Both the position numbers and the translations under genes were made by a program. From assembly GCA_937138295.1 (NCBI GenBank), contig CAKZOX010000216.1, positions 1 to 64,000 on the forward strand: a stretch of DNA of 64,000 nt, given 5' to 3'. Below are positions 1 to 64,000 of the stretch, piece by piece. The notes beneath the pieces are model-generated. The model was not told the origin of the DNA, made no database searches, and saw nothing but the letters and a program-made list of their open reading frames with translations. This DNA comes from an uncultured Campylobacteraceae bacterium. Lineage in GTDB: Bacteria; Campylobacterota; Campylobacteria; Campylobacterales; Arcobacteraceae. Position 1 is the stretch's first letter, and each line of letters starts with the position of its first letter.

Positions 1-77
1 GTCAAGGTAGCTCAGCTGGCTAGAGCGCTGGTCTCATAAGCCGGAGGTCGAGAGTTCAAGTCTCTCTCTTGACACCA
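1..77 (+). tRNA. tRNA-Met (anticodon CAT)
   Basis: A complete cloverleaf can be folded by eye. The acceptor stem GTCAAGG pairs with TCTTGAC, the D arm begins GCTC, the T arm contains GTTCAAG, and CCA is encoded at 75-77. The anticodon loop CTCATAA places CAT at 35-37. The acceptor stem starts with a normal G-C pair and the anticodon stem lacks the three G-C pairs of an initiator, so this is an elongator type. A CAT anticodon could also belong to the lysidine-modified tRNA-Ile2, which I cannot separate from elongator Met by eye. The gene begins at the first base of the window, so more tRNAs may lie upstream. Confidence 0.93.
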
Positions 78-270
78 CTATAAAACCTCATAAAATGGTA
101 CTTTTAAAATAAAAAATCTAAAATTATACAACTTTTTATATACAATAATTAAAAATTAATTATCTGAAACAATGCATTTAAGATTTGAACTTGGGAAATT
201 TATTAGAGATTGAAAAGTAAGTAAAGATTAAGATTTGCAGGTCTTTTTAAAGACCTACAATGATAAAATT

Positions 271-867
271 CTAATCAAAGAATTCTACATTCTTACATGT
301 ATTCATGTAATATTTACCATCTGAAGATAGCTTAAGATTTACATTTTTAGCATGTAAATATGAACCTTTAACATTATCATCAAAACTAAATAGTGGATTA
401 CATGATTTAGCATAATCTACAAGACTTATAATTTTCATTTCTACATTAAAATCAGGTTTTGTTTTTTTTATTTCTTTTACTAAGTTATCCCAAGCCATAG
501 TTTGATATGTTGCTCTTGATGCTGTTCTACAAACCATATATATAGTCTCTAACTCTTTTAAATTTTTTGTTTTTATAACATCATCTAAATCTTTAGTAAA
601 ATGGTGAGCTCTTACCTCAAATGCATTTGGTATTTTAGCTGCATTTTTTTCATTTTGATCTCTAAAATCTAATAATATAGCTTTATCATTATTTTTTAAA
701 TCATCTAATGCAACTAATGCTGACACATATCTTTTATCTTTTGTTAAAACTTCTTTTTTATATTTTTTTACTTCATTGTAAAAACTAATTTCTTCTATAT
801 TTGCTGAAAATAAATTAGTTGCTACTATTGTTGATAATACAGTTAATGTAAAAAACTTTTTGTTCAT
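271..867 (-). CDS. Secreted rhodanese-like (sulfurtransferase) domain protein
   Basis: The 198-residue product starts with a short positively charged, hydrophobic signal peptide (about residues 1-21, ending LFSA), so it should be exported to the periplasm. A rhodanese fold is indicated by LLDFRD near residue 65 and by the loop CRTASRA with Cys113, which matches the C-x5-R active-site loop of sulfurtransferases. The C-terminal 60 residues do not match a family I recognise. It stands alone, divergent from the LOG gene. The sulfur donor and acceptor are unknown; calling it a catalytic sulfurtransferase is inference from the intact cysteine loop. Confidence 0.8.
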   Translation of the reverse strand: MNKKFFTLTVLSTIVATNLFSANIEEISFYNEVKKYKKEVLTKDKRYVSALVALDDLKNNDKAILLDFRDQNEKNAAKIPNAFEVRAHHFTKDLDDVIKTKNLKELETIYMVCRTASRATYQTMAWDNLVKEIKKTKPDFNVEMKIISLVDYAKSCNPLFSFDDNVKGSYLHAKNVNLKLSSDGKYYMNTCKNVEFFD

Positions 868-1249
868 TTATTGCCTTTTAATAAAATTTTATAATTATTA
901 TTTATTAACATTAACTTAATTTAATTATTTTTATATAAATTAATATATTATGACACTAATTTATTATATTTATACATTTTAAAGTGCTATTTCAAGATAG
1001 TTAGACACTCTAAAATTAAATAAGGTTATCAATATTTTTATTAATCTATTATAATTTAATATATAAAATTTTTAATATTCAATTTAATAATAAAAAAATA
1101 ATTATGATTTTTTGCTAAAAATAAAAAAGTTAAAAATACGTATTTATGCTATTATTCAAATGTCTAAGATAATGTTGCTAAAATTATTGTACTTATCATT
1201 TGAACTTAGATAAAATATTAATAAATTTATAAATTTTAAGGTAAAAAAT
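868..1249. other. AT-rich intergenic region between divergent genes
   Basis: These 382 bases separate the divergent rhodanese and LOG genes. They are almost entirely A and T, with stop codons in all frames and no ORF I would accept. The region should hold two outward promoters. A weak TAAAAT at 1211-1216 could serve the LOG gene, and the minus strand has TATAAA-like sequence around 887-896 for the rhodanese gene. Neither has a convincing -35 partner. No RNA gene, repeat or attachment site is visible. Confidence 0.5.
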
Positions 1250-1996
1250 ATGAATCATAATCAACACAAAAAAAGAGAACTAGACTTTAGAGAACCATGG
1301 AGTATTTTTAAAGTGATGAGCGACTTTGTTAAAGGTTTTGATGAACTTCAAGATATTGGACCTTGTGTTACTTTTTTTGGAAGTGCAAGATTAGATGAAA
1401 AAAACAAATACTATGATATGGCAAAAGAACTTGGTTTTAAGATGGCTGATAATGGTTTTAATGTAGTTACAGGTGGTAGTAGAGGTATAATGGAAGCTGC
1501 AAATAAAGGTGCTTTTGAAAATCATAAAACAAAATCAATTGGATTAAATATTGACCTACCCTTTGAACAAGAATCAAATAAATATTTAGATATAGACTTG
1601 AAATTTGATTACTTCTTTTCAAGGAAAGTAATGCTTGTAAAATATTCCCATGCATTTATAATTTTTCCAGGTGGATATGGAACATTGGATGAATTATTTG
1701 AGGCCTTAACTTTAATTCAAACAAAGAAAATTTATCCTATTGGTATATTTTTAATAGGTACAGAATATTGGAATCCTATGATGGAATTTATTGAAAAAAG
1801 TATGCTAGGTGAAAGTACTATTTCAAAGGAAGATTTTGATTTAATTCATTGTACTGATAATTTGGATGAAGTTGTATCTTTAACTTTTGAAAAACTAAAA
1901 AATAAAGTCAATCTTATGGAAGATAAAAACCTAGAAAATATAAATTCTTATGACGTTTTAAAAAACTTTGTTGAAGTATACGATACTAAAAAGTAA
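1250..1996 (+). CDS. LOG family protein (probable nucleoside 5'-monophosphate phosphoribohydrolase)
   Basis: The 248-residue protein carries both LOG (lysine decarboxylase-like) signatures: GGSRGIMEAANKGA (about residues 76-89) and PGGYGTLDELFEALT (about 140-154), the latter matching PGGxGTxxE. Characterised members hydrolyse cytokinin ribotides or AMP to a base and ribose 5-phosphate; the older name lysine decarboxylase is misleading. It is cytosolic with no signal peptide. The ATG follows AAGG at a suitable distance. It is monocistronic, facing the PilZ gene with only 35 bases between them. The true substrate in this organism is unknown. Confidence 0.88.
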   Translation: MNHNQHKKRELDFREPWSIFKVMSDFVKGFDELQDIGPCVTFFGSARLDEKNKYYDMAKELGFKMADNGFNVVTGGSRGIMEAANKGAFENHKTKSIGLNIDLPFEQESNKYLDIDLKFDYFFSRKVMLVKYSHAFIIFPGGYGTLDELFEALTLIQTKKIYPIGIFLIGTEYWNPMMEFIEKSMLGESTISKEDFDLIHCTDNLDEVVSLTFEKLKNKVNLMEDKNLENINSYDVLKNFVEVYDTKK

Positions 1997-2031
1997 CTTA
2001 TAAATTTAATAGATTTATATACAAATTAATA

Positions 2032-3162
2032 TCAAGATACTATTATATTTTTTAATTCAAGCAATACTTCTTTGCTTCTTTTAGAGATAAATTCATCTAA
2101 GATTTTTTTATCATTAAAAGATAAATCATATTTGAATAAAACTTTATTACCGTTAATAGTTGAAAATTTATCTTTAACTATAGCTTTTGTTTTAATTATA
2201 ATAAAACTATGCCTTTGTGATGTAAACTTACAATCAAGATGGATTTCTACTTGAGATTGAACTTTTAACTCATCTAAAAACCTATCAGAGACTTTACATA
2301 AAACATGATCTATCGAAACATTTAAAATATCTAATTTTAAATTGTGGTTATTTCTAATAATTACTGTTGCATTTGAACCTACTTTAGGCTCAACTCTAGG
2401 ATTCTTTCTTCTATGAATATATGAACTTAGAAATTTAGAATATTGAAGTTTTATTGTACTTGTAACACTGTTTATATTCAAAATTTTTAAATAAAGTTCT
2501 AAACCTAAATGAATAGAAGATACAACTACATGATCAGTACTATTTAATGTTTTTATTTGAATTTTATCAGCTTGTATTTCTAACTCATTGTCATTAAAAT
2601 TTAAAATTTTAGCGCTTCTAACTATTGGTATACCTCTATAATGAGAAATTAAACTAACTTTTCTTTTTTTATCATCACTATTTAAATAAGATAAACAATC
2701 TATTAAATCAATTTTTTTGTAATTTTCTTCTTGAAATTTATGTGTATTTGTTAATAATAAATCTTCTAATTCATTTTTAATGTATTCTTTTAAATCATAA
2801 GTGTCATTAGTATCGCCCATTACTCCTGAAATTTTATTTTTAAAACATTTTTCATAAAATTCTGGTTTAATGTTATTTGTAAATGCTATGGTTTTCAACA
2901 GAGGATTATTTGCTCTCAAACTTTTAATTAATGAAAAATTATGAGCATTACAATCATTATTCATTTCTATAAACAAAAAATCAATTTGATTAGTTTTAAT
3001 ATGCTCTAATAACTCTACTTCATCATGAATTAAAGTTACATGTTCAAAGGAAGCTACAATAAAATCTGAGTATTTTTGTAAAATATTTCTTTTAGATTCA
3101 TAAATAGTTAGATTTAATTTTCTACTTATTTTACTAATAATTAATGTACTATCTTTATTCAT
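2032..3162 (-). CDS. Pseudo-receiver and PilZ-like domain protein
   Basis: The N-terminal 130 residues of this 376-residue protein resemble a response-regulator receiver, but the phospho-acceptor position is Glu66 (DFLFIEM) and the N-terminal acidic pair is missing, so it is probably not phosphorylated. The C-terminal part has the PilZ c-di-GMP motif RxxxR at 252-256 (RKNPR), then N281-V-S as a partial second motif; the usual glycine is absent. Residues 175-245 may be a YcgR-N-like segment. The protein is likely cytoplasmic and may read c-di-GMP made by the cyclases in this window, but ligand binding is uncertain. It follows a kinase gene on the same strand. Confidence 0.7.
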   Translation of the reverse strand: MNKDSTLIISKISRKLNLTIYESKRNILQKYSDFIVASFEHVTLIHDEVELLEHIKTNQIDFLFIEMNNDCNAHNFSLIKSLRANNPLLKTIAFTNNIKPEFYEKCFKNKISGVMGDTNDTYDLKEYIKNELEDLLLTNTHKFQEENYKKIDLIDCLSYLNSDDKKRKVSLISHYRGIPIVRSAKILNFNDNELEIQADKIQIKTLNSTDHVVVSSIHLGLELYLKILNINSVTSTIKLQYSKFLSSYIHRRKNPRVEPKVGSNATVIIRNNHNLKLDILNVSIDHVLCKVSDRFLDELKVQSQVEIHLDCKFTSQRHSFIIIKTKAIVKDKFSTINGNKVLFKYDLSFNDKKILDEFISKRSKEVLLELKNIIVS

Positions 3163-3171
3163 TTATTATCT

Positions 3172-3202
3172 TTATGTTATATTACTAATTATAATAACAT
3201 AA
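3172..3202. repeat. Inverted repeat between kinase and PilZ gene
   Basis: Nine-base arms TTATGTTAT (3172-3180) and ATAACATAA (3194-3202) are separated by 13 bases. The repeat lies after the 3236-4963 kinase and just before the start of the PilZ gene, so it could be a weak terminator for one or an operator for the other. It has no T-run and low GC content, so either role is tentative. Confidence 0.3.
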
Positions 3203-3235
3203 TAAAAATAAATAATCTACATTGTGTTCTTATAT

Positions 3236-4963
3236 TTAATCTACATTCTTAGGAATAGTTATAATAAATTCTGTTCCTTTATTAGATGTATTATATTCAA
3301 TTAAACCATTCAATTTTTTTTCAACAATCATCTTAGACATATATAAACCTATTCCTGTTCCATTTAGTTGACTTTTAGTTGTAAAATAAGGGTCAAAAAT
3401 TTTATCTTGAATACTTTTTGAAATACCTCTTCCTGTATCAATTATTTTGATAATAATATTTTCATCTTTATTGGTAACATCAACTATTATGGTTTTATTA
3501 TGGCTTATATCTTCTATTTGTAATAATTCATCTAAAGAGTTTGTAATAATGGCTAAAAGAGTTTGTTGTAATTCATTTTTAAAACTATTTAGTTTAATAT
3601 CATTATTTAATTTAACTGTAAAATCTATTCCATTATTTTGAAATATAAGAGCTAAAATTGTGAAAGTATCATCAATACACTTTTTAATATAAAATTCTTT
3701 TTTTACAGATTCTGTTTTGTAAAAATTTGCAAAATCATCTATAGTTTCTGAAAGATTTTGTTCTATAGTAATCATTTTTTCTTTAATCATTTCATAACTT
3801 TGATCTTTATGATTATTTTCATCCATAATCAAAAATAAATTACTTCTCCAAATAGCTAGAGCATTCAATGGTTGTCTCCATTGATGGGCAATCATAGACA
3901 CCATACTTCCAATTTGAGCTAGTCTATCTTGATGTATCAATATAGCTTGATTTTTATTGATTTCTTCTACTTGTTCTTGAACTTTTCTTTCTAAGTTTTC
4001 ATTTAATTCTTTTAGTTGTCTATCTTTTAATTTCTTCTCAGCACTTAATTCTTTATTGATAGTTTCTTGTAATATTCTTTTTTCTCTTTCAAGTTTATTG
4101 TTTTTTATTAGAAAATACATAAAAATTACAAATATAAGTATCAAGAAATACCATACATAAGTCCAGTCTGTTTTTTGTGTAGTAATATAATTAAACCTGT
4201 ATTTATTAAATTGTTCTTCTTTGATTTCTTTTGGGATATTTTTCAATGCTATATTTATAGCCTTTAAAAGAGTTTCATTATTTTCGTTTACACCTATTGA
4301 ACCATAAACTTTATCAATATTTTCAAAAATATCATTTATTTTCAAATTATTCATACCGTATTTATTAATAATTTGTTCTAGTATTATTTGTAAATTAAAA
4401 TAATGAGCATTAGAGTTTGCAAAAACTTCTTCAATAATTTTATCTATATTAGGTTCAAGTACAATATTTAGTTTTTCATTATAATTTCTCAATAACGTAT
4501 ATTGCACTTTATCTTTTACATAAAAGATTTTATTTTTAATACTAGTATTATCTTCAAAATAATATGAGTCTAAATTACCCAAAATAGCAAAGTAATTGGT
4601 AAAAATACTATCTGAAGTTTTAATATTTTTAAAAGTTGTTTGATCTTTTCTTATTGGTAATAAAATATCACATTTGTTGTTTAAAATACTATTATGTAAT
4701 TCATTGTGATTTTCGAATTCTAAAATTTGATAATTTATATTAATTTGTTTATTAATAAGTTTAAAAATATTTCCTGCAACACCATCTAATTTATTATCTC
4801 TTAAATAAATAATAGGATAATGATTGCTTCTAACACAAATATTGTAGGTTTTGTTAAGTAAGATGCTTTTTTCATGATTGCTTAAAGAATTTTGTATTGT
4901 TGAAATATTAGAGGATAATAAATTTGAAATTAATGTTAAAAATAATATTAAAATTTTATACAT
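3236..4963 (-). CDS. Sensor histidine kinase with periplasmic SBP_bac_3-like domain
   Basis: The 575-residue product has a signal sequence (1-18), a periplasmic region resembling an SBP_bac_3 solute-binding domain (about 35-255), one membrane segment (271-286), a coiled coil (290-345) and a kinase core. The DHp motif IAHQWRQPLN places the phospho-accepting histidine at His360. The ATPase domain has an N box (TNSLDEL), G1 box DTGRGI, FDPYFTT and the G2 box GTGIGLYMS. It probably senses a small periplasmic ligand and phosphorylates a separate receiver. No response regulator is adjacent, so the partner is unknown. Confidence 0.9.
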   Translation of the reverse strand: MYKILILFLTLISNLLSSNISTIQNSLSNHEKSILLNKTYNICVRSNHYPIIYLRDNKLDGVAGNIFKLINKQININYQILEFENHNELHNSILNNKCDILLPIRKDQTTFKNIKTSDSIFTNYFAILGNLDSYYFEDNTSIKNKIFYVKDKVQYTLLRNYNEKLNIVLEPNIDKIIEEVFANSNAHYFNLQIILEQIINKYGMNNLKINDIFENIDKVYGSIGVNENNETLLKAINIALKNIPKEIKEEQFNKYRFNYITTQKTDWTYVWYFLILIFVIFMYFLIKNNKLEREKRILQETINKELSAEKKLKDRQLKELNENLERKVQEQVEEINKNQAILIHQDRLAQIGSMVSMIAHQWRQPLNALAIWRSNLFLIMDENNHKDQSYEMIKEKMITIEQNLSETIDDFANFYKTESVKKEFYIKKCIDDTFTILALIFQNNGIDFTVKLNNDIKLNSFKNELQQTLLAIITNSLDELLQIEDISHNKTIIVDVTNKDENIIIKIIDTGRGISKSIQDKIFDPYFTTKSQLNGTGIGLYMSKMIVEKKLNGLIEYNTSNKGTEFIITIPKNVD

Positions 4964-5036
4964 AAGCTACTTTTTTATTGAATTTTAGCTAGATTTTAAC
5001 ATTATATTTTTAAATATAAAATTATTATAAAATTTA

Positions 5037-5243
5037 TTATCCTGATATGATGATATTTAAATCTGCATCCACAAAATAGTTTATCTTTTTCTCATCTAAA
5101 TAATTTGTAATATATATTAAATCTTTATGATATGTTATGTTGTTTATATTACTTATTAATTTTTGTTTTATAAGAATATTTTCTGATACTATAAATTCAT
5201 AAGAAGATACTTTTTCTAATATATCAAAAATTGTATTTTTCAT
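5037..5243 (-). CDS. Small hypothetical protein between two kinases
   Basis: This 68-residue ORF starts with ATG preceded by AAAGAG at suitable spacing, and lies in the gap between two kinase genes on the same strand. The product is Ile/Asn/Lys-rich with no signal peptide, no membrane segment and no cysteines. It recalls no family I know. Coding status rests on the ribosome site, the compact fit between neighbours and an ordinary amino acid composition. It could modulate one of the flanking kinases, but nothing in the sequence shows this. Confidence 0.5.
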   Translation of the reverse strand: MKNTIFDILEKVSSYEFIVSENILIKQKLISNINNITYHKDLIYITNYLDEKKINYFVDADLNIIISG

Positions 5244-5315
5244 AATTGACTCTTTTTAATAATCTTAAATCATTATAGCCTCAAGAAAAATTATTTAATA
5301 TAGTAAATATGTCAG

Positions 5316-7106
5316 TTAGATACTTAAGTCTATATCAAAAACAGCACCCTTATCATTTCCATTGTATAAAAGTTTTCCATTTAAAGACTCTTCTACTATT
5401 AGTCTACTCATATACAATCCAAGTCCAGTACCATCTTTTTGGTCTTTTGTAGAAAAATATGCTTCAAAAACAACTTTTTCTAAATCTTTTTCAATTCCAG
5501 GTCCATTATCTGATATTTTGATATTTATCTTCTTTTCTAATTTCTCTACACTTATTTTTATAATCTTATTTTCTTGTTTTTCAAGGGCATCAATTGAATT
5601 TGTAAGTATAGCCATTATCACTTGTTTTAACTGATTTTTATAGCTATTTAGTTCTATAGATTTATCCATATTTTTTTCTACAATAATATTTTCTTTTAGT
5701 ATCTTATTATCTATGATTGATAAAACATCTTCAATTGCATCTACAACTTTAAAGTATGATTTATTTGTATCTTTTATATAAAAATCCCTAAAAGTATTCA
5801 TTGTTTCATTCATATAATTCAATGAATTAGTAATATTTGAATGAACTTTTTTAATATCTTCTTTGTTTTCAGGCTCATTTTCTATAAGATACATCATCAT
5901 ACTGTTATTAATACTAAGTGCATTTAAAGGTTGTTTCCATTGATGATTTAGCATTGTAAACATTTCACCCATTTGAGCAAGTCTTGATTGATGTATAATT
6001 GTTGATTTTTGTTGATTATATTTTTCTTTTAATAATTCATTTTTTTCAAGTAATTGTGTATGTAAAGATATAACATTATCTTCTGATTCTTGAAGTTTAC
6101 TATTTAGAAAATCCTGCTTATATATGTAATAAAAAATAAACAATACAAATATTATAAAAACTACATAACTTATATAAACAATAGATATAAATTCATTTAA
6201 ATTTGATATTTCTTCTTCAAAATATAAATATGCAATTGAACTACCTTCAATAATAGAATTAATTGGATAAAAATATGTAAAATAATATTTATTTCCATTA
6301 GAAATAATAAAACTTTGCTTTTTCCCACTTTTTAAATTTTCATTTAAATTCTTATCTTGTGTTAGAACAATCTGCTCTATAGAATTAAATGAATTTGATA
6401 GAATATGCTTATCATGAAGAAAATCTTTTAAAAGTATGTCTTGCTTGTAGTTACTTAATTGATTTTCAAAAACTTTGTCTTCCACATATTTTTTGTTTAT
6501 GAAAAAATCTACCTTAAAACTATTGTTTTTTTCAATTTCTTTTTTAATAGCATTCATTGAAATTGAAAACTCAATACTACCTAAATGTTTCCCTTCTAAA
6601 ATCAAAGGATAGACAAATCTATATGCATTATAAATTTTACCCTCTTCAAAACCATAAATTGGTTTTTTTACTTGATTTACAAAGACAACACTATGTCTTA
6701 CACTTTCTAATGAATCACCAAATATTTTTGGTTTATGAAATCTTAAAAAACTAGTATTGTCTTTTAAATGTATTTGCATTTGTCTAAAATTTAAAGACTT
6801 TAGATAATCATATAATGGTAATAATTCATTATATAAGTTATTTCTGATTTTATGTTTTTCAATTGCACCTAATTCATTAATATTTTCTAATTGATTTAAG
6901 ATATTAGGTTTATTGATTATATTATAAAAGATTAAATCTGATTGTTTTTTATATGAGTCTATTATAATCTTATAAGAGTTATCAAACTTTTTTCTCTCAC
7001 TTGATTTAAGTTGAGATTTTTCAGTTTTTATCATAGCTTCTACAAAAAAATTACTAGCAACAATAACAATTATAAAAAACAATATTCCCTTAATATATTT
7101 TTTCAT
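5316..7106 (-). CDS. Sensor histidine kinase with dCache_3-like periplasmic sensor
   Basis: The 596-residue product has membrane segments at about 5-22 and 308-328 enclosing a large periplasmic domain. Residues about 105-185 show the dCache_3 pattern (QIHLKDNTSFLRFHKPKIFG, then RFVYPL and LGSIEF). A coiled coil (330-375) leads to the DHp motif MLNHQWKQPLN with His388, then an ATPase domain with N box TNSIDAL, DNGPGIEKDL, FEAYFST and GTGLGLYMS. All catalytic boxes look intact. Double-Cache sensors usually bind small ligands such as organic acids or amino acids; the ligand here is not predictable. No cognate regulator is adjacent. Confidence 0.9.
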   Translation of the reverse strand: MKKYIKGILFFIIVIVASNFFVEAMIKTEKSQLKSSERKKFDNSYKIIIDSYKKQSDLIFYNIINKPNILNQLENINELGAIEKHKIRNNLYNELLPLYDYLKSLNFRQMQIHLKDNTSFLRFHKPKIFGDSLESVRHSVVFVNQVKKPIYGFEEGKIYNAYRFVYPLILEGKHLGSIEFSISMNAIKKEIEKNNSFKVDFFINKKYVEDKVFENQLSNYKQDILLKDFLHDKHILSNSFNSIEQIVLTQDKNLNENLKSGKKQSFIISNGNKYYFTYFYPINSIIEGSSIAYLYFEEEISNLNEFISIVYISYVVFIIFVLFIFYYIYKQDFLNSKLQESEDNVISLHTQLLEKNELLKEKYNQQKSTIIHQSRLAQMGEMFTMLNHQWKQPLNALSINNSMMMYLIENEPENKEDIKKVHSNITNSLNYMNETMNTFRDFYIKDTNKSYFKVVDAIEDVLSIIDNKILKENIIVEKNMDKSIELNSYKNQLKQVIMAILTNSIDALEKQENKIIKISVEKLEKKINIKISDNGPGIEKDLEKVVFEAYFSTKDQKDGTGLGLYMSRLIVEESLNGKLLYNGNDKGAVFDIDLSI

Positions 7107-7236
7107 AGCTTCCTAGGTTAAGTAACTTATTTTAAATAAGATAATTTTAGCATTATAGTACTATTAAATCCTTAAACTTTAACATAAATTTTTTAGGAAT
7201 TATATTTAGTTCATAAATGTATCAATAATTGTAAAA

Positions 7237-9363
7237 TTATCTAAATAAAGGTATTTCTAAATAAAATACAGCCCCATTTTCACTATTTTTAACACTAATA
7301 TTTCCTTTAATACTTTCATTCATTATTCTGTAACTCATACTAAGTCCTAAACCCGTACCTTGAGATTTAAATTTAGTTGTAAAATATGGTTCAAATATTT
7401 TATTTATAACACTATCAGGAATTCCACCCGCATTATCTTCTACTATAATTGTGTATTTCTCATCATCTATTTTATTTGATATTTTAATCCATCTATTATC
7501 CACATCATTATTATTAACTAAAGCATATTGTGCGTTGTTAAATAAATTAATTAATACTTGAGATAATTCATTTTCAACCAAATAAGCATAATTTTTATTG
7601 TTGTAATCTATTTCATCTATTATATTGATATTGTCTGACTTTAAAGAACTCTCAACAATATATTTTGAAGTTGAAATTTCTTCTTCAATTGGAATTTCTT
7701 TAAACTCTTTATCTCCATTTAAATAGTTTGAAAAAGTTTCAATTGTTTTTGTCAAAAACTTTGTACTATCATCTATATATTTTAGATTTGATCTAATTTC
7801 TTCTTTATCAATACCACCAAAATCTAAACTGTAGCTTACTCCTGTAGAACAAACTGAGATTAAATTTAAAGGTTGTCTCCATTGATGAGCTATATTTGTT
7901 AACATTTCACCTAAAGATGCCATTTTTGCTTGTTCAAGCATTTTTAAATCTTTATCTCTAATCTCTTGTAATTGTTCTTTAACTTTAGACTCTAACTCTT
8001 CATTATGTTTTTTTTGTAACTCTTCATTTTTAACTTCTTGCGTCACATCAACTCTATAAGAAAAATACCCGATATGCTCACCATTTTCATCATACATTGG
8101 TGAAATAGTAGAATCAACCCAATAAGGTTCACCCTTTTTATTTTTATTTTTTATTCTTCCATGCCATGTTTTACCTGATTTTATTTGTTGCCATAATTCA
8201 GTAAAAACTTCTTTTGGTGTATCTTCGTGTCTGACAATATTATGATTTCTTCCAATCAATTCTTCTTCACTATACTTTGAAACTTCACAAAACTTCTTAG
8301 TAACTTGAGTGATTATTCCATTTAAATCAGTTTTAGAACTAATTACATTTTCTTCAATAATTGATAATGATTGATTTAATTCTTTAGTTGCTTCAATTAC
8401 TCTATTCTCTAATTTATTATTAAATTCCACAAGTTCGTTTTCTAATCTTTTTCTATCAGTGATATCTATTCCTACTGTTAAAAGATAACTTGCCTTTTCA
8501 CCTTCATATATAATTTTATTTGACCATTCAAATAACCTTAACTCATCATTTTTACAAATCCACTCATTCTCTTTTTTACTAATCATATCCTTATTATCAA
8601 AAGATTCAATGATATTTTTAATATCAGGTCTAATTGTAGAAGGAATAAACTTATCAAACCAAAAATAAGGTTTTGATGATATTTCTTCTTGTGTATATCC
8701 TGTTAAATCTTCAGTAAACTTATTTACCCTATTCATAGTTCCATCTGGTTTTATAGTTGCTACGATTGCTTCAACATTGTCAAATAAATTATTTAAAAGA
8801 TCTCTTTCTTTTTGAATTTCTTTTTCTAATTTTAAAGACCTTGTAATATCTCTTGATGATGCATAGATATATGTTGTATTATTAATAAGCATTGATTTTG
8901 CATTGATTTCTACATCAAATGTAGTTCCATCTTTTCTTTTATGTATAGTTCTAAAAACTAACTCTTCTTCTTTTAGAATTGTTTCAATAATATTCTCTAT
9001 TTCTTCTAATTTAAAAGAATTATCCCAAAGAGTTACATTTTGTGATAATAATTCATCATATTTATAACCTAAAGACTTACAAAATGAATCACTACAATCT
9101 ACTAAATTTCCATTAAAATCAATAATATGAACCCCATCACTTGCATATTTTAAAAGCATTTTAAATTTATCTTTTTCTTTTTCACTATATATTTTTTCTG
9201 TTTTATAAAAAGAATTATTAAAAAGTAAAAAAATCGTTGCAAAAACTAAAATTATTGAAAATGAGATTAATATGGAGTTTTTATTTATAAATTCCGTTTC
9301 ATCACTATTTGCATTTAAAATAATAGGTAAAATAAATAAAATTAAATGTAAAAAATACTTCAA
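7237..9363 (-). CDS. Membrane-anchored PAS-PAS-PAS sensor histidine kinase
   Basis: This 708-residue kinase has a signal-like N terminus and a membrane helix at about 31-48, then three PAS domains (about 65-175, 185-305 and 335-445). The third contains GRNHNIVRHEDTPKEVF and GYFSYRVDVT, resembling Aer-type redox PAS domains. After a coiled coil, the DHp motif IAHQWRQPLN gives His493, followed by a complete ATPase domain (VEDNAGGIPD, FEPYFTT, GTGLGLSMS). Sensing is probably cytoplasmic, perhaps of redox state or oxygen (inference). The start is TTG, with AAGGA seven bases upstream. It is divergent from the CheY/CheC unit. Confidence 0.9.
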   Translation of the reverse strand: MKYFLHLILFILPIILNANSDETEFINKNSILISFSIILVFATIFLLFNNSFYKTEKIYSEKEKDKFKMLLKYASDGVHIIDFNGNLVDCSDSFCKSLGYKYDELLSQNVTLWDNSFKLEEIENIIETILKEEELVFRTIHKRKDGTTFDVEINAKSMLINNTTYIYASSRDITRSLKLEKEIQKERDLLNNLFDNVEAIVATIKPDGTMNRVNKFTEDLTGYTQEEISSKPYFWFDKFIPSTIRPDIKNIIESFDNKDMISKKENEWICKNDELRLFEWSNKIIYEGEKASYLLTVGIDITDRKRLENELVEFNNKLENRVIEATKELNQSLSIIEENVISSKTDLNGIITQVTKKFCEVSKYSEEELIGRNHNIVRHEDTPKEVFTELWQQIKSGKTWHGRIKNKNKKGEPYWVDSTISPMYDENGEHIGYFSYRVDVTQEVKNEELQKKHNEELESKVKEQLQEIRDKDLKMLEQAKMASLGEMLTNIAHQWRQPLNLISVCSTGVSYSLDFGGIDKEEIRSNLKYIDDSTKFLTKTIETFSNYLNGDKEFKEIPIEEEISTSKYIVESSLKSDNINIIDEIDYNNKNYAYLVENELSQVLINLFNNAQYALVNNNDVDNRWIKISNKIDDEKYTIIVEDNAGGIPDSVINKIFEPYFTTKFKSQGTGLGLSMSYRIMNESIKGNISVKNSENGAVFYLEIPLFR

Positions 9364-9406
9364 AATAGTTCCTTGCTTCTTGTGTTGATATATTTTAACA
9401 TAAAGT

Positions 9407-9429
9407 TATGATATTTGTATAATATCATA
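9407..9429. promoter_or_regulatory. Palindrome in divergent promoter region
   Basis: Nine-base arms TATGATATT and AATATCATA flank a five-base spacer TGTAT at 9416-9420. The site lies about 45 bases upstream of the PAS kinase start and 135 bases upstream of the CheY-like gene. Its symmetry fits a dimeric repressor or activator operator for the divergent pair, but in such AT-rich DNA it could be chance. Confidence 0.3.
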
Positions 9430-9531
9430 TTTATAGGCTTTTAAAAAATTATTTATAATATTTAATAGATAAAAAAATTATAAAAATAGATGATAACTAA
9501 TATTGTAAGTGATTTTTAAAAGACATTATAT

Positions 9532-9537
9532 TATAAT
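9532..9537 (+). promoter_or_regulatory. Candidate -10 box for the CheY/CheC/kinase unit
   Basis: A perfect TATAAT lies 28 bases before the ATG at 9565 and is preceded by T-rich sequence, as is usual for Campylobacterota sigma-70 promoters, whose -35 box is poorly conserved. No clear TTGACA is visible. Confidence 0.45.
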
Positions 9538-9564
9538 TTAATAAATAACATAATTGGATATTAA

Positions 9565-9930
9565 ATGAAAATTTTAGTAGTAGATGATTCAAATATAGCT
9601 AGAAAAATGACTATAAAAAGTATAAAAGAGGCTATTTCAGATAAAGCAGAAATAATACAAGCCTCTAATGGTCTTGAAGCATTAAATGAATACAAAAGCT
9701 CACAGCCAGATTTAGTATTTATGGATTTGACTATGCCAGTTATGGATGGTTTTGAAGCTGTCGAAAAAATAAAAGAAATTGATAAAGATGCCAAAATTAT
9801 TACAGTATCAGCTGATATTCAAAAAGGTGCTGTTGATAAAACTAGAGAACTAGGTGTAATTGGATTTATTAAAAAACCAATAAATTCTAACAAAGTAATT
9901 GAATATATTGAAAAGTTAGGTTTAAATTAA
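9565..9930 (+). CDS. CheY-like single-domain response regulator
   Basis: The 121-residue protein is a stand-alone receiver with all catalytic residues: acidic pair D7-D8 (VVDDS), acceptor Asp54 (FMDLTMP) and Lys104 (KKPIN). It has no output domain, so it must act by protein contact or as a phosphate shuttle. Its stop codon overlaps the start of a CheC phosphatase gene by one base, and two histidine kinases follow. This order suggests a dedicated loop in which the kinases phosphorylate this receiver and CheC removes the phosphate. Whether it touches the flagellar motor cannot be told from here. Confidence 0.9.
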   Translation: MKILVVDDSNIARKMTIKSIKEAISDKAEIIQASNGLEALNEYKSSQPDLVFMDLTMPVMDGFEAVEKIKEIDKDAKIITVSADIQKGAVDKTRELGVIGFIKKPINSNKVIEYIEKLGLN

Positions 9931-10541
9931 TGCTAGAAAATATACTAAATGAAGATGAGAAAGATTGTCTTCAAGAACTAATAAACATATCATATGGAAC
10001 AGCTAGTGCATCTATTAGTGAAATATTAGATTCATTTGCAACTTTAAAAGTTCCTAGAATAAAACTATTAAAATCTTTACAGTTAAAAGACTACTTGATT
10101 AACAATGATTCATCAAATGATATTCAATTTGTTGTATCTCAAATCATACATGGAAATTTTAGTGGTGAAAATATCTTCCTAATAAACAAAGATTCAGCTT
10201 TTAAACTTGCAGAAATTTTAAATGAAGATGAAGATGTAAATATTGAAGAAGTTAGTGATGTAGTGTTAGAAATTACAAATATTTTATCAAGTGCTACTAT
10301 AGGTAAGTTTTCTGAATTATTAGATACAAAAGTTTCTTTTCAAGCTCCTTCATTAGAAATAATAGACTCATTAGAAGACTTTAATGAAAATAGAATAAAA
10401 GATTTTAATGAAGTTATAATTATCTCAACTATATTAGAATTTGATAAACTAAATGTCAAAGGTGAACTAATTTTATTAACTAAAGATGAGTCAATAAAAA
10501 AACTAAAAGAAGAATTGCAAAAAATTCTTGAAGAGTACTAA
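9930..10541 (+). CDS. CheC-type receiver phosphatase with two active sites
   Basis: The 203-residue protein contains the CheC active-site signature D-x3-E-x2-N-x22-P twice, exactly spaced: D12, E16, N19, P42 and D110, E114, N117, P140. This internal duplication is the family layout and both sites look functional. CheC proteins dephosphorylate CheY-P. The ATG overlaps the TAA of the upstream receiver gene by one base, so the two are translationally coupled and the receiver is the obvious substrate. No CheD gene is in the window. Confidence 0.85.
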   Translation: MLENILNEDEKDCLQELINISYGTASASISEILDSFATLKVPRIKLLKSLQLKDYLINNDSSNDIQFVVSQIIHGNFSGENIFLINKDSAFKLAEILNEDEDVNIEEVSDVVLEITNILSSATIGKFSELLDTKVSFQAPSLEIIDSLEDFNENRIKDFNEVIIISTILEFDKLNVKGELILLTKDESIKKLKEELQKILEEY

Positions 10542-10545
10542 TAAA

Positions 10546-11706
10546 ATGAAATTTGAAAATATAAATATTTTATTAGAAACAATTGATAATGGAATAATTC
10601 TTATTGATGAGAACTTAAATATTCTTTTTTGGAATATATGGTTAGAAACAAGAAGTGGTATAAAATCTAATGACATTATTAATAAATCTATTTTAGAATT
10701 TTTTCCAGAAATCAAAGAAAATGTTTTTAAAAGAAAGATTAAAACAGCTTTAGCATTAAACTCTACTGCTTTTTATAATGCTGAAAATACAAAACCCCTA
10801 ATAAAAATAAAACAACCAAGGGTAACAAGTAAGTTTTTTGAGTTTATGCAGCAAAGTATAACTATTGTTCCCTATGACCAAGAAAAAAGAATCGTGTGCT
10901 TGTATGTATATGATAACACAAGATTATCTGAACAAAATAAAAGATTAAAACAACTTACAGAAGAATTAGAAGAACAAATAGTACAAAATAAAACAAAAGA
11001 TAGATTAATGTACGAGCAATCTAAAATGGCTGCATTAGGAGATATGATTCATAACATAGCTCACCAATGGAGACAACCTTTATCAATAATATCTACAACA
11101 GCAACTGGTGTTGCATTTCAAAAGAAAATGGATATTTTAGATGATAGTCAACTAATTGAAAATATGGAAAACATCAATAAATCCACTCAATACTTATCTA
11201 AAGTTATTGACACATTTAGAGGCTTTGTAGATAGAAATAAAGAATACAAAGTAGTCAATATTTCAAAAGAAATTTTAGAAGCTATAGATATAGTTAAACC
11301 TTCACTTATGTATCATGGAATAGAATTGATAGAAAAAAATGAATGTCTTTCAAAAAATTATTATAATGAAATGACTTGCCATGAACTTCCAGAGGTTTTA
11401 ATAAATTTAATTAACAATGCAAAAGAAGCGTTAACTTTTAATGATATCAAAAAACCATGGATAAAAATAGATATAATTGATGATAAAAAGCATATCTTCA
11501 TTAGTGTTGAAGATAATGCTGGTGGTGTTAAAGAAAATATAAAAGATAAAATATTTGAACCATATTTTACTACTAAACATAAAAGTAAAGGTACGGGATT
11601 AGGTTTACATATTTGTTATCGTATAATCACTGAAAGTTTAAATGGAAAAATAAGTATTGAAAACACTTTAAACGGTGCAAAATTCACAATAAAATTAGAA
11701 AAGTAA
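10546..11706 (+). CDS. Cytoplasmic PAS sensor histidine kinase
   Basis: The product is 386 residues from the ATG at 10546, chosen because GAAGAG lies about ten bases upstream and it begins just after the cheC-like stop; an in-frame TTG at 10528 would overlap that gene and has a poorer ribosome site. There is no membrane segment. A PAS domain occupies about 5-125, a short coiled coil follows, and IAHQWRQPLS gives the phospho-accepting His173. The ATPase domain is complete (INNAKEAL, EDNAGGV, FEPYFTT, GTGLGLHI). As the third gene of the receiver/CheC unit it is a likely phosphodonor for that receiver. Confidence 0.88.
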   Translation: MKFENINILLETIDNGIILIDENLNILFWNIWLETRSGIKSNDIINKSILEFFPEIKENVFKRKIKTALALNSTAFYNAENTKPLIKIKQPRVTSKFFEFMQQSITIVPYDQEKRIVCLYVYDNTRLSEQNKRLKQLTEELEEQIVQNKTKDRLMYEQSKMAALGDMIHNIAHQWRQPLSIISTTATGVAFQKKMDILDDSQLIENMENINKSTQYLSKVIDTFRGFVDRNKEYKVVNISKEILEAIDIVKPSLMYHGIELIEKNECLSKNYYNEMTCHELPEVLINLINNAKEALTFNDIKKPWIKIDIIDDKKHIFISVEDNAGGVKENIKDKIFEPYFTTKHKSKGTGLGLHICYRIITESLNGKISIENTLNGAKFTIKLEK

Positions 11707-11709
11707 TAA

Positions 11710-13002
11710 ATGCAAATACTAGAAAAATATAAAGATGAAAATCTAAATAATCTTATGAAAGATTATGAACTAGACGATTTAATAGAATTTAGTAAAACAG
11801 TTAGAGTTCTATTTGTAGCAAGTAAAAATGATACTTTAAATGAAATACTTAGTATTTTCAAAGTCTTTTTTATCAAAATTGATATAGCCAATGACGGTGA
11901 GAGTGCCTTTGAAAAATTTAAAGAAAATAGATATGATTTAATCATTTCTTCAACAGAAATTGAAAAAATGGATTGTATTAAACTACTTACAAAAATTAGA
12001 GAAATCAGTAGACATATTACAATATTAGCACTTTCATCAGTTGAAAAAGATTTCATAGACTTAATTAGACTTGGAATAGATGGATATATCCTAACACCAA
12101 TTGAAATTGATCAATTCTTGCAAATAATGAAAAAAGTAATAACAACTCTACTAGAAAAAGAACAATTATTTAGCTATAGAGTAAACTTAGAAAATATGCT
12201 AGATATAAAATCACAAGAGTTAATTAAAGTAAATAAAGAATTAGAGCTAAGAATAGCTCAAGAAATAGAAAAAAATAGATTAAAAGATTTACAAATATTC
12301 GAGCAAGTAAAAATTGCTCATATGGGTGAAATGATAACTAATATTGCACACCAATGGAGACAACCTTTAAGTGCAATTTCTACACTTGCTAGTACTACAA
12401 TTATAGAAAATGAAATGAAAATATTAGATGATGTATCTTTAAAAGATAAAATGGAAAATATAATAAGTAAAACAAAATATCTATCTACAACTATTAATAC
12501 CTTCAAAAGTATTGCAAATGATGAAGATAAACTACTTAAAAATAGTTCTATTAAAGATGAAATTGATGAAGCTATAAATATGCTAAAATCTAATTTAAAC
12601 CATGATATTAAAATTATAAACAATATAAAACTAGATGATACTGTTCAAAGTAAAATGATTCATGGAGAATTTTCTCAAGTAATTATAAATCTTTTAAACA
12701 ATTCAAAAGATTTTTTAATAGAAAGAAATATAGATAATCCTTGGATAAAAATAGAGCTAAAAAAAGAGAATGATTTAGCTTACATTACTATTGAAGACAA
12801 TGCAAAAGGAATTGAGGAAGATGTTCTTCCTAAAGTATTTAATCCTTACTTTACAACAAAACATCAAAGTCAAGGTACAGGATTAGGTTTACATATATCT
12901 TATAGAATAGTAACAGAGAATTTAAATGGAAATATTTCAGTTAAAAATAGTGAAAATGGAGCCATTTTCACTATTACTCTTCCTTTGAGTAAAAATATTT
13001 AA
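11710..13002 (+). CDS. Histidine kinase with degenerate N-terminal receiver
   Basis: This 430-residue soluble protein has a receiver-like domain at about 30-145 in which every catalytic position is lost: the acidic pair is A37-S38, the acceptor is Ser81 (LIISSTEI) and the conserved lysine is Thr129 (ILTPIE). A coiled coil (150-200) links it to an apparently active kinase core with IAHQWRQPLS (His214) and ATPase boxes EDNAKGI, FNPYFTT and GTGLGLHIS. The dead receiver probably serves as a docking or dimerisation module (inference). It starts three bases after the previous kinase stop and ends in a hairpin shared with a facing gene. Confidence 0.88.
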   Translation: MQILEKYKDENLNNLMKDYELDDLIEFSKTVRVLFVASKNDTLNEILSIFKVFFIKIDIANDGESAFEKFKENRYDLIISSTEIEKMDCIKLLTKIREISRHITILALSSVEKDFIDLIRLGIDGYILTPIEIDQFLQIMKKVITTLLEKEQLFSYRVNLENMLDIKSQELIKVNKELELRIAQEIEKNRLKDLQIFEQVKIAHMGEMITNIAHQWRQPLSAISTLASTTIIENEMKILDDVSLKDKMENIISKTKYLSTTINTFKSIANDEDKLLKNSSIKDEIDEAINMLKSNLNHDIKIINNIKLDDTVQSKMIHGEFSQVIINLLNNSKDFLIERNIDNPWIKIELKKENDLAYITIEDNAKGIEEDVLPKVFNPYFTTKHQSQGTGLGLHISYRIVTENLNGNISVKNSENGAIFTITLPLSKNI

Positions 13003-13017
13003 AAGTATTTTTACTCA
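12986..13017. terminator. Bidirectional hairpin terminator
   Basis: A perfect 12-base inverted repeat (TGAGTAAAAATA at 12986-12997 and its complement at 13006-13017) with an eight-base loop spans the stop codons of the kinase on the plus strand and the small lipoprotein on the minus strand. The A/T-rich outer parts provide T-tracts in both directions. Confidence 0.6.
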
Positions 13018-13181
13018 GTCATTTTGTTTATAGATTTTTTAGTAGCATCATAAGCATCAGAACTAACTTCTTTAGTTTTTTCCCAAGCATTACTAGAGTC
13101 TTTTTTTACTCCATTCCATGTATTAGAACAACCTGTAAAAACAAAAAGTCCTATTAAAAATATACCTAGTGATTTTTTCAT
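13011..13181 (-). CDS. Small lipoprotein, entericidin-like
   Basis: The ORF encodes 56 residues from an ATG with GGGAG upstream. It opens with KK and a hydrophobic stretch ending FTGC, a lipobox with the acylated cysteine at Cys18, followed by an Asn/Ser/Lys-rich tail with alternating small and charged residues. The layout is that of small secreted lipoproteins such as entericidins, but sequence identity to that family is not certain. It follows another lipoprotein gene by 29 bases on the same strand and ends in the shared hairpin at 12986-13017. Confidence 0.72.
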   Translation of the reverse strand: MKKSLGIFLIGLFVFTGCSNTWNGVKKDSSNAWEKTKEVSSDAYDATKKSINKMTE

Positions 13182-13211
13182 AATAACTCCCTTGTAAAAA
13201 TTTAAAACTTG

Positions 13212-13541
13212 TTATGGTTTTTCAAAGAAAATATAGCTAGTTGAGTAATCAGAAAACTCAAAATATACTTTCTTTTCATTTGGATCTTGAACAAAATTTA
13301 AGTTCTCATCAAGTATACCATATCCATACCTATAAGGTCTAGAAATAGTATCTTCTGTAGCATTAGCAGTAGATAATTTATCTATTTTAATAAATCTTTT
13401 AACTAACTTGTCTCCAGCATAAACTTCTAACACTCCATTTACACCAGTCCAATTTTGAATATATCTATTTATTTTATTTTGTTTTTCTTCACAACCTGTA
13501 AATAAAACTAAAAAAATTGTTGCTAGTAATGCTATTCTCAA
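13212..13541 (-). CDS. Hypothetical lipoprotein
   Basis: The 109-residue product has a signal peptide ending LFTGC, with acylated Cys17, so it should be anchored in a membrane facing the periplasm. The rest, with many aromatic residues (RPYRYGYG, YFEFSDYSTSYIFF), is compact and beta-rich in appearance; I know no function. The start is TTG, preceded by AAGGA, and that ribosome site overlaps the end of glyS, so it is probably the last but one gene of the ribA-glyS transcription unit. Confidence 0.75.
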   Translation of the reverse strand: MRIALLATIFLVLFTGCEEKQNKINRYIQNWTGVNGVLEVYAGDKLVKRFIKIDKLSTANATEDTISRPYRYGYGILDENLNFVQDPNEKKVYFEFSDYSTSYIFFEKP

Positions 13542-13550
13542 AATATTTCC

Positions 13551-15563
13551 TTATATAGAAATTTCAGCTATGTCTGCAATATTTTTGAATTCAGAATAAA
13601 CTAAACCAATGATATTTTTTCTATTAGCTTTTATTGCTTCATCTTCATGATTAACAAATACATTATCAAAGTAGTTGTCTAAACTCGATTTTAAACCAAA
13701 TAGTGCATCTAATTGCTCTTCATAATTATCGTAAGATTTAGATTTTACATTATTAAAATTAACAAATAATTCTTTTTCTGCATCTTCTTCGAATAATGAC
13801 TCATTTACATTTAACTCTTTTGTGAAATCTAAATCTTTAATAATATTTGCAACTCTTTTAAATGTTGCTTGATATTCTTTGTAATTATCACTTAAAACAA
13901 TAGGATTTAAAGCGCATAGTTTTTGAGACACTTCAAAAATATCTGTTTCCCCTGAACCTAATACAGCTTTTAACACAGACGGATTTACATCAAAGATTTT
14001 AAATAATCTCTCATTAAAGAAATCCATTAATACTTTTTTATCTAAACCTTCATACTTTGAAGAGTTGTTATCAATGATTTTTGTTAAATCAAGTGGAAGT
14101 TTATGCTCAATTGCAATTTTTACAATACCTGCTGCTGCTCTTCTTAATCCAAATGGATCTTTAGAACCTGTTGGAATTTTTCCAACACTAAATAATCCCA
14201 TTAAACTATCAATTTTATTTGCTAAAGCAACAATAGCTGAAACTTTATTTGATGGTAAATCAGAATCCTCACCATCTGGTAAATATTGTTCTTTAATAGC
14301 TGTGTAAACATTTTCATTTTCACCAGCAATTTTTGCATAGTAATACCCCATAAGTCCTTGAAGTTCAGTAAATTCATAAACCATTTCAGACATAAGGTCA
14401 GCTTTTGCTAAAGATACAGCTTTTAAAACATCTGTATTTTCAACATCAAACTCTTTTGCTAAATATGTTGCAAGAGCTTCTTCTCTTTGCACTTTGTCAT
14501 AAACACTTCCAAGTCCACTAACAAAAACAACATTTTTTAAACCTTCAGTGCAAAGTCCATTTTTAATATCATTTTTCCAGAAAAACATACCATCAGCAAG
14601 TCTAGGTCTTAATACTTTTTCATTTCCTGAAATAATATATCCAAAGTCATCTGTTTTTGCATTTGATACAACAATAAAGTTGTTTGTTAGTTTTCCATCT
14701 TTATAAACAGCAAAATATCTTTGATGTTCTTTCATAGAAGTAACAATAACTTCTTCAGGTAATTCTAAAAATTCTTCATCAAATTTACCAATTAGAGCTG
14801 TCGGATATTCAGTAATAGCAACAACCTCATCAAGTAATTCTTGATCAATTTCAATTTTTACATTATCTCTTTGTTCAATTTCTTTCATTTGAGAAAGAAT
14901 TCTATCTTTTCTTTCATCAGGATATAAGATTACGCCATTTTTGTCTAATTGACAAAAGTAATCCCCTGCAAATGAGTATGAAAATGGCTCATATGAAACC
15001 ATTCTATGTCCAAAAGATATATTTGAAGATTGAACCCCAAATAACTCACCCTGCACTATTTCTTCACCTAACATAATTGTTAAAGTTCTAATAGGTCTAA
15101 TAAAGCTATCGCTTCTACTTCCCCATCTCATAGATTTACCAAATGATAGTGATGAAATAAATTCATTAACCATGTCATTTAAAAGAGATTTAGCTTCACT
15201 TCCTTTAACTTCTTGTTTAAAGTATAAAACTTCACCTTTTCCTAAATCTTTAGTTTCAAGTTCACTTACATCAACACCACATTTTTTTGCAAAACCTAAT
15301 GCAGCACCTGTAGGTTCTCCATCTTTGTAAGCAATCTTTACAGGAGCACCAAATTGTTCAACAATAGAATCTTCTTGAGCTACAGCGAACTCTCTATGCC
15401 ATAATACTAATCTTCTTGGAGTATAAAAGAAATCAAATTCACATGCTAATCTATTTTTTTCTAATATATCCATCCATTTTTTTTCAATATTATTTAATTC
15501 TTTTAAAAATGGAATTGCTGGTAATTCTTCAACACCAATCTCGATTAATAATGGTTTATTCAT
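13551..15563 (-). CDS. glyS: Glycine--tRNA ligase beta subunit
   Basis: The 670-residue protein matches the beta chain of the bacterial alpha2beta2 glycyl-tRNA synthetase over its whole length: N-terminal LLIEIGVEELPA, the central KSMRWG and MKEHQRYFAV motifs, the helical body with SLAKADLMSEMVYEFTELQG and GSKDPFGLRRAA, and a C-terminal anticodon-binding helical region. It charges tRNA-Gly together with the alpha chain (GlyQ), which is not in this window. Its start codon overlaps the end of a small membrane-protein gene, and a lipoprotein gene follows directly. Confidence 0.97.
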   Translation of the reverse strand: MNKPLLIEIGVEELPAIPFLKELNNIEKKWMDILEKNRLACEFDFFYTPRRLVLWHREFAVAQEDSIVEQFGAPVKIAYKDGEPTGAALGFAKKCGVDVSELETKDLGKGEVLYFKQEVKGSEAKSLLNDMVNEFISSLSFGKSMRWGSRSDSFIRPIRTLTIMLGEEIVQGELFGVQSSNISFGHRMVSYEPFSYSFAGDYFCQLDKNGVILYPDERKDRILSQMKEIEQRDNVKIEIDQELLDEVVAITEYPTALIGKFDEEFLELPEEVIVTSMKEHQRYFAVYKDGKLTNNFIVVSNAKTDDFGYIISGNEKVLRPRLADGMFFWKNDIKNGLCTEGLKNVVFVSGLGSVYDKVQREEALATYLAKEFDVENTDVLKAVSLAKADLMSEMVYEFTELQGLMGYYYAKIAGENENVYTAIKEQYLPDGEDSDLPSNKVSAIVALANKIDSLMGLFSVGKIPTGSKDPFGLRRAAAGIVKIAIEHKLPLDLTKIIDNNSSKYEGLDKKVLMDFFNERLFKIFDVNPSVLKAVLGSGETDIFEVSQKLCALNPIVLSDNYKEYQATFKRVANIIKDLDFTKELNVNESLFEEDAEKELFVNFNNVKSKSYDNYEEQLDALFGLKSSLDNYFDNVFVNHEDEAIKANRKNIIGLVYSEFKNIADIAEISI

Positions 15564-15717
15564 CTATGTTTTCCTTAAGTGAGTTATTTTTATCTTTATC
15601 TTTTGGTTCAATTTTATCTTTAAATTTGTCTATTTGCTGTCTATTGAAGTTTATAATAAACATTGCTACCATAAACACAAACATTACTAAAATTACTATA
15701 TCTAATATATCTTTCAC
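15556..15717 (-). CDS. Small single-pass membrane protein
   Basis: A 53-residue ORF starts with GTG after AGGAT and ends eight bases inside glyS, so the two should be coupled. Residues about 5-24 form one membrane helix (ILDIVILVMFVFMVAMFIIN), followed by a hydrophilic, Lys/Asp-rich tail. It is the only convincing ORF in the gap between glyS and the 125-residue protein gene. Family and function are unknown to me. The close fit to its neighbours, the ribosome site and the clean membrane topology support it as a real gene. Confidence 0.65.
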   Translation of the reverse strand: MKDILDIVILVMFVFMVAMFIINFNRQQIDKFKDKIEPKDKDKNNSLKENIDE

Positions 15718-15757
15718 AAATATCCTATTTCTTTAAATTTTGGATTTTATCCAATTA

Positions 15758-16135
15758 TCACTTATTATCAAGTAAGAAGCTGTATATAGCGCCATCAATT
15801 TCACTATTTGCTACATCAACAAAGCTATCATTTGTTTCTATAATACATAAATTTTTTGTATCAAACATATAATTATCAGCAAGCTTTTGAATTAAAGCAG
15901 AAATTTGGAATTCTGAAGCTGTATATGTAGCGTTTAGACTATTACAGTAAATAGCTTCTTTAATATTTTCTACTTTTACTAAGCATCTAACAGAGTTTTC
16001 AAAACAATATTTTAATATCTTTTCATCATAATCAAATGCAACTAAACTATTAGCTTTTGTTGATTTTATATCTTCTATTGAATTTATATTATATACATCT
16101 TCATATGGAATTAGTTCATCACCTAGAATTATCAT
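15758..16135 (-). CDS. Conserved-looking hypothetical protein
   Basis: The 125-residue acidic protein has no signal peptide and no membrane helix. It contains LVAFDYDEKILKYCFENSVR and several scattered cysteines, but no metal motif. It sits three bases from the PP0621-type gene in the ribA-glyS unit, so it is co-transcribed with housekeeping genes. I do not recognise the family. The alternation of strand-like and helix-like segments suggests a small alpha/beta fold. Confidence 0.7.
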   Translation of the reverse strand: MIILGDELIPYEDVYNINSIEDIKSTKANSLVAFDYDEKILKYCFENSVRCLVKVENIKEAIYCNSLNATYTASEFQISALIQKLADNYMFDTKNLCIIETNDSFVDVANSEIDGAIYSFLLDNK

Positions 16136-16138
16136 CTA

Positions 16139-16372
16139 TTATCCCTTATTTGTTAAACATTCTTTAGAACAAAAATAGTGTCCATTACTTAATATACCTT
16201 CTTTTTTAGAAACATATGTTTTACATGTAGGACATTCAACCATAATATCTTCAATTTTTTCTTTTTTCTTTGTTGTACTATTTTTACCTAATTCTTTTTC
16301 TCTAGACTTTTTAAAAAATACCATATATACTAGTATTAAAACTAATATAAGTACTAATGCTTTCATTAACAT
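16139..16372 (-). CDS. PP0621-like membrane-anchored zinc-ribbon protein
   Basis: The 77-residue protein has one N-terminal membrane helix (about 4-21), a lysine-rich linker and a C-terminal zinc-binding module with CPTC near residue 50 and CSKEC near 69-73, which matches PP0621-type proteins. Four cysteines are available for one zinc ion on the cytoplasmic side. The start at 16372 follows AGAGGA, which overlaps the rsmG stop. A second in-frame ATG lies two codons in. The role is unknown. Confidence 0.75.
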   Translation of the reverse strand: MLMKALVLILVLILVYMVFFKKSREKELGKNSTTKKKEKIEDIMVECPTCKTYVSKKEGILSNGHYFCSKECLTNKG

Positions 16373-16377
16373 TGTTG

Positions 16378-16959
16378 TTATCCTCTTATATAAAGATAAT
16401 TTCTATCTTTTCTTTGATGTACTTCATAATTATTTACATTTGCTTCTTGTAATTCACTATCAAGCATACTTCCCTTATAAAATAAATATGAAGAATTCTC
16501 TTTTTTTATATTTTGTGTAATATCAACCAATAAAGAAGTATTTGTAACTGCTCGTGAAGTAATCAAATCTACTTTTAAATCATTTACATCTTCTACTCTT
16601 TTACAGTGGATAGTTAAATTTTCTAGTTTTAATTTAGCCTTTATTAGATTTAAAAAAGATACTCTTTTTATTCTTGGCTCTATTAAGTAAGATTTTACAT
16701 CTTTTAATGCTATTGCTAAAACTAATCCAGGATATCCAGCACCTGTTCCAATATCAGCAAAACTTTTATAATTATCAATAAATTTTAATGGATATAATGA
16801 ATCTAAAATATTTTCATGAATACTTTCAATACTTAAATTTCCACTTAAATTATGAATTTTACCCCATTGTTGTAAATCACTTATAAAAACTTCTATATCT
16901 TTGTAAAACTGCTCATCTAAATTAATTTGATGATTTTCTAAAAGGGTTTGTAAACTCAT
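16378..16959 (-). CDS. rsmG: 16S rRNA (guanine(527)-N7)-methyltransferase
   Basis: The 193-residue protein matches RsmG/GidB: WGKIHNLSG near the N terminus, HENILDSLYPL, the SAM-binding loop ADIGTGAGYPGL (about residues 68-79), and LITSRAV further on. It methylates N7 of G527 in 16S rRNA; loss of the family gives low-level streptomycin resistance in other bacteria. Its ATG overlaps the ribA stop by one base. At 193 residues it is slightly shorter than the E. coli protein (207), which is normal for this lineage. Confidence 0.95.
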   Translation of the reverse strand: MSLQTLLENHQINLDEQFYKDIEVFISDLQQWGKIHNLSGNLSIESIHENILDSLYPLKFIDNYKSFADIGTGAGYPGLVLAIALKDVKSYLIEPRIKRVSFLNLIKAKLKLENLTIHCKRVEDVNDLKVDLITSRAVTNTSLLVDITQNIKKENSSYLFYKGSMLDSELQEANVNNYEVHQRKDRNYLYIRG

Positions 16960-17534
16960 TATAAAAGATGTCCCATTTCATCTTTTTTAGTTGCTAAATA
17001 ATTTTCATTATGCTTATTTGATTGAATTATTGCAGGCATTCTTTCTATAATTTGAACTCCACAATCTTCTACAAATTTTATTTTCTTTGGATTATTTGTA
17101 ATAAGCTTTAATTTTTTTACATTTAAATCTTTTAATATTTCACCTACAACTGAGTAGTCTCTTTCATCTTCTGCAAATCCTAATTCAACATTAGCCTCAA
17201 TAGTGTTTCTACCTTTATCTTGTAAAGAGTAAGCATTTACTTTATTAAATAAACCTATATTTCTTCCCTCTTGTTTATGATAAATAACTAAACCACCATT
17301 TTTAGAAATAAAATCTAAAGCCAAATTTAATTGTGCTTGACAGTCACACTTTAAACTTCCTAAAGCATCTCCTGTTAGACATTCTGAGTGAATTCTTACA
17401 AATGGTTCTGTGATATTTTCAAAATCTTCACTCATAATAGCTAGATGCTCTTCATTGTTGTATTTATATGCTTTTATTAAAAAGTTTCCATGTTTAGTTG
17501 GTAATTTAGCAATATTTGACTTTTCAATATTCAT
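16959..17534 (-). CDS. ribA: GTP cyclohydrolase II
   Basis: The 191-residue protein is a stand-alone RibA, the first step of riboflavin synthesis, converting GTP to a diaminopyrimidine phosphate, formate and pyrophosphate. The zinc ligands are in HSECLTGDALGSLKCDCQ. The catalytic region HKQEGRNIGLFNK has Asn where most members have Gly (EGRGIGL). NNPKKI and the C-terminal KKDEMGHLL are typical. There is no fused DHBP synthase domain. It is the first gene of a minus-strand unit running to glyS and is divergent from hemB across 59 bases. Confidence 0.93.
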   Translation of the reverse strand: MNIEKSNIAKLPTKHGNFLIKAYKYNNEEHLAIMSEDFENITEPFVRIHSECLTGDALGSLKCDCQAQLNLALDFISKNGGLVIYHKQEGRNIGLFNKVNAYSLQDKGRNTIEANVELGFAEDERDYSVVGEILKDLNVKKLKLITNNPKKIKFVEDCGVQIIERMPAIIQSNKHNENYLATKKDEMGHLL

Positions 17535-17570
17535 ATTCGTTTAAACCTTAAATTGTTAAAATTCGCTGAT

Positions 17571-17576
17571 TATAAC
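17571..17576 (+). promoter_or_regulatory. Candidate -10 box for hemB
   Basis: TATAAC lies 17 bases before the hemB ATG, which would leave a leader of only about ten bases that still contains the AAAGAGG ribosome site. The short ribA-hemB gap leaves little room for any other arrangement. Confidence 0.35.
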
Positions 17577-17593
17577 TTAAAGAGGTAAATAAA

Positions 17594-18565
17594 ATGTTTA
17601 AACGATATAGAAGACTTAGAATCAATGAAACACTTAGAGGATTAGTTGCTGAAACAACTCTTTCAAAAAATGACTTCATTTATCCATTGTTTGTTAGAGA
17701 AGGAGAAGGAATTAAAACTGAAGTTTCTTCTATGCCTGGTGTATTTCAAATGAGTATTGACGAAATTCTAAAAGAGTGTGAATACTTAATTAGCATTGAC
17801 TTAAAAGCTATCATTTTATTTGCCATTCCAGATGTAAAAGATTCTGTTGGTAGTGAATGTTTATGTGAAGAGAGTATCATTTCAAGAACAATCAGAGCTA
17901 TTAAGGAAAAATATCCTGAAATGTTTGTAGTAACTGATTTATGTTTTTGTGAATATACAGATCATGGTCACTGTGGTATATTAGATCCTGTTAGTCAAAC
18001 AGTTGACAATGACAAAACATTAGAGATTTCAGCTCAACAAGCTGTTATTCACGCAAAAGCAGGTGCTGATATGATTGCTCCTAGTGGCATGATGGATGGT
18101 ATTATCGAAACACTTAGAACAGCACTTGATGCAAATGGTTTTGAAAATCTACCTATAATGTCATATTCAACTAAATTTGCTAGTTCATATTATGGACCAT
18201 TTAGAGATGTAGCTGAATCAACTCCATCTTTTGGAGATAGAAGAAGTTATCAAATGAATCCAGCAAATAGACTTGAAGCTATTGAAGAATCATTAGAAGA
18301 TGAAAGACAAGGTGCTGATATTTTAATGGTAAAACCAGCCTTATCATACTTAGATATTATTAGAGACATTAGAAATGAATCAAGGCTTCCACTTTGTGTA
18401 TATAACGTAAGTGGAGAGTATGCAATGCTAAAAAATGCAGGTGCTGCTGGTTTAATTGATTATGAAAAAGTAATGATGGAAACTTTAATGAGTTTCAAAA
18501 GAGCAGGAGCTAATTTAATTATTACTTATCATGCTAAAGAAGCTTGTGAGCTACTAAATTCATAA
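17594..18565 (+). CDS. hemB: Delta-aminolevulinic acid dehydratase (porphobilinogen synthase)
   Basis: The 323-residue enzyme joins two 5-aminolevulinate molecules into porphobilinogen in haem synthesis. The zinc site is the three-cysteine type ([14 protein letters not shown], about residues 116-129). The two active-site lysines lie in [14 protein letters not shown] and in [18 protein letters not shown] precedes the ATG. It is single-gene, divergent from ribA, and ends in a strong hairpin facing the diguanylate cyclase gene. Confidence 0.97.
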
Positions 18566-18572
18566 GTATAAA

Positions 18573-18601
18573 ATTGATGAAGTAATTTTTACTTCATCAA
18601 T
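18573..18601. terminator. Bidirectional hairpin terminator
   Basis: A perfect 13-base inverted repeat (ATTGATGAAGTAA at 18573-18585 and its complement at 18589-18601) has a three-base TTT centre. It fills the 40-base gap between the convergent hemB and cyclase genes and can end both transcripts. Confidence 0.65.
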
Positions 18602-18605
18602 CTAA

Positions 18606-21269
18606 TTAATTCGTAATAACTATATTTCTTCCTTTTTCTTTTGCTTTATAAAGCAATTCATCTGTTGTTTTATATACATCATCAACTTCAAGAACATCAA
18701 TTGCATTAATACACATTAGCCCAACAGAAACTGTAATATAACTGCTTGCACTATTATATTCATGTACTATTTTTTCATCTTCAATATTTTGTTTTAATTT
18801 GTTTGCAAAGTCATAAGCTTTATCTTTATTTTCAGCTTTAAATAACACACCAAACTCTTCGCCCCCAAGTCTAAAACAATAATCTTCAATTCTATTTAAA
18901 CTATTTTTTAAAACTTTTCCAACTTTAACTAAAACCTCATCACCTTTTTGGTGTCCATAATTATCGTTGTATTGTTTAAAATGATCAATATCCATCATCA
19001 CAAAACAAATAATTTCTTTGTTTCTTTTTGAACTTTGAATAAATTTTGGAAAAACTTCATTAAAATGTCTTCTGTTGTGAAGATTAGTTAGAGCATCTGT
19101 AATAGAAAGTTTTTCAATCATTTTCTTATCTGTAATATCTTCACTAATAGCTGTATATCCAATTTTTTCATTTTTTTCATTATAAATAGGAGAAATAGTA
19201 GTAGAAATCCAATAGCTTTTACCATCTTTTTTAGTATCTTTTAATTCACCACTCCATGATTCATTTTGAGATAATTTATTCCAAATTTCATCATATATAT
19301 TATTTGGTGTATCTTTACTTTTAATAATGCTATGTAGATTTCCAATTAATTCCGCTTTTGTATAACCACTAATTTTACAAAATGCATCAGAAACATATGT
19401 AATGTATCCTTTTAAATCTGTTGTAGATGTAATTACATTATTATCAATTAAATTCACATAATCATTTAATAGTTTTTCTTTTATATAATTATCTGTAACA
19501 TCTTTTGCTGTAATTAGGTATCTATTATTTTCAGGTAATAAAACTATACTCATATTAAGATATATTTTAGTTCCGTCTTTAGATAAACATTCAACTTCGA
19601 TATTTTCTTTAAATCCAATAGATTTTGCAACATTAAAATTAGTAATTAACTTTTCTTCTGATTCTTTTGTGAATAACTTTAAAAAATTTAAATTATTTAA
19701 TTCTTCTTTCTCATAAGCCATAATTATTTCATATGCCCTATTAAAAAATTGTAGCTTATAATTTAAATCAATAATCACAACTGAATCAATAGAATGTTTT
19801 ATCATTGCTTCAAATTTAATTTTTTCTTGAAGTAACTTTGCTTTTTGAAGAATTAAATCTTTTTTATTTACTTCATGTTCAGTTATATCAATATTAATTC
19901 CTACCATTCTAATAGGATTGTCATTTTTGTCATACTCAACTGTTGCAATTGAGTGAATATATTTATCATCACCATCAATTGTTTTTGACCAATATTCTAA
20001 ATCTAAATCATGGTGATTATCTTTAGCAGCAAATAATTCTTTAAAAACTTTATCTTTAAAATCAGGAAAAATTAAACTTTTCCAAGCATCAGATAACTCT
20101 TTGTTTTGAAACTTATCATTAATTCCATATATCTGATACATGTTTTTATCCCAAATAATATGATTATCTTTAAATCCCCATTCCCAAGTACCAATAGTAG
20201 CTGCTTTTAGTGCTAAATCTTTTCTAATTGAAACTGCTTTTAAATCTTTCAATAAATTTTGTTTTTTCTTTTCATAGTATGAATTAATGTAACCTAAAAC
20301 TAAAACAACTATTATTAAAACTGAACCAAATAGTAATACTACAATATGTGTATTGTTTCTAGTTGTTTCAAAAAAATCTTCATTAGCTGAAATTCTAACT
20401 AACCACTCTCTTTCACCTATGTTTATAATTTCATCAAAAATATATAGACTTTCTTTATGTTTATTTTTAGCAAATTTTTGAAATAAGAGAGTTTCATCAC
20501 TTATTATTTTATTATCAAATATTTCAATGTTTAAGTTTGTATTTTCTGTGATATTAATAGATTCTACTAAGTCTTTTGTTCTAAAAGGTGCATAAACAAA
20601 CCCTGAAGTATTTTCTAGTTTTTCTTCATAAGTAGTAAGTTTTTCTTCAGATTTATAAACAGGGATATAAGCTAAAAAGCCAGCTTGTACATCATTTCCG
20701 TTTTCTTGAAGTAAATGTACTTTACCTGAAACTGAATATTCGCCTGTGTTTATAGCTCTTTTCATAGCTTCACGTCTTGTTTCTTGAGAAAACATATCAT
20801 AACCAAATGCTCTTTGGTTTCTATCATCAAAGGGTTCTAAATAAACAATTGATGTATAAATATCTCTTTGACCTTTTGGTTTTACATGATAAGTTGGAAA
20901 ACCTTCAGCTCTAATTTCATTTTCATGTTTTGTTAAATCTTCAGGTTTAATAATCTTACTAAAACCCACTCCTTGAATACCTGGATAATTCTTATCTAGT
21001 CTTATTTCTTTTACAAATTTTTTCCAATCGCTTCTATTGATATTATCTTTTGTGTAAAACAACGATACGCCAGATAATAAAACCTGATCATAAACTTTCA
21101 TTCTATTTTTTATTAAAGTTGGAATATTATTTGCAGTATTATTAAATATAATTTGTTTTTTTTCATTTGTTTGATTAATAATTAGGTATGTAGAAAATAG
21201 TGTGATTGCTGTAATAATTAGCAATACGAAAATTATAAATTTTGAAAGTTTAAATCTTAAATCTACCAT
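18606..21269 (-). CDS. CHASE-PAS-PAS-PAS diguanylate cyclase
   Basis: The 887-residue protein has membrane helices at about 12-31 and 308-328 enclosing a periplasmic CHASE domain (PGIQGVGFSKII, then QRAFGYDMFSQETRREAM). Three PAS domains follow (about 345-470, 480-600 and 605-715), the last with an Aer-like SKDTPNNIYDEIW segment. The C-terminal GGDEF domain has an active GGEEF at 802-806 and an inhibitory RxxD (RIED) at 793-796, so it should make c-di-GMP with product feedback. There is no EAL domain. The CHASE domain implies an external small-molecule signal of unknown identity. Confidence 0.93.
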   Translation of the reverse strand: MVDLRFKLSKFIIFVLLIITAITLFSTYLIINQTNEKKQIIFNNTANNIPTLIKNRMKVYDQVLLSGVSLFYTKDNINRSDWKKFVKEIRLDKNYPGIQGVGFSKIIKPEDLTKHENEIRAEGFPTYHVKPKGQRDIYTSIVYLEPFDDRNQRAFGYDMFSQETRREAMKRAINTGEYSVSGKVHLLQENGNDVQAGFLAYIPVYKSEEKLTTYEEKLENTSGFVYAPFRTKDLVESINITENTNLNIEIFDNKIISDETLLFQKFAKNKHKESLYIFDEIINIGEREWLVRISANEDFFETTRNNTHIVVLLFGSVLIIVVLVLGYINSYYEKKKQNLLKDLKAVSIRKDLALKAATIGTWEWGFKDNHIIWDKNMYQIYGINDKFQNKELSDAWKSLIFPDFKDKVFKELFAAKDNHHDLDLEYWSKTIDGDDKYIHSIATVEYDKNDNPIRMVGINIDITEHEVNKKDLILQKAKLLQEKIKFEAMIKHSIDSVVIIDLNYKLQFFNRAYEIIMAYEKEELNNLNFLKLFTKESEEKLITNFNVAKSIGFKENIEVECLSKDGTKIYLNMSIVLLPENNRYLITAKDVTDNYIKEKLLNDYVNLIDNNVITSTTDLKGYITYVSDAFCKISGYTKAELIGNLHSIIKSKDTPNNIYDEIWNKLSQNESWSGELKDTKKDGKSYWISTTISPIYNEKNEKIGYTAISEDITDKKMIEKLSITDALTNLHNRRHFNEVFPKFIQSSKRNKEIICFVMMDIDHFKQYNDNYGHQKGDEVLVKVGKVLKNSLNRIEDYCFRLGGEEFGVLFKAENKDKAYDFANKLKQNIEDEKIVHEYNSASSYITVSVGLMCINAIDVLEVDDVYKTTDELLYKAKEKGRNIVITN

Positions 21270-21455
21270 TATTAATCTCTCTAATATATTGTTATTAGAT
21301 ATATTAACATATTTAAATTATAAATTGTATATAGAACTATATATAAAATGTATAAAGATAATATAATAAAGTAAGTAAATTATATTTTATGATTTTAAGT
21401 TTTAATAAAGTTTATTAAAATAAAATAGTTGCTTTCAAAATTTCAAGGATAAATT

Positions 21456-22388
21456 ATGAGACACTTCTTAACACTAGCAGATTACACAAAAGACGAAATC
21501 TTAGAGATTTTAGAATTAGCTGCTAAAATAAAAAATGAAACTAAAAACAAAAATTTCAAAGAATATATGCCTAAACAAACATTAGGAATGATATTTGAAA
21601 AAAGTAGTACAAGAACTAGAGTTTCATTTGAAACAGGTATTTACCAACTTGGTGGTATAGGTTTATTCCTATCATCAAATGACATTCAATTAGGTAGAGG
21701 TGAACCTATGAGTGATACATCAAGAGTAATATCTAGAATGGTAGATATGGTAATGATTAGAACATTTGAACAGTCAAAACTTGAAGAGTTTGCAAAATAT
21801 TCTAAGGTTCCTGTAATCAATGGACTTACAAATGAATACCATCCTGTTCAATTAATGGCTGATTATATGACTATTCAAGAAGCAGGATTAGAAAAAGATT
21901 TAGTTGTTGCTTATGTTGGTGATGGAAACAATATGGCTCACTCTTGGTTAAATATGGCAGCAAAACTAGGATTTGAACTTAGAATTTCAACTCCAAAAGG
22001 TTATGAAGTTGATGAAAATATTTTAAACAAAGCTTTAGAAGATGCAAAACAAAGTGGTGCAAAAATTTCAGTTGGTAATGATCCAAAAGAAGCTGTTAAA
22101 AATGCGACTGTTGTTACAACTGATACATGGGTTTCAATGGGTCAAGAAGATGAAAAAGAACAAAGATTAAAAGACTTTGATGGATATATAGTAGATAATA
22201 ATATGATGAAAATAGCATCACCTAAAGCTATATTTTTACATTGTCTACCTGCATATAGAGGTTATGAAGTAAGTGAAGAAGTTATGGAAAGTGAACAAAG
22301 TTTAATTTTCCAAGAAGCAGAAAACAGACTACACGCTCAAAAAGGTGTAATGGTTTGGTTAGATAGACAAAGAAATATTGCTTTATGA
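21456..22388 (+). CDS. argF: Ornithine carbamoyltransferase
   Basis: The 310-residue enzyme makes citrulline from ornithine and carbamoyl phosphate. Motifs: carbamoyl-phosphate site [10 protein letters not shown] (about residues 49-58), [21 protein letters not shown] and the ornithine/catalytic [16 protein letters not shown] precedes the ATG. Its stop overlaps the hemN start by four bases (ATGA), so they are coupled although their pathways differ. argG lies elsewhere in this window (37118), so arginine genes are dispersed. Confidence 0.97.
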
Positions 22389-23752
22389 TAGACTTTAGTA
22401 AATTTATAAAATACTCAAAACCAGGGCCTAGATACACTTCATATCCAACGGCTCCTGAATTTAGTGAAGAGTTTACACAAGAAGATTTAAAAGAGTATTA
22501 CAAGAATCAAAGTGATGATAGACCATTATCACTTTACACTCATCTTCCATTTTGTAGAAGTGCCTGTTATTTTTGTGGTTGTAATACAATTTTTACATCA
22601 AAAGAAGATAAAAAAGTTAAATATATTGAATATCTAAAAAAAGAACTAAATATATTAAAACAACACCTAAACACAAATAGAACAGTAAGTCAAATGCACT
22701 TTGGTGGAGGAACTCCTACGTTTTTTTCACCTGAACAATTAAGAGAAATTATCCAAGAAATTAAAAAAATATTCCCAAATTTTAGTAATGATGCTGAAAT
22801 ATCTTGTGAAGTTGATCCAAGATTCTTTACACAAGAACATATGGATGTACTTAAAGAAGGTGGAGTAAATAGACTAAGTTTTGGTGTTCAAGACTTAGAT
22901 GAGAAAGTTCAAAAAACAATTCATAGAATACAGCCCTTTGAATTAACTCAAAATGTAATCAAAATAGCAAGAAATGCAGGTATAAAATCTATTAATACAG
23001 ATTTAATTTATGGATTACCATTTCAAACTAGAGAATCTTTTAAAAAGACTTTAGAAAAAATGCTAACACTAGATACAGATAGATTTGCAGTATTTAATTA
23101 TGCCCATGTTCCATGGCTAATGAAAACTATGAGAAAATTTGATGAAACTACATTTCCACAACCTGAAGAAAAATTAAATATGCTAAAAGACACTATTGAT
23201 TTTTTTACATCAAATGGTTATGAAATGGTAGGAATGGATCACTTTGCTAAACCTGAAGATGAATTATTTAAAGCTATTAAAAAAGGTGAACTACATAGAA
23301 ATTTCCAAGGTTATACTACAAAAGGTGGAGCTGATTTAATAGGAATTGGACTTACATCAATTGGAAATGGTGTAGATTATTATGCTCAAAATTATAAGGA
23401 CTTAAAACCATGGGAAGAAGCTATTGATAATGGCGACTTACCAATATTTAAAGGTTATAAACTAAGTGATGATGACCAATTAAGACAATTTGTAATTATG
23501 GAGCTTATGAGTAACTTCTCATTGAATATAAAAAGAGTTGAAGATACTTTTAAAATCAATTTCAAAGAATATTTTGATGATGCTATTATTGCATTAAAAG
23601 AATTTGAAGAAGCGGAACTTTTAAAAATTTCCAATGAAAAAATTGAAGTGTCACAAACAGGTACTATGTTAATTAGAAATATATGTATGCCATTTGATGC
23701 TTATCTAAATAAAATCCCTGAAGAAAAAAGAAGATTTTCAAAGACTATTTAA
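22385..23752 (+). CDS. hemN: Oxygen-independent coproporphyrinogen III oxidase
   Basis: The 455-residue radical-SAM enzyme has the cluster motif [10 protein letters not shown] (CxxxCxxC, about residues 58-65) and [10 protein letters not shown]. The length, the N-terminal [18 protein letters not shown] and the C-terminal HemN region identify true HemN rather than the shorter HemW. It converts coproporphyrinogen III to protoporphyrinogen IX without oxygen, consistent with microaerobic growth. It is translationally coupled to argF and followed by a hairpin at its stop. Confidence 0.96.
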
Positions 23753-23762
23753 TAGTCTTTGA
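23738..23762 (+). terminator. Hairpin terminator after hemN
   Basis: An inverted repeat with 12-base arms (23738-23749 and 23751-23762) overlaps the hemN stop codon; in practice the central three to five bases form the loop. A T/C-rich stretch follows. Confidence 0.5.
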
Positions 23763-23853
23763 CTCTTCTTTCACATCTTATATCAACTACTTCTAACCAA
23801 TATTTTAGTATATTCACACACAAATATAATTTATAAATTTTAAAGGTTTTATA

Positions 23854-25158
23854 GTGTCAGCTAATAATAAATTTGATTACACAGCCATTAGTGATGACTG
23901 TGTTAAATGTGGTAAATGTAAGCCCGTTTGTACAATTTTTAATATAAATCAAGATGAAGCTACGTCTCCAAGAGGTTTTATTGACTTACTTGGTGCTTAT
24001 AAAAGAGATGAACTTGAATTAGATGAAAATGCAAAAGATATTTTTGAAACATGTTTTTTATGTACAAACTGTGTTGAAGTATGTCCAAATGACTTACCAA
24101 CTGATATGATTATTGAACAAGTTAGATCAGATATTGCTAAAAAATATGGTATTGCTTGGTATAAAAGAATGTTTTTCTGGCTATTAAAGCATAGAAAAAC
24201 TATGGATTTACTTTCAAAACTTGGATGGATGTTCCAAACATGTGCGTTAAAGCTTGATAAAGAAAAACAATCAGCAGCACCTAGATTTTCATTACCTATC
24301 GTAAAAAAAGATAGAGTATTGCCATTTGCAGATTCAACAAGTTTTTTAAACAAATATCCGCAAAATATTCCTGCAGTTAATAAAAAAGAAGTAACTGAAA
24401 CAAAACATAATAAAGTTGCAATTTTTATTGGTTGTATGAGTAATTATACTTATACAGCAACAGGAGATAGTCTAGTTAAAATTCTAAAAAAACTAGATTT
24501 AGATATTTTCATTCCTAAAAAACAACTTTGTTGTGGTGCCCCTGCATATTTTACAGGAGCATTTGATACAGTTGATTATTTGGCTAAAAAAAATATTGAA
24601 TATTTTGAAACATGGATTGATGATGTAGATGCTGTTTTAATACCAGAAGCAACATGTAGCGCTATGATTAATCAAGATTGGGAACATTACTTCCATGATC
24701 AACCTGAATGGAAAGAAAGAGCTGTTAAGTTATCTAAAAAAATATTTTTAGCAACTAAATGGCTTGAAAATAATACAGATTTAAAAAATATGTTAGCAAC
24801 TTCAGGTAAACAGATGAGTGAAGTAGTAACTTATCATGATCCTTGTCATGCCAAAAAAATGCAAGGTGTATGGAAAGAGCCTAGAGATTTATTATCTCAA
24901 AACTATGTGATGACTGAAATGAGTGATTCAAATAGATGTTGTGGATTTGGTGGAGTTACAATGCAAACGGAAAAATTCCATTTAGCAAAAGCTGCAGGTG
25001 CTCCAAAAGCTGCAATGATTAGAGATACAAAAGCACAAATTGTAAGTGCTGAATGTAGTGCTTGTAGAATGCAAATTACAAACTCTTTAGATACAGCTGG
25101 AGTAGATGTTAAGTTTAAAAACCCTATTGAGCTAATAGCTGAAGCATTAGAAGATTAA
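23854..25158 (+). CDS. Fe-S oxidoreductase with CCG domains (GlcF/HdrB-like)
   Basis: The 434-residue protein begins with two 4Fe-4S motifs (CVKCGKCKPVC and CFLCTNCVEVCP) and then two cysteine-rich CCG domains (KKQLCCGAPAYFTGAF and NRCCGFGGV, with CSACRMQ near the end). The arrangement matches glycolate-oxidase iron-sulfur subunits and HdrB-like electron carriers. No FAD-containing GlcD partner is adjacent, so the electron donor is unknown; lactate, glycolate or another 2-hydroxyacid system is possible. The start is GTG after AAAGG. lgt follows five bases later. Confidence 0.85.
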   Translation: MSANNKFDYTAISDDCVKCGKCKPVCTIFNINQDEATSPRGFIDLLGAYKRDELELDENAKDIFETCFLCTNCVEVCPNDLPTDMIIEQVRSDIAKKYGIAWYKRMFFWLLKHRKTMDLLSKLGWMFQTCALKLDKEKQSAAPRFSLPIVKKDRVLPFADSTSFLNKYPQNIPAVNKKEVTETKHNKVAIFIGCMSNYTYTATGDSLVKILKKLDLDIFIPKKQLCCGAPAYFTGAFDTVDYLAKKNIEYFETWIDDVDAVLIPEATCSAMINQDWEHYFHDQPEWKERAVKLSKKIFLATKWLENNTDLKNMLATSGKQMSEVVTYHDPCHAKKMQGVWKEPRDLLSQNYVMTEMSDSNRCCGFGGVTMQTEKFHLAKAAGAPKAAMIRDTKAQIVSAECSACRMQITNSLDTAGVDVKFKNPIELIAEALED

Positions 25159-25163
25159 GATAT

Positions 25164-25979
25164 ATGGAATATTGGCAAAATATATATTCAAATTTTGATC
25201 CTATAGCTTTTAATTTAGGTCCTATTGCCGTACATTGGTACGGTATTATGTATGCCTTAGCTTTAATCTCTGCAATAATCATTGCCAAATGGTTTATTAA
25301 AAGAGATAAGCTTCCAATTGAAGAGAAACTTTTTGATTCATATATTCTTTGGGCTGAAATAGGAGTTATTTTAGGTGCTAGATTAGGATATGTCCTATTT
25401 TATGATTCTCATACAATGTATTATCTAACTCATCCATGGCAAATATTTAATCCATTTATAAATGGAGTTTATGCAGGAATTTCTGGAATGAGTTATCATG
25501 GAGCTTTAATTGGCTTTGTAATAGCCTCATACATTTTTTGTAAAAGAAACAAAGTTTCATTTTGGTTTTTAGCAGATATATCTGTTTTAGGAATTAGTGC
25601 AGCTTATGTATTTGGAAGAATTGGTAATTTCTTTAATCAAGAGCTTATAGGAAGAGCTACAGATGTTCCTTGGGGTATTTATGTAGGTAATACATTAAGA
25701 CACCCTTCACAGCTATATGAGGCATTTCTAGAGGGTATTGTAGTATTTGCAATATTAGTTTACTTTAGAAAAAGAAAAACATTTGATGGTCAATTGGCTT
25801 TAATGTACGGATTTTTATACTCTATTATGAGAATAATAGCAGAAATATACAGACAACCTGATATTCAATTAGGATTTATATACAGTAATTGGCTTACAAT
25901 GGGAATGTTAATTTCAGGAGTAATTGCAGTAGCTTGTTTAGTTTTATATATTATGATAAACAGAAAAAAGAGAGCCTAA
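25164..25979 (+). CDS. lgt: Prolipoprotein diacylglyceryl transferase
   Basis: The 271-residue integral membrane enzyme transfers diacylglycerol to the lipobox cysteine of prolipoproteins, such as those encoded near 13 kb. Seven or so membrane helices are evident. The signatures HWYGIMYALAL, SYHGALIGF and GRIGNFFNQELIG with the following PSQLYEAFLEG are those of Lgt. It sits directly behind the Fe-S protein gene and its stop codon interlocks with the stop of the facing gene within a hairpin. Confidence 0.96.
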   Translation: MEYWQNIYSNFDPIAFNLGPIAVHWYGIMYALALISAIIIAKWFIKRDKLPIEEKLFDSYILWAEIGVILGARLGYVLFYDSHTMYYLTHPWQIFNPFINGVYAGISGMSYHGALIGFVIASYIFCKRNKVSFWFLADISVLGISAAYVFGRIGNFFNQELIGRATDVPWGIYVGNTLRHPSQLYEAFLEGIVVFAILVYFRKRKTFDGQLALMYGFLYSIMRIIAEIYRQPDIQLGFIYSNWLTMGMLISGVIAVACLVLYIMINRKKRA

Positions 25980-25990
25980 TCTCTTTTTTC
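25963..25990. terminator. Bidirectional terminator over interlocking stop codons
   Basis: An 11-base inverted repeat (GAAAAAAGAGA at 25963-25973 and its complement at 25980-25990) with the loop GCCTAA contains the stop codons of both lgt and the facing 112-residue protein gene. Six-base A and T tracts in the arms suit termination in both directions. Confidence 0.65.
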
Positions 25991-26314
25991 CCAGTAATAA
26001 ACAGTATTACCCTCTTTATCAACTTCTTCTTTCCATTTTAAGTATCCTGGATGATCTTGATCTAAATAATTACTTCTTACAGCTTCTTTGTAGATTTTGT
26101 CCAAAACTAAGTTGAAATCCCAACTATGTCTATCAGCAAATGCTTTAAAATTTTTAATTCTATCTTCTTCGTCAGGATTATGAACAAAATTCTTCATTAC
26201 AAATTTCTGTGGAATTTGGATTTGAATCGCATGAAAATATTCCTCTTTACAAGTTCTAGAACAAAATGCTTTACTCATAGCTATTTTCTTCTTACAATTT
26301 GGACAATGGGACAT
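25976..26314 (-). CDS. Small zinc-finger hypothetical protein
   Basis: The 112-residue protein starts with a likely zinc-binding module: CPNC at residues 4-7 and CSRTC at about 18-22. The rest is hydrophilic and helical, with conserved-looking aromatic residues (HPGYLKWKEEV, YYWEKRD). There is no signal peptide. Its stop overlaps the lgt stop on the other strand. It starts five bases after the 68-residue protein gene, so the two are probably co-transcribed. Function unknown. Confidence 0.75.
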   Translation of the reverse strand: MSHCPNCKKKIAMSKAFCSRTCKEEYFHAIQIQIPQKFVMKNFVHNPDEEDRIKNFKAFADRHSWDFNLVLDKIYKEAVRSNYLDQDHPGYLKWKEEVDKEGNTVYYWEKRD

Positions 26315-26319
26315 ACTCT

Positions 26320-26526
26320 TTACCTTTTCTTGTATAATATTTTATAATTTTTTGCATTAGCAATATCTTGAAGAAATTTAGGATCAACATCATGTAAAGC
26401 AATAATTTCGATTTCTTGATCTTCAAGGAACCATCCTTTACCTGTATCTCTTATTTCTCCATTTTCAAATAATTCAATTAACTCTTCTTTAGTTAATATT
26501 TTCTCGTCGAAATCTTTTTTTATCAT
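26320..26526 (-). CDS. Small hypothetical protein
   Basis: The 68-residue acidic protein contains TKEELIELFENGEI and a DVDPKFLQDI segment, with no cysteines, membrane helix or signal peptide. It is compactly placed between a response-regulator gene (29 bases away) and the zinc-finger gene (5 bases away) on the same strand. I do not recognise a family. Composition and packing support a real gene. Confidence 0.68.
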   Translation of the reverse strand: MIKKDFDEKILTKEELIELFENGEIRDTGKGWFLEDQEIEIIALHDVDPKFLQDIANAKNYKILYKKR

Positions 26527-26555
26527 AATTTAACTTAAATGAAAACTAATCCTAG

Positions 26556-27260
26556 TTATTTATTTTTGTGGTTATCTATAGTATAACCTTTATTTGAATG
26601 ATTTTTTATAATATCATAGTAAGTTTTTTGTCTAATTTTATTAACAATATTTCTCATTGTATAAATTGACATCTCTTTACCTTTCCAAACAACCTCTTTA
26701 ATTGAATCATAATCAACAATCTCATCTTTTTTATCAATTAGTAGTTTTAATAGACCTTTTTCAAGTCTTGTAAAGTCAATTGCATCTCCATTTGATTTAA
26801 AGAATTTATCTCTATATTCATCAAAATAAATTCCATCTTGGAATTCTATTTTATCACCTCTTTTAGTCTGGTTTAAACACATAATAATAGATAGTCTAAT
26901 ATCTTCTAATCTTAATGGTTTTGATAAGAAAGTATATGCACTACAATTTACAGCAGTTACAATATTTTCATTTGTAGATTCATGAGATATGATTATTTTA
27001 GGTAGTGTTGGAGCTAACTTTGTTAACTCCGTACAAAGTTCAGAAAATGATATGTCATTTATTTGAGTATCAATAATTGCCATATCATATGATTCTTCAG
27101 TAATTTTTTCAAATGCATTTTCTGCATTATCAACTAATTCTATTTTATTAAAATATCCATTTAAGTCACTAGAAAAACTATTATTAAGTTCACTATCGCT
27201 ACTAATAACAATAATTTTTGCGTTATTTAATTTTCTAATATTTCTTAACGTTCTTAACAT
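26556..27260 (-). CDS. OmpR-like response regulator
   Basis: The 234-residue protein has a receiver domain with acceptor Asp64 (AIIDTQIND) and the conserved lysine in FLSKPLR, but its N-terminal acidic pair is weakened to SSDSE. The C-terminal winged-helix (Trans_reg_C) domain spans about 140-234 (FTRLEKGLLKLLI, then YTMRNIVNKIRQK and GYTID). It probably binds DNA as a dimer. No kinase is adjacent, so it may partner one of the many orphan kinases in this window. It lies just downstream of polA on the same strand. Confidence 0.86.
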   Translation of the reverse strand: MLRTLRNIRKLNNAKIIVISSDSELNNSFSSDLNGYFNKIELVDNAENAFEKITEESYDMAIIDTQINDISFSELCTELTKLAPTLPKIIISHESTNENIVTAVNCSAYTFLSKPLRLEDIRLSIIMCLNQTKRGDKIEFQDGIYFDEYRDKFFKSNGDAIDFTRLEKGLLKLLIDKKDEIVDYDSIKEVVWKGKEMSIYTMRNIVNKIRQKTYYDIIKNHSNKGYTIDNHKNK

Positions 27261-27346
27261 TTTTAACTCTTTTTATTATTTTTATGAAATAGTAACAAAA
27301 AAATAAGATTTTGTCAAAATTAATAAGAAAATAATCAGATAATGTA

Positions 27347-30034
27347 TTATTTAAGCTCTTGCCAAGAGCTCCCAATACAGCAACTTACTTTTAATGGTAC
27401 TTTTAGTTTATATATATTTTCCATTATTTTAATTATATCTTTTGAAATTTCATCAATATGATCATTTTTTATCTCAAAAATAAGTTCATCATGTATTTGT
27501 AATAACATATTGATGTTATTATTTTCATTATATTTTTTATATATTTCAATCATTGACAATTTAATTAAATCAGCAGCACTTCCTTGGAATAATGTATTTA
27601 CAGATTCCCTTAAATATGCAGCTTTTTGCATACCATTTGCACTATCAAAATCAAACAATCTTTTTCTTCCAATTAAAGTTTTAACAAAGCCTTTTTCTAA
27701 AGCACCCTCTTCTATTGATTTTAAATACTCTTTAACATTTGTAAAGGCTTTAAAATATGATTCAATATAAACTTTAGCCTCTTTTGGAGCAATTCCTAAT
27801 GTATCACCAAGTTTTTTGCTTCCCATTCCATATAAAAGTCCAAAATTAATTGATTTTGCAATATTTCTATTTTCTTTTGCTTTTTCTTCTCCAAAAATTT
27901 CTACAGCAGTTCTGCTATGAATATCTTCATTGTTGTTGAATGCTTCAACTAAAGCACTATCTTCACTAAAATGAGCAAGAAGTCTTAATTCAATTTGAGA
28001 ATAGTCAATTCCAACTAGACTATATCCATCTTTAGGAATAAATGCACTTCTTATTTGATTTCCAATTTCACTTCTAACAGGAATATTTTGTAAGTTAGGA
28101 TTCTTTGAACTTAACCTTCCTGTTGCAGTTCCATTTTGTAAAAATGAAGTATAAATTCTATTATCTTCTTCTTTTTTTGCCAATAATAATAGTGGCTCTA
28201 TATAAGTTGATTGAAGTTTAAATAATTCTCTATAGTTTAAAAGTAATGGAATAATTTCATGTTCATCTTTTAATTTATTTAAAACCATTTCATTAGTACT
28301 GTAACCAGTTTTAGTCTTTTTAGAACCTTTTAATCCTAGTTTTTCAAATAAAATATCCCCTAATTGTTTAGGTGAATTTATGTTAAATTCAACTCCAGCT
28401 TTTTCATATATTTTTTCAGTTAAATTTTTTACATTTGAAGAGTTAGAAACTTTTAAGTCCTCTAATATTTGTGTATCAATTTTAATTCCATTTTCTTCCA
28501 TATTTGATAAAACATATATAAAATCAAATTCATACTTATATGCTAAATCTAACAATTCTTGATTATCAGTCTCTTTAAACTCTTGAGTTAATTTATTAAA
28601 TATCTTTAAAGTCATTAAAGCATCTTCAGCAGCATAATCACAAGCACTTGTAATTTCTACATTTGAAAAGTTTTCACCTTTTTTAACTGTGTCTTTGTAA
28701 GCAATCATTTTATGATCAAAATATTTATTAGCTAAGAAGTCTAAACCAACTTTTGAAGATGTATCTAACATCCATGCCATAATCATAGTATCTGCATATA
28801 CTTTTAGCTCTATCCCTAAGTTAAATTTTACTATTTGATAATCATATTTGAAATTTTGTAAAACTAATTTATGTTCATTTAAAATTTCAATTGCTCTTTT
28901 AGCATCTTTAATAGATATTTGTTCTTGTACACCTAAATAATTATGGGCAATTGGAACATAGTATGCTTTGTTTTCGTCATAACAAAATGAAAAACCAACT
29001 ATTTGAGCATTTCTTGTATCTATATCAGTTGTTTCTGTGTCAAATGCTACAATTGAATTTCTAGGCATGAAATTTAAAACTTTAAATAATTTTTCTTCAT
29101 TGTCTAATAACTCATAAGAACATTTTATTTCTTCTTTTGGTTTTTTAGTTGGAACTACTGTTTTATAGTTTAAACCTTGAGTATTTACTCTATCTAAAAC
29201 TCTATTTAAGCCATACTCAACTAATGTATCAGCTATCTTTAAAATTGGATTTTCAGAAGGTAAAACAAATTCCTCAAGATTATCTATGCAATGACAATCA
29301 GTTGATAAAGTTACAAGTTGCTTTGAAATATATGCCATTTCTTTACCATCTGTTAGAAGAGTTTTCCATCTTTTCTTTTCAATATTTTCAAGATTTGCAT
29401 AAATTTCATCTAATGTTCCAAATTGTTCAATTAGTGCTTGTGCTGTTTTAGCTCCAACACCTTTTACCCCAGGAACATTATCAGCACTATCGCCTAAAAG
29501 TGATTGATAATCTGTGAATTGAGAAGGTTTAACTCCATATTTTGTGAAACATTTATCTTCATTAATGATATCTTTTTTTATTGGATCAAATAAATAAACC
29601 TTATCGTCATCAATTAGTTGATATAAGTCTTTATCGTGAGACACAATTCTAACTTCTAAATCTTTTTGTTTTGCATCTTGAGCTATTGAAGCGATGATAT
29701 CATCAGCTTCAAAACCATTTCTAAGTGCTGTTTTAAATCCCATTTCTTCAACCCAAGAAATAGCTATAGGTAATTGTTTTAGTAAATCTTCTGGAACATC
29801 TGGTCTATGAGATTTGTATTCTTCAAATATATCACTTCTAAAAGTTTTTCCCTTTGCATCTAAAGCAAACACTATATAATCTGTTTGAAAATCTTTTCCA
29901 ATGTTTGATATAAAATTCATAAATCCTGTTAAAAGTCCTGTTGGGAAACCATCTTTAGATTTTAGTGGTGGTAAAGCATAGTAGCTTCTAAATAAAAATC
30001 CAAATGTATCGATAATAGTTATAGTTTTTTTCAT
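27347..30034 (-). CDS. polA: DNA polymerase I
   Basis: The 895-residue protein has all three domains. The 5' nuclease is at about 1-290 (EADDIIASI, GDSADNVPGVKGVG). The 3'-5' exonuclease is at about 315-500 with Exo I DTET (Asp332/Glu334), Exo II NFKYD and Exo III YAAEDA intact, so proofreading is expected. The polymerase domain is at about 520-895 with GRLSSKNPNLQNIP, DYSQIELRLLAHFS, the O helix RNIAKSINFGLLYGM and the palm motif LLQIHDELIFE. It serves repair and Okazaki-fragment processing. It is divergent from kdsB. Confidence 0.98.
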   Translation of the reverse strand: MKKTITIIDTFGFLFRSYYALPPLKSKDGFPTGLLTGFMNFISNIGKDFQTDYIVFALDAKGKTFRSDIFEEYKSHRPDVPEDLLKQLPIAISWVEEMGFKTALRNGFEADDIIASIAQDAKQKDLEVRIVSHDKDLYQLIDDDKVYLFDPIKKDIINEDKCFTKYGVKPSQFTDYQSLLGDSADNVPGVKGVGAKTAQALIEQFGTLDEIYANLENIEKKRWKTLLTDGKEMAYISKQLVTLSTDCHCIDNLEEFVLPSENPILKIADTLVEYGLNRVLDRVNTQGLNYKTVVPTKKPKEEIKCSYELLDNEEKLFKVLNFMPRNSIVAFDTETTDIDTRNAQIVGFSFCYDENKAYYVPIAHNYLGVQEQISIKDAKRAIEILNEHKLVLQNFKYDYQIVKFNLGIELKVYADTMIMAWMLDTSSKVGLDFLANKYFDHKMIAYKDTVKKGENFSNVEITSACDYAAEDALMTLKIFNKLTQEFKETDNQELLDLAYKYEFDFIYVLSNMEENGIKIDTQILEDLKVSNSSNVKNLTEKIYEKAGVEFNINSPKQLGDILFEKLGLKGSKKTKTGYSTNEMVLNKLKDEHEIIPLLLNYRELFKLQSTYIEPLLLLAKKEEDNRIYTSFLQNGTATGRLSSKNPNLQNIPVRSEIGNQIRSAFIPKDGYSLVGIDYSQIELRLLAHFSEDSALVEAFNNNEDIHSRTAVEIFGEEKAKENRNIAKSINFGLLYGMGSKKLGDTLGIAPKEAKVYIESYFKAFTNVKEYLKSIEEGALEKGFVKTLIGRKRLFDFDSANGMQKAAYLRESVNTLFQGSAADLIKLSMIEIYKKYNENNNINMLLQIHDELIFEIKNDHIDEISKDIIKIMENIYKLKVPLKVSCCIGSSWQELK

Positions 30035-30076
30035 TAATAATTCTCTTTATAATCACGTAGTTTAAAGTTAATATAC

Positions 30077-30082
30077 TATAAT
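30077..30082 (+). promoter_or_regulatory. Candidate -10 box for kdsB
   Basis: A perfect TATAAT lies 41 bases before the kdsB ATG in the 89-base gap shared with the divergent polA. The upstream sequence is AT-rich with no clear -35 box. Confidence 0.4.
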
Positions 30083-30123
30083 AAGTGTACTAAAAATAAG
30101 GTTTCACAAAATAAAGGTTATAA

Positions 30124-30849
30124 ATGATAATAATTCCTGCAAGATTAAATTCAAGTAGATTTGAAAATAAAATTTTAGTTGATATTTTAGGTTTGCCTAT
30201 GGTAATAAAAACAGCTAAACAAGTTAGTTCTTTAGACAAAGTTGTAATAGCAACTGATTCAACTGAAGTTGTTGAATTAGTAAAATCCCATGGTTTTGAA
30301 GCTGTATTAACTTCATCAGAACATCAAAGTGGTACAGATAGAATAAATGAAGCTGCTCAAAAATTGAATATTAATGACGATGAAATAATAGTAAATGTGC
30401 AAGCAGATGAGCCTTTTATAGAAACTGAAGTTGTAAAAGCTGTAATGAATAGAGTTCAAAAAGTAATAGACAAAAACGAAGATGTAATGATAACTTCATG
30501 TTTTAAAAAGATTAGTTCAGAGTTAGCCGATGATCCAAATCATGTAAAAGTAATTACAGATGAGCACGAAAATGCAATTTATTTTTCTAGAGCAAAAATT
30601 CCTTATCATAGAGATCATTATGATAATTCAAGTTATAAAGGACACTTAGGAATTTATGGTTTTACTAAAAAAAGTTTACAAGAGTTTTGTAATTTAGATG
30701 CTTCAAAATTAGAAGCTATTGAAAAATTAGAACAATTAAGAGCTATTGATAATGGACATAAAATAGCAATGGTTGAAGTTGAATCAAAATCTTTTGGAAT
30801 TGATACTCAAGAAGATTTAAATAATGCTTTGAGAATATTTAATAAATAA
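30124..30849 (+). CDS. kdsB: 3-deoxy-manno-octulosonate cytidylyltransferase
   Basis: The 241-residue enzyme activates Kdo with CTP to CMP-Kdo for the lipopolysaccharide inner core. Diagnostic segments are IIPARLNSSRFENKIL at the N terminus, SGTDRINEAAQ, VNVQADEPFI, YFSRAKIPYHRD and the C-terminal GIDTQEDL. It supports a Gram-negative envelope. It is probably monocistronic; a GGDEF gene begins 32 bases later, with a TATAAT between them. Confidence 0.96.
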   Translation: MIIIPARLNSSRFENKILVDILGLPMVIKTAKQVSSLDKVVIATDSTEVVELVKSHGFEAVLTSSEHQSGTDRINEAAQKLNINDDEIIVNVQADEPFIETEVVKAVMNRVQKVIDKNEDVMITSCFKKISSELADDPNHVKVITDEHENAIYFSRAKIPYHRDHYDNSSYKGHLGIYGFTKKSLQEFCNLDASKLEAIEKLEQLRAIDNGHKIAMVEVESKSFGIDTQEDLNNALRIFNK

Positions 30850-30854
30850 TTCAA

Positions 30855-30860
30855 TATAAT
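30855..30860 (+). promoter_or_regulatory. Candidate -10 box for REC-GGDEF gene
   Basis: TATAAT lies 21 bases before the ATG at 30882, in the short gap after kdsB. It would allow separate expression of the cyclase with a leader of about 15 bases. No -35 box is apparent. Confidence 0.35.
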
Positions 30861-30881
30861 GTCCCAAAAACAAGAAATGTT

Positions 30882-32192
30882 ATGAGCAGAGAAATATTAA
30901 AAGACCTAAACTTCCTATTCGTTGAGGATGAAGAAACGATACAAAAATTTACATCAAGATTTCTTGATAAAATAGTAAATAAAATTTTTGTAGCTTCAAA
31001 TGGAGAAGAAGGATATAATTTATACCTAAAAAATCAAGATAAAATAGACATAATAATAACAGACATACATATGCCTGTTATGAATGGTCTAGATATGATT
31101 GAAAAAATCAGAGAATACAGTAAAGATATACCAGTAATCATAACAACGGCTTACAATGAAACAGATTTTCTAAAAAGATCTGTTCAATTAAATGTATCAT
31201 CATATGTTATTAAACCTATAGATTTAGAACAATTATTAAATAGCTTAATAAAGACAGCAGAACCTATAGTTTTAAAAAGACAGTTAGATGAAGCTCATAA
31301 GCTAGTTAGTAAAAATGAAGAATACAAAAGATTAAAAACAATTTTTGATTCTCAAGAAAACATGATAGCAATTGTAAAAGATAATAAAATTACAAAAGCT
31401 AATAAAAAACTATATAATTTTTTTAATATTAACAATTTAGAAGAACTAAATAAAAACAATCATATTTTTGATTACTTTGTAGAAGAACCAGGTTTAATTT
31501 CTATGGAAGAATTAAAACAAAGTTCATGTTGGGCTGAATATATAAAAACTCTTTCTGAATTAGACAGAATAGTTAAAGTTGAAAACAATCATAAAAATTT
31601 GAAAACTTTCTCGTTGAATATTGAAGTATATCTTGAAGAAGAAGATAGCTATATATTAACTTTTACAGATATAACTTCACTAAAAGAGAAAGTAAATCTT
31701 TTAGAATATCAAGCAACTCACGATAATTTAACTGGTATTTACAACAGAAATAAATTTCAACAAGTATTCGAAAAAGAAATAAGAAGAAATATTAGATATA
31801 AACATGACTTATCTTTAATAATCATCGATATTGATCACTTTAAATTAATAAACGATAATTATGGACATCAAATTGGAGATGAAGTATTAAAAGCTATTCC
31901 AATGATTTTACAATCATGTATCAGAGAACATGATATCTTAGCTAGATGGGGTGGAGAAGAATTTATAATTTTATTACCTGAAACAAATTTAGAAAATGCC
32001 ACAAAAGTAGCTGAAAAAATAAGAATAAAAGTAGAAAATCAAAAATTCACAAAAAGATATTTAGATCTTACTTCTAGTTTTGGTGTATCATCTTTAAAAG
32101 AAGATGACACAGCTGAAAACTTAATATCTAGAGCTGATAAAGCTTTATATAAATCTAAAAGATCAGGAAGAAATTTAGTTTCAACTTTATAA
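30882..32192 (+). CDS. Response regulator diguanylate cyclase (REC-GGDEF)
   Basis: The 436-residue protein has a receiver with acceptor Asp61 (IIITDIHMP) and Lys in VIKPIDL, a middle segment (about 140-265) that looks like a poorly conserved PAS domain, and a GGDEF domain with GGEEF at 357-361 and an RxxD inhibitory site (REHD) nine residues before it. It should make c-di-GMP when phosphorylated by an orphan kinase. Its 3' end joins a composite hairpin facing lptB. Confidence 0.92.
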   Translation: MSREILKDLNFLFVEDEETIQKFTSRFLDKIVNKIFVASNGEEGYNLYLKNQDKIDIIITDIHMPVMNGLDMIEKIREYSKDIPVIITTAYNETDFLKRSVQLNVSSYVIKPIDLEQLLNSLIKTAEPIVLKRQLDEAHKLVSKNEEYKRLKTIFDSQENMIAIVKDNKITKANKKLYNFFNINNLEELNKNNHIFDYFVEEPGLISMEELKQSSCWAEYIKTLSELDRIVKVENNHKNLKTFSLNIEVYLEEEDSYILTFTDITSLKEKVNLLEYQATHDNLTGIYNRNKFQQVFEKEIRRNIRYKHDLSLIIIDIDHFKLINDNYGHQIGDEVLKAIPMILQSCIREHDILARWGGEEFIILLPETNLENATKVAEKIRIKVENQKFTKRYLDLTSSFGVSSLKEDDTAENLISRADKALYKSKRSGRNLVSTL

Positions 32193-32211
32193 AAAAGTTT
32201 TAGAAACTAAA
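32174..32211. terminator. Composite hairpin between convergent genes
   Basis: Outer nine-base arms TTTAGTTTC (32174-32182) and GAAACTAAA (32203-32211) enclose a further six-base stem AACTTT/AAAGTT, with a three-base bulge on one side. It spans the stop codons of the cyclase and of lptB, which fits a two-way terminator. Confidence 0.45.
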
Positions 32212-32925
32212 GTTTTCACCTAGATAGTGTTCTTTAACTCTATCATCTTTTTTAATATCTTCACTTGTTCCACTTGCCAATAAAGTTCCAGCTTTCATAA
32301 CATAAGCTCTATCACATATTTCTAAAGTCTCTCTTACATTATGATCTGTAATCAGAACTCCAATATTGATTTTTGTAAGTTGGTCAATAATTTCTTGAAT
32401 ATCTTTAACAGCAATTGGATCAACACCTGCAAAAGGCTCATCAAGTAAAAGAAATTTAGGGTGAGAAACTAAAGCTCTTGCTATTTCAGTTCTTCTTCTT
32501 TCACCACCTGATAAAGATACACCTTTTCTTTGTCTAATTGGTTCAATATTAAATAATTCAAGAAGTTCTTCAACTCTTTTGTGTTGTTCTTCTTTATCTT
32601 CTGTGACTATTTGAGCAGCTAACATAAGATTATCTTCAACTGATAAGTCTTTGAAGATACATGATTCTTGAGGCAAATAACCAATTCCTTTTAATGCTCT
32701 TTTGTGTAAAGGCAACGATGTTATATCTTTATCATCAAAATAAACTTCACCACTTGTAGGTTTTACTAATCCACATACAGTATAAAAAGTTGTAGTTTTT
32801 CCTGCTCCATTTGGACCAAGTAAACCTACTATTTCACCTGATTTTACTTCTAAAGAAATACCATGTAATATTTGTGTTTTTTTAATATTTTTTTTAATAT
32901 TTTTTATTTCTAATTTATGCTTCAA
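32200..32925 (-). CDS. lptB: LPS export ABC transporter ATP-binding protein
   Basis: The 241-residue ABC ATPase drives transfer of lipopolysaccharide from the inner membrane with LptF/G. Walker A is GPNGAGKTT (about residues 36-44), the signature is LSGGERRRTEIARAL and Walker B is FLLLDEPFAGVDP. The strings VEDNLMLAAQIV and GVLITDHNVRETL are typical of LptB rather than other ABC ATPases. It overlaps tsaE by 11 bases and is the last gene of the S4-trpD-tsaE-lptB unit. Confidence 0.95.
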   Translation of the reverse strand: MKHKLEIKNIKKNIKKTQILHGISLEVKSGEIVGLLGPNGAGKTTTFYTVCGLVKPTSGEVYFDDKDITSLPLHKRALKGIGYLPQESCIFKDLSVEDNLMLAAQIVTEDKEEQHKRVEELLELFNIEPIRQRKGVSLSGGERRRTEIARALVSHPKFLLLDEPFAGVDPIAVKDIQEIIDQLTKINIGVLITDHNVRETLEICDRAYVMKAGTLLASGTSEDIKKDDRVKEHYLGENFSF

Positions 32926-33331
32926 TTATATATTGCCTTTTATCATTTTCTTTAAAAATATTTATTACCATAACTTCAAAACCATAATCTTCAAGTAAAT
33001 TTTGAAGTTGTTCATCTCCCCACTCAACAAAATGAACTCCACTATTTTCAAACTCTTCAAGCATTCCCAAAGAAATAAACTCTTGTAAAGTTTTATTATA
33101 AACATCATAGTGAAAAATATTCTCTCCATAAACTGATTGTAAAGAAAATGTTGGTGAAGTAACATTATCATCAATATTCATAGCTTTAACAATATTTTTA
33201 ACTAAAGTAGTTTTTCCACTAGCTAAATCACCCCTTAATATTACAACTAAATCTCTATCATCGATATGTTTTATTAAATCTTTTGCTAATAAATCAAGTT
33301 CATTTAATGGTAGTAAATACTCTTTTTTCAA
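32915..33331 (-). CDS. tsaE: tRNA threonylcarbamoyladenosine biosynthesis ATPase TsaE
   Basis: The 138-residue P-loop protein has the Walker A LRGDLASGKTTLVKNI (about residues 33-48) and the family strings VTSPTFSLQSVY, HYDVYN and VHFVEWGDE. TsaE works with TsaB and TsaD to form t6A37 in ANN-decoding tRNAs. Its end overlaps lptB by 11 bases, so the two are coupled; tsaE-lptB adjacency recalls other epsilon-type genomes. Confidence 0.93.
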   Translation of the reverse strand: MKKEYLLPLNELDLLAKDLIKHIDDRDLVVILRGDLASGKTTLVKNIVKAMNIDDNVTSPTFSLQSVYGENIFHYDVYNKTLQEFISLGMLEEFENSGVHFVEWGDEQLQNLLEDYGFEVMVINIFKENDKRQYIIEA

Positions 33332-33339
33332 ATATATTC

Positions 33340-34323
33340 CTAATTTAATTCTTGACTTACTTTAATAATTTCATCAAGTTTTTCTTTTGTTCTACCAGAT
33401 AATATTGCTTTTCTAGCCATCATCACACCATCTTCAAGATTATCAACTTTTCCATCTACCAATAATGCTGCAGCAGCGTTTATTAAAACAATATCAAGTT
33501 TTGCACCTATTATTTTATTTTCTAAAATATCTCTAGTAATTTTTGCATTGAATTTAGCATCTCCACCTTCAATATCTTCTTTTTGATAAATACCTAAACC
33601 ATAATCTATAGGGTTTATTTCAAACTCTTTTATTTCACCATCAATTAAAGTTTGAGCATATGTAATATCACTAATAGATATCTCATCCATTCCATCTTTT
33701 GAACTTACAACCATTACTCTGTTTGCATTTAATAATTTCATAGCTTCAATAATTTTAGATATGTATTCTTTATTAAATACTCCAATTAATTGTTTTGTTA
33801 CAGTTGCAGGATTTGATAATGGTCCTAAGATATTGAAAATAGTTCTATGTGGAATTTCTTTTCTAATAGGCATTATATATTTCATTGCAGGGTGATGATT
33901 TTGTGCAAACATAAAAGTAAAACCAGTTTTTTCAAGTAGCTTAACACTATTTTCAAGTGATAAACTAAGATTTATTCCTAATTGCTCAAGCATATCAGCA
34001 CTTCCTGATTTACTTGTGATACTTCTGTTACCATGTTTAGCAACTTTACATCCACAAGCAGCCATAACAATTGATACAGTTGTAGATACATTAAAACTAT
34101 TTGATTTATCTCCACCTGTTCCACAGTTATCTATTAATTCTTCTTTTAAATCATAATGTATAGGTAAAGGAATAAGATGTTCTCTCATAGCACTAGCAGC
34201 AGCTGCTATTTCTTGTGCTGTCTCACCTCTATTGTAAAGTTCAATTAAATATTCTTTAACCTCATCACTAGGTAATCTATTTTCAAAAATATCATCAAAT
34301 TTTAATTTTGCTTTGTTAAACAT
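33340..34323 (-). CDS. trpD: Anthranilate phosphoribosyltransferase
   Basis: The 327-residue enzyme transfers phosphoribose to anthranilate in tryptophan synthesis. Motifs are DNCGTGGDKSNSFNVST (PRPP binding), AKHGNRSITSKSGSADML and RTIFNILGPLSNPA. It is separated from other trp genes and lies between an S4-domain gene, which it abuts by one base, and tsaE. It is not fused to the TrpG glutaminase. Confidence 0.95.
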   Translation of the reverse strand: MFNKAKLKFDDIFENRLPSDEVKEYLIELYNRGETAQEIAAAASAMREHLIPLPIHYDLKEELIDNCGTGGDKSNSFNVSTTVSIVMAACGCKVAKHGNRSITSKSGSADMLEQLGINLSLSLENSVKLLEKTGFTFMFAQNHHPAMKYIMPIRKEIPHRTIFNILGPLSNPATVTKQLIGVFNKEYISKIIEAMKLLNANRVMVVSSKDGMDEISISDITYAQTLIDGEIKEFEINPIDYGLGIYQKEDIEGGDAKFNAKITRDILENKIIGAKLDIVLINAAAALLVDGKVDNLEDGVMMARKAILSGRTKEKLDEIIKVSQELN

Positions 34324-34575
34324 CTATTCTCCTATAATTTTAACGTATTCATTCATTTTGGATTTTGGTGTTGATTTTGTAGTTGGTATTTGAAGTACTT
34401 CAAATTTATCAGTTTTTTCAAGATATTTTATTTCTATAATATCCCCTACTTTAACTTCTTTAGCTTTTTTTACAACTTGCCCATTAATTGAAACAACTTT
34501 ATGTTCAAGCATATCTTCAGCAACTGCTCTTCTCTTAGTAATATTTACTGCATTTAAAAATTTATCGCATCTCAT
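34324..34575 (-). CDS. S4-domain RNA-binding protein (Hsp15-like)
   Basis: The 83-residue protein is essentially one S4 domain: MRCDKFLNAVNITKRRAVA, then VVSINGQVVKKAKEVKVGD and IIEIKYL. Such small S4 proteins (HslR/RqcP type) bind rRNA or stalled 50S subunits. It is the first gene of a four-gene minus-strand unit. Whether it acts in ribosome rescue or rRNA binding cannot be decided by eye. Confidence 0.85.
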   Translation of the reverse strand: MRCDKFLNAVNITKRRAVAEDMLEHKVVSINGQVVKKAKEVKVGDIIEIKYLEKTDKFEVLQIPTTKSTPKSKMNEYVKIIGE

Positions 34576-34704
34576 AAAAAAGATTATATTTAAAATATTC
34601 TGAAAATGGTATTACAAGCTGTTTTTTTCTTTTCAATATAAATTATTAACATGCTATTTAAGTTATCTTTATGTAAAATAGATTAATTAAAATTAAGGCA
34701 ATTC

Positions 34705-35847
34705 ATGGATATAAATTTTGATGAAAATTATCAACCAACCATACTAATAGTAGATGATGAAAAAATCAATATTGACTATATAGTAAAGAGTTTTGATTCA
34801 AGATTTAAAGCTAAAATAACCACAGATAGTAAGTTAGTATTTAAAATTTTAGAAAAAAATAAAATAGATTTGATATTATTAGATATTCAAATGCCTGGTA
34901 TTAATGGATTTGAAATTGCTAAAAAATTAAAAGAAGATGAAAGATATTCAAACATCCCATTTATATTTCTAACATCGCAATCAGAAACAGACTCTTTGGT
35001 TCAAGGTTTTGAATTAGGAGCTATAGATTACATAACAAAACCATTTAATTTAGCAGAGTTAAAAGCAAGAATTAATACTCACGTAAATAATTTCATTCTA
35101 CAACAAAGAGTAAAAGAACAACAAAAAGAAATATTAATACAATCTAAATTTGCAGCCATTGGAGAAATGACATCAATGTTAGCTCATCAATGGAGACAAC
35201 CTTTAAATATAATATCCTTAATAGCTCAAGAAATAACTTTTGATAGAGAAATGAAAATTCTATCAGATGATGAATACTATAGAAAAAAAGAGTTGCTTTT
35301 AAATACTTTAAGTGATCTATCTAAAACAATTGAGACTTTTGTAAAATATTATAAAAATAATGAAACACCAAAAGATGTAAATGTTTTGGTATCTTTAGAG
35401 CAAGTTATAAATTTGTTTAATGAAATATTTGAAGAAAACAATATAAAAATTAAAGTTGAGTGTCAAGATGAACTAAATGAATTTACTTTTAAATCTTTAA
35501 CTAAAGATATAAAACAAATCTTCATTAATATTATTCAAAACTCTATTGAGGCTATAATTAAAGAAAAAAATAACTCAGATAATGAAAAAGAGTATTTTAT
35601 TAATGTAAAACTAACTTTAATTGAAGATTTTATAAACATAGAAATCAAAGATAATGCCGGGGGAATAGATACTAAAATAATAGATACTGTATTTGAGCCT
35701 TATGTTTCCACAAAAGAGAATCTAAATGGTCCAGGCTTAGGTCTATATAGTGTTAAGATGATGATAGAAAATCATTTAAATGGTTCAATAAATGCAAAGA
35801 ACACTTCAGATGGAGTTGTTTTTACTATTAAAATAAAAGCTAATTAA
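34705..35847 (+). CDS. Receiver-histidine kinase fusion (REC-HK)
   Basis: The 380-residue soluble protein starts with an intact receiver: LIVDDE, acceptor Asp60 (LILLDIQMP) and Lys112 (TKPFN). A coiled coil leads to the kinase core with LAHQWRQPLN (His161), N box IQNSIEAI, DNAGGID, FEPYVSTKE and GPGLGLYS. The G2 box reads GPGLGL rather than GTGLGL. The layout, with a receiver before the kinase, suggests that an upstream phosphorelay controls it. The HPt protein gene follows three bases after the stop, so the pair probably forms a relay. Confidence 0.9.
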   Translation: MDINFDENYQPTILIVDDEKINIDYIVKSFDSRFKAKITTDSKLVFKILEKNKIDLILLDIQMPGINGFEIAKKLKEDERYSNIPFIFLTSQSETDSLVQGFELGAIDYITKPFNLAELKARINTHVNNFILQQRVKEQQKEILIQSKFAAIGEMTSMLAHQWRQPLNIISLIAQEITFDREMKILSDDEYYRKKELLLNTLSDLSKTIETFVKYYKNNETPKDVNVLVSLEQVINLFNEIFEENNIKIKVECQDELNEFTFKSLTKDIKQIFINIIQNSIEAIIKEKNNSDNEKEYFINVKLTLIEDFINIEIKDNAGGIDTKIIDTVFEPYVSTKENLNGPGLGLYSVKMMIENHLNGSINAKNTSDGVVFTIKIKAN

Positions 35848-35850
35848 AAT

Positions 35851-36378
35851 ATGAATATTGACATTAATAAACTACTTGAAGAATTAGGGGAAACATCTAC
35901 ATACTCTTTGTTAAATAAGTTTTTAATTACCTATGAAGACTATAAAAATCATCTAAAAATTGATAATGAAGACTTAGATAAATATATTCATAAACTGAAG
36001 GGATCTTCAGGAAATTTGAAAATTAACTCAGTACATGAACTATGTATAGATTTTCCAAAAAATGAAAATAAATCAGAAGTTTTAGATAACTTAATTAAAA
36101 AAATAGAAGATTCTTTTTTAGAAATAAAAACAATTTTAAAAGATGAAAAAACAAATAATGAAAAACTAGATCCTAATAAAATTGGAAATGCCTTAGATGA
36201 ATTAATTTCTGATTTAAATGAATTTAATTATATTGAAGATTCTAGAGTAAAAGTTATTCTAAACTCTTTAGATGGAATAATTAGCAATAAAATAATTGAT
36301 AATTTAGAAAAAGAGTTTGCAAATGGCAATTATGAAAAATCTACCATATTATGCCAAACAATAAGAAGTTTAATTTAA
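35851..36378 (+). CDS. Stand-alone HPt phosphotransfer protein
   Basis: The N-terminal half of this 175-residue protein is an HPt domain with the phosphorylatable His47 in YIHKLKGSSGNLKI, matching HxLKGxSGN. The C-terminal half (about 105-175) has the LDELISDLNEF and EFANGNYEKS pattern of the small helical unit that often trails HPt domains in hybrid kinases. It therefore looks like the detached tail of a hybrid kinase. It directly follows the REC-kinase and faces a receiver gene with a nine-base overlap, so the three may form one relay. Confidence 0.82.
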   Translation: MNIDINKLLEELGETSTYSLLNKFLITYEDYKNHLKIDNEDLDKYIHKLKGSSGNLKINSVHELCIDFPKNENKSEVLDNLIKKIEDSFLEIKTILKDEKTNNEKLDPNKIGNALDELISDLNEFNYIEDSRVKVILNSLDGIISNKIIDNLEKEFANGNYEKSTILCQTIRSLI

Positions 36379-37002
36379 AAACTTCTTTACATTGTCTATC
36401 AAGGTTTTTTGTTTATTTAACTTATTTTTCATATCTTTAAGTTTCTTGTCAAAAATTTGAGTATTTTGTATATTTTCATAAATTTTTTCAGAATTTTCTT
36501 TGAATTTACTTTCATTTTTTTGATAATCTTCTTCTGATAATTTTAATATCTTATTATTTTCTATTTCATTTGATAAATCTATCAACTGCTGATTTAGTTC
36601 TTTATAATCATAATATATTTTTTTCTGATATTCACTAACATAAAGTCTTCTTTTAATTCTAATAGAAAGCTCTTTTAAATTAATAGGTTTAATTATGTAA
36701 TCATCAACACCTAAATTAAAAAGTTTTTCAATATAATCAGTTTCATCATGTTGAGAAATTATAATTATTGGTGTAAATTCAAACTTTTTGTTACTTTTTA
36801 TAATTTTAGATAACTCTATACCATCTCCATCATCAAGAGAAATATCTATTATGAAAATATCGAAATCTTTTTTGTCATAGATTTCAATTGCTTTGTTATA
36901 ACTTGATACAACACTTACATCATAATCTTTATTAAAATAATCACCTAATAAAGTTAAAGTAGTTTGGTCATCATCTACAACTAATATTTTATCTTTTATC
37001 AT
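36370..37002 (-). CDS. Receiver with C-terminal coiled coil
   Basis: I place the start at 37002, where ATG begins the receiver (MIKDKILVVDDD); upstream in-frame codons to 37182 would run into argG and code for an unlikely sequence. The 210-residue product has an intact receiver (VVDDD, acceptor in IIDISLDD, Lys in IIKPINL) and then about 85 residues of lysine- and glutamine-rich coiled coil with no known output. Its end overlaps the HPt gene on the other strand by nine bases. It may receive phosphate from that HPt protein and signal by protein contact. Confidence 0.82.
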   Translation of the reverse strand: MIKDKILVVDDDQTTLTLLGDYFNKDYDVSVVSSYNKAIEIYDKKDFDIFIIDISLDDGDGIELSKIIKSNKKFEFTPIIIISQHDETDYIEKLFNLGVDDYIIKPINLKELSIRIKRRLYVSEYQKKIYYDYKELNQQLIDLSNEIENNKILKLSEEDYQKNESKFKENSEKIYENIQNTQIFDKKLKDMKNKLNKQKTLIDNVKKFLN

Positions 37003-37075
37003 TTTGTTCTTTGTACTTAAAAATTTTATTTGATTATAGCTTATATGCTTAAATAAAACAATAGTTAATATAGGA

Positions 37076-37081
37076 TATAAT
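37076..37081 (+). promoter_or_regulatory. Candidate -10 box for argG
   Basis: A perfect TATAAT lies 36 bases before the argG ATG in the 115-base divergent gap. No ARG-box-like palindrome could be recognised around it. Confidence 0.4.
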
Positions 37082-37117
37082 TTCGAAAATTTTAACTTTC
37101 TACAATAGGATTTATTT

Positions 37118-38353
37118 ATGGCTAAAAAAGATATTAAAAAAGTAGTATTAGCATATAGTGGTGGACTTGATACATCTATCATCTTAAAATGGCTTCAAGA
37201 CGAATACAATGCTGAAGTAATTACATTTACAGCAGATTTAGGACAAGGTGAAGAAGTTGAGCCTGCTAGAAAAAAAGCAATTGATTGTGGTATCAAACCA
37301 GAAAATGTATATATTTTAGATATTAAAGAAGAATTTGTTAAAGATTATGTATTCCCAATGTTTAGAGCAAATGCAATCTACGAGGGTGAATACTTATTAG
37401 GTACATCTATTGCTAGACCGTTAATTGCAAAAAAATTAATTGAAATTGCAAATGAAAATGGAGCAGAAGCTGTTTCTCATGGTGCAACAGGAAAAGGAAA
37501 TGACCAAGTTAGATTTGAAATTGGTGCATTAGCTTTAAGACCTGATATTCAAGTAATTGCTCCTTGGAGAGAGTGGGACTTAAACTCAAGAGAAAAGTTA
37601 TTATCTTATGCAAAAGAACATGGAATTGAAATTTCTCAAAAACATATTGATGCTGATGGTAACCCTACAGTTAGTCCATATTCAATGGATGCAAACCTTT
37701 TACATATCTCTTATGAAGGTTTACATTTAGAAAATCCAAACAATGAACCAGAAGATTCAATGTGGTTATGGACAAACTCACCAGAACAAGCCCCTGATAC
37801 AGCTGAATACATTACTATTGAATATAAAAATGGTGATCCTGTTTCAATTAATGGTGAAAAAATGTCTCCTGCAACTTTACTTGAAAACTTAAATAAATTA
37901 GGAAACAAACACGGTATTGGAAGAATTGATATTGTAGAAAATAGATATGTTGGGATGAAAGCTAGAGGTTGTTATGAAACTCCAGGTGGAACAATCATGT
38001 TAAAAGCTCATAGAGCAATTGAATCAATTTGTTTAGATAGAGAAGAAGCTCACTTAAAAGATGAATTAATGCCTAAATATGCTAAGTTAATTTATCAAGG
38101 ATACTGGTTCAGTCCTGAAAGAGAAATGCTACAAGCAGCAATTGATAAAACTCAAGAAAATGTAGAAGGTACAGTAAAATTAAAACTTTACAAAGGTAAT
38201 GTAATGGTAGTAGGAAGAGAATCTGAAAAATCATTATACTCAGAAGAGCATTCTACATTTGAAGAAGATGAAGTTTATAATCAAAAAGATGCAGAAGGAT
38301 TTATTAGATTAAATGCTTTAAGATTTATTATTGCAGGTAAAAAAAGAAATTAA
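37118..38353 (+). CDS. argG: Argininosuccinate synthase
   Basis: The 411-residue enzyme condenses citrulline and aspartate with ATP. The P-loop-like [16 protein letters not shown] is at about residues 11-26, followed by [22 protein letters not shown] and [17 protein letters not shown]. The length is normal. It is a single gene with its own candidate promoter and a strong terminator. Confidence 0.98.
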
Positions 38354-38380
38354 TTAATATAATTTTTTAAGCTAAATTTA

Positions 38381-38420
38381 AAAAAAGCAAAAGGATTGAT
38401 TCCTTTTGCTTTTTTTTTAC
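38381..38420 (+). terminator. Rho-independent terminator after argG
   Basis: The stem AAAAAAGCAAAAGGA (38381-38395) pairs with its complement from 38401, with loop TTGAT, followed by an unbroken run of T on the plus strand. This is the clearest intrinsic terminator in the window and separates argG from the peptidase/ATP-grasp unit. Confidence 0.85.
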
Positions 38421-38510
38421 TCTAAATTGAACACATTATATTGAAAATTATATTAATTTTAAAATTTGTTTAAAATATAACCAATTTGTATACAAAATGT
38501 AACTTTATCC

Positions 38511-38519
38511 TGATATAAT
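38511..38519 (+). promoter_or_regulatory. Extended -10 promoter for the peptidase/ATP-grasp unit
   Basis: TGATATAAT is a TGn extended -10 element. It lies 32 bases before the M20 peptidase ATG and downstream of the argG terminator, so it is the likely single promoter for 38552-44707. Confidence 0.5.
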
Positions 38520-38551
38520 ACTATTAATATATAACTAAACGAGAAAAATCA

Positions 38552-39655
38552 ATGACTTATTTTAAAGATTTAGAAAAAATAATCAACATCAACTCATATT
38601 CAAAAAATAAAGCAGGTGTAGATAAAGTTTCAGAACTTATGACAACTTGGTTAAACCAACTAGGTTATGAAAATGTTGTCTACAAAAGAGAATTAATAGG
38701 TGATCATAATCTTTATTCATCAAAAAAAACTCAAGGTGTTAAAATACTTTTAATTGGCCACAACGATACAGTCTTTCCAGAAAATACATTTGAAAATTTT
38801 AGTGAAGATGAAGAGTGGATTTATGGACCAGGTGTTTGTGATATGAAAGGTGGAAATATTGTAGCCCTACAATCCCTTAGAAACCTTAAAGATATTTACG
38901 GTGAAATTTTAAATATCGATGTACTTTTAGTATCTGATGAAGAAATAGGAAGTGAAGATTCAAGTTGCGTTTTAAAAGAAATCTCATCTAACTATGATAT
39001 ATGTATCGATTTTGAAGCAGCTGGTGAAAAAGATGAAATTGTAGTAGGTAGAAAAGGTGTAGGAACTTTTACTCTTATAATTCATGGAAAAGCAGCACAC
39101 GCTGGTAATAAATATCAAGAAGGAATTAATGCAAATCTTGAAGGTGCTTATAAATTACAAGAATTAGTAAAACTTACAAATCTTGAAAAAGGTTCTACAG
39201 TTAATCCTGGGAAAATCCTTGGTGGAATTGGTGCAAATACAATATCTCCAAAGTGTGAAATAACTGTAGAAATTAGATATACAAATCATGAAGAAAAACA
39301 AAGACTTCTTGATGGATTAAATAAAATAGTAAATACTTCATACGTAAAAGGTACAACCTGTGAACTAAATGGAAAAATTCAAAGAGATGTTATGGAAGAA
39401 AACAAAGAGCAACTCGAATTAATCGAACTTTTTGAAAATATAACTAACTCTAAAATTCTTACTGAAAAAAGAGGTGGAGTTAGTGATGCTAACATAATAT
39501 CTAACTGTGGAGTAATAACATTAGATGGGTTTGGACCATATGGTGACGGTGATCATACAATTCATGAAAGAGCATTGAAATCCTCTTTTGAAAAAAGAAT
39601 TGAAATGACAACTAAAATTTTATCTTATTATATGAATCAACTAAAAGGAAACTAA
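38552..39655 (+). CDS. M20 family metallopeptidase (carboxypeptidase G2/ArgE-like)
   Basis: The 367-residue cytosolic enzyme has the M20 metal ligands in order: HND (His70/Asp72 in LLIGHNDTVFP), bridging Asp97 (GVCDMKGG), catalytic Glu130-Glu131 (SDEEIGSED), and a late His in DGDHTIHERAL. A dimerisation insert is present with IHGKAAHAGNKYQEGINAN. The pattern fits glutamate carboxypeptidase-type or deacylase-type M20 enzymes that cleave a peptide or amide bond next to a free carboxylate. It is the first gene of a four-gene unit with two ATP-grasp ligases and an M14 peptidase; the substrate is likely the product or precursor of those ligases (inference). Confidence 0.88.
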   Translation: MTYFKDLEKIININSYSKNKAGVDKVSELMTTWLNQLGYENVVYKRELIGDHNLYSSKKTQGVKILLIGHNDTVFPENTFENFSEDEEWIYGPGVCDMKGGNIVALQSLRNLKDIYGEILNIDVLLVSDEEIGSEDSSCVLKEISSNYDICIDFEAAGEKDEIVVGRKGVGTFTLIIHGKAAHAGNKYQEGINANLEGAYKLQELVKLTNLEKGSTVNPGKILGGIGANTISPKCEITVEIRYTNHEEKQRLLDGLNKIVNTSYVKGTTCELNGKIQRDVMEENKEQLELIELFENITNSKILTEKRGGVSDANIISNCGVITLDGFGPYGDGDHTIHERALKSSFEKRIEMTTKILSYYMNQLKGN

Positions 39656-39656
39656 T

Positions 39657-40628
39657 ATGTCAAATAGAAAAATAGGAATGTGGCTTTACCAAAATGGTGG
39701 TGGTGATGTTATTCAAGAAAAAATGATTAATAAACTTAAAGAAAGAGGAATAGACACAATTCCAAATTTGAATTTAAGATATGCTGTGGCAAAAAATGGA
39801 CATATTATTTGCGATAGAAAAGAAGAAAGTAAATTTAAATTAGACAAATTAGATCTATTCTTTTCATATAATGCAGGGGAACAAACTCAATACCAAATGT
39901 ATTTGTACAAAGCATTAAATAGAGTAATTCCTATGATTAATTCCTATGAAGCTTTTGAACTAACTGAAGATAAATTCCATACTTCATTTGTATTAAGAAC
40001 AAATGGAATACAAACAGCTGATTATAAACTTTGCCATAGAGATGACTCATATCATCTTAATAAGATTATTAAAAAATGGGATAGAATGGTTTATAAACCA
40101 ACTGATGGTTGGGGTGGAGTTGGTCTTACTAAAATTGAAAATCAAGAGACTCTTGATATGTTAATGCCTTTTTTAAATCAAATGGACTTAAGATATTTTT
40201 ACGTTGAGAAATTTATAGATTATGATAATACTGATTTTAGAATTGATATAGTTGATGGTCAATTTGTTGGTGGATATGGTAGAAAAGCAGGTGGAAGCGA
40301 CTGGAGAACAAACGTTACAAGTGGTGGAAGTGTATTTGCTAGAGATATTCCAGATGAAGTAATCCAAATAGCACTAAAAGCAGCTAAAGTTACAGAATTA
40401 GATATTGCAGGTGTTGATATTATATATGATAGAAAAAAAGAAGAATATGTAGTATTAGAAGTTAATGGAATACCTGCATTTATAACTCCAGAACAAGAAA
40501 AAATAGGTATAGACTACAATGATAAAAAAATAGATTTAATTGTAGATTTAATAGATAGAAAAACAACAAAACTAAAAAAAAACACTAACAACATAACAAA
40601 AAGGAATAAACTTGAAAAAACTGCCTAA
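39657..40628 (+). CDS. RimK-like ATP-grasp ligase
   Basis: The 323-residue protein has a divergent N-terminal domain (about 1-115) and a RimK-like ATP-grasp domain: Lys147 in VYKPTDGWGGVGL, the hinge FYVEKFID, the substrate loop RTNVTSGGS (about 207-215) and the metal ligands Asp254, Glu268 and Asn270 in GVDII and VLEVNGIPAF. All key residues are present, so it should form acyl phosphates and then an amide or peptide bond. Family members glutamylate proteins or build small peptides; its substrates are unknown. It begins one base after the M20 stop and overlaps the next ATP-grasp gene by 17 bases. Confidence 0.85.
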   Translation: MSNRKIGMWLYQNGGGDVIQEKMINKLKERGIDTIPNLNLRYAVAKNGHIICDRKEESKFKLDKLDLFFSYNAGEQTQYQMYLYKALNRVIPMINSYEAFELTEDKFHTSFVLRTNGIQTADYKLCHRDDSYHLNKIIKKWDRMVYKPTDGWGGVGLTKIENQETLDMLMPFLNQMDLRYFYVEKFIDYDNTDFRIDIVDGQFVGGYGRKAGGSDWRTNVTSGGSVFARDIPDEVIQIALKAAKVTELDIAGVDIIYDRKKEEYVVLEVNGIPAFITPEQEKIGIDYNDKKIDLIVDLIDRKTTKLKKNTNNITKRNKLEKTA

Positions 40629-42117
40629 ACTAGGACTATTATATTTAGATTACGTACTAAGATTCTTCGATAAATCAAACTTCAAAGGTTGGCCAGACAA
40701 AATTGAAACTGTTACTTATCATTGGAAAAATGATAAAGCTAGATTTATTAAAGAAGTTAAGAAAAAGAAAATTGATATCTTAATTGGAAATATTCCAGCT
40801 ACTGCATATGATACATTTGTAGAAATTGCAAAAGAGTTACCTCATGTAAGGTTTGTACCATCATTAGAGACTCAATTTTCAAATAAATCTAAAGAAAATG
40901 TTACATTATTTTGTGAGAAATATGGTATAGATATTCCTAAAACTAAAATTTTCTATGATAAAGAAAAAGGATATAAATATCTTAAAAACAAAGCAACTTA
41001 TCCTCAAATCATAAAAAGAAGTTATGGAGCATCTAACTATGGCGGTTATTATGTTCATAAAGCTGATAACTTTAAAGAAGCTAAAGAACTATTAGATGAT
41101 AAAAAGTATGTTCCTATTTACACTCAAGATGCAATTGACTTAAAATACTCAGGAGATTTAAGAGTTATGTTAATTGGACATAAACCAATTTGTGCCTTCT
41201 GGAGATTTTCAGGTGATGGTGAATGGATTACAAATACTTCTCAAGGTGGTTCAATGTCATATGAAAATGTTCCTATGAATGCATTAGAATTAGCTGTAAA
41301 AGCAAGTAAAGCCGCTAAAGCTGAATATTGGGCTTGTGATATTGCTATTGATGCAAAAACAGATAAACCATATATTTTAGAGTGTGCAACAGCATTTGCT
41401 GCATTCCCATATATTAGAGATTGGATTTGTCAATACTTAATGTGGGATTTCTCAAATGGAAGATTTAAAAAACCTCATGTTCCACTATTCTCATGGGAAG
41501 AATTAGGAAAAATTGATAGTTCATTATTAAGAACAATGAGACACATTGGATTTGGAAAATATACTCCTTCATGTGATGGAGAGTTTTATTTACCAACTGA
41601 TGATAGTAAATTTGATATGGAAAAAGCATTATTAAGTAATTCAAATGATGTTCCTGATTCTATAGCTCCTGTAATAGAAAAAGAAGAAAAAATAACTACA
41701 ATTAGTACTAAAAAAAGTTCTGATTATGAAGTTTCAAAGATAAATTTAAATACAGCTACTCTAACAGACCTTATGTCATTACATGGTATGGAAGAAGAAC
41801 TTGCATTAGAAATTCAAGAATTATGTGAAGATTTAATTATTACAGATGCATCTGATTTATTAGAAATAGAATCAATTGAAGAACAACTTTTAGAGACTTG
41901 GCATGAAAATATTGATGACATGAGAGTTGATATTAATCAAGCAGATAAGACTACATTAAAAAAAATTAAAGGTATAGGTGCTAAACTTGCAAAAATCATT
42001 TTAGACTACAAAGAATCTATTGGAAAGTTCACATCAATTGATGAACTAAAAGAAATAGATGGTGTAGGAAAAAATAAATTTACACAATTAAAGTCTAGAC
42101 TAAAAATAGGAGAATAA
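40612..42117 (+). CDS. ATP-grasp protein fused to ComEA-like helix-hairpin-helix repeats
   Basis: The 501-residue protein starts with TTG after AAAAGGA. Residues about 90-275 form a divergent ATP-grasp domain (QIIKRSYGASNYGGYYV, SGDLRVM, EWITNTSQGGS, CDIAIDAK) in which the usual L-E-x-N metal motif reads LECAT (256-260), so the Asn ligand is replaced. Residues 377-430 and 439-499 are two helix-hairpin-helix units; the second, with VDINQADKTTLKKIKGIGAK and ELKEIDGVGKNKFTQLK, closely resembles ComEA. HhH modules usually bind DNA. Fusion to an ATP-grasp ligase is unusual to me. The function may be scaffolding, DNA association or a ligase with altered metal use. Confidence 0.82.
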   Translation: MKKLPKLGLLYLDYVLRFFDKSNFKGWPDKIETVTYHWKNDKARFIKEVKKKKIDILIGNIPATAYDTFVEIAKELPHVRFVPSLETQFSNKSKENVTLFCEKYGIDIPKTKIFYDKEKGYKYLKNKATYPQIIKRSYGASNYGGYYVHKADNFKEAKELLDDKKYVPIYTQDAIDLKYSGDLRVMLIGHKPICAFWRFSGDGEWITNTSQGGSMSYENVPMNALELAVKASKAAKAEYWACDIAIDAKTDKPYILECATAFAAFPYIRDWICQYLMWDFSNGRFKKPHVPLFSWEELGKIDSSLLRTMRHIGFGKYTPSCDGEFYLPTDDSKFDMEKALLSNSNDVPDSIAPVIEKEEKITTISTKKSSDYEVSKINLNTATLTDLMSLHGMEEELALEIQELCEDLIITDASDLLEIESIEEQLLETWHENIDDMRVDINQADKTTLKKIKGIGAKLAKIILDYKESIGKFTSIDELKEIDGVGKNKFTQLKSRLKIGE

Positions 42118-42121
42118 TTTT

Positions 42122-44707
42122 TTGAAACAACTCTATAAAACATATGGTGAATCAACTGAAATTTTCAAAGAATTAGAAAAAAAATATCCCAAATATTTCA
42201 AAATGAAATCAATTGGAAAGACTTGGGAAAAAAGGGATATTAATCTTTTAATTATCTCTAAAGATATTAAAACCCATGAAGAAAGACCTGCACTATTTTA
42301 TACAGGTACTATTCATGCTAGAGAATGGGTTGGACATGAATTAGCTATTGAGTTTGCAAATTATATTTTAAACAATTTAGACCATGATCCAGCTATTCAA
42401 AATTATATTGAAAATGCTACAATTTATATGGTTCCGTGTGCTAACCCAGATGGATTTGAATATTCACAAAAACATTTTAGTTTTTGGAGAAAAAATAGAA
42501 GACAAAATGCTGATGGTTCTTATGGTGTTGATTTAAATAGAAACTTTCCAATAGGATATGTAAAATCAACTGCAACAACTTCAAATGTTTATGGTGGACC
42601 TGAACCTTTTAGTGAACCTGAAACAAGGGTATTAAGAGATTTTGTTGAAGCACATGAAAATATATCTATAGCACTTGACTATCACTCTCAAGGAAATGTA
42701 TTTTTCCCAGCCCATGACTTTAGACATGAAGATACTATTGATACAACGGATATGAATACTTTATGTGCAAATATGGCTGAAGAAATTAGAAAAATTTCTG
42801 ATAGGGAATATGGAATTCACCAAGGAAAACCACCTACAAAACTAATTTCTGGAAGTGGTAGAGAATTTTATTATTCAAAAGGAATTATTTCTACAGTTGT
42901 AGAGGTAGGAACTAGAAATATTAGTGATTATTTAGATGATATGAATGAACATGTAAGAGAACATATCCCTGCTTTACTTCATGCTGTAAAAGAAGTTCCA
43001 AATTATGATAGGAAAAATGGTTTAAGTAGAATTAAATCTTTTGAAATAACTGAAATCGGTTCAAATCATGCAAATTTAGTTTGGGAATATGAACAAAACA
43101 ATGATATTTTCTTTGAAATCTATAGAAGTACAAAAAACAAATCATTTTGTAATGCATCAAATTTAGTAGCTAGAACTCAAAGTTTAGAATTTAGTGATAT
43201 AAATCTAAACAGCAACAAAGATTACTACTATAATATTAGAGCAGTAAACAAAAAGACTAATATAAAATCACCTTTTTACCCTCAAATAATATTAAGAACA
43301 GACCCTGAATACGATGAATTTAGTAGAACATATTACGCAACATCAAAGGGAACTGGTTATGTTGCTGAAAATTATACAAACAATAAAAAACATTTTGGTG
43401 TGAATTCTTTATTTGTTGGAGTAGATTTAAACAAAGGTGTATCTTACGCAATTGTAACTATGAGTTTTAACACTTTACCTAGTAATGCTCAAATTAAACA
43501 TGCTTCATTTCATTTATATCCTATAAATAGAGTTTCAACTACCATAGAAAAATATGGTGAATGGAATGTTGGAATTGTAAATCAAGAAACTATGGGAGAT
43601 ATTACTAACTTTGATGATGTAGATAACATGGAAATCTTACAATATGTAGGAAGACCAACTTCATCTGATAAATTAACACAAGGTATTTGGAGAACTTGGG
43701 AGTTTTCAGGTAAAGAGTGTGAAACACTACAAAAAGTTGCTGCAAATAATAAAGTTGTATTTAGAATTGAAGGTCCAAAAGACTTAATAATAGGTAGAAC
43801 TAGACAAATGATGCAATGGGATATAGGATATGGTAAATTTGGTTATGGCTTACCTTACAGACCTAGACTTGAATTAACTTATACGTTAAAACCAACTATA
43901 AGTACTATTTATCCTAAAGCTGTTTATACAGTAACTAAAGATGAAGTAATAAATAATGAAATTACAGCAGGATTTGATGCTGATGGAAATAAAATATATT
44001 CAACTTTTGAATTTAATATTTCATCACTACCACCTTATGATGAAACTATTATTACTAATGCTTATTTTGAATTAAACTCTACAAAAATCTATATTAAAGA
44101 TGATATTAGATTTCATCTTGAATTTGTTGATGAAAACATTGATAAAGATTATGAAAAAATTAAAAATAGAGATGTAATTCATAATATTGGTTATGATGTT
44201 AGTGCTACAGAGTTAAAAAATAATCAAACTCAATACTTTACTTTTGATAGTTATGCTGGTATTACATTAAATGAAAAATTAGAAGATAAATCTGATATTT
44301 CATTTGTTTTAAGCCCTACTTCATCAAAAAAAGCCATAAAAGATAAAAGTATTTCTTGGGAAATGAAAAATCAATCATTAAGTCCAAAACTTATAATTGA
44401 ACATATTCCAAAAAGAAGAAAACCTTTACCACAAGTTACTAATGCAAACTTAACCTTAGAAAATGGGAAAATTAAATTAACATGGACAAATCCTATTCAT
44501 GATGATTTAAAAGGTGTAAAAGTAATTAAAAATGCATATAGAGAGCCCTATTCTACTCACGATGGACAGAAACTTTATGCGGGAATGGATGAATACACAT
44601 TTGATGATTTTGGAGCATTAGATGTGGATAAATACTTTGCAATATTTACTTATGATGAAGTTCCTAATTATTCTAAACCAATAATAATAAAATATGAAGC
44701 GAAATAG
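42122..44707 (+). CDS. M14 zinc carboxypeptidase with FN3-like and DNRLRE-like modules
   Basis: The 861-residue protein starts with TTG (GGAG upstream) directly in the M14 domain, without signal peptide. Zinc ligands are His65 and Glu68 (TIHAREW) and His188 (LDYHSQGN); DLNRNFPIG holds the substrate-binding Asn-Arg, and the general base is Glu261 (VVEVGTRN). After about residue 300 come an FN3-like domain (about 305-395), two roughly 170-residue beta-rich units resembling DNRLRE modules (about 400-590 and 595-765), and a final FN3-like domain. These modules are typical of exported proteins, which conflicts with the missing signal. It is the last gene of the ATP-grasp unit and is followed by a hairpin. 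Confidence 0.85.
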   Translation: MKQLYKTYGESTEIFKELEKKYPKYFKMKSIGKTWEKRDINLLIISKDIKTHEERPALFYTGTIHAREWVGHELAIEFANYILNNLDHDPAIQNYIENATIYMVPCANPDGFEYSQKHFSFWRKNRRQNADGSYGVDLNRNFPIGYVKSTATTSNVYGGPEPFSEPETRVLRDFVEAHENISIALDYHSQGNVFFPAHDFRHEDTIDTTDMNTLCANMAEEIRKISDREYGIHQGKPPTKLISGSGREFYYSKGIISTVVEVGTRNISDYLDDMNEHVREHIPALLHAVKEVPNYDRKNGLSRIKSFEITEIGSNHANLVWEYEQNNDIFFEIYRSTKNKSFCNASNLVARTQSLEFSDINLNSNKDYYYNIRAVNKKTNIKSPFYPQIILRTDPEYDEFSRTYYATSKGTGYVAENYTNNKKHFGVNSLFVGVDLNKGVSYAIVTMSFNTLPSNAQIKHASFHLYPINRVSTTIEKYGEWNVGIVNQETMGDITNFDDVDNMEILQYVGRPTSSDKLTQGIWRTWEFSGKECETLQKVAANNKVVFRIEGPKDLIIGRTRQMMQWDIGYGKFGYGLPYRPRLELTYTLKPTISTIYPKAVYTVTKDEVINNEITAGFDADGNKIYSTFEFNISSLPPYDETIITNAYFELNSTKIYIKDDIRFHLEFVDENIDKDYEKIKNRDVIHNIGYDVSATELKNNQTQYFTFDSYAGITLNEKLEDKSDISFVLSPTSSKKAIKDKSISWEMKNQSLSPKLIIEHIPKRRKPLPQVTNANLTLENGKIKLTWTNPIHDDLKGVKVIKNAYREPYSTHDGQKLYAGMDEYTFDDFGALDVDKYFAIFTYDEVPNYSKPIIIKYEAK

Positions 44708-44720
44708 AAATATTTCGCTT
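44697..44720 (+). terminator. Hairpin terminator after the M14 gene
   Basis: A perfect ten-base stem (AAGCGAAATA at 44697-44706 and its complement at 44711-44720) with a stable GAAA tetraloop overlaps the M14 stop codon. It marks the end of the 38.5-44.7 kb unit, although no long T-run follows. Confidence 0.6.
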
Positions 44721-44789
44721 TAGAATAAAAAACACCCTAAAACTCTAAAAATACTACAAAAAAATCAATTACTTTTTATTTTCAAAAGA

Positions 44790-44795
44790 TATAAT
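44790..44795 (+). promoter_or_regulatory. Candidate -10 box for gamma-carbonic anhydrase gene
   Basis: A perfect TATAAT lies 33 bases before the ATG at 44829, downstream of the M14 hairpin. The upstream stretch is T-rich without a clear -35 box. Confidence 0.4.
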
Positions 44796-44828
44796 ATTTT
44801 ATAAAATTTTATTTATTAGGAAAATATT

Positions 44829-45329
44829 ATGATTATGAAATTCAAAGAATTCTACCCAAATATCGATAAGACAGCATGGATTGCACCTAGTGCTGATGTT
44901 ATTGGAAATGTGACTGTGGGAGAAAACTCTTCAATCTGGTTTGGTTGTGTTGTTAGAAGTGATGTAAACAAAGTTATTATTGGTAAAAACACAAATGTTC
45001 AAGATTTATCATGTATTCACACAGATGTAGATTCGCAAACAATACTAGGAGATAATGTAACAATTGGACATAAAGTTATGCTTCATGGATGTAAAATTGA
45101 AGATAATTGTTTAATTGGTATGAGTGCTACAATTTTAGATAATGCTGTAATTGGAAAAGGAAGTATAGTTGGAGCAAATTCACTTGTAACAGCTGGAAAA
45201 GTGTTTCCACCAAACTCTTTAATTATGGGAAGTCCTGCAAAAGTTGTTAAAGAATTAACTTCTGAAGATGAAGAAAAACTAATTAAACACGCTGGACATT
45301 ATGTAGATTATAAAAATGAGTATAGTTAA
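44829..45329 (+). CDS. Gamma-carbonic anhydrase family protein
   Basis: The 166-residue protein is a left-handed beta-helix built from hexapeptide repeats (VIGNVTVGENSSIW, IIGKNTNV, ILGDNVTIGH). The three metal-binding histidines of the family are present: His64, His81 and His86. Family members include true carbonic anhydrases and inactive relatives (YrdA, CaiE); activity here is uncertain. AGGA precedes the first ATG. It is monocistronic and ends in a long inverted repeat facing the dUTPase gene. Confidence 0.88.
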   Translation: MIMKFKEFYPNIDKTAWIAPSADVIGNVTVGENSSIWFGCVVRSDVNKVIIGKNTNVQDLSCIHTDVDSQTILGDNVTIGHKVMLHGCKIEDNCLIGMSATILDNAVIGKGSIVGANSLVTAGKVFPPNSLIMGSPAKVVKELTSEDEEKLIKHAGHYVDYKNEYS

Positions 45330-45330
45330 T

Positions 45331-45363
45331 TTAAAATAAAGAGATTAATTCTCTTTATTTTAA
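45331..45363. terminator. Bidirectional hairpin terminator
   Basis: Perfect 13-base arms (TTAAAATAAAGAG at 45331-45343 and its complement at 45351-45363) with a seven-base loop lie between the carbonic anhydrase stop and the end of the dUTPase gene, overlapping the latter. A/T tracts in the arms suit termination both ways. Confidence 0.65.
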
Positions 45364-46281
45364 TCTTGAATAGTCTTTATCTAAAGCTGTATAAAGTTCA
45401 TCAAAACTTACATTATCCATTTTTTCGATAGTTTCCATCATAACAACGTTATCTTCTTTACCATCCCAAATTTTAATATATGTTCCTTCTTTATAACCAT
45501 TATCTTGTCTAAATTTATTTAAACAATTTTTACCTATGTATAATTTTTGTAACCAAGTAAATGATAATCCAGAAATCTTACAACATCTAAAGAATTGATC
45601 AATAAATCTTTCAATTCCTGAAAATGCTGGCATATTTCCTGTTTCAATAGCTAATGAAATATATGATAATTTTTCTGATTCTTCAATCATTTTTTTAACA
45701 TCAACTGTTTCAGCTATGTCATAAATACAATGAGTATTCACTAAAGAAACAGCTTTGGGAACATTTGTTTCTTGTAAAATATATGACATTAAGAAATGCC
45801 AAATATCAACAAGTTCAATATGAATATTATTCATATCTGGTTCTGAATTTATATTTTTCCAATGCTTCCAAGGAGCTGAATCAATTAATTCAGCAACTTC
45901 CATATGAATACATCTTAACCAGTTTATTTCTTTGCCAAATTTATTTACACCTAATTCCCAGTTTTTACCATTAGTTGAGTCATTTAACTCTTTTTGTAAT
46001 AAAAACATCTCTTCAAGCTTATGAGGAAATGATGAAGCTTCTTCTAATAGACTTGCTAAAGGTAAGCACTCTTCAACAAGCATATCTAGGTTTGTATTCA
46101 TTGGAAGTTTTTTATCACCTTTTAATAGATGAAGAATTAATGAAACATAATATGGAACTTCATCTTTTTCTTCCCATTCTAAAACATTATGTGATGATAT
46201 TTTTGTGTAGTGAATAAAATCCTCAACACTAACAAATCCAAGAATTTTCAAACTATCTTTAAAATCTTTATAAAGCAACAT
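45355..46281 (-). CDS. Dimeric dUTPase with N-terminal HTH-like extension
   Basis: The 308-residue protein has an all-alpha dUTPase_2 domain at about 85-308: HMEVAELIDSAPWKHWKN with the metal-binding Glu pair, IELVDIWHFLMS, and the C-terminal NKFRQDNGYKEGTYIKIWDG. It hydrolyses dUTP to dUMP. Campylobacter dUTPases are, as I recall, about 230 residues, so roughly 80 residues are added here; they look like a Cro/CI-type helix-turn-helix (EDFIHYTKISSHNVLEWEEK, then VPYYVSLIL). It begins six bases after a small Cys-rich gene. Confidence 0.87.
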   Translation of the reverse strand: MLLYKDFKDSLKILGFVSVEDFIHYTKISSHNVLEWEEKDEVPYYVSLILHLLKGDKKLPMNTNLDMLVEECLPLASLLEEASSFPHKLEEMFLLQKELNDSTNGKNWELGVNKFGKEINWLRCIHMEVAELIDSAPWKHWKNINSEPDMNNIHIELVDIWHFLMSYILQETNVPKAVSLVNTHCIYDIAETVDVKKMIEESEKLSYISLAIETGNMPAFSGIERFIDQFFRCCKISGLSFTWLQKLYIGKNCLNKFRQDNGYKEGTYIKIWDGKEDNVVMMETIEKMDNVSFDELYTALDKDYSRLK

Positions 46282-46287
46282 ACTCTC

Positions 46288-46464
46288 CTAAATATTTGTA
46301 TTCTTTTTTTCATAAAATGAACAATCTTGCGAACTACTATTTTTAACTACAACAGAGGGAATCATTTTAGATTTAAAACCATAAGCCTTACATCCATGTG
46401 GAGTACTATTAACCCAAGTTACATAATAATATTTGCATTTTTGACATACTATTTTGTTTTTCAT
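46288..46464 (-). CDS. Small Cys-rich putative zinc protein
   Basis: A 58-residue ORF lies directly upstream of the dUTPase gene; the dUTPase ribosome site overlaps its TAG. It has CQKC at 7-10, then TWVNSTPHGCKAYGFKSK with Cys25, and QDCSF with Cys48, giving four cysteines for a zinc site. I recall similar short proteins in epsilon-type genomes, sometimes mislabelled uracil-DNA glycosylase. It is divergent from the chemoreceptor gene across 65 bases. The plus-strand ORF over the same bases has low-quality sequence and is a shadow. Confidence 0.75.
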   Translation of the reverse strand: MKNKIVCQKCKYYYVTWVNSTPHGCKAYGFKSKMIPSVVVKNSSSQDCSFYEKKNTNI

Positions 46465-46487
46465 TGTGAAATATTAGCTAAAATGGG

Positions 46488-46493
46488 TATAAT
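46488..46493 (+). promoter_or_regulatory. Candidate -10 box for chemoreceptor gene
   Basis: TATAAT, preceded by TGGG, lies 36 bases before the ATG at 46530 in the 65-base divergent gap. It is the only good sigma-70 match on the plus strand there. Confidence 0.4.
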
Positions 46494-46529
46494 TTTAGAT
46501 AAAACACAAATCAAATACTAGGAGTATTT

Positions 46530-47906
46530 ATGAATAATAAAGCCGTAATTATAATAATTATATCACAAATAGTGTTCACAATTGCAAGTATAATTTTATT
46601 TAACTCTGTAAGTGCATCTACAGCTTTGGTTATTCTAAATATTCTTTTCTTTGCAATTATAGTTTATGTAGTTAATAACTTTTCAAAAAGCTCAACTACT
46701 GGAATTGAAAACTTCAAAAAACAGCTTATGCACTTAAAAGATTTTATCTTCTTAAAAACAAACTACTTAGAAAAAGTAGAATTAAAAGGTGATGAGTCAG
46801 ATATTTATATCAAAGCCTTACAAGACAATGTCGAGATATTTGATAAGGCCAAAAAAGAAGACATGAAAGTATTGGGTGAAACTATTTTATTACTGAGTAA
46901 ACTTCAAATTGGTATTTCTAAATGTAGAATTAAATCTTCAACTGATAATTTTATGATTAAAGCATTAAAAGAAGCAACAAACAAAATGCTAGATGAATTA
47001 GATGGTAACATGAGTCAAATTCAGACAATAAGTCAAAGCTATACAAATGATGATTTTACAAAAAAAATTGAAATTGCAAAACAAACTCAAGGTAAAATGA
47101 AAGATGTTATGAATAGTGTAAATGCTTTAGGTGAAGCCTTAGCAATTTCAGCTAGAGATAATCTTAATAATGGTGAAAAAATAAAAGAAGATTCAGTAAA
47201 AATGAGTTACGCAATGGATGAATTAACTCACAAAGCAAATGAACAAGCAGCAAGTTTAGAAGAAACATCTGCTGCTATTGAAGAAATAACAAGTCTTACA
47301 AGAAATAATGCAGCTTCTGCGAAAAACATGTTGAATTTAGGTTCAAATGTTAGTGAGTCTTTAAAAAATGGAGTTTCTTTAGCTACAAAAACCACTGAAG
47401 CCATGGATGAAATAAACAATAAAGTAAATGCAATAAATGAAGCCATAAGTGTTATAGATAATATTGCATTCCAAACAAATATTTTATCTTTAAATGCAGC
47501 TGTTGAAGCTGCAACTGCTGGTGAAGCTGGTAAAGGTTTTGCTGTTGTTGCTGGTGAAGTTAGAAACTTAGCAAATAGAAGTGCTGAAGCAGCTAAAGAG
47601 ATTAAAGAACTAGTTGAAGACGCAAATTTAAAAGCTAATGATGGAAAACAAATCTCTGATTCTATGATTAAAGGTTATGAAGAGTTAGATGAACAAATCA
47701 AAAAAACCCTTGAAATAATAAGTGATGTAAGTAATTCATCAAATGAACAAATTCAAGGAATTGAACAAATAAATGATGCTGTTGCAACATTAGATAAAGT
47801 AACACAACAAAATGCTTTAGAAGCTAATAATGTTAATCAAATAGCTCAAGAGCTTTCTGGTTTAGCAAGTAATTTAGAAGAAATAGCAAGTAAGAAAAAG
47901 TTTTAA
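46530..47906 (+). CDS. Methyl-accepting chemotaxis protein without a periplasmic sensor
   Basis: The 458-residue protein has two membrane helices (about 5-25 and 31-49) joined by only a few residues, so there is no periplasmic ligand domain. Residues about 60-215 form a helical cytoplasmic region without a clear HAMP motif. The signalling domain is complete, with the hairpin tip [19 protein letters not shown] and [20 protein letters not shown]. It couples to CheA/CheW, which are not in this window. Sensing may occur in the membrane or through the cytoplasmic helices (inference). Confidence 0.92.
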
Positions 47907-47920
47907 ATAATAGTTATATT

Positions 47921-47940
47921 TAAGGGTAATTAAACCCTTA
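47921..47940. terminator. Weak hairpin between chemoreceptor gene and recR
   Basis: Seven-base arms TAAGGGT (47921-47927) and ACCCTTA (47934-47940) with a six-base loop lie in the short gap between convergent genes and reach into the recR end. No clear T-run follows on either strand. Confidence 0.4.
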
Positions 47941-48502
47941 CTTTGCTTTGAATAGCTTTTGATAAAGACATTATGTCTACATTTTCTAAGCTAACTCCCG
48001 TTGGAACACCTTGGGCAATTTTATTAAAATTAAGATTTTTATCTTTTAATTTATCTTCAATATATAAAATAAAAGCATCATTTGCAATTGATGGTGTTAT
48101 AGCAAATAAAACATCTTCAACTTCATTTTCATCAATAAAATTAAAAAGCATATTTAAACTTTCTTGTTCAAGCTCTTCAATTACGAAATATTTTCCTTCA
48201 AATTGTTTAGATTCCTCAATTAAAAAAATATCTTTGGCACTTTGAACAATACAAAGTTTAGTATTATCTCTTGTATCATCTAAGCAAATATCACATATTT
48301 CATGTTCACTCATACAACCACAACTTGAGCATTTACTTATGTTTCTAAGTGCATTTTCAATACTGTGTGCAAGTTTAATACCACAATAATTATCGTTCAT
48401 TACAATATGATAAGCTAGTCTTAAAGCTGATTTTTTACCAACACTTGGTAACGACTCAAATGCTTCAACTAGTTCATAAAATTTTTCTAATCCTTTTTTC
48501 AT
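47930..48502 (-). CDS. recR: Recombination mediator protein RecR
   Basis: The 190-residue protein has the N-terminal helix-hairpin-helix (LPSVGKKSALRLAYHI), a four-cysteine zinc finger (CSSCGCMSEHEICDIC, about residues 57-72) and a Toprim domain (LCIVQSAKDIFLIEES, then GVSLENVD). It acts with RecO/RecF to load RecA at gaps. It is slightly shorter than E. coli RecR (201). It is divergent from dnaJ across 84 bases and convergent with the chemoreceptor gene. Confidence 0.95.
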   Translation of the reverse strand: MKKGLEKFYELVEAFESLPSVGKKSALRLAYHIVMNDNYCGIKLAHSIENALRNISKCSSCGCMSEHEICDICLDDTRDNTKLCIVQSAKDIFLIEESKQFEGKYFVIEELEQESLNMLFNFIDENEVEDVLFAITPSIANDAFILYIEDKLKDKNLNFNKIAQGVPTGVSLENVDIMSLSKAIQSKVRV

Positions 48503-48586
48503 TCGTGAAGTATATCGAATTTTTATATTTATTTTGTTAAAATCGCGAAAACTATAGATTAGTAAAAATTATTAGGAGATACTAAA

Positions 48587-49711
48587 TTGACTGAAATCGA
48601 TTATTATGAATTATTAGAAATTAGTAAAGATGCTCAAAAAGGTGAAATTAAAAAAGCCTACAGAAAAATGGCTATGAAATATCACCCAGACAAAAATCCT
48701 GATAACCCAGAAGCTGAAGAAAAGTTCAAAGCTGTAAATGAAGCTTATCAAGTATTAAGTGATGATGAAAAAAGAAATATCTATGATAGATATGGTAAAG
48801 CTGGACTTGAAGGTCATGGACAAGGTGGCGGAGGATTCTCTGGTGGTTTTGATGACTTAAGCTCTATTTTTGAAGAGATGTTTGGTGGTGGTTTTGGTGG
48901 TGGTTCATCATCAAGAAGACAAAGAAAAACTTACAACTATAATTTAGATATTGCAGTTGATGTGAAACTTGAATTTAATGAAGCAGTATTTGGTTGTAAA
49001 AAAGATATCAAATACAAATATAAAACAGCGTGTAAACCTTGTAAAGGTACGGGTGCTAAAGATGGTAAACTAGAAACTTGTCAAACTTGTGGTGGACAAG
49101 GTCAAGTTCATATGAGACAAGGTTTTATGACATTTGCTCAAACTTGTCCAAACTGTCAAGGTACAGGTCAAGCTGTTAAAAGTTCATGTACTTCTTGTAA
49201 TGGAAAAGGTTATGATGAAGTTGAAGATAAATTTAGTGTAGATATTCCTGAAGGTGTAAATGATGGAATGAGAATTAGAGTTTCAAATAAAGGAAATATA
49301 GCACCTGATGGTTCAAGGGGAGATTTATATTTACAAGTATCTGTAAAAGAAGATTCTCACTTTGTAAGACATGATGATGATATTTATTTAGAAGCACCTA
49401 TATTCTTCACTCAAGTTGCACTTGGGGCTACAATAAAAATCCCTGGACTTAGAGGTGAATTAGAACTTGAAATTCCAGCAGGAGCAAAAGATAAACAACA
49501 ATTCACTTTTAGAGGTGAAGGTGTAAAATCTGTTCAAGGTTATGGAAAAGGTAATTTAGTTGTTCAAATTAAAATTGAATATCCAAAATCTTTAACAGAA
49601 GAACAAACAGAACTACTTGAAAAACTTCAAGAAAGTTTTGGAATTGAAAGTAAACCCCATGAATCAACATTTGAATCAATGTTTGATAAAGTTAAAAGCT
49701 GGTTTAAATAA
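48587..49711 (+). CDS. dnaJ: Chaperone protein DnaJ
   Basis: The 374-residue co-chaperone is full length: J domain with YHPDKNP (the HPD triad), a Gly/Phe-rich region, four CxxCxGxG zinc repeats ([32 protein letters not shown]-like) and C-terminal substrate-binding domains. It stimulates DnaK. The start is TTG with AGGAG upstream. No dnaK or grpE is adjacent, and no CIRCE palindrome was seen in the recR-dnaJ gap. Confidence 0.97.
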
Positions 49712-49723
49712 TACAATCAACAT

Positions 49724-49750
49724 AAAGAAAAAGCCCTTAGCTTTTTCTTT
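49724..49750. terminator. Bidirectional hairpin terminator
   Basis: A ten-base stem (AAAGAAAAAG at 49724-49733 and its complement at 49741-49750) with loop CCCTTAG, plus one extra C-G pair, lies between dnaJ and the facing transporter gene and overlaps the transporter stop. Confidence 0.65.
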
Positions 49751-50624
49751 CATGTCTAATTAAATATAAACCTGAAAAAATCACTATCATAGCCCCTAGA
49801 ATTGTTAAATTATCAGGAATATGATTAAATATAATCCATCCTAAAATAGATGCACTTATTATTTCTAAATATTGGAAAGAAGCTAAACTAGAGGCTTTTG
49901 AATAATAAAATGCTTGAGATATCAGTAATTGAACAATAGTTGTTATAACTCCAAGAACTAATATTAACCACCAATGATTATTGTTTACTTCAGTATATTG
50001 AAATGTTTCAAAATTTACTATTTCAGATATAACCATAACAATTGATAAAAAAATAGTTGAAATAAAACCAATATAAAATTGTAAACTTTTAGCATTTGAT
50101 TTTGTAGAAATTTGTTTTAAACTCATTAAATATAATGCATAAAAAAACGCTGCTAAAATTGGTAAAATTGCTGCTATTCCATAAGCTGACCAATTTGGTC
50201 TTATTATAATCATTGTTCCTATTAATCCAATAAAAACAGCAATTATGTGATTTTTTTGAAGTTTTTCTTTAAGTATCACAACACTCAAAATTGTTAAGAT
50301 AAGAGGCTCAACAAAAAATAAGGCAATATTATTTGCTAAAGGTAAAAATTTTAATCCCCAAAATAAAAAAACGATACATAAAGTAATAAATAAACTACTT
50401 AGAATATACTCTTTTTTAAATTCTGTTAATTTATATTTTAAAACAAATGCTAATGCAAATAATATTATAGCCTGCAATAAAAACCTAAGCCATGCAATTT
50501 GCACCACACTATATGAGCTTGATAACCACTTAGCTATAGCATCTGTAAATGGCAGTATTAAAACTGCCAAAACCATTAAAAATATACCTTTTAAATTCTC
50601 TTCTTTTGTGATAGTTTTTGTCAT
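49737..50624 (-). CDS. DMT superfamily (EamA) transporter
   Basis: The 295-residue protein is almost entirely hydrophobic, with about ten membrane helices in two EamA repeats (roughly 10-140 and 150-290). Characteristic strings are WLRFLLQAIILFAL and LKEKLQKNHIIAVFIGLIG, the latter ending the first repeat. The family exports or imports metabolites such as amino acids or SAM; the substrate cannot be told from sequence. It is convergent with dnaJ. Confidence 0.88.
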   Translation of the reverse strand: MTKTITKEENLKGIFLMVLAVLILPFTDAIAKWLSSSYSVVQIAWLRFLLQAIILFALAFVLKYKLTEFKKEYILSSLFITLCIVFLFWGLKFLPLANNIALFFVEPLILTILSVVILKEKLQKNHIIAVFIGLIGTMIIIRPNWSAYGIAAILPILAAFFYALYLMSLKQISTKSNAKSLQFYIGFISTIFLSIVMVISEIVNFETFQYTEVNNNHWWLILVLGVITTIVQLLISQAFYYSKASSLASFQYLEIISASILGWIIFNHIPDNLTILGAMIVIFSGLYLIRHERKS

Positions 50625-50662
50625 TGGCGAAGTATAACAAAATTTAATTTTATAAAGCTTTC

Positions 50663-51484
50663 TTAACTACAATTTTCTTTTTTTGAAAGTTTTTTTAATT
50701 CATCACATGAAAAACCAGCTTCTTTTCTTGCGCTGAAATTTAAGTCCATTTTTCTAGTGGTTGACCCGGGGAAAACCTCTTCAATGATTTTCAAATATGT
50801 TTCTTCAGGTTCTACATTTTCTAATTCACAAGCAAATTTATACCATATATCACCCTTTCTAACATGGTCAACTTCTTCTTGTAATATAATTTTTAAAACT
50901 TCAAGAATTTTTTCATTAAATTCATCTTTGTTTGAATTTAGTTTTTCCATAATTTTGGGATTTTGATCTAAACCATTTGCTTCAAGATACCTAGGAACTG
51001 CAGCCATTCTTTTTAAAAAATTATCTTGTGTTTTTTCCAAAGCTTCGAATAGATTTTTATGTACAGGATAATCCCCATATTTTCCATCAAGTTGTGATAA
51101 TAAATCCTCAAGCATTAAGAAATGTCTTATTTCATCACTAGCTACTTCTAACCAATCTTTATAATATTGTTTTGGTAAATTTTTAAATCTTAAAGCTGCA
51201 TCTAGTGCTAAATCAATTGCTGAATACTCTATATGCATGATTGTATGAATTAAATATTTTTTTCCATCAATAGATTTAAAGTTTGAAATTTTTGGAAGTT
51301 TCATAGGCTTAACAACATTTAAAAAAGAACTGTAAGAAGGTTCTTTATGAAATACAGGTTCATAAGAATTATCCATAATATAATCATCTTTTGAAAATTT
51401 ATCATAAAATGTTCTAAATTTTTCTATTTTTTCATGGGGAGAAAATGTCAACAAAACATCTTCTAATTCTAAAAAGTAATCCAT
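50663..51484 (-). CDS. DUF455 ferritin-like protein
   Basis: The 273-residue soluble protein matches the DUF455 ferritin-like family. It has helical segments with paired carboxylate/histidine metal motifs: HIEYSAIDLALDAALRF, DEIRHFLMLEDLL (ExxH) and LQEEVDHVRKGD (ExxH). A di-iron or other di-metal site is therefore likely. The C-terminal strings FNFSARKEAGF-like are typical. The function of the family is unknown to me; oxidase or tRNA-modification-like roles are speculation. It is on the same strand as the transporter but separated by 38 bases. Confidence 0.83.
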   Translation of the reverse strand: MDYFLELEDVLLTFSPHEKIEKFRTFYDKFSKDDYIMDNSYEPVFHKEPSYSSFLNVVKPMKLPKISNFKSIDGKKYLIHTIMHIEYSAIDLALDAALRFKNLPKQYYKDWLEVASDEIRHFLMLEDLLSQLDGKYGDYPVHKNLFEALEKTQDNFLKRMAAVPRYLEANGLDQNPKIMEKLNSNKDEFNEKILEVLKIILQEEVDHVRKGDIWYKFACELENVEPEETYLKIIEEVFPGSTTRKMDLNFSARKEAGFSCDELKKLSKKENCS

Positions 51485-51502
51485 TTATAACCTCTACTTA
51501 GA

Positions 51503-51508
51503 TATAAT
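51503..51508 (+). promoter_or_regulatory. Candidate -10 box for MBL hydrolase and GGDEF genes
   Basis: A perfect TATAAT lies 39 bases before the ATG at 51548 in the 63-base gap shared with the divergent DUF455 gene. It could drive all three plus-strand genes to 54042. Confidence 0.4.
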
Positions 51509-51547
51509 ATATTTTAAAACGTAATACTAACAAAACAAGGCTAAATA

Positions 51548-52141
51548 ATGGATATTAAAGTACAACCAATGGGTGATTATATGACTAACTGTTATATCAT
51601 AACAGTACAAGACAAAGATTTCATAATAGACCCCGGTGTTGATGCTTTGAGATGGATTAAAACTCAAGTTAAAAATCCAGTTGCTGTTTTAAATACACAT
51701 GGACATTTTGATCACGTTTGGTCAAATACTGAAGTTAAAAATGAATATGGAATAAAACTATACACTCCAAAAGATGATGAACCTATGTTACAAATGGATC
51801 CTTATGGTATGGGAATGCCTGCATCATATCCTGATGTTTTAGTTCAACCTGATGAAGAAATTGAAATTCAAGGTGTAAAAATTAAATTTCATCATTTTCC
51901 GGGTCATACTCCAGGATGTTCTGCGATTGCATTTAATGAACACCTTTTCACAGGTGATTTTATTTTCAAAGGTTCAATTGGAAGATTTGATTTTCCAATG
52001 TCAAATGCAAAAGATATGAAAAACTCTTTAGCAAAAGTATTAAAATGGGAAGATGATTATCATATTTATCCAGGTCATGGTGGTAAAACTACTATGAAAA
52101 GTGAAAAAGAGAGCTTAGTACAATGGTACAACTACATATAA
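51548..52141 (+). CDS. MBL-fold metallohydrolase (glyoxalase II-like)
   Basis: The 197-residue protein has the metallo-beta-lactamase motif THGHFDHVW (HxHxDH), FIIDPGVDA, HHFPGHTPGC, a bridging Asp in LFTGDFIF, and a final metal His in IYPGHGGKTT. The short form is like YcbL-type thioesterases or hydroxyacylglutathione hydrolases without the C-terminal helical domain. It probably hydrolyses a thioester. It precedes two GGDEF-like genes with spacing of 10 and 7 bases, so a link to signalling is possible but unproven. Confidence 0.87.
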   Translation: MDIKVQPMGDYMTNCYIITVQDKDFIIDPGVDALRWIKTQVKNPVAVLNTHGHFDHVWSNTEVKNEYGIKLYTPKDDEPMLQMDPYGMGMPASYPDVLVQPDEEIEIQGVKIKFHHFPGHTPGCSAIAFNEHLFTGDFIFKGSIGRFDFPMSNAKDMKNSLAKVLKWEDDYHIYPGHGGKTTMKSEKESLVQWYNYI

Positions 52142-52151
52142 AGGATTAATT

Positions 52152-53057
52152 TTGTCAGACATTTGTGAAAAAATCATCAAAGAAGATGAAAAATTAAAAC
52201 TTTTAACTAACATTGATGAAATAAATAGAAATATCTATAAATATTTAGTTTCTCATTATAAAATTAATGGATTAGAAATAGTTGTTAAAAAGAAAGATGA
52301 TATTGAAAAAGTTTTCTCTTCTGATACAAATTTAGACCATGAATATGAAACTTCAATTGAACTTATTAAAAGTACTCAAGCAAAAATCCATTTTAAGATT
52401 TTTACTGATGACTTTGAAGTATTACAAAATATTGAAATGAATAAAGATCATATTCATATTATTTTAGAGATTTTTTCACAATCTTTATATAATAAACTTT
52501 TAGAAGATTCTATTTCTAAATTAACACTAATTGATAGTGTAACAGGTGCTTATAAACGAACTTTTATTGATAATTATTTAAGCAAAATTCTTGATTTAGA
52601 AAAAAGAGAAAATAAAAAAGTTGCATTTTTAAAAGTTGGTATTGATAAATTTAGAGCTGTAATTGATGAATTTGATTATGCAACTGGAGATAAAGTTTTA
52701 AAAGCTTTAGCTGACGTTATTAGAGAAAGGATCAGAAGCTCTGATATTTTAGTAAAAATTGATTCAGGAGAATTTTTAGTAATACTACTAAATGTTACTA
52801 ATACAGATAACGCTGTAAATATAACTGAAGATTTAATAGAAACTTTTGCTAAAACAAGTGTAACTGTAAATGAAGAAGAAGGCTTTGTTCTATATAAAAC
52901 TATTTCAATAGGAATATCAATCTTCCCTGAGAATGGTGAATTAATTGATGATATTGTTAAACATACTGATATAGCTTTATATGAAGCAAGAAATTTAGGT
53001 AGATCTCAGTATTTTATTTATAAAGATGAAGAAGTAAATTCAATAGATTTATTCTAG
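52152..53057 (+). CDS. Degenerate GGDEF-domain protein
   Basis: The 301-residue protein has an N-terminal region of unknown fold (about 1-120) and a GGDEF-like domain with DSVTGAYKR and GIDKFRAVIDEF, but the active-site loop reads DSGEF (204-208) in place of GGDEF. Cyclase activity is therefore unlikely. An RSSD sequence lies at the inhibitory-site position, so it may still bind c-di-GMP. The start is TTG after AAGGA. It is followed by a paralogue with a similar layout. Confidence 0.8.
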   Translation: MSDICEKIIKEDEKLKLLTNIDEINRNIYKYLVSHYKINGLEIVVKKKDDIEKVFSSDTNLDHEYETSIELIKSTQAKIHFKIFTDDFEVLQNIEMNKDHIHIILEIFSQSLYNKLLEDSISKLTLIDSVTGAYKRTFIDNYLSKILDLEKRENKKVAFLKVGIDKFRAVIDEFDYATGDKVLKALADVIRERIRSSDILVKIDSGEFLVILLNVTNTDNAVNITEDLIETFAKTSVTVNEEEGFVLYKTISIGISIFPENGELIDDIVKHTDIALYEARNLGRSQYFIYKDEEVNSIDLF

Positions 53058-53064
53058 GAAAAAA

Positions 53065-54042
53065 ATGAAAGAAACAATATTAAAACTTATTAGAGAAGCC
53101 AAAAACAACGAAGATATCTATAAAGATTTAGACTCTATTTATACTTTATATGAACAACTTCAATATTCTACAAATATTTTACAAATGGCTCAAGATATAT
53201 TTGAATGGTTGAAAGTAAAGTTTAATATTGACAATATGCAATTTGATTTAATAAATATCAATAAAAATTCAAAAGAAAATATATTTAGTATAGGACAAGA
53301 GTTCAACTTAGATGATGACTTAAGTTTCTTTTTTATAATTTCTACTCATACAACTTTAAATGCAATAGTTTCATTTAGGGCAACATCAAATGTTCACTAT
53401 GAAGTTCTAAGAGAAAAACATCACGATACTATAGATTCAGCTTTTTTCCAAGTATCTCCGATAATCCAAAATGGAATAATTAAGAAAAACTACGTTGAGT
53501 CATCTTCTTTTGACATGCTTACAAAAGTTTTTACAAGGGAGCATTTAGTTAATAACTTAGAAAAACATCTAAAATTAACTGAATATAAAAACAATGAAAT
53601 ATATTTCTTTATGATAGGAATAGATCATTTTAAAGCAATAGTTGATGAGTTTGATTATGACATTGGGGATAAATTTTTAGTTGAACTATCAAAAGTTATC
53701 TACTCTAATATTTCTAACTTTGATATGGTTGCAAGATTAAATGCAGATGAATTTTTAGTTACTATTTTAGATAGCAATAGTGAATTTGAAGCTGAAAATC
53801 TAGCTAGAAAAATAATCGATGATTTTAAAGAAATCGAAATAGTTGTAGATGAAGAAACAAAACAAACTCTAAAAAAAACCATATGTGTTGGATTTGATAT
53901 TTTCAAAATACAAGGTCCTGATACTATTAAAGAAGCTATTAAAAATGTCGATATATCTTTATATGAAGCTAAAAATCTTGGTAGAAGTCAATTATTTAAA
54001 TACAGTGATTTAAGTAGTGAAGATACTTTAGAATTATTCTAA
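53065..54042 (+). CDS. Second degenerate GGDEF-domain protein
   Basis: The 325-residue protein is a paralogue of its upstream neighbour: an N-terminal domain of about 140 residues and a GGDEF-like domain with FDMLTKVFTREHL, GIDHFKAIVDEF and the altered loop NADEF (226-230). Both glycines that contact GTP are lost, so it is probably catalytically dead. The inhibitory-site RxxD is also absent (SNFD). The shared ending KNLGRSQLFKYSD, similar to NLGRSQYFIYKD in the first copy, shows recent tandem duplication. It likely acts as a regulatory protein. Confidence 0.8.
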   Translation: MKETILKLIREAKNNEDIYKDLDSIYTLYEQLQYSTNILQMAQDIFEWLKVKFNIDNMQFDLININKNSKENIFSIGQEFNLDDDLSFFFIISTHTTLNAIVSFRATSNVHYEVLREKHHDTIDSAFFQVSPIIQNGIIKKNYVESSSFDMLTKVFTREHLVNNLEKHLKLTEYKNNEIYFFMIGIDHFKAIVDEFDYDIGDKFLVELSKVIYSNISNFDMVARLNADEFLVTILDSNSEFEAENLARKIIDDFKEIEIVVDEETKQTLKKTICVGFDIFKIQGPDTIKEAIKNVDISLYEAKNLGRSQLFKYSDLSSEDTLELF

Positions 54043-54058
54043 AATATCTTTTTTAAAA

Positions 54059-54973
54059 CTATTGTATTTTTCTTGCTTTTAAATATACTCTTTTAGGTGC
54101 TGGATAACCTTCAATTGTTTTAGTTGGGTCATTAGGATCCAAAAAGTCCTCTAAACTTTGATCAAAAGACCACTGAGTTTTTCTTTGTTCTTCATTTGTA
54201 GTTACAGTTGTAGCTATAACTTCAATATTTTCAAACCCTGCTCTTTTACACCAATTTTTTAATGCGTTTATTGTAGGTATAAAATAAATATTTGGAATTT
54301 TTGAGTATCTCTTATCAGGTGTTAAACAAATCTCTTCTTCCCCATCTATCATAAATGTATCTATTAAAATTTCACCTTTACTATTTAATCCCCTTGCAAG
54401 AGATTTTAACGTTCCAACAGGATCTGGTCTATGATATAAAACACCTAACATAAAAATAAAATCAAACTTATGATTGTAAAATTCTAAGTGCTCTACCCCT
54501 AGCATCTCATAAATAATATCTGTTTTTGCAAAATGGTTGATAAACTCAAACTGATGTAAAGTTAAAGGACTAGGATCAAAACCAATCATTCTTTTAGGTT
54601 TGTCTTCAAGCATTCTAAACATGTAATATCCATTGTTACATCCAATATCAGCAACTACTTTATCTTTTAAATCAAAATGAGGTCTAATAAGATTGTATTT
54701 TAAATTACTTTGCCACTCACTGTCAATTTCTAAACCAAAAAGATTAAATGGTCCTTTTCTCCATGGTATAAGTTTTTTAGCTGTTTCTAAAATCAAATCA
54801 TGCTCTTCTTGAGTTAGATCATCTTTTTTCCCTACAGTAAACCAATCACCATAATCTACATCAAAATCTTTAGTTTTAATAACATTTAATTTATTTAATT
54901 GTTCAAACCAAGGCAGTACATTTTTCCATGATCTGCAATCATCTTTTTTCTTTTTTAATTCTTCTAATTCCAT
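54059..54973 (-). CDS. cmoB: tRNA U34 carboxymethyltransferase CmoB
   Basis: The 304-residue protein matches CmoB: RSWKNVLPWFEQL near the N terminus, WRKGPFNLFGLEIDSEWQS, the SAM loop ADIGCNNGYYMFRML (about residues 121-135), GVLYHRPDPVGTL and YPAPKRVYLKA at the end. It uses carboxy-SAM to make 5-oxyacetyluridine at the wobble position of tRNAs. The partner CmoA is not in this window. It is convergent with the GGDEF genes and divergent from ccsBA. Confidence 0.93.
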   Translation of the reverse strand: MELEELKKKKDDCRSWKNVLPWFEQLNKLNVIKTKDFDVDYGDWFTVGKKDDLTQEEHDLILETAKKLIPWRKGPFNLFGLEIDSEWQSNLKYNLIRPHFDLKDKVVADIGCNNGYYMFRMLEDKPKRMIGFDPSPLTLHQFEFINHFAKTDIIYEMLGVEHLEFYNHKFDFIFMLGVLYHRPDPVGTLKSLARGLNSKGEILIDTFMIDGEEEICLTPDKRYSKIPNIYFIPTINALKNWCKRAGFENIEVIATTVTTNEEQRKTQWSFDQSLEDFLDPNDPTKTIEGYPAPKRVYLKARKIQ

Positions 54974-55060
54974 GGGGCGTATTATATGTATTTATCACTT
55001 AAATTGTAAATATAAATTTTACATTTACAACTCATTAACCCAAGGTTAATATAGAAAAAA

Positions 55061-55066
55061 TATAAT
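55061..55066 (+). promoter_or_regulatory. Candidate -10 box for ccsBA
   Basis: A perfect TATAAT lies 28 bases before the TTG start of ccsBA in the 121-base gap shared with the divergent cmoB, with an A-run just upstream. Confidence 0.4.
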
Positions 55067-55094
55067 CTCATTATATTTAAACAAAGGATAAATT

Positions 55095-57896
55095 TTGAAT
55101 TTAAGTAACTTGTTGTTTTCTTTTAAAACTACACTTGTATTACTTTTAATTTTAGCTGTAGGGGCTGGATACGCAACATTTATAGAAAATGATTTCGGTA
55201 CATCTTCAGCGAGAGTTTTAGTTTACAACAATATTTGGTATGAAACTGTTTTAGTTTTAACTACCGTAAATCTTACAGGTATCATTTTTAAATATAAAAT
55301 GTACAAAAATACTGCAAGATTTCTATTCCACTCATCTTTTGTTATCATTCTTTTAGGTGCAGGTATCACAAGATACTTCGGTTATGAAGGTATTATGCAA
55401 ATTAAAGAAGGTACTACTGAAAATAGAATGCAATCTTTAGAGCCATATTTACAAATTACTGTAGATGATGGTAAAGATACATATTATGAAGAGCATCAAT
55501 TAGAATTTACAGCTTTATTAAAATCTTTAAATCATTTTGATTATGATGTAAATTTTGCTCCAAACAAATCATTAAAAGTTGAGTATGTTGACCATATGTT
55601 TGCTAGAAAAGGCAAAGCAACAATGGGACTAACTACTGTTAAAGTAACATATAATGGTGAAACACAAGAAGTAAGACTTCCTGGTAAAAGAGCTCAGGTT
55701 GGAGTTCCTAGATTATTAACTTTTGGTGATGTTAAAGTTAATCTAATTTATGGTTCTAAACCTCTTACTATTCCATTTGCTATTAAGTTAAATGATTTCC
55801 AACTTGATAGATATCCTGGAAGTAACTCTCCATCATCATATGCATCTGAAGTAACAGTAATAAAACCAGATGGTGAAAAATATGATTATAGAATTTTTAT
55901 GAATAGAACTATGCATGAAGGTAACTATTTATTCTTCCAAAGTTCATATTTCCCTGATGAAACAGGTACTGTTTTATCTGTAAACAATGACCCTGGTAAG
56001 TGGCCTACATATTTTGGTTACTTAGTACTTACAATTGGATTTGTATTAAATTTCTTTGATAAAAAATCGAGATTTGCAAAACTTACAAAATTTGTTAGTA
56101 CAAAAGATTTAGCTTCAGTTGGAATTGCTGCTTTATTAAGTTTTGGAACTGTTTCATCTTATGCTCAAGAGACTACTCAAAACAACACTCAAACTCAGCA
56201 ACAAAATGGTGGGCAACAAGAGTTTATGAAGCAACTTACTCCAAAAGAGATGGCTGACTATTTAAATAAATATAAAGAAACTTCTGTTGAAACAGCTGAA
56301 AAATTCTCAAGACTTGTTGTGCAAGATCATCAAGGTAGAATGAAGCCAATGTCATCTATGAATAGAGATATTGTTTCAAAAGTTAGTAAAAAGAACTCTT
56401 ACTTAGGTATGAACTTTGACCAAATTGTTTTAGGTATGCTAGCAAGACCTGATATTTGGAAAGATGTAAAAATCATCAAGGTAAAAACACCACAACTTAA
56501 AAAGTTTTTAGGTATACCTGAAAGTAGAAATTACATAGCATTTTCAGAAGTATTCAAAAAAAGTAAGTATGCTTTAGCAGGGGAAGTAGAAAAAGCTAAC
56601 CAAGTTAAAGTATCTGAAAGAGGTACTTACGAAAGAGATATCATCAAAGTTGATGAAAGAGTAAATATTATTTATGCTGTATTTAATGGTGCATTATTTA
56701 ATATTTTCCCACAAGTTCCAACTGAGAGTTCAAAAGTTGATGAAAATAGTAAATGGTATAATCCATTAGATGCTATTTCAACTTTTGAAGGCATGAACCA
56801 AACAGCTGTACAAAGTATGATTAGAGGTTTAGTTCAAGCTGTATCATCTTTTGATTGGGAAAAAGCAAATACATATGTTGGAATGATTAAAACATACCAA
56901 GAAAAAATTGGTTCTGATGTTAATTTAAGTAAATCAGAAATTGAAAATGAAATATTATTCAACGAAATTGATTTATTTCCTAAATTAACTTTAGCATACT
57001 TATTCCTTGGAATTATTATGTTAATTGCAGCATTTATTACTGTATTTAAACCAAAATTCAAATCTAAAAAATTAACATTTGTTTTCTTTGCATTGTTATT
57101 TATTTTATTCAGTATTCAAACATTTGGTATGGGATTTAGATGGATAATTTCAGGACATGCACCTTGGTCAGATTTATATGAATCATTATTATATATTTCA
57201 TGGTCAGCTATTTTTGCAGGTGTTGTATTCTTTAGAAAATCTCTTTTAGCATTAAGTGCTGCTATTATTGTAGCTGCAATCTTTATGTTTACAGCCCATT
57301 TAACAGGAATTGATCCTCAAATTACAAATCTTGTTCCAGTACTTAAATCATACTGGTTAACAATTCACGTTTCAATTTTAACTGCATCATATGGATTCTT
57401 TGGTTTAAGTGCAGTGATTGGATTTATGACATTAATTATGTTTATATTTAGAAAAAATAGACCACATATTGATGAAAATATTAAACACATAACAGCTATT
57501 AATGAAATTTCATTAATAATTGGTGTTGCTGCAATTACTATTGGTAACTTCCTAGGTGGTGTTTGGGCTAATGAATCTTGGGGAAGATATTGGGGATGGG
57601 ACCCAAAAGAAACTTGGGCTTATGTATCAATTATTGTTTACGTAATTGTACTTCACTTAAGATTTGTACCTAAATTAAATAATCCATTTACATTTGCAAC
57701 AGCTTCACTAGTTGCATTTGGATCTATTTTAATGACATATTTTGGAGTAAACTTCTACTTATCAGGAATGCACTCTTATGCTACAGGTGATCCTGTACCA
57801 ATTCCTACATGGGTATATGTAGTTGTTACTATGGTAATAATAACAATACTATTAGCCTATAGAAATAGAAATCTAAAAGATATGCTACAAAAATAA
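55095..57896 (+). CDS. ccsBA: Fused cytochrome c biogenesis protein CcsBA (System II)
   Basis: The 933-residue membrane protein joins a ResB/CcsB part (about 1-350, with membrane helices near the N terminus and a large periplasmic loop) to a CcsA part (about 640-933). The WWD haem motif WGRYWGWDPKETWAY is at 829-843. Likely haem-ligand histidines lie in SGHAPWSDLYESLLY, LTIHVSILTASYG and SGMHSYATGD. It exports haem and attaches it to CXXCH apocytochromes. A Gln/Asn-rich linker (near 355-375) and a periplasmic region separate the halves. The start is TTG after AAAGGA. A strong terminator follows. Confidence 0.95.
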   Translation: MNLSNLLFSFKTTLVLLLILAVGAGYATFIENDFGTSSARVLVYNNIWYETVLVLTTVNLTGIIFKYKMYKNTARFLFHSSFVIILLGAGITRYFGYEGIMQIKEGTTENRMQSLEPYLQITVDDGKDTYYEEHQLEFTALLKSLNHFDYDVNFAPNKSLKVEYVDHMFARKGKATMGLTTVKVTYNGETQEVRLPGKRAQVGVPRLLTFGDVKVNLIYGSKPLTIPFAIKLNDFQLDRYPGSNSPSSYASEVTVIKPDGEKYDYRIFMNRTMHEGNYLFFQSSYFPDETGTVLSVNNDPGKWPTYFGYLVLTIGFVLNFFDKKSRFAKLTKFVSTKDLASVGIAALLSFGTVSSYAQETTQNNTQTQQQNGGQQEFMKQLTPKEMADYLNKYKETSVETAEKFSRLVVQDHQGRMKPMSSMNRDIVSKVSKKNSYLGMNFDQIVLGMLARPDIWKDVKIIKVKTPQLKKFLGIPESRNYIAFSEVFKKSKYALAGEVEKANQVKVSERGTYERDIIKVDERVNIIYAVFNGALFNIFPQVPTESSKVDENSKWYNPLDAISTFEGMNQTAVQSMIRGLVQAVSSFDWEKANTYVGMIKTYQEKIGSDVNLSKSEIENEILFNEIDLFPKLTLAYLFLGIIMLIAAFITVFKPKFKSKKLTFVFFALLFILFSIQTFGMGFRWIISGHAPWSDLYESLLYISWSAIFAGVVFFRKSLLALSAAIIVAAIFMFTAHLTGIDPQITNLVPVLKSYWLTIHVSILTASYGFFGLSAVIGFMTLIMFIFRKNRPHIDENIKHITAINEISLIIGVAAITIGNFLGGVWANESWGRYWGWDPKETWAYVSIIVYVIVLHLRFVPKLNNPFTFATASLVAFGSILMTYFGVNFYLSGMHSYATGDPVPIPTWVYVVVTMVIITILLAYRNRNLKDMLQK

Positions 57897-57907
57897 TTTT
57901 CAAAAAC

Positions 57908-57937
57908 AAAAGGCTTAGAGTTTTTCTAAGCCTTTTT
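57908..57937 (+). terminator. Rho-independent terminator after ccsBA
   Basis: A 12-base stem (AAAAGGCTTAGA at 57908-57919 and its complement from 57925) with loop GTTTT is followed by T's on the plus strand. It is one of the clearest intrinsic terminators in the window. Confidence 0.85.
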
Positions 57938-57976
57938 ATGTTAAAATAGTGTCAAAATCTGATAGGACACTTCATT

Positions 57977-58693
57977 TTGGAACAAAATAAAATTATTGAA
58001 ATAATAAATAAATCTAGAAATTTAAAAGTATTATATGTTGAAGACAACGAAGATGTAAGAAATCAAACTAAAAAAATGTTAAGCGCATTTTTTCAAAATA
58101 TTGATTTAGCCGTAAATGGCCAAGAAGGCTTTGAACTATTCTCAAAAAATCCTTACGATATTTTAATTACTGATATTAAGATGCCAGAAATAGATGGTAT
58201 GACTTTAATCAAAATGATTAGAGAAGTTAATGACAGTATCCCTATTTTAATTCTATCTGCACACGATGATAAAGATTATTTACTTAAATCAATTGATTTT
58301 AATGTAGAAGGATATATTTTAAAACCATATAACCTTAGTCAAATTGCAGAAACTATAGACAAACTTCTAAATAGAAATGAAAAAGTATTTCATAAAAACT
58401 CATTGTTACTTATTGAAGATTTCGTTTGGAACATTGAAGACAAGTTTTTAGCAAAAAATGGCGAAAAAATTAAATTAACAGCAAATGAAATAAAACTTTT
58501 TGAAAATTTTGCAAAATCTCCTAATTTAAGCCTATCTTACAATGATATTGAATCTACTGTATTTGAAGATTATAATTTTGACAATAGAAGAGTTAGAAAC
58601 TTATTATCAAGATTAAAGAAAAAACTTGATGTTGAACTGTTTAATTCAGTTTATGGTTATGGATACGAATTAAGAACTGTTAAAGAATTATGA
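57977..58693 (+). CDS. OmpR-like response regulator
   Basis: The 238-residue protein has an intact receiver (YVEDNED, acceptor Asp66 in ILITDIKMPE, Lys in YILKPYNL) and a C-terminal Trans_reg_C winged helix (LTANEIKLFENFA, then RRVRNLLSRLKKKL and VYGYGYEL). It probably regulates transcription. The start is TTG. Its stop overlaps the start of the following kinase by four bases, so this is a true regulator/kinase pair, unlike the orphan kinases earlier in the window. Confidence 0.92.
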   Translation: MEQNKIIEIINKSRNLKVLYVEDNEDVRNQTKKMLSAFFQNIDLAVNGQEGFELFSKNPYDILITDIKMPEIDGMTLIKMIREVNDSIPILILSAHDDKDYLLKSIDFNVEGYILKPYNLSQIAETIDKLLNRNEKVFHKNSLLLIEDFVWNIEDKFLAKNGEKIKLTANEIKLFENFAKSPNLSLSYNDIESTVFEDYNFDNRRVRNLLSRLKKKLDVELFNSVYGYGYELRTVKEL

Positions 58694-61497
58694 TTAAATT
58701 AAAAGTTCTTCTTTGTTTCTTAATATTTATTAACATATTAAACGCAAATGTAATTCTTACTGAAGAAGAAAAAAATTATATAAAAAATAATGCACCAATA
58801 AAACTTCACAATGAAAAAAATTGGCCTCCATATAACTTTTATGAAAATGGAGAAGCTAAAGGTTTTTCAATTGATTATATGAGATTATTATCAAAAAAAG
58901 TTGGTATGCCAATAGAGTTTATTAGTGGTTACTCATGGGATGAATATATGAGTATGCTACAAAAAAATGAAATAGATTCCATAATAAACATCTCAAAAAA
59001 TAAAGAAAGAAGTAAGATTTTTAATTTTACAGATATATTTCATACAGCTGCAAATGCAATTTATGTTCAAAATGGAAAAGAAAAATTAAATAGTTTAGAA
59101 GCTCTAAAAGGTAAAACTATTATTATGCCAAAAGGCTTCTTTGCTCAACAATTAATTGAAAAACATTATCCTGATATCAAGCAAATATTAGTAAAAGACT
59201 CATTAGAATGTCTAAAAGCTTTATCTTTAGGTAAAGCTGATGCTACAATTGGTAAAAAAAATGTACTTGATTATATCATCTCTACAAATAATATATCAGG
59301 AGTAAAAGCTGTAAACTTTGTTGATGACAATAGACTTGTAAGTCTTATTAGAATGGCAACAAACAAAGAAAATACAGTTTTAAGGGATATATTACAAAAG
59401 GGACAAAAAGCAATTTCAGATGAAGAATTACTTGCCCTTAAAAGAAAATGGTTTGGGGTATCAACTTTTGAAAATAACAAGATATCAAACAATGTTAGCT
59501 TTTTATCAAAAGTTCAAAGAAACTATTTATCAAGAAACAATGTAATAAATGTTTGTTCTTTTAGAGAAATTAAACCCATAGAATTTAAAGAAAATGATAA
59601 GTTTTCAGGTGTTACTATTGATTTACTTGAATTGATATCAAAAAAACTAAATGTAAAAATGAACTATATTGATACAGTTTCTTTAGATAAAACAAAAGAA
59701 ATGGTTGCTTCAAATGAATGTGATATAGTTCCTACATATTACAGAGGTATAGAATTTATAGAAGTTGCAAATCTTTCTAAACCTTTATTTAAACAATCCC
59801 TTGCAATTGTTACTAAAAAAGGTGAACCTATTGTAAAAAGTTTAGATGAACTTTCTAGAAAATCTATTGCTATTAGCAAAAACTCTTCTGTAATCAAAAT
59901 GATAAATTCAAATTATCCTAATATGAATATTATTCCAACAAACTCAAATTATGAGTCTTTAGAAGCTGTTAATAGTGGCAAAGCATACTTTGCACTTGAA
60001 CCTCTACCTATTGCTTTATTTTACATGAGTAAATTTGCATTAAATGATATTTATATTTCAAGATACTCTTCACTAAACTTTAGCTCAAATTTAGCAATTA
60101 ATGATAATAAAAAAACACTTCTAGGTATTATAAATACTACCATCGATAATATTAGCGAAAATGAACATACTGCAATTTTCAATAAATGGACAAATGTTTC
60201 TATTAAAGAAGGTATAGATAAAGATCTTATTATAAAAATTACATTAGGTTTAATTGTAATTTTTATAGCTTTAATGTATAGACAAATAATTTTACATAAA
60301 CATAATAAAAAATTAACAGAAGCAAAAGAAGAAGTTGAAAAGAAAACATTAGAATTAGCAAAACAAAAAGAGCTTTTTGAAACTCTTTATTACAAATCAT
60401 CAGACGCCGTATTACTAATTAAAAATGGTGTGATAATAGATTGTAATGAATCAACAGAAAATATTTTAAGATATAGCAAAAATGATATTCTAGGTACACT
60501 TTTAAGTAATATGTGTTTATATTCACAGGGCTATATTTCTTCAAAATTAGAGCTAGCTAGAAATGAAAAAAACATTACTTTTGAATGGTTAAGTAAAGAT
60601 AAAAAAGGTGATTCAAATTGGCTTGAGGTTGTATTTACATCAATTGAAATTGATAATGAACCAGTTATTCATGCTGTTTTTAGAGACATAAATAAAAGAA
60701 AAACACTAGAAAATGAAATTGAAAAATTAAATTCAAATTTAGAATCAAAAGTTGAGGAAGAAATTCAAAAAAATAAAGAAAAAACTTCTCAATTAATACA
60801 TCAATCAAGATTAGCTCAAATGGGTGAAATGTTAAGTATGATTGCACATCAATGGAGACAACCTCTAACAGCTATCACTGCAACATCAAACAATATCATT
60901 CTAAAAAACATGATAGATGGTGTTGACTCTAAAGAGTTAAATAAAGAATTAAATTTAATTACTGATTATACACAGCATCTATCATCAACTATTAATGACT
61001 TTAGAAACTTCTTTAAGGCTGATAAAGAAAAAAATACAACAACATTAGAAGAACTAATTGAAAAGTCATTAAACATAATTAATACTTCAACAGATGCTAA
61101 TCAAATAGAAATTATAAAAGATTATTCTTGTGGAAAATTAATTACTACATATAGTAATGAAATACAACAAGTTATTTTAAATATTTTAAAAAATGCAGAA
61201 GATGTATTACTAGAAAGAAATGTACAAGAAAAAAAGATTTTTATTAATACCTATGATGATAATAAATATGCTATTTTAGAAATTAATGATAACTCAGGTG
61301 GTATAAAAAAAGAAATCATGGATAAAATTTTTGATCCATATTTCTCTACAAAGAAAAATCAAGAAGGTACAGGGCTTGGACTTTATATGAGTAAAACAAT
61401 TATAAATGAGCACTGTAACGGAAAGCTTTTAGTTCATAACAATGAATTAGGGGCTGTATTTACAATCAAATTAGAATTGGACTTGGAAAATGAATAG
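58690..61497 (+). CDS. Sensor kinase with two SBP_bac_3 domains and a PAS domain
   Basis: The 935-residue BvgS-like sensor has a signal peptide (1-19), two periplasmic SBP_bac_3 domains (about 25-255 and 270-500), a membrane helix (513-530), a PAS domain (about 560-675), a coiled coil and a kinase core with IAHQWRQPLT (His720). ATPase boxes are ILKNAEDVL, INDNSGGIK, FDPYFST and GTGLGLYMS. Unlike BvgS it has no receiver or HPt of its own; the adjacent regulator and REC-GGDEF genes supply receivers. It overlaps both neighbours (4 and 8 bases). Confidence 0.93.
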   Translation: MIKLKVLLCFLIFINILNANVILTEEEKNYIKNNAPIKLHNEKNWPPYNFYENGEAKGFSIDYMRLLSKKVGMPIEFISGYSWDEYMSMLQKNEIDSIINISKNKERSKIFNFTDIFHTAANAIYVQNGKEKLNSLEALKGKTIIMPKGFFAQQLIEKHYPDIKQILVKDSLECLKALSLGKADATIGKKNVLDYIISTNNISGVKAVNFVDDNRLVSLIRMATNKENTVLRDILQKGQKAISDEELLALKRKWFGVSTFENNKISNNVSFLSKVQRNYLSRNNVINVCSFREIKPIEFKENDKFSGVTIDLLELISKKLNVKMNYIDTVSLDKTKEMVASNECDIVPTYYRGIEFIEVANLSKPLFKQSLAIVTKKGEPIVKSLDELSRKSIAISKNSSVIKMINSNYPNMNIIPTNSNYESLEAVNSGKAYFALEPLPIALFYMSKFALNDIYISRYSSLNFSSNLAINDNKKTLLGIINTTIDNISENEHTAIFNKWTNVSIKEGIDKDLIIKITLGLIVIFIALMYRQIILHKHNKKLTEAKEEVEKKTLELAKQKELFETLYYKSSDAVLLIKNGVIIDCNESTENILRYSKNDILGTLLSNMCLYSQGYISSKLELARNEKNITFEWLSKDKKGDSNWLEVVFTSIEIDNEPVIHAVFRDINKRKTLENEIEKLNSNLESKVEEEIQKNKEKTSQLIHQSRLAQMGEMLSMIAHQWRQPLTAITATSNNIILKNMIDGVDSKELNKELNLITDYTQHLSSTINDFRNFFKADKEKNTTTLEELIEKSLNIINTSTDANQIEIIKDYSCGKLITTYSNEIQQVILNILKNAEDVLLERNVQEKKIFINTYDDNKYAILEINDNSGGIKKEIMDKIFDPYFSTKKNQEGTGLGLYMSKTIINEHCNGKLLVHNNELGAVFTIKLELDLENE

Positions 61498-62461
61498 AAG
61501 GCTAAGTGATCTTTTGGATTTTTCAAAAGAGTTATCAATAATTGTTATTGAAGATGAAGAAATAGTATTAAATCAACTGGAAAAATCCTTAAAAAGTTTT
61601 TTTAAGGATGTAATAATTGCAAAAGATGGTAATGAAGCTTTAGACAAATATTTTGATTACCATAAGAAAAATAATAAATTTATTGACATAGTTTTTACTG
61701 ATTTACATTTACCTAATCTAAATGGATTAGAGTTTTGTGAAAAAATAAAACCATACAATGAAAAACAAATTATCTTAGCAACTTCAGCATATGCAGATGT
61801 AAATGACTTACAAAGATTTATTGATATAGGTATATATAAATTTATAGCTAAACCCATTGATTTTAATAAATTATTTGATGCAATAACTGAAAGTCTAGAG
61901 AAACTAAAAGAAACAAAAAAACATGAAGAACTTTTAAGTGAGTTAAACTATGTTAAAAATGAAAATATAAAATTATTTGAGCAAGCCTCTTTAGACAAAC
62001 TAACAGGTTTATATAATAGAAGATATTTAGATGATATTTTAGAAAAATATGCTAATTCTAATTTTGCATTAATATTTACAGATATCGATGACTTTAAACA
62101 AATAAATGACAACTATAGCCATAGAGTTGGAGATGAAGTTTTAATAAAATTTGCTGACATTTTAAAAACTCATACTAGAAGTTATGACTTTGTTGGAAGA
62201 TGGGGTGGAGAAGAGTTTATTATTATTCTTAAAGACACAGATATTGATACAACTTTGTTTATTTCAGAAAAACTAAGAAAAAGTATAGAAAAAGAAAAAA
62301 TTTACGAAGATATATCTATAACTTCTAGTTTTGGTATAGCACTTCATGATAAAAATAAAACTATAGAAAAGGTTATTGATGAAGCTGATCATAATCTATA
62401 TAATGCTAAAAATAAAGGTAAAAATAGAATTTCATATTTAAATAATATATATGAAGAATAG
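61490..62461 (+). CDS. Response regulator diguanylate cyclase (REC-GGDEF)
   Basis: The 323-residue protein has a receiver with acceptor Asp71 (IVFTDLHLP), IEDEE at the N terminus and Lys in IAKPIDF, linked by a coiled coil to a GGDEF domain with GGEEF at 239-243 and an inhibitory RxxD (RSYD) just before. It should make c-di-GMP under control of the upstream kinase, with which it overlaps by eight bases. The trio can therefore drive both transcription and c-di-GMP from one signal. Confidence 0.92.
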   Translation: MNRRLSDLLDFSKELSIIVIEDEEIVLNQLEKSLKSFFKDVIIAKDGNEALDKYFDYHKKNNKFIDIVFTDLHLPNLNGLEFCEKIKPYNEKQIILATSAYADVNDLQRFIDIGIYKFIAKPIDFNKLFDAITESLEKLKETKKHEELLSELNYVKNENIKLFEQASLDKLTGLYNRRYLDDILEKYANSNFALIFTDIDDFKQINDNYSHRVGDEVLIKFADILKTHTRSYDFVGRWGGEEFIIILKDTDIDTTLFISEKLRKSIEKEKIYEDISITSSFGIALHDKNKTIEKVIDEADHNLYNAKNKGKNRISYLNNIYEE

Positions 62462-62469
62462 GAAATATT

Positions 62470-63756
62470 TTGGAAAAAATTATTACTATATTTAAAGATT
62501 TAGTACAATTACAAAGATGTTCTGGAAATCATGATGATTTCATAAATTATATGAAAAACATTTCATCTAATTATGGATATGAGTGTTTAATTGATGAACA
62601 TAAAAATATTCTTTGTAGAAAAAGCAAAAATTCAAATTTAGTATTTCAATCTCACTATGACATTGTTTGCTTAGATGATAATTGTATTCCTACTTTTGTT
62701 CAAGATGGAGATATCATCAAGGCTGATAATACAACTTTAGGTGCTGATAATGGAATTGGTTGTGCTTATATGATTTCATTAATGATGGAAAACTATGATT
62801 GTGAGTTTTTGTTTACAAGTGATGAAGAAATTGGTTTAATTGGTGCAAATAATTTAAATCTACCAATAAATTCAAACTATATGCTAAACCTTGATAGTGA
62901 AGAAGAAGGTGAAGTATGTATAGGCTGTGCAGGTGGTGTTGATATATTTGCTACTTTCACAAATAAAAAAACAATTTCAAATACAGAAAATTACACTTTA
63001 TATGAAGTCTCTATTTCAAAACTACAAGGTGGTCATAGTGGAGTTGATATAGATAAAAACATCCCAAATGGAATAAAACTTTTAATAAATACTATAAAAA
63101 AATCAAATGCAAAGATTTTAGATATTAATGGTGGAGAAAGAATAAATTCAATACCTGTAAATGTAAAAGCAATAATTGCTTCTAAAGATGAGCCAATTGC
63201 AGTTCATGATAATATTAAAATAGAGAAAATTGATACAAAATGTGAGCATTTGACTATATATGATGATTCAATAGTAGATTATTTAGATTCATTTGAAAAT
63301 GGAGTTTTAGCTTACAATGATGAATTAAATGTAGTTCAAGACTCGATTAATCTAGCTAAAATCAAAACTACAATTGATGGAATTAATATTGAATTTAGTG
63401 CAAGATCAATGAAAAATGAGAACCTAAATAATCTAAAAGAAAAAACAATAAAAGAATTAGAAGATATATCTTGTAAAGTGCATTACGATGGAAAATATCC
63501 TGCATGGTCCCCTGATATTAATGAATTCACAAATTCTGTATTAGAGATATATAAAAAACATAATAAAAATGCAAGTTTAGAAGCAATTCATGCAGGACTT
63601 GAATGTGCAATTTTTAAAGATAAATATCCACATTTAAAAATTGCTTCAATAGGACCTACAATTACTTTTCCTCACTCTAGAAAAGAGTATGTATCAATAA
63701 ACAGTACTTTAAATGTATATAATATAGTAAAAGAAATTACAGAAACTTTTAAATAG
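62470..63756 (+). CDS. PepD-like aminoacyl-histidine dipeptidase (M20)
   Basis: The 428-residue metallopeptidase has M20 ligands in order: SHYDIVC (H, D), TTLGADNGIG (bridging Asp), SDEEIGLIGA (catalytic Glu pair), LNLDSEEEGEVCIGCAGG, GGHSGVDIDK and a late His in TFPHSRKEY. The layout is that of PepD/Xaa-His dipeptidases (carnosinase type), though E. coli PepD is longer (485). It is cytosolic. The start is TTG, eight bases after the REC-GGDEF gene, so it is part of that unit or its last gene. Confidence 0.88.
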   Translation: MEKIITIFKDLVQLQRCSGNHDDFINYMKNISSNYGYECLIDEHKNILCRKSKNSNLVFQSHYDIVCLDDNCIPTFVQDGDIIKADNTTLGADNGIGCAYMISLMMENYDCEFLFTSDEEIGLIGANNLNLPINSNYMLNLDSEEEGEVCIGCAGGVDIFATFTNKKTISNTENYTLYEVSISKLQGGHSGVDIDKNIPNGIKLLINTIKKSNAKILDINGGERINSIPVNVKAIIASKDEPIAVHDNIKIEKIDTKCEHLTIYDDSIVDYLDSFENGVLAYNDELNVVQDSINLAKIKTTIDGINIEFSARSMKNENLNNLKEKTIKELEDISCKVHYDGKYPAWSPDINEFTNSVLEIYKKHNKNASLEAIHAGLECAIFKDKYPHLKIASIGPTITFPHSRKEYVSINSTLNVYNIVKEITETFK

Positions 63757-64000
63757 TTTCATAATATGTTATGAAAAAACTAAAATAATCCCCTTCTTTA
63801 GTTTTACCAAAAACTAAAGGAGATTTTTTTAAATCAATAAATACTTCAATCTCTTCAAGTATCTCATCATAGGATTTCCAAATCTTATTTGTATTTGGAT
63901 TTACAACCCAATCAAATCTATGTGGTAAAAAATATTTATCTAAACTATATTCTTTAATGTTTTCTTTAAATTCATTAATAGATATGTAAAAGCCTTTTGT
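63749..64000 (-). CDS. Partial hypothetical protein, cut by the window end
   Basis: The minus strand is open for 83 codons from the window edge to a TAA at 63749-63751, overlapping the end of the pepD-like gene by eight bases. The readable C-terminal part has KGFYISINEFKENIKEYSLD, RFDWVVNPNT and ends FFITYYETI. It looks like a soluble protein with ordinary composition, but I do not know the family. The start lies outside. A plus-strand terminator hairpin sits inside this ORF, which slightly weakens the coding call. Confidence 0.6.
   Translation of the reverse strand, partial: TKGFYISINEFKENIKEYSLDKYFLPHRFDWVVNPNTNKIWKSYDEILEEIEVFIDLKKSPLVFGKTKEGDYFSFFITYYETI
63796..63830 (+). terminator. Rho-independent terminator after the pepD-like gene
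   Basis: A ten-base stem (CTTTAGTTTT at 63796-63805 and its complement at 63810-63819) with loop ACCA is followed by GAGA and seven T's (63824-63830). It would end the plus-strand unit that includes the regulator, kinase, cyclase and dipeptidase genes. Confidence 0.7.

Follow-up and report, generated by a model that had tools for sequence, protein, structure and literature searches.

A conserved unit of two ATP-grasp proteins and two peptidases in Campylobacterota, a candidate cycle for adding and removing acidic amino acids

Background

Two peptidase genes and two ATP-grasp genes stand in one row (38552-44707, forward strand) in the DNA analysed here, a 64,000-nucleotide contig segment from an uncultured member of the Arcobacteraceae that is called the window below. 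Such a combination raises the question of whether the four proteins serve a single pathway and, if so, what that pathway attaches and takes off again. To our knowledge, few reversible amino-acid conjugation systems have been recognized in bacteria, and no bacterial conjugation system in which both erasers are zinc carboxypeptidases was found in open papers. The unit has the look of a system, so far undescribed, for reversible tagging or for making peptides. It is compact, it yields a sharp prediction of C-terminal Glu/Asp specificity that can be checked with purified proteins, and its cultured carriers Poseidonibacter and Malaciobacter make it accessible.

Organization of the gene unit

The first gene encodes a metallopeptidase of family M20 that resembles carboxypeptidase G2 (38552-39655; Pfam PF01546/PF07687, Peptidase_M20 and M20_dimer). 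It is followed by AG1, read as a RimK/MptN-type ATP-grasp ligase (39657-40628; PF08443, E = 2e-23), and by AG2H, an ATP-grasp protein with a helix-hairpin-helix (HhH) tail that matches RimK and two HHH_3 stretches (40612-42117). The last gene encodes an M14 carboxypeptidase (42122-44707; PF00246, Peptidase_M14, E = 2.5e-61). M20 ends 1 base short of AG1, AG1 overlaps AG2H by 17 bases, and 4 bases separate AG2H from M14. AG2H and M14 have TTG start codons, which match where homologues begin. The ORFs and their spacing are exactly those given in a preliminary description of this DNA, and the Pfam profiles agree with the four families that it had assigned.

The window unit is flanked by argG upstream and by a hexapeptide-repeat gene, which we take to be gamma-carbonic-anhydrase-like. 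A terminator-like hairpin with a T run, picked out by eye, lies between argG and the unit (38387-38418, +), and a terminator-like inverted repeat spans the M14 stop codon (44697-44720, strand not assigned), so that hairpins are seen on both sides as first described. The extended -10 element proposed in front of the unit, TGATATAAT (38511-38519, +), can also be read in the sequence as a candidate promoter. A promoter scan of the region lent it no support beyond chance, with 44 promoter-like sites against 45.5 in shuffled sequence, and the call therefore draws only on the TG extension and the position.

Conservation across genomes

When 84,980 species genomes were scanned, 346 relatives of AG2H came up, and the 80 most similar of these were used for neighbourhood analysis. 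All four genes lie side by side in 62 of these 80 loci, and the complete set is present in 56 of the 62 loci whose contig has room for it. This recurrence is far above chance. The unit thus survived the possibility, raised at the outset, that its genes are not kept together elsewhere. In a class-wide sample, all four genes were found in neighbourhoods of seven other Campylobacterota genomes, and a Photobacterium chromid from a plasmid collection also has the whole set, which makes eight loci. The M20 gene is reversed and divergent in five of these eight.

Most carriers are marine and vent Campylobacterota; Desulfuromusa, Thiomicrorhabdus and a Desulfuromonadales bin are also among them. This habitat trend is read from record names and has no control group. 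With the Desulfuromonadales, Thiomicrorhabdus and Photobacterium representatives, the block extends over several phyla. About one in seven sampled Campylobacteria genomes carries the unit. Among 397 such genomes, M14 is present in 54, AG2H in 53 and both in 52 (Fisher p ~1e-61, a statistic that ignores kinship), and the pattern is spread over 26 of 69 genera. The unit appears to be rare in Gammaproteobacteria, since only the query genome carries it in a sample of 369. No relative of the unit was found on viral contigs, where phages gave weak generic ATP-grasp matches only, and a virus-borne origin was rejected. A defence-island reading was likewise set aside because the four proteins match no PADLOC model.

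Exceptions to the standard arrangement are instructive. One genome (G009) keeps M20, AG1 and M14 together with AG2H 840 kb away, so that all four are still present; its AG2H is intact and stands alone between efp and dnaE (L024, 8000-9418). In another (G037), AG2H lies broken between the same two genes, decayed to about 100 amino acids (L025, 8171-8467), and AG1 has been lost with it. AG2H stands alone in four other genomes, and three of these carry an M14 as well. In the draft genome G388, M20, AG1 and M14 are present and AG2H was not found. In G263 the M14 gene is by itself between argG and the carbonic-anhydrase-like gene (L107, 11091-13673), 62% identical to the window copy, and this solitary copy is counted against the module reading.

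Across 39 loci, the four proteins agree in their pairwise distances (r 0.64-0.86), and none of 999 permutations reaches the observed values; shared species history contributes to this correlation. The four genes form a conserved, co-inherited module that is kept even when it is split. Second AG1 copies occur beside the cassette in two loci (L039, 14769-16132, with part of AG2H; L042, 6812-7729) and suggest local duplication.

At its site in Arcobacteraceae the unit is a present/absent insert between argG and the gamma-carbonic-anhydrase gene, and argG directly adjoins the carbonic-anhydrase-like gene in six of eight members of the family that lack the cassette. The upstream position of argG is limited to this family; elsewhere the unit is not beside it. 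A link to arginine biosynthesis through argG was rejected, because argG is also found where the unit is missing and the neighbours of the unit are different beyond Arcobacteraceae.

The two ATP-grasp proteins

Both ATP-grasp proteins clear the PF08443 cut-off of 21 bits (AG1, 83; AG2H, 61) and miss that of the NCBIfam RimK-family model TIGR00768 (143.4; AG1, 127.8; AG2H, 70.0). The top equivalog model for AG1 is MptN, a glutamate ligase, at 139.4 bits under a cut-off of 350. AG1 aligns to the RimK structure 5zct (E = 1.5e-19), and the Mg- and Glu-binding residues of RimK (DxR, D and ExN) are all present and invariant in 29 of 29 homologues. In RimK, R189 and N262, the Arg of DxR and the Asn of ExN, contact the last glutamate (PMC10092738), so the invariant pair in AG1 corresponds to the terminal-glutamate contacts. 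Judged by its sequence, AG1 is a RimK/MptN-type ligase with intact catalytic residues.

AG2H differs at one of these positions. Its ATP-grasp part (residues 1-330, 40612-41601; PF08443) is the best-conserved portion of the unit, and K135, D243 and E257, the other ATP/Mg residues, are invariant together with the DxR Arg. The ExN Asn is missing in 30 of 30 homologues, and the window protein has E-C-A there (codons 41380-41388). Without this Asn, AG2H may not be a working ligase. Its predicted structure matches RimK (4iwx) and ArgX (3vpb). The C-terminal HhH region contains two HHH_3 stretches (41749-42102; the best covers residues 438-497). Most AG2H members carry this tail, and its helices are present in the predicted structure.

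The two peptidases

The M14 equivalents of the zinc ligands H69, E72 and H196, and of R127, N144/R145 and E270, are invariant in 28 of 28 homologues. So is Arg247 (codon 42860-42862), which aligns with the specificity-determining residue 255 of carboxypeptidase A (CPA). In vertebrate M14 enzymes residue 255 sets specificity, with Arg255 selecting acidic C-termini and allowing hydrolysis of FA-Glu-Glu (PMC9925722). The invariant Arg marks the protein as a predicted C-terminal Glu/Asp carboxypeptidase, an assignment that is new here. The position-255 argument rests on CPA4 alignments, as a short M14 fragment compared with the PDB gave no useful alignment to carboxypeptidase O (CPO). Tyr248 of CPA has no conserved equivalent; the window protein has Lys240, counted from the alignment.

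The predicted M14 structure (pLDDT 85 overall) matches CPA4, CPA and CPO and is poor near the pocket, with pLDDT of about 50-60 at residues 231-250 and 261-270. An N-terminal catalytic domain is followed by a large beta-rich C-terminal region with fn3-like and DNRLRE-like matches. Model NF033679 is matched by 24 of 28 homologues, the window protein falling just under the cut-off. No signal peptide was seen on reading the M14 sequence, and the enzyme is probably cytosolic.

The best PDB match of the M20 protein is carboxypeptidase G2 (CPG2; 1cg2, profile E = 6e-43). The catalytic and carboxylate-binding residues of CPG2 are conserved in it: in the alignment, the metal and catalytic residues and R278, N229 and H183 (CPG2 R324, N275 and H229) are invariant in 31 of 31 sequences. 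Neither K208 nor S210 of the CPG2 Glu pocket is conserved, with E/N and V in their place, and glutamate specificity is therefore unproven for M20. No signal peptide was seen in this sequence either. Like AG1, both peptidases have intact catalytic residues.

Comparison with known systems

None of the curated NCBIfam specific-function models is matched over its cut-off by any of the four proteins. No paper on a RimK/M14/M20 operon was found in the open literature, although a 2009 survey of amidoligases by Iyer et al. may mention relatives. The view that no named pathway has exactly this set held up against both profile libraries and open papers.

The RimK-RimB(-RimA/AstE-like) system for polyglutamylation of S6 resembles the unit in that a RimK-type ATP-grasp ligase is encoded with an opposing peptidase, RimB counteracting RimK (PMC12239564). 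Its eraser is a retropepsin, whereas the erasers of the unit are M20 and M14 zinc enzymes with no retropepsin beside them, and the unit has two ATP-grasp proteins, one of them with HhH. The window genome encodes a RimB-like retropepsin, a RimK of 312 amino acids and an AstE/AspA-like gene in a separate operon (L001, contig C20, 14869-18435); the cassette is therefore not the Rim system.

Two ATP-grasp ligases also occur in methylofuran polyglutamylation, where MyfA and MyfB work one after the other (PMC8141765), and MptN is the best model for AG1. The unit differs from these systems in having no methylofuran or H4MPT genes, in its added peptidases and in scores far under the MptN cut-off. In eukaryotes, chains are started by some TTLLs, extended by others and removed by CCPs, one of which also takes off the branch residue (PMC9117372). 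This pairing of initiating and elongating ligases with M14 erasers is like the unit by analogy only, as the unit has other ligase and M14 branches, no tubulin and an extra M20 enzyme.

The M14 protein shares its catalytic fold, residues and the Arg at 255 with carboxypeptidase O and the A/B enzymes, and differs from them in its beta-rich C-terminal part, in the lack of conservation of Tyr248, and in that no signal peptide or prodomain was seen. The LysX/ArgX-LysW and NAGGN/NAAG pathways likewise combine an ATP-grasp ligase with a peptidase or deacylase. In contrast to NAGGN synthesis, the unit has no GNAT-ATP-grasp Ngg, no AsnO/amidotransferase and no M42 peptidase (TIGR03103, 26.6 against 569 bits).

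Proposed function and alternatives

RimK-type ATP-grasp enzymes form amides via acyl phosphates, and an alpha-carboxylate is the group to which MptN, MyfB and RimK attach glutamates. The best explanation of the unit is one cytosolic, ATP-driven cycle that would add and remove acidic amino acids, most likely glutamate. Amide bonds would be made to the carboxyl end of a putative acceptor or growing oligopeptide. AG2H would select the acceptor and make or assist the first bond, using its HhH tail as a docking part, and AG1, as an elongating ligase of the RimK/MptN/MyfB type, would extend the chain with Glu or Asp. M14, with its Arg at 255, would trim C-terminal acidic residues one by one, and the CPG2-like M20 may hydrolyse the remaining, last or differently linked amide. 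That the amino acid is glutamate, that an acceptor exists and how the four proteins share the work are inferred by homology; the unit itself encodes neither an acceptor nor a carrier protein.

As a write/erase module for acidic residues in general, this reading is in our judgement about evenly poised between right and wrong. The preliminary description had already proposed that linked ligases and peptidases add amino acids and take them off again, and this idea is well supported by neighbourhood, co-occurrence, co-divergence and active sites; the lack of the canonical catalytic Asn in AG2H is a caution, and the peptide conjugate first suggested is hypothetical.

A serious contender, if on balance an unlikely one, is a product that stays free instead of being attached to a macromolecule: a soluble acidic oligopeptide or an N-acyl-glutamate-type metabolite, later degraded by the peptidases and serving as an osmolyte, metal chelator or nitrogen store, as in NAGGN/NAAG metabolism. 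The enzymes appear to be soluble, the unit has no carrier protein, and free poly-alpha-glutamate is a product of both RimK and MyfB in vitro (PMC8141765; PMC12239564). The named cultured carriers that were noticed, Poseidonibacter, Malaciobacter halophilus, Thiomicrorhabdus and Photobacterium, are all marine or halophilic by name, but the habitat list lacks a control group. A salinity link was rejected when betaine/choline (BCCT) transporters, taken as a salt proxy, showed no clear association within the family (11/15 versus 13/28). The HhH tail and the beta-rich M14 extension also argue against a free product, in that they suggest docking to something large.

The write/erase reading can be narrowed to a two-writer, two-eraser polyglutamylation system, convergent with TTLL/CCP, that would reversibly tag a conserved macromolecule recognized via AG2H. 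We regard this version as doubtful. It is improbable, in turn, that AG2H is a non-catalytic partner in a one-writer, two-eraser system, with AG1 as the sole ligase and AG2H and its HhH tail targeting or activating it. The uniform absence of the ExN Asn and the decay of the AG2H fragment where AG1 is missing would fit such a role; the invariant K135, D243, E257 and DxR Arg and the high conservation of the core speak for catalysis.

A LysW/LysX/ArgX-like carrier or amino-acid biosynthesis route, with M20 as LysK and a tie to argG, is very improbable: AG1 and AG2H are similar to ArgX/LysX both in sequence and in fold, LysX and [LysW]-lysine hydrolase models are among the NCBIfam matches, and argG lies upstream in Arcobacteraceae, but the unit has no LysW, its gaps of 1 and 4 bases are too small for an ORF, carrier-pathway models score far under cut-off (LysX, 93.6 against 275.6), and unit and argG occur apart from each other.

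In the window, the start of argG (37118-38353, +) is overlapped by 65 bases by a response-regulator ORF on the opposite strand (36370-37182, -), which probably starts further downstream on its own strand.
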